Virus record (IMG/VR): IMGVR_UViG_3300008111_000075 | Span: 1 to 30,372 of that record | Origin: a virus | Reading direction: 5' to 3' (one strand) | DNA: 30,372 bases | Shown: one piece after another, positions 1 to 30,372 of the stretch | Layout of the letters: each line of letters begins with the position of its first letter | Position numbering within the stretch: position 1 is the stretch's first letter | Position numbers and translations under genes: made by a program | Notes under the pieces: model-generated | The model's input: the letters and a program-made list of their open reading frames with translations, nothing else | What the model was told of the DNA's origin: nothing | The model's database searches: none

Positions 1-658
1 TCTTGAAAACCTTAACACTTCTGGAAGTTTGCAGGGCGAAACTTGGGCGGATGGCGACTCGCTTTATTTGAGCGGTACTACTTTTGGAGCAATAACAAAC
101 GTAAAACCGAGCGCACCAATTCACGAAGTGAGGGTCGGATACGTCGAATATGCTCACGCTTCAAAGGGTAAAATTTACGTTAAAATTGACAATGGATATG
201 AGCTTAATGAGTTGCATAATGTAAGTATAAATCCTTTGACAGTTGCCAACAATGATGTACTAACTTATGAAAGTGCTACTCAGCTTTGGAAGAATACAAA
301 ACAGCCAGTAGAAATTCAACTTGCTGCATCGGATGAAACAACAGCATTAACAACAGGAACGGCTAAAATGACCTTTAGAATGCCTCACGCTATGACACTA
401 ACAGCGGTTCGTGCAAGTTTAACAACGGCACAAACATCTGGTTCTATTTTTACGGTTGACATAAATGAAACAGGTGTATCAATTTTAAGCACTAAGCTAA
501 CTATTGACAATACAGAAAAAACATCTGTAACGGCTGCAACACCTGCGGTTATATCTGACACAGCATTAGCAGATGATGCCGAAATAACTATTGACATCGA
601 CCAAATCGGAGATGGTACTGCAAAAGGTTTAAAAATAACTTTAATCGGAACAAGATGA
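1..658 (+). CDS. Phage tail fibre protein, C-terminal part (5' truncated by window)
   Basis: The reading frame is open to the left edge, so the gene begins outside the window. The visible first third (GETWADGDSLYLS, then APIHEVRVGYVEYAH and KIYVKIDNGYEL) is a pattern I recognise from fibre or tail-appendage proteins of Bacteroidota phages. The last 114 residues, from IQLAASDETT on, form a beta-rich, Thr/Ala/Asp-rich domain that recurs in the protein at 3022-3768 (about 80% identical by my hand alignment). Such proteins sit at the tail tip or on the head and contact the host surface. The stop overlaps the next start (ATGA), so the two genes are probably co-translated. The family assignment is from memory of similar sequences; receptor binding is inference. 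Confidence 0.7.
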   Translation, partial: LENLNTSGSLQGETWADGDSLYLSGTTFGAITNVKPSAPIHEVRVGYVEYAHASKGKIYVKIDNGYELNELHNVSINPLTVANNDVLTYESATQLWKNTKQPVEIQLAASDETTALTTGTAKMTFRMPHAMTLTAVRASLTTAQTSGSIFTVDINETGVSILSTKLTIDNTEKTSVTAATPAVISDTALADDAEITIDIDQIGDGTAKGLKITLIGTR

Positions 659-1446
659 TTATAAATCCTTACGTTTTTGGTGGTTTTGATGCCGATGCAC
701 AGGCGTTTATTACAGCAGCAGGCTTGACAAATCCAACGCAACAAACTGCGATAAATACACTTGTAGTTAGTCTTAAAGGCTATAGTATTTGGACTAAGAT
801 GAAAGCAATATACCCAATGGTAGGTGGTACTGCTACAACGCATAAATGGAATTTAAAAGACCCACAAGATACTAATGCAGCTTATCGACTTTCTTTTATA
901 GGTGGATGGACACATAGCAGTACAGGTGCAACTCCTAATGGTGTAAATTCCTATGCTAATACATTTTTAATTCCTAATTCTGTTTTAACTCAAAACAGCA
1001 CACACGTTTCATATTATAGTAGAACAAATAGCAATTTAACAGAAGTAGAAATTGGAGTAGCAAATGGACCTAATGCAACTGATAATAAATTAGTTTTAGA
1101 AATTAGAACAAGTGGAGTTACTTATTATAATATAAATTCAACAAATATTTACTTGCAAGCTTTAGATACTGATTCAAGAGCATTTTATATTGGTAATAGA
1201 ACAGCTTCAAATGTTGTAAACGGATGGCGTAATAGTTCTAAAATTGTAACAGGTACAACAGCATCAACAACTCCTTCAACTGCAAATGTATATTTAGGTG
1301 CTTTTAATAGAACATCTTCGGTTGCAGTATATTCAACAAAACAATGCGCATTCGCATCATTGGGCGATGGCTTAACGGATACAGATGCAGGTAATTTGTA
1401 CACAGCTGTTCAGACATTTAACACAACTTTAGGTAGACAAGTATGA
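655..1446 (+). CDS. Putative lectin-like tail fibre/appendage protein
   Basis: A 263-residue protein with no membrane segment, rich in Ser, Thr and Asn. The N-terminus (DADAQAFITAAGLTNPTQQ, followed by GYSIWTKMKAIYPMVGG) and the end (TAVQTFNTTLGRQV) are typical of a widespread group of phage structural proteins that usually sit among tail fibre genes. The middle alternates hydrophobic and polar residues (for example HVSYYSRTN and AFYIGNRTASNVVNGW), as in concanavalin/LamG-like beta sandwiches, so a carbohydrate-binding appendage is likely. It overlaps the upstream fibre gene by 4 nt and the next gene by 4 nt. Fold and role are inferred; I see no catalytic motif. Confidence 0.6.
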   Translation: MIINPYVFGGFDADAQAFITAAGLTNPTQQTAINTLVVSLKGYSIWTKMKAIYPMVGGTATTHKWNLKDPQDTNAAYRLSFIGGWTHSSTGATPNGVNSYANTFLIPNSVLTQNSTHVSYYSRTNSNLTEVEIGVANGPNATDNKLVLEIRTSGVTYYNINSTNIYLQALDTDSRAFYIGNRTASNVVNGWRNSSKIVTGTTASTTPSTANVYLGAFNRTSSVAVYSTKQCAFASLGDGLTDTDAGNLYTAVQTFNTTLGRQV

Positions 1447-1661
1447 CATACGTAGGACTTTTAACAGAATCGCAAAAAAATGAGCTTGTCGGTCAGCTTT
1501 ACGATGAGGACAGCTACTTTAACCCAATACAAGATATTGATGACAATTGGATAATTTCAGTTGAAGAAATCGACCAATGCGTAAACCCCGAATTTCAATG
1601 GGTAAAAACCTTACCTTTGATTGAATATAAGCCAAAACCTGAACCACCACTACCAATGTAA
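1443..1661 (+). CDS. Small phage protein of the fibre/lysis operon (paralogue 1)
   Basis: A 72-residue acidic protein of unknown function. It starts with LLTESQKNELVGQLYDEDSY and ends with WVKTLPLIEYKP followed by a proline-rich tail. A relative lies on the other side of the lysin gene (2291-2479) and shares the pattern G-L-L, an aromatic-rich centre, W-[IV]-[IL], and WVK-x-LP-[LI]-IEYK at the end. Tryptophans at regular positions suggest a small beta fold. The gene overlaps its upstream neighbour by 4 nt and ends 1 nt before the lysin start. Proteins of this kind often follow fibre genes in Bacteroidota phages and could be fibre-associated, but nothing in the sequence proves it. Confidence 0.6.
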   Translation: MTYVGLLTESQKNELVGQLYDEDSYFNPIQDIDDNWIISVEEIDQCVNPEFQWVKTLPLIEYKPKPEPPLPM

Positions 1662-1662
1662 T

Positions 1663-2289
1663 ATGAAACAATTTCAACAGATACTCAAAGACAGAGGATA
1701 TTACTCAGGTGCAATAGATGGCATAATCGGTCCTCTTAGCCTTGCAGGAGCAAAGCAATGGATTGATGCGGAGATGAATATCAGAGGATGGGTAAAGCCT
1801 GTCAATGACCTTGTATGGATTCGTACAGACCAAAGCTTCGATAATAAGTTTTCAGATTATGTTGTTCGATTTTCGAACAGAATAGCTGATATGATAATGC
1901 CTTGCTCAACCACTCCAGGTGACTATTACATCTTCAATCCGCTCACAGTAGGTGGTATTACAGGAGCAGCAGTAGCGTGTGAGCAGCAAGTTATCGGCTC
2001 ACATACTTTCACTACCTCAGCAAATTGGAAAAGCCTTTGGTTAGGTGCGCCTTACTTTTATCAATCTGGAGCAATTGAGATATACAGAGATGGTAACAAA
2101 GATAGAAAACTACATAAAACTGTTAAAACAAAAGGTTGGTATGGCATCAACTTCCATCGTGCAGGTGCAGGCTCATTTGTCGATAACTGGTCAGCAGGAT
2201 GTATGGTTGTGCCTGATGCTCGTTGGTTTGAAGCTATCAAAATCTTTCAACCAAATCAATTGATTAACTTTACACTAATCGAACTATGA
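1663..2289 (+). CDS. Endolysin candidate: peptidoglycan-binding + L,D-transpeptidase-like domain
   Basis: A 208-residue predicted cell-wall enzyme. Residues 1-35 (MKQFQQILKDRGYYSGAIDG, then IIGPLSLAGAKQW) match a peptidoglycan-binding-1 type repeat. The C-terminal half carries GINFHRAG (His165) and NWSAGC (Cys180), the H...S-x-G-C arrangement of YkuD-like L,D-transpeptidase folds, which act through a cysteine on the peptide part of the wall. No signal peptide is present, so export would need the holin-like proteins encoded just downstream. I chose the ATG at 1663, directly after the stop of the preceding gene; the frame is open further upstream but only with a non-ATG start inside that gene. 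Whether it cleaves or exchanges cross-links cannot be told from sequence. Confidence 0.7.
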   Translation: MKQFQQILKDRGYYSGAIDGIIGPLSLAGAKQWIDAEMNIRGWVKPVNDLVWIRTDQSFDNKFSDYVVRFSNRIADMIMPCSTTPGDYYIFNPLTVGGITGAAVACEQQVIGSHTFTTSANWKSLWLGAPYFYQSGAIEIYRDGNKDRKLHKTVKTKGWYGINFHRAGAGSFVDNWSAGCMVVPDARWFEAIKIFQPNQLINFTLIEL

Positions 2290-2290
2290 G

Positions 2291-2479
2291 ATGCTCGGTG
2301 GATTACTTGATGAAGAAGAACTAAAATATCTTTCAAATAAGTATTATGTCGAAGGTTATACCTTTACACCATTAAGAATGACAAATGGAACTTGGATTTT
2401 ACCCCTATATCAGATTTATTATAACGAAAACATTGACTGTTGGTGGGTCAAATTTTTACCTATAATTGAATACAAATAA
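2291..2479 (+). CDS. Small phage protein of the fibre/lysis operon (paralogue 2)
   Basis: A 62-residue protein of unknown function starting MLGGLLDEEELKYLSNKYY and ending WWVKFLPIIEYK. It is clearly related to the 72-residue protein at 1443-1661, with the same end motif, but lacks that protein's proline-rich tail. It is rich in Tyr and Trp. It lies between lysin and holin-like genes with 1 nt and 0 nt spacing, so it belongs to the lysis/fibre transcript. There is no membrane segment or signal peptide. Confidence 0.6.
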   Translation: MLGGLLDEEELKYLSNKYYVEGYTFTPLRMTNGTWILPLYQIYYNENIDCWWVKFLPIIEYK

Positions 2480-2788
2480 ATGAACACACTATTTTTACAA
2501 GAACCAATCCCCGGGTTCATCAATTCACTTGCTAACTATGGAGTTTTAGGCATTTTTGCAATTCTAATGATTGCCTTGATTTACTTTATGGGTAAGCAGT
2601 TTTTTATTTGGCATAAGAAAAACGAAAATAGGATTCAGGAACTTGAGAAAAGACTTGAAGAATATCTGACAGAAGATCGTGCTAAACTTATGGACACAGT
2701 TGCATCAAATAATCACGTTATCGAAAACAATACTTCGATGATGAAAAAGCTTCTTAATCTTGTTGAAAGACTTGAAAAAACTCATTAA
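2480..2788 (+). CDS. Holin-like protein: one membrane segment plus coiled coil
   Basis: A 102-residue protein. Residues about 18-40 (NYGVLGIFAILMIALIYFMG) form one hydrophobic helix, followed by a charged helix with heptad character (NENRIQELEKRLEEYL, later NLVERLEK). A short amphipathic start, one membrane span and a cytoplasmic coiled coil are common among single-span phage holins and lysis-associated proteins. The place between the endolysin and a second small membrane protein supports a lysis role. The gene begins at the base after the preceding stop and ends 1 nt before the next start. An alternative is a membrane anchor unrelated to lysis. Confidence 0.6.
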   Translation: MNTLFLQEPIPGFINSLANYGVLGIFAILMIALIYFMGKQFFIWHKKNENRIQELEKRLEEYLTEDRAKLMDTVASNNHVIENNTSMMKKLLNLVERLEKTH

Positions 2789-2789
2789 T

Positions 2790-3035
2790 ATGTTCAACTT
2801 CCTTAAAGAAAGTACAGATGTCAGCTCTATGCGAGTGACATTATTCCTTGGCACTCTTTGTGTGTGCCTTTTGTGCATTGGAATCTTGGTGTACACAATC
2901 ATTCACGCTGTAAAATGTTCTTCGCTTGACTGGTCTGGAATGTCAATATTCCTTACATCTATAGCAGCATTCACAGGAACTCTTTTATATGGCAAAGTAC
3001 AGCAGAAAAAAGTAGAAAGTAATGATGATAAATAA
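2790..3035 (+). CDS. Holin-like protein with two membrane segments
   Basis: An 81-residue protein with two hydrophobic stretches: about residues 15-37 (MRVTLFLGTLCVCLLCIGIL) and about 50-68 (GMSIFLTSIAAFTGTLLYG), ending in a charged tail (KVQQKKVESNDDK). Small size, two spans, charged C-terminus and position after lysin and a first membrane protein are what class II holins look like. I use the ATG at 2790, 1 nt after the previous stop. The 3' end overlaps the next gene by 14 nt. Which of the two membrane proteins triggers lysis cannot be decided; they may act as a pair. Confidence 0.6.
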   Translation: MFNFLKESTDVSSMRVTLFLGTLCVCLLCIGILVYTIIHAVKCSSLDWSGMSIFLTSIAAFTGTLLYGKVQQKKVESNDDK

Positions 3036-3768
3036 GACACTAAAGATATATGCATCAGGGAATATGGTAATTTTTACTGACCCTGACTACGGATTGATGC
3101 AAGCAGTACCAAAAGGGGCTATTCGTATCTATCCATTTCAATCTCCTAATGTCGGTTTTCAGTTCATAGACATCCGCACTATGAATATTATCGCTCAAAT
3201 TAGAGATTGGGGCGAAGTACAAGACTCAGGAGGTTCTGCTTGGGGAAGCGATTATCAAGATACCCTTGAAAAATTATGCTTGTTCTTTGATGTGACTACA
3301 GGAGCAGATACTTTGGCAGTTGTTTTGGCTTCAGGTAACAATGCAGGAGCATACGACATCGATATGAATGGCAATGACATTCTGAATGTCGGAAGCATCA
3401 CAGGACTAACCTATAAACAAGTAATTCAACTCGCAGTTAGCGATGAGACTACAGCACTAACTACAGGCACAAGCAAGATAATATTCAGAATGCCTTTCGC
3501 TTTTACCCTCACAGCAGTTCGTGCGAGCTTAGGTGTAGCACAGACAAGTGGTAGTATTTTTACTGTAGATGTCAATCAATCAGGTTCATCTATCCTGGGC
3601 ACAAAACTGACTATTGATAACACCGAGAAGACATCAGTAACAGCAGCTACTCCTGCTACCATAGTAACTTCAAGTCTTACAGATGATGCTGAGATTACCA
3701 TCGATATAGACCAGGTAGGGGATGGAACAGCCAAGGGATTAAAAGTTACTTTGATAGGCACAATATAA
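3022..3768 (+). CDS. Phage fibre protein with duplicated C-terminal domain
   Basis: A 248-residue protein. The N-terminal part (about 1-95: LKIYASGNMVIFTDPDYG, IRIYPFQSPNVGFQFIDI) looks like an attachment domain and has no counterpart in the window. Residues about 95-130 (AYDIDMNGNDILNVGSITGL) resemble the short trimerising repeat that precedes many fibre heads. The last 114 residues are the same domain as in the fibre protein at the left edge, beginning IQLAVSDETT and ending GLKVTLIGTI. The two therefore share a terminal module on different stems. It is the last gene of the operon and is followed at once by a terminator. A head-fibre role is possible. Confidence 0.65.
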   Translation: MMINKTLKIYASGNMVIFTDPDYGLMQAVPKGAIRIYPFQSPNVGFQFIDIRTMNIIAQIRDWGEVQDSGGSAWGSDYQDTLEKLCLFFDVTTGADTLAVVLASGNNAGAYDIDMNGNDILNVGSITGLTYKQVIQLAVSDETTALTTGTSKIIFRMPFAFTLTAVRASLGVAQTSGSIFTVDVNQSGSSILGTKLTIDNTEKTSVTAATPATIVTSSLTDDAEITIDIDQVGDGTAKGLKVTLIGTI

Positions 3769-3772
3769 AAAA

Positions 3773-3804
3773 AGAGCATCCGAGTGAGATGCTCTAATTT
3801 TTTT
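3773..3804. terminator. Bidirectional intrinsic terminator between convergent operons
   Basis: Stem AGAGCATC (3773-3780), 7-nt loop, GATGCTCT (3788-3795), followed by a T tract to 3804; the left side is an A tract, so it also reads as a terminator on the minus strand. It lies 4 nt after the fibre gene stop and touches the stop codon of the small minus-strand gene, so it closes both operons. Confidence 0.9.
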
Positions 3805-3886
3805 ACCACTTCCTAAGAAATTCTTCTAAAAGAATTACAAGAAGCATAAAAAAGAATCCAATAAAACAAATAATCACTATAGCCAT
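3803..3886 (-). CDS. Very small membrane protein (27 aa) downstream of ssb
   Basis: A 27-codon frame reading MAIVIICFIGFFFMLLVILL then EEFLRKW. It is almost entirely one hydrophobic helix with a charged end, as in other phage micro-membrane proteins. Its ATG overlaps the ssb stop (TAATG) and its stop lies in the T tract of the terminator, so it fills the space exactly, which is why I accept such a short frame. Function unknown; it could act on the host membrane. Chance is the alternative, because the DNA is AT-rich and codes easily for hydrophobic residues. Confidence 0.5.
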   Translation of the reverse strand: MAIVIICFIGFFFMLLVILLEEFLRKW

Positions 3887-4380
3887 TAGAACGGTAGATC
3901 GTCTTCTTCTTCACCGGCAGGAACTTCAGCATTCAAGATTGCAAGTTCTTCTGTAGTTAGGTTAAACTTTTCTTTTATCTGCGAAATTTTTAATTCTCCT
4001 TTTCTTACTTTTACTTTCATCGCTACCATTTGCGCTCCTGTAGGACTTGGTAAGTTATTCTGAACTTCATCCTGTTCGACTATCTTTTCTCCCTTAGAAT
4101 TGATTTTACGCACATAAGAAGCAATAATATCGGTATAGTATTTACCTTCGTGTTCTCTATAGGTGATTTTGCCTTCAAGATAGCACAAATCTCCTTTGTC
4201 AGCTTTAAACTCTTTAAAGATAGTGCAGCGATGCCATTCGGTTTTATCCTGCCATTCTCCATTTTTATCCTTATAACTTTCTGATGTTGCTAAGGATATG
4301 TTTGTGAGCTTTTCTCCGCTCTTTGTATCCTTTACATCAATGTTGCCGATACGACCTATCAGCGATACTTTGTTTACCAT
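3886..4380 (-). CDS. ssb: Single-stranded DNA-binding protein
   Basis: A 164-residue SSB. Residues 1-105 form the OB fold (VNKVSLIGRIGNIDVKD at the start, WHRCTIFKEFKADKGDLCYL and EGKITYREHEGKYYTDIIAS in the strands), and the C-terminus EEEDDLPF is the acidic tip that recruits replication and repair proteins. It would coat single-stranded DNA at the phage fork together with the helicase encoded upstream. Unusually, the usual Gly/Gln/Pro-rich linker is replaced by a helical, charged segment (about 115-152, including KISQIKEKFNLTTEELAILN). It follows a 41-codon gene by 1 nt. Confidence 0.95.
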   Translation of the reverse strand: MVNKVSLIGRIGNIDVKDTKSGEKLTNISLATSESYKDKNGEWQDKTEWHRCTIFKEFKADKGDLCYLEGKITYREHEGKYYTDIIASYVRKINSKGEKIVEQDEVQNNLPSPTGAQMVAMKVKVRKGELKISQIKEKFNLTTEELAILNAEVPAGEEEDDLPF

Positions 4381-4381
4381 T

Positions 4382-4507
4382 TCAATTGTTTTTAGGTTCG
4401 TTATACTTATACTTATTTCTTCGCTTTGGTTTTGGGGAATATGGTCCCATTCCGTCAGTCATCAGCAACAGGCCAAGACCTGTGCTGAGACAAAAGATTA
4501 TTATCAT
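4382..4507 (-). CDS. Small basic protein (41 aa) upstream of ssb
   Basis: A 41-residue frame starting MIIIFCLSTGLGLLLMTDGM and ending in the basic stretch PKPKRRNKYKYNEPKNN. The first half is hydrophobic enough for a signal anchor or short membrane segment, and the second half is strongly positive. The ATG overlaps the stop of the 105-residue gene (TAATG) and the stop is 1 nt from the ssb start, so it fills the gap exactly. Function unknown. The positional fit is the main support; no homologue comes to mind. Confidence 0.55.
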   Translation of the reverse strand: MIIIFCLSTGLGLLLMTDGMGPYSPKPKRRNKYKYNEPKNN

Positions 4508-4824
4508 TAAAACCATACTGAATCCTCCTCATCAGACTCATAAGCCTCCATTAAAGTTTCAGAAAATAGGGTTTCAAGTTCATATTTGCTACGTTCAAAC
4601 AAGATAGCAGCTTCTTCGATTGTGACCGATTTATTATAGTCAGTAATGAAGATGTCATCGAGTTCAAAATATGCTCCGTAATCGGGTTCTATTTGACATC
4701 CGTAGGAGTCTCTTGAGCCTCTTTCTTCTTCGACAAATGTTCCTGTCAATCTTACATAAACTTCGTTTGTAGGGAAGTTATCGCATTCCATATAAATGCC
4801 TGTGCTAAATGTGTTGTTGTTCAT
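4507..4824 (-). CDS. Acidic hypothetical protein, first gene of the ssb operon
   Basis: A 105-residue, strongly acidic protein (end: EAYESDEEDSVWF) with no recognised domain. The centre (YFELDDIFITDYNKSVTIEE) suggests a small alpha/beta fold. It is the first gene behind a well-formed Bacteroidota promoter (4855-4885), with AACTACCAA 3 nt before the ATG, and leads a short operon with the 41-residue protein, ssb and the 27-residue membrane protein. The similar net charge to SSB's tail and its position suggest a DNA-metabolism accessory or host-takeover protein, but this is a guess. Confidence 0.6.
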   Translation of the reverse strand: MNNNTFSTGIYMECDNFPTNEVYVRLTGTFVEEERGSRDSYGCQIEPDYGAYFELDDIFITDYNKSVTIEEAAILFERSKYELETLFSETLMEAYESDEEDSVWF

Positions 4825-4827
4825 AAC

Positions 4828-4836
4828 TTGGTAGTT
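4828..4836 (-). promoter_or_regulatory. AACTACCAA start-site motif
   Basis: Reads TTAAAACTACCAAGTT and then ATG on the minus strand. The same sequence, including GTT-ATG, precedes the gene starting at 8859. It is one of several copies tied to early gene starts; it does not resemble a Shine-Dalgarno sequence. Confidence 0.6.
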
Positions 4837-4854
4837 TTAATAATTAACGATGCA

Positions 4855-4885
4855 CAAAGATAATAATATTTTATTATACTTCAAA
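4855..4885 (-). promoter_or_regulatory. Bacteroidota-type promoter with palindromic operator (site a)
   Basis: On the minus strand TTTG (4885-4882), a 19-nt spacer, then TATCTTTG (4862-4855), an exact match to the Bacteroidota primary sigma consensus. The spacer contains ATAATATTATTATT-type sequence that forms an 18-bp near-palindrome at 4860-4877 (17 of 18 positions of ATAATAAAATTTTATTAT), touching the -7 box. A repressor bound there would block polymerase. It serves the operon ending with ssb. Confidence 0.8.
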
Positions 4886-4888
4886 TAA

Positions 4889-6616
4889 TCACAGCACATT
4901 TTTTAAATTTATTTGCACACATCTACCGATAAGACCTGGAGCAAATCTTGTTGTGCCTCTTTTCGATGCTCCTTTATGCCTTAGAAGTACAGTTGAATAG
5001 CTTATTGCCCAAGGCGTTCGACTGAGAATCATTTTTACCCAAGTAGATGTATTCAGAATTAACAGATACTTTTCTTTGTTTTCTTCTACAACTCTCAATC
5101 CTAATCTCTGAAGCCTCTCATCAGCTGCCGATTGCTTAATTTTTGCTTGTGGCTCATATTCCGAAGCATATTCAACAAGCTCTCCGACTGTTACAGTACC
5201 AATAAAATCTCCTTCGATGCGAGTTTCATTCTGCAAAATTGTCTGTAGGCATCTTTCTTCATCCGTTAAGTCTGCTGCTTGATTCAATAGTCCTTTCATT
5301 TTTAGAAGTTCGACAGATTCTTCACAAGCTTGCTCAAATGTAACTACTTCATCGTTCCAGGTGTGCCACCATCCACCAAGTAATGCACCGAACTGGTCAC
5401 CTATTGCCCGATCATTCACAGCTTCTGTAATCACTTCAGTAAATATTGCAATGGACTGCAAGATGTTCGGCACAAGATTTACCATCCTCGCTATGAATCT
5501 CACGCCAAAATCCTTGTTAATGACTTCTTTTTTTCTCTTGTTTAATGCATTGAACTTCTCAGAGTCTTGATGCTTTGCAAGTTCAAATACTGTGAATCTT
5601 CTCTTGTCGCTATCATTTACCAACTGAGGATTTATACTGACAAACAAAAAACAACTGCGGACAAAATAGTCCGTTGCTTTTCCATCCTTTCCACCTTTCG
5701 GAATGGCAGGAGATTTTTCAGAGCTTCCTGCCCGGGCAAGTGCAATAACTTCCTGCATTCGCTTTGCGGCATTTTCATCGTTACCTTCAGACTCATCAAT
5801 CGTGACTGGCATAGCATCAGAATTGAGTTTCTGCCTTATCGCTGCCTCTGTCGCTGCTGTTCCTTGAGCATTGATTGAAAACTCTCCTAAGACCTGATGA
5901 ATAATCTGCTCAAGTACATAGGTCTTTCCGTTTCCTCTTGGGCCTGTAATCCAAATGTGAGGCCTCCAAGATAATGCTCCACAAATTGGTGCTATCGCTA
6001 ACCATCCTGCCAACATCTTACCATCTGCATCTGTCTGCCAATTAAGTCCTGACAAGATTTTTGTAAGGAGTGAACATTCGATTCTATCCATTGATGACTC
6101 AATCGGAATTCGGATGTTCTTTCGCATCTCATAGGTGAACTCCGTTTCAATGCTGCCAAGGTTATATCGAATCTTCTCGCTGAGTAATTGCATTCCACTA
6201 TGGAAAATAATTCTGTCGGATTCTTTCCAGGCTCCTCTGCCTCGGATATTCTGCAAATCAAAATATCCTACTTTGTTACAGCATTGAACTAAGAAGTTGG
6301 AGATATATTCTGACTTGGAAAAAACTTCGCGATCCCAAAACTCTAATGGTGCCAAAGCAGTAACGTGCTGCTTGGTGAACTTTCCTGTAGTGAATGCCAA
6401 TATAGCATTGCTTACTTTGGAGTAGAAGTAGAACCTTTGCGCTCTCGCTTCAGTATCCCATCCTAATGGCTTAAAATATCCACCGATGAAGCCTCTCGAA
6501 TCAGTTGTTATAGAGTTCTCCGGTGCTGCCTCCGCTTTTGGCTTTTTGGCTCTTTTCTTTACTGGTGGTAATACATCTTCGGGATTGTTATCCCATTTAA
6601 TTGGTAGTTTTGTCAT
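4889..6616 (-). CDS. AAA+/SF3-like replicative helicase (primase-helicase type)
   Basis: A 575-residue ATPase. After a basic start (VKKRAKKPKAEAAPENS) and a region of about 190 residues without a clear motif, it shows Walker A GPRGNGKT (225-232), Walker B VTIDESEG (271-278), a sensor-1 like FLFVSINP (about 323-330) and DKRR (337-340), a likely arginine finger. This order fits the helicase half of phage primase-helicases (D5/SF3-like) that unwind the fork. The catalytic motifs of a primase are not evident, so priming may come from elsewhere. The C-terminal part (HKGASKRGTTRFAPGL) may bind DNA. It is the last gene of the long minus operon and overlaps the preceding gene by 4 nt. Its first codons carry the AACTACCAA motif. 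Confidence 0.75.
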   Translation of the reverse strand: MTKLPIKWDNNPEDVLPPVKKRAKKPKAEAAPENSITTDSRGFIGGYFKPLGWDTEARAQRFYFYSKVSNAILAFTTGKFTKQHVTALAPLEFWDREVFSKSEYISNFLVQCCNKVGYFDLQNIRGRGAWKESDRIIFHSGMQLLSEKIRYNLGSIETEFTYEMRKNIRIPIESSMDRIECSLLTKILSGLNWQTDADGKMLAGWLAIAPICGALSWRPHIWITGPRGNGKTYVLEQIIHQVLGEFSINAQGTAATEAAIRQKLNSDAMPVTIDESEGNDENAAKRMQEVIALARAGSSEKSPAIPKGGKDGKATDYFVRSCFLFVSINPQLVNDSDKRRFTVFELAKHQDSEKFNALNKRKKEVINKDFGVRFIARMVNLVPNILQSIAIFTEVITEAVNDRAIGDQFGALLGGWWHTWNDEVVTFEQACEESVELLKMKGLLNQAADLTDEERCLQTILQNETRIEGDFIGTVTVGELVEYASEYEPQAKIKQSAADERLQRLGLRVVEENKEKYLLILNTSTWVKMILSRTPWAISYSTVLLRHKGASKRGTTRFAPGLIGRCVQINLKNVL

Positions 6617-6975
6617 TGTAGTGATTTTTGACTGTATTTTGCTTCCTGATATTCCATAAAGTCATTGGCTCTCCTTATGCTTTCAGCTCTTGCAGCTTCC
6701 TTTCCGTGCATTCCGAATATCTTTCGGATAGTCATCTCTTCTCTATTTTCAAGTTTAAGGGTGTGCAAGGTAGGAGTTTGTGCCGGAACTTCCAAAAATA
6801 TCGTTTCTTTATTTTGCGATTCTTCAATCAGTTCATTCAAAACTGCTAACTGCCTTTCCTTTTTTTCTCGATATGCTTTCTTAGTTTTTTCATCTTTTAA
6901 AAAGCCATCCATATACTTCGCTTCAGAGATTAACTCCTGGATAACTTTCTGTGCTTGTTCGATTAGTTCATTCAT
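6613..6975 (-). CDS. Coiled-coil hypothetical protein next to the helicase
   Basis: A 120-residue, mostly helical, charged protein (KDEKTKKAYREKKERQLAVL, IRRANDFMEYQEAKYSQK). No known family is recognised. It overlaps both neighbours by 4 nt, so it is translated together with the VRR-NUC nuclease and the helicase. A helicase partner or loader would fit position and composition, but this is inference only. Confidence 0.55.
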   Translation of the reverse strand: MNELIEQAQKVIQELISEAKYMDGFLKDEKTKKAYREKKERQLAVLNELIEESQNKETIFLEVPAQTPTLHTLKLENREEMTIRKIFGMHGKEAARAESIRRANDFMEYQEAKYSQKSLQ

Positions 6976-7316
6976 ACTCTTGTTATTTTGCCTATGCCAC
7001 CTGCTTTGTTGACATTGTTAATAAAATTTTGTTGTTCCTTACTTACCTTTCCGCTTTCGGTCTTGACTTCTACAGCTGTGAAGACTGCGACCTTAGTGCC
7101 GACCATCTGCGGAGTGATCTCCACCTCTGTCCATCCAATTAGATCGGAGCTTCCTTTGATGAGTCCGAACTCAATAATACGAGGCTGAGTGATAACGAGC
7201 TGCGAATTTATGTATTTTTTAATTCCCTGGTATGCTACTCCAGTATTGTTTCTAAAAAGAACACCATTTTTGGAATGCTCTGCTCTTATTTTGTTGTAAT
7301 ATCCTTGCTCTTTCAT
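6972..7316 (-). CDS. VRR-NUC domain nuclease
   Basis: A 114-residue single-domain protein of the VRR-NUC family, small PD-(D/E)xK nucleases known to cut branched DNA such as Holliday junctions. Seen: GSSDLIGW with the metal-binding Asp58, FTAVEVKT with Glu83 and Lys85 of the E-x-K motif, and GKVSKEQQNFIN with Gln95, followed by VNKAGGIGKI. The length matches stand-alone phage members. In the operon it sits between a lytic transglycosylase and a coiled-coil protein, with 4-nt overlaps on both sides, and would resolve recombination or replication intermediates before packaging. Confidence 0.85.
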   Translation of the reverse strand: MKEQGYYNKIRAEHSKNGVLFRNNTGVAYQGIKKYINSQLVITQPRIIEFGLIKGSSDLIGWTEVEITPQMVGTKVAVFTAVEVKTESGKVSKEQQNFINNVNKAGGIGKITRV

Positions 7317-7771
7317 TGCTCTTTGAATTTTTTAAGGTAGCCTAATGTTGCTTTCATATTGTGACCATTCGGGCCACCATTCCACATTCTCGCAAGTTCA
7401 TCGTATGTCGGATATTTTCCGTGCCTTATTGCGTAGGTATGACAATTAACTCCCATAACTGCCCAAAAAACGTGTTCTGCTTTGATTGAATCTGCCATAT
7501 CTTTGTGCTGATAGTTTAGTAGGTCTTTAAGTCCTGAAGCCTTAACGCAAATATCGTGAATCTGATACCTTCCAATGGCTCTTCCACCATCTCCGATTGC
7601 GCTATCTGTATTTTTGGACTCAATTTGTCCAATTGCTCTGATAAAATCTGAATCAGTATTGCAAGTATCACGAGTTACGTAAATAGTTTTGACAATAACT
7701 TCGGATTGTGGTTTATTGCCTGCATAGATTATTGCAGCTATAAGCAAGCAAAATAATATTACATCTCTCAT
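7313..7771 (-). CDS. Lytic transglycosylase (SLT-like) with N-terminal signal or anchor
   Basis: A 152-residue protein. Residues 4-17 (VILFCLLIAAIIYA) are a signal peptide or membrane anchor. The core has IGQIESKN with the catalytic Glu51 and GGRAIGRYQIH, the ES...G-x-x-Q pattern of Slt/lysozyme-like transglycosylases, then MWNGGPNG near the end. Such enzymes cut the glycan strands of peptidoglycan. It is odd in the middle of a replication operon; the early timing suggests wall remodelling during infection or a superinfection role rather than final lysis. It overlaps both neighbours by 4 nt. Confidence 0.8.
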   Translation of the reverse strand: MRDVILFCLLIAAIIYAGNKPQSEVIVKTIYVTRDTCNTDSDFIRAIGQIESKNTDSAIGDGGRAIGRYQIHDICVKASGLKDLLNYQHKDMADSIKAEHVFWAVMGVNCHTYAIRHGKYPTYDELARMWNGGPNGHNMKATLGYLKKFKEQ

Positions 7772-7998
7772 TTTATTAGCTTTTTTTCGACTGGTATGAA
7801 TCCCGTGCCGGTACCTTCATTACCCATCATTTTTAAGAAATCGATTTCTACTTTTGCAGAGTGAATTATTGTATCTGCAAGTTTTGATATTGCCTTTGCT
7901 TTTGCTGTCTCTTTCTCGACATCGGCATCATCATCCATTAGCTTTTCAATCTGTTCGAAAAGCAAATTCCGAAGGTCTTCAATTTTATTTCGTGCCAT
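7768..7998 (-). CDS. Conserved small helical phage protein
   Basis: A 76-residue protein starting MARNKIEDLRNLLFEQIEKL with a central AKAISKLADTIIHSAKVEID helix. I recognise this pattern (N-terminal IEDLRN-LF-Q-E-L, then KA-A-sK-ad-II-sAK-E-dFlK) from many phage replication regions, where it is annotated only as hypothetical. It has no membrane segment and probably forms a helical bundle. It overlaps the HNH-like gene by 14 nt and the transglycosylase gene by 4 nt. Confidence 0.65.
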   Translation of the reverse strand: MARNKIEDLRNLLFEQIEKLMDDDADVEKETAKAKAISKLADTIIHSAKVEIDFLKMMGNEGTGTGFIPVEKKLIK

Positions 7999-8596
7999 TT
8001 TTTCTGATAGTTTTTTTAAGTTTCGTTAATGCCACAATTGTTTTCTTTAGTTCTTCAGGGAATCGATGTACAGTATTAAGCTTAAGATTTTGACTTTTAG
8101 TAATCAACATCAGATTGTTAATGTCATACTTATTCTTTCTTGGGTCTTTTACTCTTACTACACATCCTTTTGGAACTTTTCCGTAGGCTTCTTCCCAAAT
8201 CAGAATCTCTTTTCGAATCCATTCGTTATCTGCTACCTTGACCATTAAGAACATATCTTTTCCGTCTATCCTGGTATCGCCAACTTGTCTTGTATTGTGT
8301 GGCTTGTGTCCTTTTTTGAAGCTTGTTTTGTTGGCTCCAATGTACCCTTTTACTCCTTTGTTCCAAGGAACGTTTCCAGGTTGAAACTTTGTACCTTTAT
8401 TAAGCTTCCTGAGCCTGATTGCTTCCTTATCGAGAAGCATCTTCATATATTCTTCTGACCTTTTTAATCCTAATAGATTTGCTTGTGAGTAAATAGAACT
8501 ACTGCTTCTTTCCAAGATTCTGCAAATCTCCTTTATGTCAGTATCAGAGTAGAGGGCACTAAGTACCCTCCGCTCATCATCTGTCCACTTTCTCAT
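7985..8596 (-). CDS. HNH-endonuclease-like protein, catalytic His apparently missing
   Basis: A 203-residue protein. Residues 1-45 (RKWTDDERRVLSALYSD, KEICRILERSSSSIYSQAN) form a Myb-like/HTH DNA-binding domain. Then come two copies of an F-x-x-G-x-x-P-x-N motif (FQPGNVPWNKG at 71-81, FKKGHKPHN at 93-101), as in NUMOD-type modules of phage HNH enzymes. The HNH core is WEEAYGKVPKGCVVRVKDP with KYDINNLMLIT. Where HNH enzymes have His-x-D-G, this one has V-K-D-P, and the nearby Gly-His is Gly-Cys, so nuclease activity is doubtful. Homing-type or DNA-binding regulator are both possible. It overlaps its neighbours by 4 and 14 nt. Confidence 0.7.
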   Translation of the reverse strand: MRKWTDDERRVLSALYSDTDIKEICRILERSSSSIYSQANLLGLKRSEEYMKMLLDKEAIRLRKLNKGTKFQPGNVPWNKGVKGYIGANKTSFKKGHKPHNTRQVGDTRIDGKDMFLMVKVADNEWIRKEILIWEEAYGKVPKGCVVRVKDPRKNKYDINNLMLITKSQNLKLNTVHRFPEELKKTIVALTKLKKTIRKNGTK

Positions 8597-8859
8597 ATAT
8601 ATTCCTTATGATAACCCCAAAGAATATCTCTTACTTCGCAATAGTATTTGTAAACAGGTTCTATAGAAGTGCTGAATACATCTTGAGTAAGTAAAACTGA
8701 AATAATATCATCAACTGCTGCGTTTGCGTGATAAATTGCTATCATCTTCTGATAGTTTGTAGCATTGTCGAAATCTGCTACTACTGAATATTTCCCAATA
8801 AATTGTTTTGCCTTTTCTTCAGGCGATAATCTGTGAAATGAACTTTGTAATTCTGACAT
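8593..8859 (-). CDS. Conserved small phage protein, first gene of the helicase operon
   Basis: An 88-residue helical protein. The centre (YHANAAVDDIISVLL) and end (VYKYYCEVRDILWGY) match a small family common in phage early regions, in which a helix of the form A-x-x-AVDEII is followed by YW-x-x-V-x-x-EI. Function unknown. It is the first gene behind the promoter at 8899-8929, with AACTACCAAGTT directly before its ATG, and overlaps the HNH-like gene by 4 nt. Confidence 0.65.
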   Translation of the reverse strand: MSELQSSFHRLSPEEKAKQFIGKYSVVADFDNATNYQKMIAIYHANAAVDDIISVLLTQDVFSTSIEPVYKYYCEVRDILWGYHKEYI

Positions 8860-8862
8860 AAC

Positions 8863-8871
8863 TTGGTAGTT
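8863..8871 (-). promoter_or_regulatory. AACTACCAA start-site motif
   Basis: Minus strand TTAAAACTACCAAGTT followed by ATG, identical over 19 nt to the copy at the gene starting at 4824 although the proteins are unrelated. This makes a nucleotide-level signal more likely than chance. Confidence 0.6.
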
Positions 8872-8898
8872 TTAATTGTTAAATAATGATTACGAATA

Positions 8899-8929
8899 CA
8901 AAAGTATAATAAAATTTTATTATCTCAAT
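8899..8929 (-). promoter_or_regulatory. Bacteroidota-type promoter with perfect 18-bp palindrome (site b)
   Basis: Minus strand -7 box TACTTTTG (8906-8899) fits TANNTTTG; 19 nt upstream lies ATTG (8929-8926), one off TTTG. Between them ATAATAAAATTTTATTAT (8906-8923) is a perfect palindrome that touches the -7 box. It drives the seven-gene operon from 8859 to 4889. The -33 end overlaps the stop codon of the SF2 helicase gene. Confidence 0.75.
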
Positions 8930-10484
8930 ACTTTTTGTAACTTTTTTTGAAATTATTTTTATTTTCTATTCTCTTCCATCCATAGAATGAGTTCCAGGCA
9001 CTATCGATTGCAGTCTTTAAATCTTGATGTGATGTAGATACAGCGTTTATTTTGTACTTTGAATTTATTTTATCTATAGTATTATTATCTTTCATCACTC
9101 TTGATTCAAAAATATGCTTCACCCAAAAATCTTTGTACTTCATTCGCTCTTTCAATTGCCATAATTCCTCCAGGGTAACGCATTCATATCTTTCTTTAGG
9201 CTTGGCTCCTTGCTGCATATTTAAAAAATCATCCAAGGACCTATCATCTTTTACAGCAACTGCATTCTCAATCTTCTTTTGTTCTTTTTGTTTTACCTCT
9301 GGTATCAATCCGCACTCAGGACAGCACTCTTCAGTCTTTTCAAAAACAGCATAACAGCCTTGGCAAACATTATAGTTCTCTTCGACTTCGTTCTTTTTTT
9401 TCTTTTTCTTCTTGATGCCATTCAAATCCCATTCACGAGGTGTGAGCGGATGTAAATGTCTTACCATATTATTAACGTGATCTAAAATGATGCATTTGTC
9501 TTTCCCGGCACAAGGTCTCAATCCCCTACCAACTATCTGAAGATATAGACTGAGTGATGCCGTTGGTCTGAGCATACCTACTACAGCGACAGCAGGAATA
9601 TCTGTTCCCTCGCTGATTAGGTTACAAAACGTAACCACCTGGATAGTTCCATCCGCAAGTCCTTTGAATATCCTATCAACTTCTTCATCTTTTTGCTCTC
9701 CGTGAACTGCCTCAGATGTGTATCCTGCATCTCTGAAAGTCTTGGCCATTTCCTGTGCGTGGAAGATTGTGGAACAGGAATAGATTGCAGGCGCACCATC
9801 AGCAAGTCTTCTATATTCCTTGACTATGTCTCCGCAAATTGCAGCATCTGTCATTACATCAGATATTTCGCCCAAATCATATTCCCCGAAATTATTCTGC
9901 TTCAAGTTGTCCAAAGCTTCAATTTTCTTGAACATATAATATGCCGGCATAACAAGATTACCCATCTGAATCAATTCTGCAATTGCAGGCCCGAGAACCA
10001 TCCGCTCAAACATATCTCCGAGACCTTTTCCATCCAATCTCCAAGGTGTTGCAGTAACACCAAGCATAAATACATCGGAGTAGTATTCCATTATCGCTTT
10101 CCAGGTTCCTGCGGATGCGTGGTGAGCTTCATCTATTATTATAAGGTCAGGTGTCGGGACTTCATCCAATCTGTTCTTTAATGTCTGCACACTACAAACC
10201 TGTGCTTGGTATTGGTAGTTTTTAGGATGTCCGCCTGCAATGATTCCGTGTTGCAAGTTATATTTATTGCATCGCTCAGAGATTTGTCTCACAAGGTTCT
10301 TCTTATGCACCAGGAAGAAAACTTTCTTGTTTCTGCTCATCGCCTGCTCTGCGATATGAATGAAAGTTTCAGTCTTGCCCCCACCTGTGGGAAGTACAAA
10401 CAAAACTCTTTTGCTTCCTTGCTTAAAGTGACCTCGAATAGAATCTACTGCATCGGATTGGTATGGTCTAAGAGTTACGCTCAT
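8925..10484 (-). CDS. SF2 DEAH-box DNA helicase with C-terminal zinc ribbon
   Basis: A 519-residue helicase counted from the ATG at 10484. Motifs: LRPYQSDAV (Q-like, 5-13), LPTGGGKT Walker A (31-38), DEAH (118-121), TATP (144-147), and QIVGRGLRP motif VI (316-324), so both RecA-like domains are complete, as in UvsW/RecQ-like phage SF2 enzymes that remodel forks and branch points. Cys374, 377, 387/388 and 391 form a zinc-ribbon-like finger, preceded by eight lysines. An upstream TTG at 10511 is possible but sits deep in the HTH gene; the ATG still overlaps that gene by 17 nt, so the two are probably coupled. Confidence 0.85.
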   Translation of the reverse strand: MSVTLRPYQSDAVDSIRGHFKQGSKRVLFVLPTGGGKTETFIHIAEQAMSRNKKVFFLVHKKNLVRQISERCNKYNLQHGIIAGGHPKNYQYQAQVCSVQTLKNRLDEVPTPDLIIIDEAHHASAGTWKAIMEYYSDVFMLGVTATPWRLDGKGLGDMFERMVLGPAIAELIQMGNLVMPAYYMFKKIEALDNLKQNNFGEYDLGEISDVMTDAAICGDIVKEYRRLADGAPAIYSCSTIFHAQEMAKTFRDAGYTSEAVHGEQKDEEVDRIFKGLADGTIQVVTFCNLISEGTDIPAVAVVGMLRPTASLSLYLQIVGRGLRPCAGKDKCIILDHVNNMVRHLHPLTPREWDLNGIKKKKKKKNEVEENYNVCQGCYAVFEKTEECCPECGLIPEVKQKEQKKIENAVAVKDDRSLDDFLNMQQGAKPKERYECVTLEELWQLKERMKYKDFWVKHIFESRVMKDNNTIDKINSKYKINAVSTSHQDLKTAIDSAWNSFYGWKRIENKNNFKKSYKKY

Positions 10485-10656
10485 TTTCAGCTTTTTTAAG
10501 TTCCGTTTCAATTCTTTCTAAATAATCGAATGTTATAGGCTCATTTCGTTTCCAATAGTCTAATGTCTGTCTATGTATTCCTGTTCGTTTACATAGTTCT
10601 GTAATAGTAATACCAATCTTGTCGGCTCGTTCTTTGATTCTTTGGTAAGTCTTCAT
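10468..10656 (-). CDS. Small Cro/CI-type HTH regulator
   Basis: A 62-residue protein: KERADKIGITITELCKRTGI then HRQTLDYWKRNEP is a helix-turn-helix of the Cro/CI (HTH_3) type, and the C-terminus is a short charged helix. It has no separate oligomerisation domain, so it would bind as a simple dimer. I use the ATG at 10656; an upstream TTG (10689) would add 11 residues without homology. The gene lies next to a divergent promoter region holding an 18-bp palindrome, which is the classical position of an autoregulating phage repressor or Cro. It is co-transcribed with the SF2 helicase. Confidence 0.75.
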   Translation of the reverse strand: MKTYQRIKERADKIGITITELCKRTGIHRQTLDYWKRNEPITFDYLERIETELKKAENERNS

Positions 10657-10694
10657 TTCTTTTAAGTTTTTTGAAAAAATATTATACAATAATG

Positions 10695-10722
10695 CAAAAG
10701 TAATAAAATTTTATTATCTTTG
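10695..10722. promoter_or_regulatory. Divergent early promoters sharing one palindrome (site c)
   Basis: The palindrome GTAATAAAATTTTATTAT (10700-10717, 17 of 18 positions) is flanked on the right by TATCTTTG (10715-10722) for plus-strand transcription of the RecE-like gene, and on the left by TACTTTTG read on the minus strand (10702-10695) for the HTH gene. Both -7 boxes overlap the palindrome ends, so one bound dimer could control both directions. The -33 elements are poor, which may mean activation or weak basal expression. Confidence 0.7.
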
Positions 10723-10750
10723 TGTAACAATTCGTTAAAATTTTAAAAAT

Positions 10751-10759
10751 AACTACCAA
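10751..10759 (+). promoter_or_regulatory. AACTACCAA start-site motif
   Basis: The last A of the motif is the first base of the start codon of the RecE-like gene, so the motif directly abuts initiation. Confidence 0.55.
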
Positions 10760-11514
10760 TGACAAATCAAGAGTATCACTCAAAAACAGATTTTCTAAGC
10801 AAGACTTTGCTTGATCAGATTCGCAAATCTCCTGCTCACTTCCAGGCATATATTAATGCCGAAAAAAAAGAAGCTACTTCAGCTATGAACTTCGGAAGCT
10901 TAGTTCATTCTGTACTATTCGAACAGGATAACTTCGCAATTATGCCAACCTGTGACAGAAGAACTAAGGAAGGTAAACTACTTTATGAGGCATTCTTAGA
11001 AAATGCTCAAGGTGTTGAACTAATCGTTACAGAAGAACAGCACGAACAAGCTTTGAAAATCGCTCAAGCAGTTCTACAGCATCCAAAAGCATCGGCACTA
11101 CTTCAAGATGGTAAAGCAGAGCTTCCGGTATTCGGACAAATCGAAGGCATTAACTTTAAATGCAAACCCGATTTTCGCAATACTAAGTTCAATGTATTGC
11201 TTGACCTTAAAACAACTACAGACAGTTCTCCTTCAGAGTTTGCAAAATCTGTATGGAATTATCGTTATCACGTTCAAGCAGCATTATATATGGACTTGAC
11301 TAAAGCAGATAGGTTCTTCTTTATTGCTGTAGAAAAAGAATCTCCGTTCAATGTTGAGGTGTACGAACTTGACCAGGATGCAATACAGAAAGGTAGAGAA
11401 GATTACCTGGCAGATATTGCAACTTACAAAAAATGTGTCGAAACAAACAACTGGCACGGATACACAGAAGACAAGTCAATCAATATTCTTTCACTCCCTA
11501 AATGGGTTAAATAA
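10759..11514 (+). CDS. RecE-like exonuclease (PD-(D/E)xK superfamily)
   Basis: A 251-residue protein with the layout of the RecE C-terminal nuclease domain. SAMNFGSLVHSVLFE contains the conserved GxxxH (His50), then AELPVFGQIEG (Glu121), KCKPDFR (Asp138), LLDLKTT (Asp149, Lys151) and the YHVQAALYMD helix (about 170-179) with the conserved Gln. Such enzymes degrade the 5' strand of double-stranded DNA ends to give 3' tails for annealing. The next gene is a probable annealing protein, so the two form a two-component recombination pair. It is the first gene behind the divergent promoter at 10715-10722. Confidence 0.8.
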   Translation: MTNQEYHSKTDFLSKTLLDQIRKSPAHFQAYINAEKKEATSAMNFGSLVHSVLFEQDNFAIMPTCDRRTKEGKLLYEAFLENAQGVELIVTEEQHEQALKIAQAVLQHPKASALLQDGKAELPVFGQIEGINFKCKPDFRNTKFNVLLDLKTTTDSSPSEFAKSVWNYRYHVQAALYMDLTKADRFFFIAVEKESPFNVEVYELDQDAIQKGREDYLADIATYKKCVETNNWHGYTEDKSINILSLPKWVK

Positions 11515-11520
11515 CTACCA
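11513..11520 (+). promoter_or_regulatory. AACTACCA start-site motif inside the recombination operon
   Basis: Lies 2 nt before the ATG at 11523 and overlaps the stop codon of the preceding gene. There is no promoter here, so the motif is not just a promoter companion; a second full AACTACCAA follows at 11539-11547 within the first codons. Confidence 0.5.
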
Positions 11521-11522
11521 CA

Positions 11523-12050
11523 ATGTCAAACATCACAAAACTACCAACATTCCAGGAACTAATCACAGATTCTGAAGACAGCCTCAAGCAAAATGCCTTA
11601 ACTGTACTGCTAAATCAAGACCCTCCGAAGGCTTGGTTACAAGAACATCCAATGATAAAAGGCTATCGTTACATCTCAATTGAGAAAATTGAGTACCTTT
11701 TAACACGAATTTTCACAAAATGGTGGGTAGAAGTGAAAAACGTTCAAGTTGTCGCAAATAGCGTTGTAGTCACGGTTAGGCTCTTTGTAACAAATCCGAT
11801 AAATGATGAAATAATGTTTCAAGATGGTATCGGAGCAGCACCAATACAAACAGACAAAGGAGCAGGTGCAACTGATTGGAATGCAGTAAAGACCGATGGT
11901 GTACAGAAAGCAGCACCCGCAGCCGAGACATACGCAATAAAAGACGCAGCGGAGAAATTTGGCAAGATTTTCGGCAGAGATGTGAGCAGAAAAACAACGA
12001 TGGACTATAATCCGTTACTGAAAAAAAGCGATTTTAACGACCAAGTTTAG
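11523..12050 (+). CDS. Probable Rad52-like single-strand annealing protein
   Basis: A 175-residue protein. RYISIEKIEYLLTRIFTKWW at about 49-68 and the strand pattern NVQVVANSVVVTVRLFV are followed by QDGIGAAPIQ, then AETYAIKDAAEKFGKIFGRD. This is the Rad52/Sak arrangement of an early helix with aromatic residues, a beta hairpin, an invariant-like G-x-G turn, and a helix with A-x-x-DA-x-x-x-FG. Together with the RecE-like gene 8 nt upstream it would pair complementary strands during recombination-dependent replication. RecT/Erf type is the alternative. It is the last gene before a terminator. Confidence 0.65.
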   Translation: MSNITKLPTFQELITDSEDSLKQNALTVLLNQDPPKAWLQEHPMIKGYRYISIEKIEYLLTRIFTKWWVEVKNVQVVANSVVVTVRLFVTNPINDEIMFQDGIGAAPIQTDKGAGATDWNAVKTDGVQKAAPAAETYAIKDAAEKFGKIFGRDVSRKTTMDYNPLLKKSDFNDQV

Positions 12051-12069
12051 TGTGTAATAGTTTGTTTCT

Positions 12070-12101
12070 GAGAGCCTTATTTTTGAGGCTCTCTTTTTTT
12101 T
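12070..12101 (+). terminator. Intrinsic terminator of the recombination operon
   Basis: Stem GAGAGCCT (12070-12077), 8-nt loop, AGGCTCTC (12086-12093), then eight T. It lies 20 nt after the annealing-protein stop. Confidence 0.9.
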
Positions 12102-12106
12102 GCCCT

Positions 12107-12381
12107 GTAACAGCCTTTTTTTTTGTTACGCTTTTCGTTTCTATTAACTTATTGATTCTCAATACTTGTAACAATGTAACGATTGTAACGGAAAACAATA
12201 TATATATATATAGAGATTCTATTATGTATATATATGTGTATGTATATTCGTGTTACATATGTTACATAGTTATAATTATATTATTATTAAGTAGTTAGGT
12301 GTAACAAAATTGTGTTACTGCTATGTTACGTTTGTTACAGTTAATTTTAGTAAAAAAAAGACATATTTTTGCACTTGTTAC
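12107..12381. repeat. Twelve GTAAC/GTTAC repeats: candidate replication origin
   Basis: The 446-nt stretch 12102-12547 has no credible gene. Within 275 bp the pentamer GTAAC or its complement GTTAC starts at 12107, 12125, 12168, 12176, 12185, 12252, 12261, 12301, 12314, 12325, 12334 and 12377, nearly always preceded by T. Three direct copies at 12168-12189 are spaced 8-9 bp, three inverted ones at 12314-12338 are spaced 9-11 bp, and a TA-only tract (about 12198-12242) lies between the clusters. Iterated short sites around an easily melted tract, next to replication genes, is what iteron origins look like. A regulatory array is the alternative. Confidence 0.55.
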
Positions 12382-12436
12382 GTCATAGGGTTTTCATATA
12401 GGGGGAAGGTTATTTGGTAGTTCCCTTCCTCCTTTT
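12364..12436 (+). ncRNA. Candidate small RNA or structured late leader
   Basis: TATTTTTG (12364-12371) fits a -7 box. Beyond it GGGGGAAGG (12401-12409) pairs with CCTTCCTCC (12424-12432; eight Watson-Crick pairs and one G-U), leaving a 14-nt loop TTATTTGGTAGTTC, then TTTTC. The loop contains TTGGTAGTT, the exact complement of the AACTACCAA motif at early gene starts. An RNA of about 60 nt would present this as an accessible seed. No good -33 element is seen and the T tract is short, so it may instead be the leader of the terminase operon. Confidence 0.4.
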
Positions 12437-12547
12437 CAAAAATCTTCGATTTAAGGCACTTTTTTTTGTTTTTGATAGTAGAGTACCACTTTAGAAATAA
12501 AATTGAATGTAGGTACTAAAGAATGATAAATAAACATATTTTAACTT

Positions 12548-12901
12548 ATGCCTTTTCAACCTGGGAACAGTCTAAGCAAGGGAAGACCCAAGGGAGCAAT
12601 AAATAAGACCACTTCCGAAACCAAAGCCTTCCTTGCTCGAATTTCGAATAAACTCGGTCAACGTATCGAGGAAGACCTTGATATGATGGAACCTAAAGAC
12701 AGGGTAAAAATTTGGCTTGAACTACAGGAATACTTAATACCAAAGCTATCCAGGACAGAGATAACTGGTGAGGATGGTGGAATGATAGAGATACAACAAA
12801 CCCTAAAATTAGAAAACCTTGGCATTGATCAACTCAGAGAGCTTGAAAGAATTGCTGAACTTGCAGCGGATTCGACAGCTGATAGCAGCCAAGGATTTTA
12901 A
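12548..12901 (+). CDS. Terminase small subunit candidate
   Basis: A 117-residue protein directly before the large terminase. The start (FQPGNSLSKGRPKGAINKTT) is the basic GRPKGAxN motif typical of small proteins found at this site in many phages, followed by a helical part (DRVKIWLELQEYLIPKLSRT) resembling the oligomerisation helices of TerS. TerS proteins recognise the packaging site and feed DNA to the motor. The function rests mostly on position and the N-terminal motif. It overlaps the downstream frame by up to 83 nt. The 5' leader of about 110 nt is AT-rich without an obvious consensus promoter. Confidence 0.65.
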   Translation: MPFQPGNSLSKGRPKGAINKTTSETKAFLARISNKLGQRIEEDLDMMEPKDRVKIWLELQEYLIPKLSRTEITGEDGGMIEIQQTLKLENLGIDQLRELERIAELAADSTADSSQGF

Positions 12902-14261
12902 GCGGTTCGTTTCTCACACAAAGCCTGACTACCAATTCAACTGGCATCATTTACTTTTGATTGACTACCTTCAAAAATTTGCGGAAGGTAAGATTCGGAA
13001 GCTAATGGTGTTTATGCCACCTCAACACGGAAAGTCTGAGTTAACATCCAGGAGATTACCTGCTTATTTGCTTGGCATCAATCCAAAACTAAAGATTGTC
13101 GGATGCTCTTATTCTGCCGACTTAAGCAGAAGCTTCAACAGAGATGTGCAGCGCATTATGGATGATGATGTTTACATCGATGTATTTCCGAACACCAGGT
13201 TAAACTCTTCTAACATTAGGACATCTGCCAAAGGTAGCTATCTTAGGAATGCAGATATTTTTGAGATTGTTGAGAATGTAGGTTTTTATAAATCTGTTGG
13301 CGTTGGTGGATCGCTTACCGGTACACCAGTTGACATTGGAATTATTGATGACCCTGTAAAGGATGTTGTTGAGGCGAATAGCTTAACCTATAGAGCAAGA
13401 GTTTGGGATTGGTACAATGGTGTTTTTTCTACTCGTTTGCACAATAACTCTCAGGTGCTTATCACTCAAACAAGGTGGCACGAAGATGACCTTAGCGGTA
13501 GAATCTTAAAGCAGAAGGATGCACACGAATGGACAGTATTAACGCTTCCGGGTATCTTGATGTCAGCAGATAAACACCACAATGACCCAAGGCAAATAGG
13601 TGAAGCACTATGGGAGAATCGACATAGCTTATCGAAGCTTCAGAAGTTCCAGGATAACTCACCAAGATTATTCCAGGCGATGTATCAGCAAGACCCAAGA
13701 CCATTCGAAGGTGGATTGGTTTATCCAAGGTGGAATGCAATCGAAGAGGCAGAGTACAAGCAAATCGGTATTGAGCCAATTTACGGACTTGACTTTGGTT
13801 ACAGCACGAGTCCTGCTGCATTTGTAGAGATTAAACTCGATACAACAAACAGAAAAATTTACCTAAAGCAGTTAATCTACAAGCGAGGAATGGGTATCGA
13901 TGAACTTGGCGAAGAGATAAACAGAACAATTCAAACGAACCGAGGTAAGATTATTGCGGATTCTGCCGACCCGATATTGATTGACCACCTCAGAGGTAAG
14001 CACAGGTTAAACGTTCACAAGGCAGAGAAAGGAAAGGATTCAATAAGCTATGGCATCTCAGCTATTAACGAGTTCGAACTGGTGGTTACAAGTGCAAGCA
14101 AGGATATTGCCATTGAACTTTCGAACTACCGGTACAAGGAGGATGCCGATGGTAATCCACTCGATGAACCGATTAAAGAATTCGACCATTCACTCGATGC
14201 TATGCGATATGCTGTTACCTCTATAATCTCGAAGAAAAATAATAAATTTGTACTAATATGA
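12819..14261 (+). CDS. terL: Terminase large subunit (packaging ATPase/nuclease)
   Basis: Motor protein of DNA packaging. Counted from 12819: Walker A MPPQHGKSE (66-74), Walker B GIIDDP (174-179), and the RNase H-like nuclease with YGLDFGYS (Asp325) and a late EFDHSLDAMRYA carrying the final acidic residues. Both domains are complete. No ATG exists before about residue 63, so the start is a TTG: 12819 gives 480 residues, while TTG at 12861, with less overlap with the small subunit, gives 466. Translation is probably coupled to the preceding gene. It overlaps the next gene by 4 nt. Confidence 0.9.
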   Translation: MALINSESLKELLNLQRIRQLIAAKDFKRFVSHTKPDYQFNWHHLLLIDYLQKFAEGKIRKLMVFMPPQHGKSELTSRRLPAYLLGINPKLKIVGCSYSADLSRSFNRDVQRIMDDDVYIDVFPNTRLNSSNIRTSAKGSYLRNADIFEIVENVGFYKSVGVGGSLTGTPVDIGIIDDPVKDVVEANSLTYRARVWDWYNGVFSTRLHNNSQVLITQTRWHEDDLSGRILKQKDAHEWTVLTLPGILMSADKHHNDPRQIGEALWENRHSLSKLQKFQDNSPRLFQAMYQQDPRPFEGGLVYPRWNAIEEAEYKQIGIEPIYGLDFGYSTSPAAFVEIKLDTTNRKIYLKQLIYKRGMGIDELGEEINRTIQTNRGKIIADSADPILIDHLRGKHRLNVHKAEKGKDSISYGISAINEFELVVTSASKDIAIELSNYRYKEDADGNPLDEPIKEFDHSLDAMRYAVTSIISKKNNKFVLI

Positions 14262-14497
14262 TAAATGCTAAGGATTTTAAAACACATCTCGACCTGATGA
14301 TAAGCGAGGTGGAAGAAAAGACAGACCGATGGAGTCTACAAAGTAGGCAATTGCTTAATAACCTGGTTGCTGCTCGAAGGATATGTGAGCGAATCATCAC
14401 AGACCAGTCTATCCTGGACAAACAAGGAAAGGAATATTTTGATTCAAAGATGCCTGTAGAGAAAAAGCCTGTTAAAATTCAAAAGCCAAAGAAATGA
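14258..14497 (+). CDS. Hypothetical helical protein after terminase
   Basis: A 79-residue protein with two helices (FKTHLDLMISEVEEKTDRW, RQLLNNLVAARRICERIITD) and a lysine/proline-rich tail. No family recognised. It overlaps terL and the next gene by 4 nt each, so it is part of the packaging/tail transcript. A virion morphogenesis or packaging accessory is plausible by position only. Confidence 0.55.
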   Translation: MINAKDFKTHLDLMISEVEEKTDRWSLQSRQLLNNLVAARRICERIITDQSILDKQGKEYFDSKMPVEKKPVKIQKPKK

Positions 14498-15123
14498 TTG
14501 ACATAAAAATAGAGGGCGCAAAGTTTTCGCTTCCAAAACTTACCGAGGTTAAGCTATCTAAGTTCATTGATTACCTTGATTTGCTTGATGAGAAAGAGCC
14601 GACAGAAGAAGATTCACAGACAAAATGGCTTCAGTTTTATGCCGATCACATTGCGTTTTGGACTGGTGCCGACATCAAGTTAATTCGAAGATGCAAAGCT
14701 GAGGATATTGCAGGAGTTTACTCTTTGCATAGTAATTTTTTAGTACCAACTGAAAATAAGACATATAATTGCTTTAAATGTTTGGATGAAATATATTATC
14801 TTCCGCAAAAATTTATGGAAAAAAGTACCATAGAGGATTTTGCAGAGGCGGATGAGTACGAAAAACAAATGTCTGAGGTTGTTCGTGGTAACTACAGAGT
14901 TCTTCCAAAAGTAGCAGCAGTTATCTGCCGAAAGGAAGGTGAGAAGTTTGACGATTACGATGTAGATCAACGTGCTGAGATGTTTGAAAGTGAGTTGAGT
15001 GCCGATGATTTTTTTCAGATAGGTTTTTTTTTGCAGAGACAAAGCGAGAAATTGCAGAAAGATTTCCAAATTTATATGACGAGCCAGACGCTCGCTATGT
15101 TAAAGCAGGAATTAAAGACTTGA
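14494..15123 (+). CDS. Tail assembly chaperone, short form (gpG-like)
   Basis: A 209-residue protein read without frameshift. The N-terminal part (FSLPKLTEVKLSKFIDYLDL, later FYADHIAFWTGADIKLIRRC) resembles phage proteins with a small ubiquitin-like start and helical body found before tail genes. The key evidence is at its end: nine T at 15024-15032 give a slippery T-TTT-TTG heptamer (15027-15033), after which the -1 frame is open to 15284. This is the lambda G/GT arrangement, in which the two products bind the tape measure protein during tail assembly. It lies 5 kb before the tape measure gene, further than usual. Confidence 0.6.
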   Translation: MIDIKIEGAKFSLPKLTEVKLSKFIDYLDLLDEKEPTEEDSQTKWLQFYADHIAFWTGADIKLIRRCKAEDIAGVYSLHSNFLVPTENKTYNCFKCLDEIYYLPQKFMEKSTIEDFAEADEYEKQMSEVVRGNYRVLPKVAAVICRKEGEKFDDYDVDQRAEMFESELSADDFFQIGFFLQRQSEKLQKDFQIYMTSQTLAMLKQELKT

Positions 15124-15284
15124 TAGAGCCGTACGGATGGTTCAATACTTTTGTAACGCTTGCTGGTGGAGATGTTTTGAAGATTAAGGAAGCAGCAAAG
15201 TTACCATTGTACACAGCTTATGCGTTTCTAAGTTTACAAGCTGCAAAGAATGAGTTCGAACAAAATTTAATGAAGGAAAAATGA
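14494..15284 (+). CDS. Tail assembly chaperone, -1 frameshift product (gpGT-like)
   Basis: Joined as 14494-15033 and 15033-15284, giving 263 residues. The extension after the slip reads AETKREIAERFPNLYDEPDA, continues through DLIEPYGWFNTFVTLAGGDV and ends ENEFEQ-like (AAKNEFEQNLMKEK). It looks like real protein, with balanced composition, Trp/Tyr/Pro and an amphipathic C-terminal helix, and it fills a 157-nt space that otherwise has no gene. Its TGA overlaps the next start codon (ATGA), the spacing used throughout this operon. No strong stimulatory structure was identified. Confidence 0.65.
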
Positions 15285-15847
15285 CAATAACACAACTATC
15301 GAATCTGTTTAACCTTATCGTTCAAAACGATTCGGACTATAAGTTCTATCACTACGGATGGCCACAAGATATGAACATCAACATATCGAACAATTTCGAC
15401 CCGACATCGGATACTGGAAGGCTTTATCCGTATGTATTGTTATTGCCACCGACATTACAGAGTAGAGCGATGGAAAGCAGCGCATCTGCAATCTTCGATA
15501 CTTACACAGTTGAGTTTTTGATAACAGATACCTATGCTTATGACCAGGCATTGATGACTTATAAGACTGATACTACTATCGAAGTTGAGCAGAGTCTTCA
15601 GGTGCTTGCAAAAAAAATGATTCAGTATTTGTTGGACTATTCTGCTGTGTCATCTCCTCCGTTCAATGTTGGAGATTACAGAATTGAGTTTGACCCATAC
15701 CGATTCACAAACGATACAAGGAGTATCAGAGTTCAGTTAGATTTAGTCTTCCCTGCAATCTGTGCGGATGACACATTAGACATATCATTTTTACCTGTTG
15801 ACCTTGAAGATATAGCGACTACCGATGAAGAGAATCAACAAACCTAA
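15281..15847 (+). CDS. Putative tail completion/terminator protein
   Basis: A 188-residue protein, alpha/beta in pattern: an N-terminal helix (TQLSNLFNLIVQND), a strand-rich centre (RLYPYVLLLPPTLQ, FDTYTVEFLITDTYAYD), a long helix (SLQVLAKKMIQYLLDY) and a last strand (SIRVQLDLVFPAI). This order is seen in small phage neck and tail-terminator proteins that dock the tail to the head. It lies between the chaperone and a gp10-like protein. No motif is diagnostic, so the name rests on pattern and position. Confidence 0.5.
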   Translation: MTITQLSNLFNLIVQNDSDYKFYHYGWPQDMNINISNNFDPTSDTGRLYPYVLLLPPTLQSRAMESSASAIFDTYTVEFLITDTYAYDQALMTYKTDTTIEVEQSLQVLAKKMIQYLLDYSAVSSPPFNVGDYRIEFDPYRFTNDTRSIRVQLDLVFPAICADDTLDISFLPVDLEDIATTDEENQQT

Positions 15848-15870
15848 ACAAAGAACCTGCCCTGAAGTAT

Positions 15871-16368
15871 ATGGAAAGCAACGACCTACTGGAGAGATTA
15901 GCAGAAGTCCTGAAAAAAGAGATGCAAAATCAATTGAGAATTGCAAATCACATAATGACAGGAAGCCTAATCGAAAGCATAGAGAGCAGAATCCTAAGCA
16001 CGATAGAGGGCAGGAAGATAGAGATTTGGATTGAGCAGTACGGCATTGCGTTAGATCAAGGAGTGCCACCGGATAGGATTCCGTTTACAGAGCCAAGCGG
16101 TAGAGGTGGAAGGAGCAAATACATCGAAGGACTTCAGAGATTTGCTCAGTTGAAATTGGGAGTGAGTGACAATAGAGAAAGTTTAAGCATAGCGTTTGCA
16201 ATTGCGAGAAAACATAAAAAGACTGGAATGCCTGTAAAAGGCCCGACAAAATTTATTGAAAAAACATTGGATGCCACCGAAGATGAGATTGAAAGATTTG
16301 TGGAAGAATGGAGCGAGGCGGTATTCATAGCAAAAATTGAAAGTATAATTCAAAACATAAGAGCATAA
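15871..16368 (+). CDS. HK97 gp10-like neck/tail protein candidate
   Basis: A 165-residue protein. An N-terminal helix (NDLLERLAEVLKKEMQNQ) leads into HIMTGSLIESIESRI, the T/S-G-x-L-x-x-S motif common in HK97 gp10/minor tail family proteins, then strands (KIEIWIEQYGIALDQGVPP), and near the end a GPTKFIEKTLDA segment resembling the family's closing motif. Such proteins join head and tail. It starts 23 nt after the previous stop and its stop overlaps the next ATG. Confidence 0.6.
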   Translation: MESNDLLERLAEVLKKEMQNQLRIANHIMTGSLIESIESRILSTIEGRKIEIWIEQYGIALDQGVPPDRIPFTEPSGRGGRSKYIEGLQRFAQLKLGVSDNRESLSIAFAIARKHKKTGMPVKGPTKFIEKTLDATEDEIERFVEEWSEAVFIAKIESIIQNIRA

Positions 16369-16655
16369 TGACTGAGAAAAAATTCAAATTGATTTTGTTA
16401 AGCAGCACAGATAGTGAGACTTTGACAAACGATTACCAGGATGCAATTGATGAACAAGGTGGAACACAGGTAGCTTTTTCGCTTGCTGTTTCTGCTTATG
16501 TATCGTTCATCATTCCTGCGAGCTTGGTAGCTGATTACAATGCAGCGAATCAAGCCAAGAAAGAAGTAATGGCAGATTTGTGCCAAGAGACTTTTGCAAG
16601 TGGAGAGGTATTCGATACTTATTATGTAAACAGATACAACGAACTTTATCCATAA
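16368..16655 (+). CDS. Hypothetical small tail-region protein
   Basis: A 95-residue alpha/beta protein (FKLILLSSTDSETLTNDYQD, QVAFSLAVSAYVSFIIPASL). No family recognised. The start shares a base with the preceding stop (TAATG), and the next gene starts the same way, so it is translationally coupled inside the tail operon. Confidence 0.55.
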   Translation: MTEKKFKLILLSSTDSETLTNDYQDAIDEQGGTQVAFSLAVSAYVSFIIPASLVADYNAANQAKKEVMADLCQETFASGEVFDTYYVNRYNELYP

Positions 16656-17902
16656 TGGCAGTAATAACAAGTCCAGCGTACAATCCTGCATCAGCATACA
16701 GGCCAATTATTTGGCAAGTAATGTATACTGCTTTTCCACCTGACTACATCACGAATTGCAAGTTCACGATAACCACGAATGGTGGCACTACTCAAATTGC
16801 AGTTGGTAGAGTTGCTCCGTACTTAGAGACAGTCAGCTTAACTCCTCCTGCTGTTGAATACTATTTTTATGTTGATGTTCAGCAGTACATTCAGAGATAT
16901 CTCACAAAGCGAAGCAGAAGATCTACCTTCGGAGATTTGAATACAGATACCCGGGTAAACAATACTGATAGCTTTTTAGAGTTCGAAGTATCATTTGAAT
17001 ATGAGTACCGAAATAGTCTGAATGGCAAGATTGAAACCTATCCGATAAGCGATAGTTCAGGGTTCCAATATGCCTGTATCACTACAAGGCAGAACGGAGA
17101 GGATATGTCTTTGGATGACTTCTTAGGTGTTCCATTGGTTACATTACCGAAGCGATTCTTAACGAATAGTCCTGAAGCGAGAACGATTAAGGAAGATGAG
17201 AATATCTTCTTATCGTTTTTAGGTGAATGGAATCAGATAAGGATTGAGACTTTCGATAGTTCAGGCACTCTGATAAGCACAACATATCTTGCGACACTTG
17301 GCGGTCTTCCTGATGAGATGCACACTATCGGAGTTGGGAAGCCACAGTTACAAGCCATACCAGCAGGAACATTTTTCGGTGGTGTTGCTCCTGACTTTAC
17401 TAACTGCGCTTACTATACTATCACAGCAGGATTAGGTATCAATCTATTCTCTGCGATGTTGTTCTTTATAAACTCCGAAATTCATACATATACTTTTGGA
17501 GATGCCTGTGCAAAACAATTAAGGCTTTATTGGTTAAATGCTTTGGGCGGTGTTGACAATTACGATTTTACATATACCGAACTTGGCATTGCTGTTACAA
17601 GTGACTTGTTTCAAAAGCCAATCAATTGGCCTCACACACAGGATGACTATGGCAGAGCAAGAACCAATATTCAAGCAAATAAGGCATACCAATGCAGTAA
17701 GTTAATGACTAATTCTGAGATGTCTTGGATTAAGGAATTATTTTATAGCGTGGAGGTTTATATGGTTAACCCGAATGATAGCGGAGAATATTGGAGGGTT
17801 TGGATAAAAGATACTGAAGTTATAGAAAAACGAAAGGTAGGTTTATTCCAGGTTGACTTTACTGTAAATCTTTCACAGGACATTATAACGCATAGGATAT
17901 GA
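16655..17902 (+). CDS. Tail/baseplate structural protein candidate
   Basis: A 415-residue protein, beta-rich and without membrane segments (ITSPAYNPASAYRPIIWQVM, FTITTNGGTTQIAVGRV, FLSFLGEWNQIRIETFDSSG). The frame is open upstream to 16580 with a non-ATG start, but the ATG at 16655 overlaps the preceding stop as elsewhere in the operon. The N-terminal pattern is familiar from Bacteroidota phage tail regions lying before the tape measure. A tail-tube or baseplate role is inferred from size, fold pattern and position; a major tail-tube protein has not otherwise been found in this window. Confidence 0.5.
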   Translation: MAVITSPAYNPASAYRPIIWQVMYTAFPPDYITNCKFTITTNGGTTQIAVGRVAPYLETVSLTPPAVEYYFYVDVQQYIQRYLTKRSRRSTFGDLNTDTRVNNTDSFLEFEVSFEYEYRNSLNGKIETYPISDSSGFQYACITTRQNGEDMSLDDFLGVPLVTLPKRFLTNSPEARTIKEDENIFLSFLGEWNQIRIETFDSSGTLISTTYLATLGGLPDEMHTIGVGKPQLQAIPAGTFFGGVAPDFTNCAYYTITAGLGINLFSAMLFFINSEIHTYTFGDACAKQLRLYWLNALGGVDNYDFTYTELGIAVTSDLFQKPINWPHTQDDYGRARTNIQANKAYQCSKLMTNSEMSWIKELFYSVEVYMVNPNDSGEYWRVWIKDTEVIEKRKVGLFQVDFTVNLSQDIITHRI

Positions 17903-18225
17903 CATTGAACTACGCAGGATATAGCACACTTGTAAGTACAACTTGGACAGCTACAAACGGAGATTTTTATGGCAATGCCATTACTCCGCAGTTTACCGAA
18001 AAAATAATATTTGGTGCTGAAACTATTGGAGTAGGTTTCAAGACTATCGCTTGTGAATACCAGGTTAAGGATGCAATTCTGATAGGGTACTTGTATGTGC
18101 CTGAAGACTTGATTACAAAATTTGTGTTTAGTGGTGCTGAGAAGATTAACAGCTCGTTCGATTTGACTGGTGGTGTTCTTACAATTTTTTCCAAAGATGT
18201 AAATGTTAGTATGTCCTATGTATAG
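17899..18225 (+). CDS. Hypothetical beta-rich tail-region protein
   Basis: A 108-residue protein of alternating strands (NAITPQFTEKIIFGAETIGV, KDAILIGYLYVPEDLI), ending GGVLTIFSKDVNVSMSYV. No family recognised. It overlaps its neighbours by 4 and 8 nt. It may be a small tail or baseplate component. Confidence 0.55.
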   Translation: MTLNYAGYSTLVSTTWTATNGDFYGNAITPQFTEKIIFGAETIGVGFKTIACEYQVKDAILIGYLYVPEDLITKFVFSGAEKINSSFDLTGGVLTIFSKDVNVSMSYV

Positions 18226-20359
18226 AAGGTTGACAATTGATGGTACTGTAGTGGATTTGCCACAAAGCGGATTGACATACTCATTGGTTTATGAGGTGGA
18301 TGATGAGGGTTTTGTTTCGGGTGCCTATTCGAAGCGAAGCATTGACCTACCAAGCACAGGAGTTAATGATGCTTTATTTGAGGATTGGTATGCAGCAGGA
18401 ACTAATAACGAACTGACAGCTCCGACACTAAAGCCTTTTGTTTTTGAGGATGGTGGTGTTCAGATTCTTTCCGGTCAGGCAGAATTACAATCTGCTGTTT
18501 TGATGTCTGACAGATACCGATACAAAGCGAGAAACTACAAGGTTGACTTATATGGTACGAATGCCGATTGGACTATTCGAATGAAAGATTTAAAGATTCG
18601 TGATTTGGATTTTACTCCTGCTGTATTAGATACTGTAACTGTGTTATCGGGATGGAATGCAACGTATGATACAGGCGATTACTTTGGGTTCACGCTTATA
18701 AAGTGGAAGGAATGGAACACAGCAGGGGAGGTTGGCATCGATGAGTTTACTCCGTTTCTGTTTATACGTTCGATTATTGACAAGGCATTTGACACCATTG
18801 GTTATACATTGTCATCTTCGTTTTTTGATAGCGATATCTTCAAGCGAATGATTCTACCATTACCGATGCCTGAGAGATACCCTGAAGAGTTTAGTCAGGA
18901 CTATATCAATGTTGAACTTGAAGAACCTGGAACAAGTACAAGTGCTGTTGGTTTATCATATGTATTCCCGAATTATCAGCAGCCAAATTTATCAACTCCT
19001 TACAATCCAACTACAGGATATTATACTTGTCCTTTTACAGGCTATTATCAAGTTACATTATCGGCAGACATAACAAGCACATCAGGAACCTGGAGTTTAG
19101 TAATAGGAGCTGTTGTAAATGCAACTCCGTTAAATACTGTTTTTATAGCTAATCAAGGTTTAGGATTTGGAGATTTTCTTTTTCCTACATCAGGAAGTCA
19201 ATCAGGAAGTCTTATTTATCCAGTTATTTATCTTGCAGCTGGAGACACAATAAGCTTGACTAATCTTTTTGGTGGAACTGATCCTGCGAATATTTACAAG
19301 TTCAATATGAACATCATCGGTGAGGCTGAATATGCTTTCGGTTCGATATTGCAATTTAAGTATCTGACAAAGAACTGGAAGGTACTTGATTTGATTAAGG
19401 GATTGCAGCATATGTTTAATCTTAGATTCGAAGCGAATCCACAAGCAGGAACTTTGAAGATTGAACCTGCCGACCCATATCTTTACCGACAAGATACTGC
19501 TCCGAGTACAGTACCACAGACACTTGAAACAGGGTTCTATCAGGTGCCAAAGTTCGACAGCACTCAGACATTGGATTTGGAAGTAGATGCCGAACTTATA
19601 AATGTGAACGATATTGACGAGAATACAATATTTAGCTACATCACAGATTCTCCGAGCGAAGAAGCAGCGGAAACAGATGAGCCACTTGGTATTTTCTCTG
19701 CTCAGTATGCATTGCCACAAGATAGGTTCAATGAAAAGACAACAACGATAGAGAATCCGTTCTTTGCGAAGACAGTTCATACAAACGATAGAAGCATTCA
19801 AGGGGTAACAGCCATAACATCTTTGCAGATACCTTTGATTTATCCGCAAGATTACCAGTTAGACCCGACAGCGACAGAGATAGACTCAGACATACAGCCA
19901 AGAGTTCTATATTTTGTTGGTTATAGAGGCCTACAGAAGGACAGCACAGTAAATTATAATTTTACAAGTGGTGTTGACTTGGCACCTCCGCTTAGTTTTA
20001 TGGTCAACTATAACAATGCTGCGGATTTTCAGATAGGTTTTGGTAGAGAATTTATTGAAGGACAGCAAGTACCTGGACTATTCGAGGCTTTTTGGTTGCA
20101 GGAATATGCAAGGAAGCGAATCGGTAAGCGATTGGAAGCTTATATGTTTTGGGATTTGCTTACTATCAATAGCCTGTCCTTCCAAAACAAGCTTTTAATT
20201 GATGGTCTCGAATGGGTTCTACAAAAAATTGATGGTTATTCGGCACAGAGTGATAGCAGCACAAAAACAATTTTGTTAATGGAGCAAGGTCCGACAGATG
20301 TCGACCTATCAAACACAACATATAGTAATATTTTAGGAATCATAAATCCAATAGAATAA
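18218..20359 (+). CDS. Large tail/baseplate hub-like protein
   Basis: A 713-residue protein counted from the ATG at 18218; an ATG at 18203 would add five residues. The beginning (MYRRLTIDGTVVDLPQSG, later GAYSKRSIDLPSTGVND) and the segment NWKVLDLIKGLQHMFNLRFE followed by PQAGTLKIEPADPYLY belong to a type I know from Bacteroidota phage tail clusters. The K-V-L-D-L-I-K-G-L motif followed by strands resembles hub domains in which a helical segment leads into a beta domain. A region of about 230-360 has Ser/Thr/Gly-rich strands, possibly a carbohydrate-binding insert. It precedes the tape measure gene by 4 nt. Baseplate hub is inference. Confidence 0.6.
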   Translation: MYRRLTIDGTVVDLPQSGLTYSLVYEVDDEGFVSGAYSKRSIDLPSTGVNDALFEDWYAAGTNNELTAPTLKPFVFEDGGVQILSGQAELQSAVLMSDRYRYKARNYKVDLYGTNADWTIRMKDLKIRDLDFTPAVLDTVTVLSGWNATYDTGDYFGFTLIKWKEWNTAGEVGIDEFTPFLFIRSIIDKAFDTIGYTLSSSFFDSDIFKRMILPLPMPERYPEEFSQDYINVELEEPGTSTSAVGLSYVFPNYQQPNLSTPYNPTTGYYTCPFTGYYQVTLSADITSTSGTWSLVIGAVVNATPLNTVFIANQGLGFGDFLFPTSGSQSGSLIYPVIYLAAGDTISLTNLFGGTDPANIYKFNMNIIGEAEYAFGSILQFKYLTKNWKVLDLIKGLQHMFNLRFEANPQAGTLKIEPADPYLYRQDTAPSTVPQTLETGFYQVPKFDSTQTLDLEVDAELINVNDIDENTIFSYITDSPSEEAAETDEPLGIFSAQYALPQDRFNEKTTTIENPFFAKTVHTNDRSIQGVTAITSLQIPLIYPQDYQLDPTATEIDSDIQPRVLYFVGYRGLQKDSTVNYNFTSGVDLAPPLSFMVNYNNAADFQIGFGREFIEGQQVPGLFEAFWLQEYARKRIGKRLEAYMFWDLLTINSLSFQNKLLIDGLEWVLQKIDGYSAQSDSSTKTILLMEQGPTDVDLSNTTYSNILGIINPIE

Positions 20360-20363
20360 ACAA

Positions 20364-23300
20364 ATGGCAAAAACAATAGCACTAAGCATTGAAATCGATG
20401 GCTTATCGGACTTAACAAAACAGGTTGTAGGTTTAGAGCAGGAGCTTTCAAAGTTAAACACAGAACTTAAAGGTGTTGAAGTCGGTAGCGATGAATACAT
20501 AAAACTTCGCAATCAGGTTGCAGCAACAAAAGAAGAACTATCTAAGGCCCGAAAAGAGCAGAAAGATTTTGTGAAATCTGCCGAAGCTACAAAAGCAGCT
20601 GAAGGTAGTTACTATCAATTGAATCAGCAGTTAGTTGACCTAAGAAAGCAATACAAAAGTTTATCTGCTGCCGAAAGAGATGCTGCTAAAGGACAGGAGC
20701 TTAAAGATAAAATCAATAAGCTTGACACAGAGTTAAAAAAGATTGATGCAAGTACCGGGCAGTTCCAAAGAAATGTCGGTAATTATCCTAAAACTTTTGC
20801 ATTGATAAACCGATCGCTTACAAGAGCGATACCGGGGTTCGAGGCATTCTCTGAGCAGTTGAAAGATAATGAAGGTAAGTTAAACGGTTTTGGTAAAGCT
20901 TTGATTGGTGGATTCATTGCATTCCAGGGTGCAAAGTTAATCGGGCAGGCAATTAAAAAGCTTGATGAATTTATAAGCAAAATTAACGAAACGCAAAACA
21001 CAGTTGCTCAGTTTTCTGGTGCCTATGGTCAAGACCTTGATAACCTCACAGCATCAACAACGGCACTTGCTGATACTTTCAACACAGATGCGAATACTAT
21101 CTCTGCTGCTGCTGAATCTCTCAGTAAGAGTTTAGGTATAAGCTTTGAGGATGCATTAGGTAAATTGGAGGGAACTCTTGTCGAGGGTAGAGGTAATGCT
21201 GATGAATATTTAAAAGCCATTACGGAATATCCTGAAGCTTTTAAAAGTGCGAGTGGTGAGATTACGGATTTTTCAAAAAAGAATAAAGCAGCTATTGACA
21301 CAAATCGTGAGCTTGCTGCATCTCAGATTGAAATCGCAAATAGAATTGAAAAGCAAACAGGCGGTGTTAAGAACTTAGGCAAGCAGCTCGAAACTGGATT
21401 TTTTCAAGTTATTGCTGAGATAATCGACATTTTTAAACCGTTCGGAGATGCGATTAGTAGAGTAACAGCTTCATTCCAAAATGTTTTTGCCAATCTTAAA
21501 CTCGCAAATGTAGGTTTTAATGGACTTAAAGTAGTTGTTGGATTTTTACTTTCTCCTTTGACATTAGCGAGTACGGCTTTAACTATTGTAGCTAATGCCC
21601 TTGCGAGTTGGTATGATTATGTTAATAACGTAATAAAGCAAAGTCCATTTTTACAAGCAGTATTTACAAACATAGGGACTGCAATTGAGAACGTTATAAA
21701 TGGAGTACAGAATTTGCCCGCAGTCTTTTCGGGGGTTGTATCGGCATTGCAGCAAGTTGGTAAAAACTTTGTTAATACGTTTCAATCTTTGTACTTTGAA
21801 GCTCAAATATTTGCGGAGCAGGTTAAAGGGGTTTTTGGTGCTAATGTTAAAAGTGCCATTGAGGATTTAAGAAAGCAGCAAGCGGAAATCGGAAAGGCAG
21901 GAATGACAATTGCACAGGCATTCAGCAAAGGTTATAATGATGCTAAGAAAGCGGAAGATCAAAAAAGATTGGATGAAGCTAAAAAAGTAGCGGAGGAAGA
22001 AGCAAGATTGTTAAAGGCTGAAGAAATAAGAAAAGCAAAAGAATTAGCAGAAGCAGCAGCAAAATTAGCAGCAGAACAAGCTGAAAAACTTAAGCAAGCA
22101 CGAGAAAAATATGCCGAAGATGAAATAAAAATCGCAAAAGAAAAGGCTGCATTGCTTTTGGAATTGCAGACAAGGCTCCAGGAAGAGATTGTTAAGAACA
22201 TCAAAGACAATCGTGAACGTGAACTCAAAGAAGTAGAGTTAGGTGCTGAAAAAGAAAAAGCAGCACTTAAAAAGCAGTACGATGATTTGGTAGTAGCAGC
22301 TAAAAATCGTGAAGCAGAACTTGCAAAAGCATTTGGAGCAAACTCTGCTGAAGTTCTAAAGGCACAAGAAGAAAACAAAAATCAATTGATTGAAGTCAAG
22401 AGATTACAGAAAGAAATTGAAGTTCAGATTGAGCAAGATGCAATCAATAAGACAAAAGCTATAAACGATACTTATCGAAAGGAAGAACTTGAAAAAGCAG
22501 AAGCAAATCTTGAGCAGCTAAAGCAATGGAGAGATGAGGCGTTAACTTCGGAACTTGACTACATTGATGAGGTTAGTCAGATGCGTTTGATGAAAAACGA
22601 AGAAACGCTGAATAAGCAGTTGGCACAAGAGAAAGATATTAAGAAGCGTGAGTTACTTGTAAGATTAGCCGAGGAGAAAAAGATTCTTGATGAGATTGAA
22701 AAGCTTAAAGTTCAGCTTCGGGCAGTTGATGACCAGGAAGCATTCTTAAAAGAGCAAGCTGCCAAAGGTGTACAAATTCGTGAAGATGAATATGCAGCAG
22801 TAGCAAAGGCAAGACAGCAGCTGAATACTAAGCTATCAGCAGCAGAGTTGCAGTACAAAGCTTTTGTAGAACAAACATCTGAAGATATAAAGAAAAAGAG
22901 ACTTGAGGATATTGAAGAAATTGCAGGCTATGTGACTCAAGGTCTTGAGCTTTTGGATACAGTTCTTTCGGGTCTTAGTGCAAAAGCAGAGAAAGGAGTC
23001 GAAGAACAGTTAGCTCGAAGCAGTCAAAGACAAGAGAAGTTAAATGAAGAACTTCAGAATGCTACAGGACTTCGCAGACAGTTCTTACAGCAACAACTTG
23101 ATGAAGAAATTAAGCGTGAAGAAAAGCTTGCGAAAGAACAGGAACAGATACAGAAGAATGCAGCAAAGAGAGAAAAAGCTATTGCAGTAACACAAAGTAT
23201 TATCCAAGGATTCTTAGCAGTAAGTAAGGCGATTGCATCGGCACCACCACCATTGAATATTCCTGCAATTATTACAGCATCTGTGCAAAGTGCTATTCAA

Positions 23301-23708
23301 ACAGCAGGTATATTAGCACAGCCACTTGCAGAAGGTGGAGCGGTTGTGCCTGTAACGCTTCCCGATAGTGGTGGCAAGGTTGTAGGAGCGCAGAATATTC
23401 CGCAAACAACTAAGGGAGATAATGTCTTAGTAGCTGCCCGGGTCGGAGAAACGTTTTTAAATGCCAAACAAACGAAGCTTTTAAGACCTGTGCTTTCTGC
23501 TGCAAGGATACCAGGCTTCGCAAATGGTGGATTATTAGGTGCGCCAAATCTCGGAAGCTTAGACAATGGCTTAGTAAGAGCATTTAATGATAGAACTGCT
23601 GCAATTAGCGGACAAGTGATGGAGAGCAAAGTATATTTAGTAACTGATGAGCTTAAGCGTGATACTGCTGAGGGCGATCGCATCAAAAGAAAAGTAACAC
23701 TACGATGA
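20364..23708 (+). CDS. Tail tape measure protein
   Basis: A 1114-residue protein. The first 160 residues are helical (KQVVGLEQELSKLNTELKGV) and end in TGQFQRNVGNYPKTFALI, a motif I associate with Bacteroidota tape measure proteins. A hydrophobic segment at about 390-420 (VVVGFLLSPLTLASTALTIV) could insert in the host membrane during DNA entry. Residues about 530-960 are a very long Ala/Glu/Lys coiled coil. At about 1.5 angstrom per residue a tail near 165 nm would be expected, which suggests a siphovirus. No peptidase or transglycosylase motif was noticed inside. The last 4 nt overlap the next gene. Confidence 0.9.
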   Translation: MAKTIALSIEIDGLSDLTKQVVGLEQELSKLNTELKGVEVGSDEYIKLRNQVAATKEELSKARKEQKDFVKSAEATKAAEGSYYQLNQQLVDLRKQYKSLSAAERDAAKGQELKDKINKLDTELKKIDASTGQFQRNVGNYPKTFALINRSLTRAIPGFEAFSEQLKDNEGKLNGFGKALIGGFIAFQGAKLIGQAIKKLDEFISKINETQNTVAQFSGAYGQDLDNLTASTTALADTFNTDANTISAAAESLSKSLGISFEDALGKLEGTLVEGRGNADEYLKAITEYPEAFKSASGEITDFSKKNKAAIDTNRELAASQIEIANRIEKQTGGVKNLGKQLETGFFQVIAEIIDIFKPFGDAISRVTASFQNVFANLKLANVGFNGLKVVVGFLLSPLTLASTALTIVANALASWYDYVNNVIKQSPFLQAVFTNIGTAIENVINGVQNLPAVFSGVVSALQQVGKNFVNTFQSLYFEAQIFAEQVKGVFGANVKSAIEDLRKQQAEIGKAGMTIAQAFSKGYNDAKKAEDQKRLDEAKKVAEEEARLLKAEEIRKAKELAEAAAKLAAEQAEKLKQAREKYAEDEIKIAKEKAALLLELQTRLQEEIVKNIKDNRERELKEVELGAEKEKAALKKQYDDLVVAAKNREAELAKAFGANSAEVLKAQEENKNQLIEVKRLQKEIEVQIEQDAINKTKAINDTYRKEELEKAEANLEQLKQWRDEALTSELDYIDEVSQMRLMKNEETLNKQLAQEKDIKKRELLVRLAEEKKILDEIEKLKVQLRAVDDQEAFLKEQAAKGVQIREDEYAAVAKARQQLNTKLSAAELQYKAFVEQTSEDIKKKRLEDIEEIAGYVTQGLELLDTVLSGLSAKAEKGVEEQLARSSQRQEKLNEELQNATGLRRQFLQQQLDEEIKREEKLAKEQEQIQKNAAKREKAIAVTQSIIQGFLAVSKAIASAPPPLNIPAIITASVQSAIQTAGILAQPLAEGGAVVPVTLPDSGGKVVGAQNIPQTTKGDNVLVAARVGETFLNAKQTKLLRPVLSAARIPGFANGGLLGAPNLGSLDNGLVRAFNDRTAAISGQVMESKVYLVTDELKRDTAEGDRIKRKVTLR

Positions 23709-24037
23709 AAATTTGGCTATTTAGTTTTTTGATTTTGTTTGTTTCCATAGTTGGTGTGTTGTCGTGGATATTCTACGACAGCACCACCAGCTTGCACAAA
23801 GATATTTTGAAAAACGAAAAGAGATATAAGGACAGTATTATGCAAAATATTGTATCTTTGCAAAAAGAAAGGGAAGATTTGACAAATAAGATTGATTCTT
23901 TACAGATAACGCTGTCAGATAAGACCGAAAAGATTAGGCAACAGATTCAGAACATTAAAATAAATATCAATGTACCTCCGGTTAATTACAATAGTCTTTC
24001 TGATAGTGCTTTGGTTGCCAGGATTCTCGCAGATTAA
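23705..24037 (+). CDS. Rz-like inner-membrane spanin candidate
   Basis: A 110-residue protein: an N-terminal membrane anchor (IWLFSFLILFVSIVGVLSWI), then a charged coiled coil (SLQKEREDLTNKIDSLQ, KTEKIRQQIQNIK) and a polar end (NSLSDSALVARILAD). This N-anchored, coiled-coil layout fits i-spanins, which join inner and outer membranes at lysis. The overlapping next gene carries a signal peptide, as the o-spanin of an Rz/Rz1 pair would. However, no lipobox is seen, and the lysin and holin genes are over 20 kb away in this window. Confidence 0.45.
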   Translation: MKIWLFSFLILFVSIVGVLSWIFYDSTTSLHKDILKNEKRYKDSIMQNIVSLQKEREDLTNKIDSLQITLSDKTEKIRQQIQNIKININVPPVNYNSLSDSALVARILAD

Positions 24038-24398
24038 GCCACATCCCGATGGATTTATTTGCAGTCGAACGTTTATGGAGCTTGTAGCTTCAAGATTTGA
24101 CAGCCTAAAGCATTATAAAGTGGTAATTAAGGATATGACTGCAACGCTTGACAGCTGTTATTCTGTGATTCAGTTAGGGCAAAAGCTTAATATTGCGCAA
24201 ACTCAGAAGATTGCAAGCCTACAGCAGGAAACTGAAGACCTTAGAGACATTATCGACATCTATAATCGGGAGCAGTTAGTGTACAAGGATATACAAAAGA
24301 AGTACATCATTGAAACTCGCAGAAAAAAAACTTGGAAGTTTTTAGGCATCGGAGTCGGTGCAGGATTCTTAACAGCAATATTGTTAATAGCACTATGA
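23970..24398 (+). CDS. Secreted coiled-coil protein with C-terminal membrane anchor
   Basis: A 142-residue protein. Residues 1-20 (LRLITIVFLIVLWLPGFS) are a signal peptide, the centre is helical (SLQQETEDLRDIIDIYN), and residues about 122-142 (FLGIGVGAGFLTAILLIAL) form a C-terminal membrane helix preceded by RRKKTWK. Signal peptide, coiled coil and C-terminal anchor is a layout seen in Bacteroidota phages near lysis genes. The start lies 68 nt inside the previous gene in another frame, as in spanin pairs. The function as a spanin partner is inferred. Confidence 0.55.
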   Translation: MYLRLITIVFLIVLWLPGFSQIKPHPDGFICSRTFMELVASRFDSLKHYKVVIKDMTATLDSCYSVIQLGQKLNIAQTQKIASLQQETEDLRDIIDIYNREQLVYKDIQKKYIIETRRKKTWKFLGIGVGAGFLTAILLIAL

Positions 24399-24655
24399 GA
24401 AATCGTTTTTATGATGTGCCCGAAGAAGATCGCGAGCAACTTGTTCAGCTTAAATCTTGGCTCTTGGAACTTCCGAGAGGATTGCCACAAGGAGATGATA
24501 GAACGAGGTATCTGTTTGAGATTTACAATGAGTACCTAAGCACATCAAATATTATCCAGGAAGAAACCTGTTCATCCTGTAGAGGCAAAGTATTCAGAAA
24601 AACAATGGAAGCAATCGAAACTTATGAGACTAATGGTATCCACGGAGAGTATTAA
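24395..24655 (+). CDS. Small protein with single CxxC pair
   Basis: An 86-residue charged protein (VPEEDREQLVQLKSWLLELP, LFEIYNEYLSTSNIIQ) with one Cys pair in EETCSSCRGKVF. One CxxC alone could bind metal in a dimer or be redox-active. I use the ATG that overlaps the previous stop (ATGA) rather than an upstream TTG. It overlaps the next gene. Similar small proteins occur in many phages without known function. Confidence 0.55.
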   Translation: MRNRFYDVPEEDREQLVQLKSWLLELPRGLPQGDDRTRYLFEIYNEYLSTSNIIQEETCSSCRGKVFRKTMEAIETYETNGIHGEY

Positions 24656-24914
24656 AAAGGAATTTGCCCGCAGATTGGCAGAGCGAATAGAACAGATGCA
24701 AGACATCACAGCTGAGTCGCTCTCTGAGATGCTTATCAGTTCGGGGATTCTCTCTGAGCGCAGAGTAGTACAGTATTGTGCTATCTGTGAGTTTTACGAT
24801 TCGATTGGTCAAAAAACAAAAACGCAGACAATTAAGGAACTGTCTGCGAAGTATAGTGTATCTGAAAGAGTTCTTATTGAGCTAACAGGTCGTGAACGTC
24901 GTTTCTCTGTTTAA
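24633..24914 (+). CDS. Small HTH-like protein at the end of the tail operon
   Basis: A 93-residue protein (from the ATG at 24633; 24624 would add three residues). It is helical, and the end TIKELSAKYSVSERVLIEL looks like a helix-turn-helix, preceded by YCAICEFYDSIGQKTKTQT. It may bind DNA. It overlaps the CxxC gene and, unusually, its last 41 nt overlap the end of the convergent sigma factor gene. No terminator is visible between the two operons. Confidence 0.55.
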   Translation: MVSTESIKKEFARRLAERIEQMQDITAESLSEMLISSGILSERRVVQYCAICEFYDSIGQKTKTQTIKELSAKYSVSERVLIELTGRERRFSV

Positions 24915-25635
24915 GCTTGTGTAATGCTTGTTGATGCAGCTGTCTGATTCTTTGTTGTGAGTATTCAAGTTTATCTGCAATCTGCCGAAAGCTTAAAGGA
25001 AAGTCATCCAGGTATAAACTTTGAATGATAAAATATTCTTCTTTAGTAAGATTTTTAAGGATTGATTTTATCCTCTTGCTAAAACTTAGATTCTCGATTA
25101 CTCTTGCAGTATCTTCATCGGATGCAAACTGCTTTTCAATTTCATCTTCATCTTCTGAATTATTTTCAATGCTCAAAACTTTTGGGTAATGATGCATATC
25201 TCTTAGAAAATGTTTTGGAAAGATGTCGAGTTCTTTTAGTTCTGCTTCATCGTACTTTTCTTTAAGTTCAACATAGGTTCTAATGTAACGATAATTTTTC
25301 GATGGAATACGGATTGTACTTTGCGTATCGTAAATGTATTGAAGTATTCCTTGTCGGATATAGAACCTTGCAAAAGAAATAAACTTAAATCCTCTTGTAG
25401 GGTCAAACAAATCAGCTGCTTTTATCAATCCGATCATCCCTTCAGAAATTAGGTCTTTAATATCAGTTGCGCTATTATTGATTTTTTTGGCTTCCGATAC
25501 TACAAACAGCATATTGTGTTTGACCAGTTGTTCAGGTGTTGCTGTTACTTCTGCTTCAGGTTTAAGTGGTGGGTATCTTGCGGCCTCTCTTAAAAAGTGC
25601 TGTAGCGATTTATTGGTAAATCTCGTTTCGCTCAT
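24874..25635 (-). CDS. Phage-encoded sigma-70 family factor
   Basis: A 253-residue sigma factor. Region 2 spans about 38-110: VKHNMLFVVSEAKKI, DLISEGMIGLIKAADLFDPT, then GFKFISFARFYIRQGILQYI, the polymerase-binding and -10 recognition part. Region 4 spans about 193-245: LTKEEYFIIQSLYL and SFRQIADKLEYSQQRIRQLH, an HTH that reads the -35 side. An acidic linker (NNSEDEDEIEKQF) separates them, and region 1.1 is absent. It resembles the host primary sigma and may redirect host RNA polymerase to late phage promoters. It overlaps the glucosaminidase gene by 4 nt and is the last gene of its operon. Confidence 0.85.
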   Translation of the reverse strand: MSETRFTNKSLQHFLREAARYPPLKPEAEVTATPEQLVKHNMLFVVSEAKKINNSATDIKDLISEGMIGLIKAADLFDPTRGFKFISFARFYIRQGILQYIYDTQSTIRIPSKNYRYIRTYVELKEKYDEAELKELDIFPKHFLRDMHHYPKVLSIENNSEDEDEIEKQFASDEDTARVIENLSFSKRIKSILKNLTKEEYFIIQSLYLDDFPLSFRQIADKLEYSQQRIRQLHQQALHKLKQRNDVHDLLAQ

Positions 25636-26156
25636 TGGTCGTACTTGTAGAGTTTATAAGTCTCGATGACTTTGATTAGTGACTGAGCATAGTGCGGAGC
25701 AGTTGCATAACCAGCTTTTTTTAGTCCATACGCCCAACTTTTATAATCCGTGCGCTTTAGTTTACGCAAGTGTGAATATCTTTTCATACAGAGCAATTTT
25801 GAATGGTCACGATATGAACGCCAAGCTGATTTATAAACTTGAAATTTGTCGTTTGGTATGTCATCACGGTAAACTGCATATTTGCCAACGCCACGATATT
25901 TCATTCCGAAGTGATTGTTATGCTTTCGGCTTAGTTCCGATTTACCTGCATTGCTTTCTAAAATGCCCTGAGCGAGCTTTATACTTACTGGTATATTAAA
26001 TAGTTCAGCTTCTTTTTTTGCGGTCTTTAAAAAGCGTTTAATGTACTTGTCAACGTGTGTCGGTATTTTTGTTTGTTGCTTCTGATTTGCAGGTGTTGCA
26101 AGTGGATAGGTAGCACTCGCAAAAAGTAAGGCTGTTAAAAAAAGTAGTGTTTTCAT
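25632..26156 (-). CDS. Secreted GH73-type glucosaminidase (peptidoglycan hydrolase)
   Basis: A 174-residue protein. Residues 1-23 (MKTLLFLTALLFASATYPLA) are a signal peptide. The catalytic domain follows: IKLAQGILESNAGKSELS with Glu67 as likely acid, then NNHFGMKYRG, YKSAWRSYRDHSKLL and a C-terminal YGLKKAGYATAPHYAQSLI. This is the FlgJ/AcmA/GH73 pattern (AQ-x-x-LES-x-x-G-x-S, N-x-F-G-x-K, A-T-D/A-x-x-Y). The family cuts the bond after N-acetylglucosamine in the glycan chain. Being transcribed with the sigma factor and not with lysin and holin, it may act at a different time. Confidence 0.85.
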   Translation of the reverse strand: MKTLLFLTALLFASATYPLATPANQKQQTKIPTHVDKYIKRFLKTAKKEAELFNIPVSIKLAQGILESNAGKSELSRKHNNHFGMKYRGVGKYAVYRDDIPNDKFQVYKSAWRSYRDHSKLLCMKRYSHLRKLKRTDYKSWAYGLKKAGYATAPHYAQSLIKVIETYKLYKYDQ

Positions 26157-26269
26157 TGTGTTTGTTTTGAAGTTAAAAAAATGCGTTTTTGAATTATCCC
26201 CTGAACGCTAACAGTGCCAACATACGATTTGGAATACTTAGGCGTATCATCTTCGTTCCATACTCAGCG

Positions 26270-26485
26270 CTAAGTAGAGGGCTTATAGGTTTCATTGTAG
26301 TATATTTCACATTCTAGTTTTCCAGTAGATGGATAAAAGAAATCTTCGCTGTTTACTCCTGCGTTAAAAGCGTCTTCTATCTGCTCTTTTTCCATTTCTA
26401 AAGCTTGTTCAATAATATCATCAAAATCTTCTAATGTTAATGACATTTTTTGAGATAAAAACCATTTAAGTGCTGTCTGTTTCAT
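26270..26485 (-). CDS. Small hypothetical phage protein (71 aa)
   Basis: A 71-residue acidic helical protein: MKQTALKWFLSQKMSLTLED, then EQALEMEKEQIEDAFNAG and DFFYPSTGKLECEIYYNETY. I know this layout (aliphatic start, ALEMEK-x-QI-x-AY/F-N-G) from many Bacteroidota phage and metagenome proteins of unknown role. It overlaps its upstream neighbour by 4 nt. In the same frame after TAG and TGA, an open stretch continues to the next gene (see findings), so the present stop may be recent. Confidence 0.65.
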   Translation of the reverse strand: MKQTALKWFLSQKMSLTLEDFDDIIEQALEMEKEQIEDAFNAGVNSEDFFYPSTGKLECEIYYNETYKPST

Positions 26486-26745
26486 TGGAATAAAGATAAT
26501 TGGTTAATGTTTTTTTTGTCTCCAGGAAACCCTATGGTTTCTACTTTAGTAATTAGCATTTCTTTTGTGTTCGGATCAAGAATGAATAAACCTATTACTG
26601 CCTTATCTGAATATTTTTCGCTAATACATTCGATTGCATATTGCTTGGCTTCATTATAAGAAGAAAAAATCTTACCATCGTGTTCTTTAATCTTGCTATC
26701 AATCAAAAACAAAATGTAACGAAGCGAACTAATATCAGCTGTCAT
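26482..26745 (-). CDS. Hypothetical phage protein (87 aa)
   Basis: An 87-residue alpha/beta protein (SLRYILFLIDSKIKEHDGKI, YNEAKQYAIECISEKYSDKA, VIGLFILDPNTKEMLITKVE). The end NQLSLFQ resembles the QLxLF sliding-clamp binding peptide of bacteria, so a link to the host beta clamp is possible. It overlaps the next gene by 4 nt and starts 3 nt after the small membrane protein gene. No family recognised. Confidence 0.55.
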   Translation of the reverse strand: MTADISSLRYILFLIDSKIKEHDGKIFSSYNEAKQYAIECISEKYSDKAVIGLFILDPNTKEMLITKVETIGFPGDKKNINQLSLFQ

Positions 26746-26748
26746 AAC

Positions 26749-26892
26749 TTATTTTTTAAAGATTGCGAAACCAATTCCAATTCCGATACCCAAAACAAAA
26801 CTAAAAATAATAGTGTTGGTGGTTTGAGTAAAGATAAATCCGCAGGCGATTCCAAGTAACATACCTACAGTAAAGATAAAAAACAATTTCAT
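26749..26892 (-). CDS. Small two-span membrane protein (47 aa)
   Basis: A 47-residue frame starting MKLFFIFTVGMLLGIACGFI and ending VLGIGIGIGFAIFKK, with two glycine-rich hydrophobic helices separated by TQTTNT. Its ATG overlaps the stop of the SPOR-like gene (ATGA) and its stop lies 3 nt before the next start, so it fits exactly in the operon. Glycine-spaced helices suggest oligomerisation in the membrane; holin, anti-holin and superinfection exclusion are all possible. Function unknown. Confidence 0.65.
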   Translation of the reverse strand: MKLFFIFTVGMLLGIACGFIFTQTTNTIIFSFVLGIGIGIGFAIFKK

Positions 26893-27200
26893 CTTGTTGT
26901 GTAGAATGCTTTTGAATGCTGTTCGAATTGCTCTTTAGTGCGAACTGTGATAAATGCATCTTTATGCGCTCGCTTCCAGGTATCAAGCATAAACCAAGCT
27001 TCTTCGTGCGTAGTGTATGGAATTAAGATTCTGTGATACAAACCTGCTTGTTCGACATAGGCTTGGTCTTGTGCCATTGTGAGATGTTCGGCACGCACTA
27101 AGTCAATACGTTTGGTTGACATTAACTGAATGCAATAGACTGAATCTTGTTGCTGTGCCATTGCAGTAACTGCAAATAGGAGAAAAAATAATACTTTCAT
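26889..27200 (-). CDS. Secreted SPOR-like domain protein
   Basis: A 103-residue protein with a signal peptide (MKVLFFLLFAVTAMA) followed by a domain of the SPOR pattern: YCIQLMSTKRIDLVRAEHL, YVEQAGLYHRILIPYTTHEE and KRAHKDAFITVRTKEQFE. SPOR domains bind denuded glycan strands at division sites. I use the ATG at 27200, which gives a clean signal peptide and has AACTACCAA just upstream; the frame is open to 27290. Together with the glucosaminidase in the same operon it suggests that the phage manipulates the periplasmic wall. The domain call is by eye. Confidence 0.65.
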   Translation of the reverse strand: MKVLFFLLFAVTAMAQQQDSVYCIQLMSTKRIDLVRAEHLTMAQDQAYVEQAGLYHRILIPYTTHEEAWFMLDTWKRAHKDAFITVRTKEQFEQHSKAFYTTR

Positions 27201-27202
27201 TG

Positions 27203-27211
27203 TTGGTAGTT
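27203..27211 (-). promoter_or_regulatory. AACTACCAA start-site motif
   Basis: Minus strand TTTTAAAACTACCAACA and then ATG of the SPOR-like gene. There is no promoter in the 28 nt between this gene and the upstream one, so it acts, if at all, on the mRNA. Confidence 0.55.
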
Positions 27212-27228
27212 TTAAAATTGTTAAAAAA

Positions 27229-27690
27229 TTATTTAAGTGATTCGATTTTATTGATTGCCCAATTGATACCTTCATCGCCTCCCCAGGCATCCCACATCAG
27301 TCCTCCGCATCCTTGATCATAGCTTACATCTTTATTCTCCTTGTGTCTTATGAATGCTGCCATACGTTTTACGGTGGTGAGGCTGATAGGTTCTTTCTTT
27401 GCTAACTGATTTGCTCTCATCCATCCGACAAGAGTTCCGCAGTCATTCTTGTTTCCGTTTTCTTCTTTCCACTTTAATGCACGCTTAGCATTGTCAGTTG
27501 CAGCTTGAGGATAATCTGTGAACGTTTCTTCGTTTTTCGGATTGGTTGCCTTGTCTTTGTTGCTAAACTTCATAGAACAGATTGCATATCTTTGGTCTTG
27601 TGGATATTCAGAGACCATATTATCATCTGACATACAGCGTTCGATAAACTTGTCGAATGATTCTCCTGGATTTGGTGTAGGGATAGGCAT
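27229..27690 (-). CDS. Conserved phage head-region module protein
   Basis: A 153-residue protein. The start MPIPTPNPGESFDKFIERCM, then DQRYAICSMKF, is a motif common beside or fused to phage portal, protease or capsid proteins. The second half (ALKWKEENGNKNDCGTLVGW, ANQLAKKEPISLTTVKRMAA, GCGGLMWDAWGGDEGINWAI) is another domain typical of the same setting. The cysteines at positions about 19 and 38, 84 and 127 could bind metal. It stands alone on the opposite strand from the protease and capsid genes, behind its own promoter with palindrome. The role is unknown; a head assembly part is the usual guess. Confidence 0.65.
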   Translation of the reverse strand: MPIPTPNPGESFDKFIERCMSDDNMVSEYPQDQRYAICSMKFSNKDKATNPKNEETFTDYPQAATDNAKRALKWKEENGNKNDCGTLVGWMRANQLAKKEPISLTTVKRMAAFIRHKENKDVSYDQGCGGLMWDAWGGDEGINWAINKIESLK

Positions 27691-27729
27691 AAATGTGATA
27701 TTTGAATTGTGAATTATTAAATGACCTCA

Positions 27730-27760
27730 CAAAGTTAATAATAATATTTTATTATAAAAG
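27730..27760 (-). promoter_or_regulatory. Promoter with palindromic operator (site d)
   Basis: Minus strand -7 box TAACTTTG (27737-27730) fits TANNTTTG. Directly upstream ATAATAATATTTTATTAT (27738-27755) is the same near-palindrome as at site a, base for base. No good TTTG is found at 19-21 nt. It would drive the minus operon from 27690 to the sigma factor. Confidence 0.65.
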
Positions 27761-27772
27761 AATAAAACAACA

Positions 27773-27814
27773 TTTTTTTGCACTAAAATAATATTTTTTT
27801 CTTGCTATAATTGT
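27773..27814 (+). promoter_or_regulatory. Possible late promoter of the head operon
   Basis: TTTTTGCACT (27775-27784) followed after about 20 nt by GCTATAATTG (27804-27813), 20 nt before the protease ATG. TATAATTG is one base off TANNTTTG, but the spacing is long for the host consensus. The same TTTTTGCACT occurs before the terminase operon at 12366-12375. Confidence 0.35.
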
Positions 27815-27832
27815 GCAAATTCATTTTTTGGT

Positions 27833-28972
27833 ATGTACAAATTTAATGCTGAAGCTTCTGAAATGTCGATAAATGGTGAGATTGACGCTTTTTATGGCGA
27901 AAATCTACGCTATATTGACTATGATTTAAAAGAAGCAAAAGATGTAAAGATTTTTCTTAACTCTGGTGGCGGACAAGTTACCGAAGGCTTCGCAATTGCA
28001 GAAAGATTGAGAAGACACGGAGAAAATAACTCTGTTGCCATTACTGTTTCGGGTCTCTGTGCTTCTATTGCCACAATGATTCACGCATCAGGCACTCCAG
28101 GACAAAGAAAAATGACTGCCAATTCTTTCTATATGATACACAACACCGCTGTTCTTGCGGAGGGCGGATCTAAGACACTTCGCAGTTTAGCCGATACACT
28201 TGATACTATGACAGACCGTATCGCAGAAAACTATGTCGATGTCATTCAGTCTAACGGAAAACTTATCAATGGCTCACGTGAAGAGACCAAAGAACAAGTT
28301 TTAGCCTGGATGGACAACGAAACTTGGTTTTCAGCACAGCAAGCTTACAACGCTGGACTTGTTGATGCAATTGAAACAGCTCAAACATATATAACACCAG
28401 AGACTGCTCCGGGAATTAAAAATCAAATTCGTAACTGCGTAAACGTTCCAAAACAACTTATGCAAGAGTTAAACAATAACATTACAGCTGAAGAACAAAC
28501 ATTCTTCAAAAAATTCTTGGCGTTCTTGGGTTTTGCGCCAAAAAATGAAGAACATAAACCCGAAGAAAATATTTCAAACATCGAAAAAATCGAAGAAAAA
28601 ATGACTGAAGAACAAATGATCGAAGCTCTAAAGGCTGCTGGATATAAAGTCGAAATCGAAGCACCTGAAGAGGAAGAAGTTGTTACTGAAGAAAAGGTAA
28701 TGACTGAAGAAGAAATGATTGCAGCTATCGAAGCCAAAGGTATGAAAGTAAAAAAACCTGAAGCTGAGAATGTAAGCAACGAAATCAAAGCATTGCGTGA
28801 GGAACTTGCTCGCTTGAAACAAGGCGAAAAGAAACCACAGGTAACTGCTCAAACTCAAACAACTGAAACTCTTAGTCGCAGAGAGGCTGCATTGAGAAAA
28901 TTTACAGACAAAAATGAAGGTATGCTTTCTAATGCTGCTAAATCTATCAAGAGCAAGCTTAATGGCGAGTAA
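27833..28972 (+). CDS. ClpP-like prohead protease with scaffold-like C-terminus
   Basis: A 379-residue protein. Residues 1-190 form an S14/ClpP-type fold: FLNSGGGQVTEGFAIAERL, SGLCASIATMIHASG with the nucleophile Ser78, and FYMIHNTAV with His103. After about residue 200 comes an acidic, helical region with two related units, each starting MTEEQMIEALKAAGYKVE or MTEEEMIAAIEAKGMKVK, then a coiled coil (EIKALREELARLKQGEK) and a basic end. A protease fused to a scaffold is well known in HK97-like heads: it assembles the shell and then removes scaffold. It is first in the head operon. Confidence 0.9.
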   Translation: MYKFNAEASEMSINGEIDAFYGENLRYIDYDLKEAKDVKIFLNSGGGQVTEGFAIAERLRRHGENNSVAITVSGLCASIATMIHASGTPGQRKMTANSFYMIHNTAVLAEGGSKTLRSLADTLDTMTDRIAENYVDVIQSNGKLINGSREETKEQVLAWMDNETWFSAQQAYNAGLVDAIETAQTYITPETAPGIKNQIRNCVNVPKQLMQELNNNITAEEQTFFKKFLAFLGFAPKNEEHKPEENISNIEKIEEKMTEEQMIEALKAAGYKVEIEAPEEEEVVTEEKVMTEEEMIAAIEAKGMKVKKPEAENVSNEIKALREELARLKQGEKKPQVTAQTQTTETLSRREAALRKFTDKNEGMLSNAAKSIKSKLNGE

Positions 28973-29003
28973 TTTTTAAACAATCTAAAAACAAGACATA
29001 AAA

Positions 29004-29711
29004 ATGGAAAAGAATTTCAAAAAAGCGGCCGTAAATCCGTTTGTTAAAGCAAACAGCGGTGGCATTATTCTTAAAGGTATGAACGTAGGTTACAGCACAG
29101 AAGCTCCTACTTACCTTGTAGAATTTTTCAACAATGGCAACAGCGTAGACTTCACTCTTAACAGCGGTAATGCTGCTCAGTTCGAGTTTATTCGTTTCGG
29201 TGTTACCGATTCAAGTGGTAATGGTGCTTCAGGTTTAGAGGCAGGTGGTACTACTACTCTTAACATCACTAACGTAAACAAGATTGCAAACGTAACAAGT
29301 CCTGATGCTTCAGTTGAAATCGTTTACAAACTTCTTGGACAAGAGCAAGTTCTTAGCTATAGCGTAAATATTGATGCAGTATTTATGATTGATGGCAATG
29401 ACCTTAATACTGCTGATGCTCTTAACAGCAATAAGAGAGGTGCTTACCTTAAAATTGATACTGTTGGTTATGACAACACTCTTGGTGCTGAAGAAACTAA
29501 TATCAATGTAATTGGCGCTATCGGTCTTGTAGGTTATACTCTTGAAGGCGAAGTTAATGGTAATACTGCTACTGCCGTAGTTAATGCTACTGGTACTGCT
29601 GCTATTACAGTTGCAGGTCTTCTTGCTCCTGGTACTTATACAGTAACTGTAAAAGTAACGAATGCAGGTTCTGAGTACGGAAGCTTCACTACTGCTACTT
29701 TAACTGTTTAA
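29004..29711 (+). CDS. Head decoration or structural protein with Ig-like end
   Basis: A 235-residue, beta-rich, Asn/Thr/Ala-rich protein without membrane segment. The last about 75 residues (TLEGEVNGNTATAVVNATG then LAPGTYTVTVKVTNAGS) have the strand pattern and ending of a bacterial Ig-like domain, common on phage surface proteins. Placed between protease and major capsid genes, it is most likely a head decoration protein. Codons ending in T (ggt, gct, ctt, act) are frequent here and in the next gene, as expected for strongly expressed virion proteins. Confidence 0.6.
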   Translation: MEKNFKKAAVNPFVKANSGGIILKGMNVGYSTEAPTYLVEFFNNGNSVDFTLNSGNAAQFEFIRFGVTDSSGNGASGLEAGGTTTLNITNVNKIANVTSPDASVEIVYKLLGQEQVLSYSVNIDAVFMIDGNDLNTADALNSNKRGAYLKIDTVGYDNTLGAEETNINVIGAIGLVGYTLEGEVNGNTATAVVNATGTAAITVAGLLAPGTYTVTVKVTNAGSEYGSFTTATLTV

Positions 29712-29739
29712 TTTTTTCACTTAAAACAAAATTTCGAAA

Positions 29740-30372
29740 ATGGAATCTTTAAATATCAAACTTAATGCACAGGATGCTATCGACATTATGTTCGAACCTG
29801 TGTTCGTGGACAAAGATATGATGGGCGATTTTGCTATCGTAAAAAATCTTTACGCTGGTGAATACAAAATCGGTCTTCTTTCTGCAATCAAAAACGTAAC
29901 TGGTAAGCTTCAAGCTTGCTCTCCAAAGTACAAAGGTGTTTCTTCTATGTCTGAGCGCTCACTTGTTGCTCAGTATGTTGAGGCAGGTACTAAGATGTGC
30001 TATGAGGAGTTTATCAATACTCACTACGATCTACTTGCTCCATTGTACACAACTGCAAAGGGCAATCCTGATTTGACTATCCTTCTTAACTTGCTTACTA
30101 AGCAGTTAGGTGAAGGTATCAAGCGTGACGTTAATCGTGTTGCTTGGTTCGGTGATTCTGCTAACTTGGATGACAATCTTAATTGGGCAGATGGTATTTT
30201 CAAATATCTTGACCAGTTAGTAACTGCCGGTACTATCGGTGCTTATACTAACTCAAACCAAGGTGTTGCTCTTACTAATCAGCAAGCTTATGAGTTGCTT
30301 CAAGATGTAGTTAACGCTGCTCCTGCTGCTCTCAAGACTATGCCTGCATCTGAGAAGGTTATCCACATCAGC
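29740..30372 (+). CDS. Major capsid protein, N-terminal part (3' truncated by window)
   Basis: An open frame from an ATG at 29740 to the window edge, 211 codons: MESLNIKLNAQDAIDIMFEP, then FVDKDMMGDFAIVKNLYAGE, GVSSMSERSLVAQYVEAGTK, a helix with LLNLLTKQLGEGIKRDVNRV and AWFGDSANLDDNLNWADGIF. Position after protease and decoration genes, the pattern of a long helix followed by WFGD and DGIF (as in HK97-like or related Bacteroidota phage capsids), and a bias to T-ending codons support a capsid. It begins 28 nt after the previous stop. Confidence 0.75.
   Translation, partial: MESLNIKLNAQDAIDIMFEPVFVDKDMMGDFAIVKNLYAGEYKIGLLSAIKNVTGKLQACSPKYKGVSSMSERSLVAQYVEAGTKMCYEEFINTHYDLLAPLYTTAKGNPDLTILLNLLTKQLGEGIKRDVNRVAWFGDSANLDDNLNWADGIFKYLDQLVTAGTIGAYTNSNQGVALTNQQAYELLQDVVNAAPAALKTMPASEKVIHIS

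Follow-up and report, generated by a model that had tools for sequence, protein, structure and literature searches.

The window, i.e. the whole stretch of DNA analysed here, comprises 30,372 bases and corresponds to one IMG/VR virus record, from an uncultured phage. It carries genes for the terminase, the head and tail proteins, a Rad52-like annealing protein, an exonuclease-VIII-type exonuclease, a primase, an SSB protein, a helicase and a sigma factor. The gene of this sigma factor (regions 2 and 4; 24874-25635, minus strand) adjoins the endolysin gene, and its product possibly serves late promoters. Several genes are preceded by TAnnTTTG promoter boxes and, since TAnnTTTG is the -7 consensus of the Bacteroidota sigma-ABfr (PMC7366714), the host probably belongs to this phylum. 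No relative of the exonuclease, or of the hairpin described below, was found in the GTDB species genomes, and no near relative of the phage among 50,697 phage records. A tyrosine recombinase was not found in the window record and 13 related records, nor a serine recombinase in the window record and 9 related records; the phages are therefore probably virulent, keeping in mind that the records may be incomplete.

A motif repeated at start codons

The 9-mer AACTACCAA recurs at the starts of several of these genes. Its copies, together with the 8-nt copy and one neighbouring promoter, are the following:

4828..4836, minus strand: putative target site of the 105-aa gene preceding ssb, ending 3 nt upstream of its ATG (4824); predicted duplex of -12.7 kcal/mol
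6601..6609, minus strand: putative target site of the primase/helicase gene (4889-6616), within its codons 3-5
8863..8871, minus strand: putative target site of the 88-aa gene heading the HNH-to-primase operon, ending 3 nt upstream of its ATG (8859)
10212..10220, minus strand: copy lying about 270 nt into the helicase gene, where it encodes K-N-Y-Q; not counted among the targets
10715-10722: TAnnTTTG promoter before the exonuclease gene
10751..10759, plus strand: putative target site overlapping the exonuclease ATG (10759); in all motif-clade relatives, absent from the sister-clade leader
11513..11520, plus strand: putative 8-nt target site between the exonuclease stop and the Rad52-like ATG (11523); in all motif-clade relatives
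11539..11547, plus strand: second putative site of the Rad52-like gene (codons 6-9), less conserved, part of the relatives having CTA and part CTT
27203..27211, minus strand: putative target site of the signal-peptide protein gene, upstream of its ATG (27200); the orthologues found in the motif clade have AACTACCA

The six 9-mers and the 8-base copy at 11513 listed by an earlier sequence-only reading of this DNA were all recovered at their positions, and the list is extended by two copies that it omitted, one in the helicase gene (10212-10220, minus strand) and one in an intergenic region (12414-12422, minus strand). The excess over chance that it had claimed is borne out, the window holding 8 exact copies for a mean of 0.32 and a maximum of 3 in 300 dinucleotide shuffles. 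When one mismatch is allowed, 21 matches are counted for 8.1 expected, a number reached in 0 of 100 shuffles. Seven of the nine copies of the octamer AACTACCA are located between -25 and +20 of a start codon, a zone covering 3.1% of the positions, the two others being the helicase-coding copy at 10212 and the intergenic copy at 12414. An unbiased ranking of octamers over the 41 genes likewise gives AACTACCA and ACTACCAA as the ones common to most gene starts.

The motif is not at a constant position with respect to the ATG, the range being -13 to +20. Five sites are upstream of an ATG as had been described: those at 4828 and 8863 end 3 nt before it, that at 27203 ends 2 nt before it, that at 10751 overlaps it by 1 nt, and the last is that at 11513. 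Two sites are indeed inside genes, in codons 3-5 (6601) and 6-9 (11539), the latter slightly beyond the "first six codons" given previously. The leaders at 4824 and 8859 do have a stretch in common, ATTAAAACTACCAAGTTATG, of 20 nt and not 19. As had been noted, the motif is not a Shine-Dalgarno sequence, is linked to start codons and is common to a functional set of genes. Its absence from head and tail gene starts holds for this window, whereas its restriction to early-type genes does not hold across the clade, the endolysin start carrying a site in three relatives. A sequence one mismatch away from the motif, CACTACCAA, was also observed at 1648-1661 (plus strand), a few bases before the likely start of a lysis-type gene (1663); its conservation was sought in the relatives and none was found.

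A predicted small RNA with a complementary loop

The gap that holds the intergenic copy runs from the terminator of the exonuclease-Rad52 operon to the gene starting at 12548, just before the large terminase gene. Read on the plus strand, it falls in the loop of a hairpin, in the following setting:

12070..12093, plus strand: terminator of the exonuclease-Rad52 operon (10-bp stem then T8), separating the operon from the predicted small RNA gene
12364..12371, plus strand: TATTTTTG, a match to the Bacteroidota -7 consensus TAnnTTTG; invariant in 11 distinct sequences
12376..12467, plus strand: predicted phage small RNA of about 92 nt, its ends placed from the -7 box and the T8 run
12400..12433, plus strand: hairpin AGGGGGAAGG / CCUUCCUCCU with the 14-nt loop UUAUUUGGUAGUUC; -17.3 kcal/mol
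12414..12422, plus strand: loop segment TTGGTAGTT, antisense to the start motif; loop invariant in all relatives
12460..12467, plus strand: T8 run, presumed 3' end of the small RNA

The 101-nt segment holding the hairpin has a folding z of -2.79. Conservation extends from ATATTTTTGCA to GACACTTTTTTT in 11 distinct sequences, and the 8-bp core of the stem is kept in all relatives, where the stretch from the promoter to the hairpin varies in length and sequence and the loop, UUAUU(U)GGUAGUU, is invariant. A T-run of 7-8 is found at a conserved position, with one interruption in two relatives, and divergence resumes after it in part of them. The T8 lies about 26 nt beyond the stem and is hence not a textbook terminator. 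In one relative (L233) one base is gained on both arms of the stem (GGGGAAAGG/CCUUUCCCC); the other stem changes are few, namely one G-C/G-U exchange and one outer A-U/U-A exchange. Most pairs of the stem never vary in this clade and the covariation counts are not above those of shuffles, so that the statistical covariation is weak. Rfam gave no match near the gathering score in the window. Directly upstream of the predicted start of the small RNA, and reaching into it, a 276-bp gap (12106-12381) contains 17 of the window's 62 TGTWAC matches, for 30 expected in the whole window; this cluster looks like iterons or regulator sites.

The intergenic hairpin loops of the window hold only 16 distinct 7-mers, i.e. 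0.1% of the 7-mer space. In an unbiased screen of start k-mers against such loops, the pair formed with the small RNA came first in the window and in four relatives. Pairing of the loop with its complement would extend over only 7-11 bp, and the duplexes predicted at the six starts (UUGGUAGUU against AACUACCAA) range from -10.9 to -12.7 kcal/mol, the opening of a target site costing 0-1.3 kcal/mol. When the loop was permuted, 7 of 1000 permutations reached the 8 starts observed, a result that is significant and not extreme.

The sequence-only reading had proposed that the motif could be an operator on the DNA. A regulator such as the 73-aa HTH protein (10468-10689), whose gene adjoins the exonuclease promoter, could be the ligand, and three sites are downstream of TAnnTTTG promoters. 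Nevertheless, the site at 11513 occupies an 8-nt stop-start gap between two genes of one operon, that of the primase is coding, the core is not palindromic, the distance from the promoters is variable, and no site is present in the leader of the HTH gene itself. Since an operator does not predict an exact complement in a conserved hairpin loop either, we regard this explanation as extremely unlikely.

Conservation of the motif and a second pair in the sister clade

In the related phages of the motif clade (clade A), 65 of the 83 AACTACCA octamers are at starts, mostly at -13 to -7 or +7 to +20; the equal frequency away from starts that would have spoken against a start-linked element was thus not observed. 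An unbiased ranking of upstream octamers finds AACTACCA in 22 of 35 distinct contexts, a 57-fold enrichment. In the more complete relatives the sites number up to about ten and include those of the gene for a 97-aa protein, the endolysin gene and others.

A copied leader cassette devoid of function, in which the motif is inherited as leaders duplicate, would account for the 20 nt that the 4824 and 8859 leaders have in common and for the copies carried by duplicated 105-aa genes. The other sites have only the core in common, with different flanks and positions, and this core is kept while the leaders diverge. The 4828 site is present in all relatives, even with a different upstream promoter sequence or a duplicated gene, and the core persists where the leader of the 105-aa gene has been replaced (L228 and L233). 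Some clade-A sites stand before non-homologous genes: the 8863 site is kept where the 88-aa gene is replaced by a non-homologous one (MKNHTY / MKNLTE / MKNDTF). The 11513 site is retained in L138 despite a different gene upstream. The coding copy is also fixed at synonymous sites, the AAA CTA CCA of the primase being unchanged in 15 distinct sequences of 78-100% protein identity. By comparison, an identical codon was kept for no more than 3 of the 40 invariant Leu residues and 1 of the 14 other invariant Pro residues (a Pro column split by the aligner was corrected by eye). These data make a cassette without function very unlikely. The copy inside the helicase gene, at 10212, is missing from the more distant motif-clade relatives.

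In the sister clade (clade B), where the exonuclease is about 63-69% identical, none of the 28 copies of AACTACCA in 542 kb is at a start, and a search for the clade-A hairpin pattern found none. The upstream-octamer ranking gives there another motif, AAACTTCA, among the top octamers and at the most starts (21 of 34 distinct contexts, 51-fold). A hairpin of the form CCGCCUG-UUUU(U0-2)GAAGUU-CAGGCGG-U8 is present in 60 contigs, in a unit located directly downstream of ssb, with a promoter like TTGCAA-N20-TATTTTT(G/T/A) followed by a variable 5' part. Its loop, UUUUGAAGUU, is complementary to the start motif AAACTTCA and to AACUUCA; no variation of its stem was found among the contigs. Because intergenic loops hold only 16-46 distinct 7-mers per genome, i.e. 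0.1-0.3% of the 7-mer space, a chance match between loop and motif in both clades is unlikely, this figure being optimistic given the low complexity of the sequences and the choice of the motif. The support is weaker for clade B: the small RNA comes first in the start/loop screen in part of the genomes only, and the start motif is clear only in G007, G005 and G001, being weak or modest in the others. The pair is conserved within clade A, and clade B has both a different loop and a different start motif; in the orthologues of the gene starting at 27200, clade A has AACTACCA at the very place where several members of clade B have AACTTCAC. This looks like a coupled change of the loop and its targets between the clades.

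Several other observations were made in these phages. The endolysin leader of the window (26157-26190, minus strand) carries the sister-clade motif AACTTCAAAA, and in G017, G019 and G020 AACTACCA is directly before the endolysin ATG, which suggests that the endolysin gene has been exchanged with its leader between clades. In G007, a 43-kb sister-clade record, the clade-B hairpin is present at both ends (L302 at 61-84; L289 near its end), suggesting a terminally redundant, complete genome. About 10-130 nt after the rad52 stop, clade B also has a conserved, pseudoknot-like RNA (L146, L158, L145, L179, L166, L193) with its own TATATTTG promoter box and a T-run. Its stems show compensatory changes (GGCTTCAC/GTGAAGCC, GCAACCAC/GTGGTTGC, GGCACTAC/GTAGTGCC, GACTTCAC/GTGAAGTC) and it has no match in Rfam. 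It was rejected as the clade-B counterpart of the small RNA, its sequence not matching the start motif of that clade; the L146 group alone has TGAAGTT in this RNA, by chance as far as can be told. A third pair of loop and motif was sought in distant phages sharing only the exonuclease (G023-G030) and gave weak three-start matches, no better than chance. Finally, the collection-wide pattern TTTGN{12,40}AACTACCAANNATG gave more than 120 matches, nearly all by chance and inside genes, and the corresponding loci (L016-L135) were set aside.

The comparison of the clades bears on two further explanations. The first, also put forward by the sequence-only reading, is a translational enhancer favoured by the Bacteroidota ribosome near starts in replacement of the Shine-Dalgarno sequence. 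The start sites are A-rich and mostly unstructured, and Bacteroidota favour A at -3, -6, -12 and -13 (PMC6847099). An enhancer of this kind would be expected at the starts of the sister clade, from which the motif is missing although the genes are homologous; moreover its position varies between -13 and +20 and includes codons 3-9, its C-containing core is invariant and not merely A-rich, and the complement in the hairpin loop is left unexplained. We thus hold the enhancer to be quite unlikely. The second is that a phage RNA-binding protein, like RegA of T4, recognises AACUACCA at the starts and represses or activates translation, the hairpin being unrelated. Such a protein would explain an RNA motif linked to starts at variable distances from the ATG; it explains neither the exact complement in a conserved loop nor the second pair of the sister clade. 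A minus-strand transcript would show the motif itself in the loop, but the conserved promoter box and T-run are on the plus strand. A protein of this type seems unlikely to us. The enhancer or operator reading is right only in part, in that the element is linked to starts and probably acts at the RNA level, as an antisense target.

Proposed mechanism and comparison with known systems

We consider it likely, on the basis of these sequence comparisons, that AACTACCAA at gene starts is the target of a phage-encoded trans-acting antisense small RNA (about 12376-12467, plus strand) which blocks 30S binding. The predicted RNA would be transcribed from its own TATTTTTG promoter to the T8, and its 14-nt hairpin loop would display UUGGUAGUU as a preformed seed, able to pair in the cell with the single-stranded AACUACCA over 8-11 bp (about -11 to -13 kcal/mol). 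Six mRNAs would be targeted, i.e. those of the exonuclease, the Rad52-like annealing protein, the primase, two small genes heading operons and the signal-peptide gene. Bacteroidota initiate translation without a Shine-Dalgarno sequence, in dependence on an unstructured, A-rich start region (PMC6847099), and no obvious homologues of Hfq or ProQ are present in Bacteroides (PMC7366714), a situation which suits a preformed loop as seed. A duplex at -13 to +20 could prevent 30S binding, so that one RNA would turn down the replication and recombination genes together. Repression appears more likely than activation, because an 8-11 bp duplex there would fall in the region normally covered by the 30S subunit, and the sites are open to begin with. 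The predicted small RNA gene follows the early exonuclease-Rad52 operon and precedes the terminase genes, and it has a -7 box of the housekeeping type; with this location and this box, a brake growing with genome copy number, or a shut-off of replication and recombination at the onset of late expression, would fit, both being speculative.

In a broader view, to which we give even chances, a family of virulent phages of the Bacteroidota type would run a regulon of their own replication, recombination and lysis genes with a single small RNA that needs no chaperone and with an 8-nt tag common to the targets, placed at or within the start codon region of each. The loop/tag pair would be rewritten whole between clades, leading to orthogonal RNA codes which might be copy-number brakes or confer superinfection specificity.

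To our knowledge, including the literature searched, small RNAs of phages directed at phage genes are limited to one or a few targets each, and Hfq is required by many of them. A comparable case, or a use of the motif in this sense, was not found in a search of the openly licensed literature made mostly on titles and the beginnings of abstracts. The apparent novelty lies in a single predicted RNA matching many starts that bear the same tag, in phages whose host phylum has no obvious Hfq, and in a second clade having its own, different loop/tag pair.

Among trans-acting RNAs, GibS of Bacteroides thetaiotaomicron is predicted to pair with target mRNAs (PMC7366714). It resembles the predicted RNA in acting in trans and in a member of the Bacteroidota, and differs in being chromosomal, with metabolic targets and different seeds. 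VpdS of phage VP882 and PreS of lambda are trans-acting phage small RNAs, the former affecting both phage and host mRNAs (PMC12197685). Both depend on Hfq in Proteobacteria, whereas the predicted RNA belongs to a host group without obvious Hfq and its targets carry a uniform motif. The plasmid RNAs ColE1 RNA I and R1 CopA are structured and restrain replication by antisense loops. They are cis-encoded and fully complementary to one RNA, in contrast to the trans-encoded RNA proposed here, of which about 9 nt are common to many targets.

The closest parallels are phage antisense RNAs. The sar RNA of P22 blocks translation initiation (PMC12197685). The c4 RNA of P1 and P7 prevents translation of a phage mRNA by pairing in the region of its ribosome-binding site; the complementary sequences of c4 are thought to be in loops, and c4 is tied to the heteroimmunity of P1 and P7 (PMC12197685, section 7). 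Like the predicted RNA, sar and the OOP RNA of lambda are phage antisense RNAs acting on phage genes, but each has a single target and OOP, antisense to cII, acts through RNase III, whereas the RNA predicted here would act in trans by a short loop seed. With c4 it would have in common a small phage RNA whose loop faces the translation start of phage mRNA, as seen here in sequence complementarity and predicted duplexes. It differs in that c4 acts on one target, ant, and one loop here matches six to ten separate starts; in its own predicted promoter, far from most targets; in the Bacteroidota host group; and in that no integrase was found. Neither an ant-type antirepressor target nor the co-transcription of c4 was found: promoter and terminator are separate, and the matching starts are those of the exonuclease, Rad52-like and primase genes and of small genes. 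In its mode of action the predicted RNA would come closest to c4 (P1/P7) and sar (P22), but its targets and gene layout set it apart from the c4 kind. If this is true, it would represent a post-transcriptional regulon of unusual simplicity for a bacterial virus, with six to ten starts read by a single RNA, and the two clades would provide a natural set of matched, orthogonal loop/tag pairs for the study of translational repression without Shine-Dalgarno sequences or obvious Hfq.

Follow-up and report, generated by a model that had tools for sequence, protein, structure and literature searches.

A conserved TAATA-N6-TATTA palindrome as the probable operator of a Cro/CI-type autorepressor at four early promoter regions of an uncultured phage

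The Cro proteins of phages 434 and lambda are small, single-domain helix-turn-helix (HTH) proteins whose operators lie over their own and other early promoters, an arrangement from which late damping of these promoters is expected. C-protein controllers such as C.Esp1396I, which have the same fold, both activate and repress. The non-canonical LexA regulons of Bacteroidetes also join a CI-type HTH to palindromic sites and to genes of the DNA-repair type (PMC8565304). The Bacteroidota -7 consensus is TANNTTTG, AT-rich spacers are common in Bacteroidota promoters, and the promoters of F. johnsoniae have a weak -33 element and AT-rich motifs near -18 and -28 in the spacer (PMC6847099). Transcription control in Bacteroidota phages has been little described so far, and our literature searches returned nothing direct on an operator of the kind described below in such phages. 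We analyzed a whole IMG/VR record of 30,372 bases (the window) and assign a probability of about 0.76 to the reading that the A/T-only palindrome TAATA-N6-TATTA serves as operator for an HTH autorepressor of the Cro/CI type that the phage itself encodes and that would shut four early promoter regions.

The original prediction placed the 18-mer ATAATAAAATTTTATTAT at four promoters, and we recovered the same matches: an exact copy at 8906-8923 and copies with one mismatch each at 4860-4877, 10700-10717 and 27738-27755. These were the only places in the whole record with two mismatches or fewer; when three mismatches were allowed, the window held 5 matches as compared to a shuffle mean of 0.18 and a shuffle maximum of 2. 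The copies at 4860 and 27738 have a T at the centre and are thus slightly asymmetric. The conserved element was found to be the 16-bp TAATA-N6-TATTA with an A/T centre rather than the entire 18-mer. This core occurred only 4 times in the whole record, while the reversed control pattern did not occur at all. Under our strictest null, a shuffle of the AT-rich intergenic DNA alone, the expectation was 0.03 copies, and a count of 4 did not occur in any of 1000 runs. The possibility that the palindrome occurs at an equal rate in non-promoter DNA was not borne out, since the 30 kb held no copy of the core outside the four promoter sites.

A TAnnTTTG -7 box follows each copy of the palindrome, which occupies the spacer 5' of it (Table 1). 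Five such boxes were found at the four sites, all of them matching TANNTTTG and placed immediately downstream of the spacer, as at sigma-ABfr promoters. The earlier claims that every palindrome overlaps or touches a TANNTTTG box, and that the copy at 10700 sits near the HTH gene between two divergent boxes, therefore both stood. Since the five boxes match the Bacteroidota -7 consensus, the host likely belongs to the Bacteroidota; a sigma-70 scan gave consensus promoters no more often than chance, in line with what is expected for this phylum. A -33 TTG at 19 nt was present at some of the promoters only, and in the p88 promoter the 19-nt spacer between the TTG and the -7 box is filled by operator 2. 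The end of the operator lies anywhere from 2 bases inside the -7 box to 2 bases before it (-2 to +2). Given how common AT-rich spacers are in the promoters of this phylum, some of the A/T richness of the operators is not operator-specific. One could go further and regard the palindrome as a mere promoter element, an AT-rich spacer that aids RNA polymerase and is no regulator's operator, in the manner of the weak -33 of F. johnsoniae and its AT-rich motifs at about -18 and -28 (PMC6847099). We consider this highly improbable because the sites have dyad symmetry, stand at a variable distance from the box and are specific to this phage group. The sites keep inverted arms without variation even where the promoter is one-way, and the shift of -2 to +2 would not be tolerable for a promoter element. 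Moreover, two candidate late promoters (see below) lack the palindrome, and other phages almost never carry it, with 4 copies of TAATA-N6-TATTA in 561 kb of loci of 70 distant p153 homologues. Given the variable distance, occlusion by a bound protein fits better than a fixed promoter element.

Table 1. Coordinates of the operators, -7 boxes, genes and hairpins in the window
Feature	Position	Strand	Remarks
Operator 1 (TAATAAAATTTTATTA)	10701..10716	.	Between divergent HTH-helicase (-) and exonuclease-Rad52 (+) promoters
-7 box TACTTTTG	10695..10702	-	HTH-helicase promoter
-7 box TATCTTTG	10715..10722	+	Exonuclease-Rad52 promoter
Operator 2 (perfect palindrome)	8907..8922	.	Promoter of p88-HNH-...-primase operon
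-7 box TACTTTTG	8899..8906	-	p88 operon; -33-like TTG 8926-8928
Operator 3 (TAATAATATTTTATTA)	4861..4876	.	Promoter of orf105-ssb operon
-7 box TATCTTTG	4855..4862	-	orf105-ssb operon; -33-like TTG 4882-4884, spacer 19 nt
Operator 4 (TAATAATATTTTATTA)	27739..27754	.	Promoter of p153-...-glucosaminidase-sigma operon
-7 box TAACTTTG	27730..27737	-	p153-sigma operon
HTH regulator	10468..10656	-	62 residues, Cro/CI type; proposed binder of operators 1-4
DEAD/ResIII-type helicase	8925..10490	-	In HTH operon
RecE-like exonuclease (DUF3799/PDDEXK)	10759..11514	+	Under operator 1
Rad52-family single-strand annealing protein	11523..12050	+	
Terminator-like hairpin	12070..12093	+	Closes exonuclease-Rad52 operon
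p88	8593..8859	-	First gene of primase operon; matches no PHROG
HNH endonuclease	7985..8596	-	D5-like N-terminal part
Replicative primase/helicase	4889..6616	-	Last gene of p88 operon
orf105	4507..4824	-	First gene of ssb operon; conserved
Single-strand DNA-binding protein (ssb)	3886..4380	-	
Terminator-like hairpin	3773..3795	.	Both strands; end of leftward early block
p153	27229..27690	-	First gene of fourth operon; function not assigned
Glucosaminidase (cell-wall hydrolase)	25632..26156	-	p153 operon
Phage RNA polymerase sigma factor	24874..25635	-	Last gene of p153 operon

The assignment of the sites to the ssb, recombination and sigma-factor operons held, and that of the helicase was refined: the site at 8906 drives p88, HNH, p76, p152, p114, p120 and primase, in this order, while the helicase is under the site at 10700. 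Downstream of operator 4 the order is p153, small genes, glucosaminidase and sigma factor. Several other repeated sequences were seen in the window. The motif AACTACCA had 9 copies against 0.76 expected, at places that include 4829-4836, 8864-8871, 10751-10758, 11513-11520 and 27204-27211; most copies lie directly 5' of start codons (orf105, p88, exonuclease, Rad52, p133) and others just within the start of a gene (primase, Rad52). This leader motif is kept in relatives and is possibly a translation-start or mRNA element. Of the 30 TGTTAC hexamers in the window, 10 lie in the 0.5-kb non-coding stretch 5' of terS (12051-12547), where they take either orientation and include pairs such as TGTTACATATGTTACA; the stretch is a candidate for the replication origin or for sites of a different regulator. 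The sequence ACATWTTTTTGCAC occurs exactly twice (12361-12374 and 27770-27783), upstream of the terS operon and of the Clp-protease/capsid operon, and is a candidate late promoter, perhaps one used by the phage sigma factor. In the tail/fibre region, two structural proteins have C-terminal parts (310-656 and ~3420-3768) that nearly copy each other (TTALTTGT...GDGTAKGLK), a domain duplication.

We compared the window with about 20 relatives, all uncultured viruses of a group whose hosts are probably Bacteroidota. A pattern scan of viral contigs gave eleven that belong to this phage group, a set selected by the palindrome itself; the unbiased tests were queries with the HTH, primase, p153 and sigma proteins, which ignore the palindrome. 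An HTH alignment query found 13 orthologue contigs, to which L139, found via its primase, was added. The HTH gene always adjoined the divergent operator, and TAATA-N6-TATTA was present between the HTH and exonuclease genes in all 14 HTH-bearing relatives, including the 58%-identical members L133 and L134, whose site reads TAATATTTTTTTATTA. The primase query gave 18 contigs, and among those reaching the ssb promoter the operator was found in 14/14 that keep orf105; in L145 and L146, orf105 and its promoter were lost and the operator was lost too (0/2). With p153 and sigma as queries, 8 different close contigs were found; each has operator 4, the variant in L034 being TAATAAAAAAGTATTA. TAATA-N6-TATTA was not found upstream of distant p153 homologues (0/70). 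A helicase query of the viral contigs contributed little among the matches listed. Thus the proposed search for the palindrome at the same genes in related genomes, once run, came out in favor of the original prediction (14/14 at HTH/exonuclease, 14/14 at ssb and 8/8 at p153/sigma), and the claim that several operons are under one control was supported by conservation at orthologous promoters, by loss together with orf105 and by absence from the 70 distant p153 homologues.

Alignment of the four site classes indicated that the arms are invariant, the A/T centre is variable and the flanks diverge; at the p88 site, conservation was 1.00 in the arms versus 0.60-0.75 in the flanks. The longer relatives G004 and G007 had TAATA-N6-TATTA at the four expected sites only, and G010 had these four plus one extra copy 52 bp from operator 4. 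This second copy (TAATATTTTTCTATTA) lies on the protease-gene side at G010:4744-4759 and recurs in G014 (9776-9791), also 52 bp from operator 4. In L136, a close relative of the window, two operators lie 5' of orf105-ssb (3025-3040 and 3224-3239), and the centre of the first has diverged (TAATATCAATTTATTA). The pattern scan also returned contigs L003, L006-L013, L016-L019, L021, L025 and L026, which we treated as chance or unrelated hits. No window protein was found in them at E <= 1e-4, save a weak p152 match in L025, and inspection by eye of the ORFs adjoining the two sites of L010 revealed no HTH gene.

The HTH protein matched the Pfam families HTH_26 (E=1.8e-7, 31.7 bits, cut-off 22) and HTH_3 (E=2.7e-6, 27.8 bits, cut-off 23). 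Its predicted structure had a mean pLDDT of 86.9 and four helices in a Cro/CI fold. Foldseek searches with the model gave SinR, 434 Cro, P22 c2 and C.Esp1396I as top matches, with a probability of 0.99-1.00 and a TM score of 0.65-0.73 for the first three; comparison with 434 Cro gave a VIA Z of 6.7. By profile comparison, SinR was the closest among true HTH regulators of known function. We rejected a MerR-type activator that binds the spacer, as the MerR match scored 21.2 bits (below the cut-off of 28.2) over 19 residues only and the fold is Cro/CI. The C-terminal oligomerisation or S24 peptidase domain of a CI-type immunity repressor was not present either, the protein having 62 residues and a single HTH domain.

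The L139 contig allowed us to relate the protein to the operator sequence. Judging from alignment within the Cro/CI family, Q30 would lie early in the recognition helix, in the part with which 434-type proteins touch bases. Q30 was invariant among the 13 aligned orthologues, in which K/R was the sole variation of the recognition-helix stretch GIH[KR]QTLD. In L139 the helix reads GIHRTTLDHW, that is, Q30 is replaced by T, and the centres of all three of its operators (TAATATAATTATATTA, TAATATAATTATATTA and TAATATTATTATATTA) are altered while the arms are not. Position 6 of the half-site was T in 6/6 L139 half-sites versus A in 73/78 elsewhere, T being already present in 5/78 half-sites of the Q30 phages; Fisher's test gave p = 1e-6. 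However, the sequences are related and hence not independent, and the contrast is to be counted as one event at three sites. When the HTH site of L139 was compared with that of L002, 3 of 6 centre bases and no arm bases differed, as did 0/30 upstream and 2/30 downstream flanking bases. Because L139 is nested within the clade of the window (support 100/100), the changes in protein and operator are derived and occurred on one branch. The L139 HTH protein carries further changes (Y/K34 to H), and a change of a different regulator on the same branch could also lie behind the operator shift. A query with the L139 HTH protein for a second T30 phage returned its own contig alone.

The original prediction named the HTH protein as the probable regulator, and three observations speak for it: the gene lies beside the divergent site, the protein has a Cro/CI fold, and the Q30T change goes with changed operators. 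From these sequence and model data, the 62-residue HTH protein is very probably the operator binder. The palindrome might instead be bound by another factor, such as a host SOS repressor (a non-canonical LexA), the HNH/D5-like protein or the sigma factor. Recombination and ssb genes, which are typical SOS targets, are indeed among the targets here, and in Bacteroidetes the SOS repressors bind palindromic sites through CI-type domains (PMC8565304). However, the published Bacteroidetes SOS sites (CTAA-N5-TTAG, GGA-N5-TCC and TTAC-AAATT-GTAA) have different arms and an odd spacer (PMC8565304), and because the known SOS sites differ in this way a host SOS repressor is unlikely. An SOS box or LexA regulon site was therefore rejected, all conserved sites being TAATA-N6-TATTA, unlike the published motifs; the targets, moreover, also include a cell-wall hydrolase and a sigma factor. 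As for the HNH protein, it is only 34% identical in L133/L146, yet the operator arms are constant. With the Q30T covariation favoring the HTH protein, we regard binding by any of these other factors as improbable.

In the mechanism that we propose, an HTH dimer would read the two TAATA half-sites, which are inverted and spaced by roughly one turn of the helix. As the operator lies just upstream of the -7 box or overlaps it, a bound dimer would exclude the host RNA polymerase, and the HTH protein would jointly lower the HTH-helicase, exonuclease-Rad52, p88-HNH-primase, orf105-ssb and p153-glucosaminidase-sigma operons. Since the HTH gene is the first in its own operon and under the same operator, the circuit would be negatively autoregulated, a single-input module. 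We infer repression as the sign of control from the position of the operators over the spacer and the -7 box. By analogy to Cro, an early burst would be followed by shut-down as the HTH protein builds up.

The chief doubt about this reading concerns the role of the bound HTH protein, which might activate, or might repress for the sake of lysogeny (immunity), instead of damping early genes. Proteins with the Cro/CI fold are able to activate, and the HTH model matches the fold of the dual-role C.Esp1396I. On the other hand, a dimer bound to operators that overlap or adjoin the -7 box should keep polymerase out. With regard to lysogeny, the records are incomplete and an integrase could be missing from them. 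Yet no tyrosine or serine integrase (PF00589, PF00239) was found in eight records, none of which is known to be complete, and queries of bacterial genomes with the HTH and primase proteins found no relative; in addition, a 62-residue protein is too small for a cleavable domain. We therefore consider such a role unlikely. A lytic life style is favored, as neither of the two main integrase families was found in the eight records and no relative in the bacterial genomes queried. The operator is defined and lies at four target promoter regions, the protein is small, and its Q30 and T30 forms occur naturally with matching operator variants. Small A/T-only operators that are so tightly placed may be of use in controlled Bacteroidota promoters.

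In ~90-kb phages that infect Aeromonas, Pseudomonas, Yersinia or Enterobacter (ST4, fHe-Yen8-01, Jeremy and phiT5282EW; L119-L122), an HTH gene again heads an operon with a helicase gene and faces away from a RecE-like exonuclease gene; the order HTH-helicase-ssb-primase divergent from exonuclease is conserved across phyla. Their HTH proteins, called 'SaPI-like transcriptional repressor' in some annotations, are 31-43% identical to that of the window. The ~90-kb phages differ in having another recognition helix and a far larger genome, and ST4 and Jeremy have an annotated integrase. TAATA-N6-TATTA was not found in their exonuclease/HTH intergenic region. A candidate motif, TATACTCAWWWWWRAG, was seen in this region in 3/4 of them and is weakly recurrent in the genomes; in ST4, ACTCATTTTTGAG occurs in the same region and also at a second place, flanked by the integrase gene and a tRNA-Lys gene. 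A joint reading, in which an integrase-less, obligately lytic clade carries an old HTH-helicase/RecE-like module, is possible but doubtful. If true, a single-domain Cro-like autorepressor alone would time the genome-wide shut-off of early operons including that of the phage sigma factor, and the HTH-helicase/divergent RecE-like module would be old and common to phages of Bacteroidota and Gammaproteobacteria, each with a co-evolved operator.

SinR and C.Esp1396I are the closest folds to the HTH protein by structure, but they are bacterial or R-M regulators with different operators, and we claim no sequence-level orthology. The LexA regulon of Bacteroidetes differs in its S24 peptidase domain, its site sequences, its N5 spacing and its host genes (PMC8565304). 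The regulon proposed here resembles that of 434 and lambda Cro in that the regulator is small and single-domain, with 434 Cro among its top structure matches, and in that a conserved operator lies over its own promoter and three further promoter regions. In contrast to Cro, the window phage has one operator per promoter region instead of three in tandem, its four separate promoter regions are spread genome-wide and include that of the sigma-factor operon, no CI partner was recognised in it, and its TAATA half-sites are set in a Bacteroidota-type promoter. The Cro-like autorepressor circuit is of a well-known type.

Follow-up and report, generated by a model that had tools for sequence, protein, structure and literature searches.

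A hairpin before the terminase genes of a phage carries the loop complement of a box at early gene starts: a candidate antisense control of translation

Why should a hairpin in front of phage terminase genes display in its loop the complement of a word that recurs at the starts of other genes? Could this arrangement hint at a small RNA that acts in trans on early messages? We examined these questions in an IMG/VR virus record of 30,372 bases with a G+C content of 38%, analysed over its whole length (the window). An earlier, sequence-only reading had suggested that the hairpin could be a trans-acting small RNA that silences early mRNAs together, with a structured leader of the terminase operon as the simpler alternative, and the comparisons below lend that suggestion partial support. 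To judge from the -7 box and the related contigs, the host is a Bacteroidota bacterium; relatives of the Rad52-like gene occur in a Bacteroidetes MAG and in a Lacinutrix MAG. The collections searched yielded no isolate of the phage.

The hairpin is found in a gap of about 500 bases 5' of a 117-aa gene (12548), presumed from its position to encode the small terminase, and of the large terminase gene (12819). Although it is placed within the leader of the terminase operon, its loop matches the starts of other genes. The arms GGGGGAAGG (12401-12409) and CCTTCCTCC (12424-12432) enclose the loop TTATTTGGTAGTTC (12410-12423), which confirms the 9-bp stem and 14-nt loop first described at 12401-12432. 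The stem includes one G.U pair (12403/12430), and A12400-T12433 adds a tenth pair. The folding energy of -17.3 kcal/mol (z -3.0) was equalled by none of 200 shuffles. MFE folds contain two or three weak pairs within the loop, which otherwise displays the antisense seed. The -7-like box proposed upstream of the hairpin does fit the expected consensus (Table 1) and reads TAAATTTG in the related contig L006. A sigma-70 promoter scan gave scores no better than those of shuffles. No canonical terminator was called at the T run downstream, which has no strong stem. Rfam 15 families reached their gathering score neither in the window nor in L006, L013, L069 or L152; at E<=1, the region 12200-12560 gave two matches, both far under their gathering scores.

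Table 1. Coordinates of the hairpin, the start boxes and the neighbouring features in the window.
Feature	Position	Strand	Basis or remark
Box AACTACCAA, 3 nt 5' of ATG, 105-aa gene (4507-4824)	4828-4836	-	Duplex with loop -13.1 kcal/mol
Box in codons 3-6, primase-like gene (4889-6616)	6601-6609	-	AAACTACCA the same in every group 1 primase start seen
Box, 3 nt 5' of ATG, 88-aa gene (8593-8859)	8863-8871	-	Site reading; relatives; duplex energy
Exact box copy within helicase gene, away from any start	10212-10220	-	Kept in L003, L004, L005, L008
Box overlapping ATG, PDDEXK/exonuclease VIII gene (10759-11514)	10751-10759	+	Becomes ACTACAATG in L006
One-mismatch box AACTACCAC before ATG, Rad52-like gene (11523-12050)	11513-11521	+	Exact in L085/L088
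Second, exact box, codons 6-9 of Rad52-like gene	11539-11547	+	Missing from the L010/L011/L012/L085/L088/L091 branch
Putative -7 box TATTTTTG of promoter 5' of hairpin	12364-12371	+	Matches TAnnTTTG consensus; kept in 12/12 aligned leaders
Hairpin (stem 12400-12409/12424-12433, loop 12410-12423)	12400-12433	+	Folding; conservation with pairing-keeping stem changes
Antisense seed TTGGTAGTT in hairpin loop	12414-12422	+	Constant across group 1a contigs; complement of top start word
Eight-T run that may be a weak terminator for a short separate RNA	12460-12467	+	TTTAAGRCACTTTTWTT kept 3' of hairpin
117-aa gene directly 5' of terL	12548-12901	+	phrog_8771, phrog_15261 (both function-unknown PHROGs); no Pfam match
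Large terminase subunit	12819-14261	+	Protein family match
Box, 2 nt 5' of ATG 27200, small protein with apparent signal peptide	27203-27211	-	Group 1 orthologues AACTACCAA, group 2 AACTTCA

Several further elements were seen around these features. TGTTAC/GTAACA repeat units lie 5' of the hairpin promoter in the window (12240-12345) and in relatives, and are possible binding sites of a late regulator. A sigma-70 family factor (24874-25635, - strand; Pfam Sigma70_r2 and r4, phrog_351) is a candidate driver of the late promoters. It adjoins the endolysin gene (25632-26156, - strand), whose start bears AACTTCAAAAC from about 18 nt 5' of the ATG, resembling the box of the sister phages described below, though this phage belongs to group 1.

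How specific is the box for gene starts? On both strands of the window, AACTACCAA has eight exact sites against 0.30 expected, and no shuffle in 100 reached eight. Of these, six are at gene starts, one is accounted for by the hairpin loop, whose complement it is, and one lies within the helicase gene; the last is kept in four relatives (L003, L004, L005, L008) despite varying neighbour bases. Reading of the individual sites bore out the claim that the loop is the exact complement of a motif at the starts 4824, 6616, 8859, 10759, 11523 and 27200. The gene at 10759 encodes a PDDEXK nuclease of the exonuclease VIII group, that at 11523 a Rad52-like annealing protein and that at 6616 a primase-like protein, while those at 4824 and 8859 encode small proteins with no function assigned. 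Within the mechanical ORF 26889-27290, the ATG at 27200 is an internal one; we took it as the true start because relatives of both groups, 1 and 2, begin the gene at this position, each group with its own box upstream of it. The early status of the boxed genes is inferred from function, and 27200 clusters with the sigma factor and endolysin genes.

Among 140 permutations of ACTACCA, only the box itself reaches its start count in the window. A ranking of start words blind to the hairpin placed ACTACCA first in group 1, with 28 seen against 0.4 expected. Box positions range from -12 to +25 relative to the start. The loop/box duplexes have energies of -10.8 to -13.1 kcal/mol, compared with a median of -5.5 over all starts. 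By a strict energy count, the group 1 loop matches 5-9 starts in each group 1 genome and 0-1 in other groups; by counts of 6-nt matches, real loops could not be separated from shuffled ones. Every group 1 member has the same codons AAA CTA CCA in its primase gene, even though CTA encodes a minority of leucines (89 of 788 in the window).

We gathered the group 1 relatives by protein searches with the Rad52-like, terminase, exonuclease and primase sequences and by a search with the loop sequence. Twelve other contigs share the loop core; two (L006, L007) carry a changed loop. The hairpin precedes the terminase genes in every related contig that covers the leader, about 25-40 nt 3' of the conserved TAnnTTTG box and about 15-20 nt 5' of TTTAAGRCACTTTT. 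In group 1a the loop seed TTGGTAGTT is constant while the stem varies with its pairing kept: one step is G.U or G-C among relatives, and both arms have gained an A-T pair in L011 (GGGGAAAGG/CCTTTCCCC) and a C-G pair in L006 (GGGGACAGG/CCTGTCCC). Boxes are kept at orthologous starts, and further small genes are boxed in G029, G030 and G031, giving up to 9 starts per genome. A blind search for intergenic hairpin loops complementary to gene starts ranked this hairpin first in five of five group 1a genomes. Hairpin and box are retained jointly in every related contig spanning both regions, and no related contig was found with AACTACCAA at its starts but lacking a complementary loop.

Do loop and boxes also change together? 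In the divergent pair L006/L007 the loop reads TTGTAGTTTAT, that is, TTGGTAGTT minus one G, leaving the shortened seed TTGTAGTTT. The orthologous exonuclease start of L006 has ACTACAATG in place of ACTACCAATG, and the orthologous Rad52-like start has ACTACTATG in place of ACTACCACAATG; both changed starts are without the C that matches the deleted loop G. ACTACTATG is also present at two more L006/L007 starts. The L006 loop has three starts with a 7-nt match, a number equalled by 11 of 60 shuffled loops. Because this is a single event with short duplexes, the co-change is by itself only suggestive. The L006 loop sequence occurs in 28 further viral contigs; among the relatives analysed, only L006 and L007 have it. 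Just 5' of the hairpin, the L006 leader contains a second copy of the antisense seed, GTAGTTTA (GTAGTTT).

A different pair exists in group 2, a sister clade whose Rad52-like protein is about 77% and whose nuclease about 67% identical. At group 2 starts AACTACCAA shows no enrichment, and the top start word is AACTTCA (25 seen, 1.65 expected), typically in the form AACTTCA-N4-ATG. A terminator-like hairpin 3' of ssb, CCGCCTG-TTTTGAAGTT-CAGGCGG-T8, is present in 16 of the 38 records searched, all 16 of group 2. Its loop TTTTGAAGTT is the complement of the AACTTCA box; its site is not homologous to that of the group 1 hairpin, and its T run lies 3' of the hairpin on the + strand of the ssb operon. 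The start enrichment of AACTTCA varies by genome: it is strong in G019 and G009, where the spacing between box and ATG is near-constant, and absent in G001, G011 and G020. On covariation of loop and motif the signs are mixed: loop and starts have changed in L006/L007 and group 2 has another pair, but the former is one event and the signal is weak in some genomes.

Group 2 phages also carry a second structured RNA of about 100 nt, 3' of the Rad52-like gene and behind a TATATTTG box (L069:10526-10700, L080, L056, L064, L013, L017, L015, L021, L027). A hairpin loop of this RNA (e.g. GCAACCAC) pairs with the downstream loop GTGGTTGC in a terminator-like stem. At five positions of the 8-bp loop-loop helix both partners have changed, and all nine sequences keep the helix 100% paired. 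It has no Rfam match in L069, L013 or L152.

These comparisons suggest that loop and boxes change together in related phages, and on this ground the hairpin is probably a small antisense RNA for group-wise control of translation. We propose that the + strand at about 12377-12467, transcribed from the promoter before the terminase operon, would give rise to an RNA hairpin, either as a separate RNA of about 60-95 nt or as the 5' end of the late mRNA. The loop would present UUGGUAGUU, whose partner in trans would be the box AACUACCAA, located where translation begins on at least six phage mRNAs, those for the exonuclease VIII-like nuclease, the Rad52-like annealing protein, the primase-like protein and small genes. 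With the box at -12 to +25, pairing would hide the site where the 30S subunit loads, and because that site is covered the boxed genes would be repressed together once the terminase-operon promoter becomes active. Boxes within operons (6601, 11513, 11539), at varied positions, fit such blocking of the start region. That the hairpin is a trans-acting antisense RNA blocking initiation of early genes and recombination genes upon firing of the late promoter seems to us an evenly balanced proposition, in which we infer the separate transcript, the direction of the effect and its timing. More broadly, a private box at early starts and one matching hairpin RNA may constitute the phage's own translation regulon, with other pairs at other places in related lineages, so that the code is rewritten as a whole. 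The system would then be the RNA equivalent of RegA, in a host whose initiation proceeds without Shine-Dalgarno sequences. We put this view forward tentatively, at somewhat short of an even chance.

Could a protein rather than an RNA read the box? The box might enhance initiation in this lineage specifically, or be bound by a phage RNA-binding protein in the manner of T4 RegA; the hairpin would then be a mere terminase leader, which is indeed where it sits, and the complementarity accidental or secondary. The phages G035 (L294, L295) and G036 (L334, L335) speak for this alternative. They have a strong start box, AAACCTTATT, placed 1-5 nt before the ATG of 7-8 genes in G035 and 3-4 in G036, and no complementary hairpin was found on their contigs of 35-38 kb; either such start boxes can arise for a different reason, or the matching hairpin lies beyond the contig ends. 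We nevertheless consider this explanation unlikely for the present phage. The loop/box match extends over 9 nt with both sides conserved. In two further lineages loop and box again fit each other, through different sequences, and group 2 has its hairpin at a site not homologous to the one here. No RNA-binding repressor family was detected among the 26 window proteins scanned. G033/G034 (ACTTATCA), G037 (AAACTAG) and G038 have weak start words and no convincing complementary hairpin. Five cultured Flavobacterium phages (1/32, tant8-1, 11b, 6H, FCL-2) lack both a start word of comparable specificity and a hairpin of this type, and neither box nor hairpin was found in the 8 kb of the Lacinutrix MAG contig L321, which carries a 61% relative of the Rad52-like gene.

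The same RNA-RNA pairing might also have another effect: the hairpin could activate or protect the boxed mRNAs, or abundant early mRNAs could serve as a sponge that controls the hairpin or the late leader. Activation would agree with a box placed about where a Shine-Dalgarno sequence would be, in a host group reported not to use such sequences (PMC6847099), and with the near-constant spacing in G019 and G009. However, occlusion better explains boxes placed across the ATG or within codons 3-9, and the shifting of the box relative to the ATG disfavours a Shine-Dalgarno-like activating role; as for the sponge, one hairpin facing many targets makes no obvious one. We judge either effect to be quite improbable.

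It is highly improbable that the - strand is the active one, with an RNA that shows AACTACCAA in its loop as a decoy for a box-binding protein. The box itself is present in the - strand loop, but in group 1 as well as group 2 the stem wobbles, which read G.U on the + strand, become A.C on the - strand, and the + strand also carries the conserved -7 box and the T run of the group 2 ssb operon. Because the G.U wobbles pair on the + strand only, we assign the RNA to that strand.

Three early promoters (4855-4880, 8899-8925, 10700-10722) share a palindrome near AATAAAATTTTATT, which abuts the TAnnTTTG box on its 5' side or overlaps it; it is likely a common operator, and the early promoters therefore seem to be regulated. 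A reading at the DNA level, in which AACTACCAA is bound by a regulatory protein and the hairpin is an inverted repeat, can be all but discounted: the palindrome does lie upstream of some boxes, but the boxes follow the ATG and not the promoter, several are inside operons or coding sequence (6601, 11513, 11539), and the stem varies in sequence with its pairing kept.

How does the proposed antisense RNA compare with known systems? In phage T4, RegA represses some 30 mRNAs through their initiation regions (PMC3014915). As in that system, a single phage-encoded trans factor would address numerous early mRNAs of the phage, at the AUG or immediately 5' of it, and the sites, like those of RegA, are unstructured and A-rich (PMC3014915). 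Unlike RegA, which is a protein, the candidate factor here is an RNA with exact complementarity, and no RegA family match was present among the 26 window proteins scanned. The trans-acting phage RNAs VpdS, PreS, 24B_1 and DicF resemble it as short phage RNAs that pair with mRNAs in trans; as far as the excerpted text of PMC12197685 goes, their targets are host mRNAs, Hfq or individual phage genes. P22 sar and lambda OOP likewise block phage mRNA by antisense pairing, sar at the initiation of ant, but each is antisense to one target, whereas a 9-nt seed would here act in trans on several (PMC12197685, in the same excerpts). To the extent that the excerpts cover it, this reviewed literature has phage RNAs directed at host genes or at a single gene of the phage; within a search of open-licence literature, those parts of PMC12197685 describe no phage sRNA that fits a box repeated across many gene starts of its own phage.

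A code of box and loop lends itself to clean compensatory mutations and offers a route to finding such RNAs in other phages from sequence alone. In staphylococci, RNAIII and SprX use a C-rich hairpin-loop seed common to the initiation sites of many mRNAs, and these seeds match the Shine-Dalgarno sequences of host genes. Unlike that seed target, the box here is lineage-specific, and the host group is reported to be without Shine-Dalgarno sequences (PMC6847099). Flavobacterium mRNAs have none (PMC6847099), and the usual Shine-Dalgarno target is therefore not available. If the proposal is true, a phage RNA addressing many of its own starts through a dedicated box would let a Bacteroidota phage pass from early to late expression by a compact switch that acts on translation.
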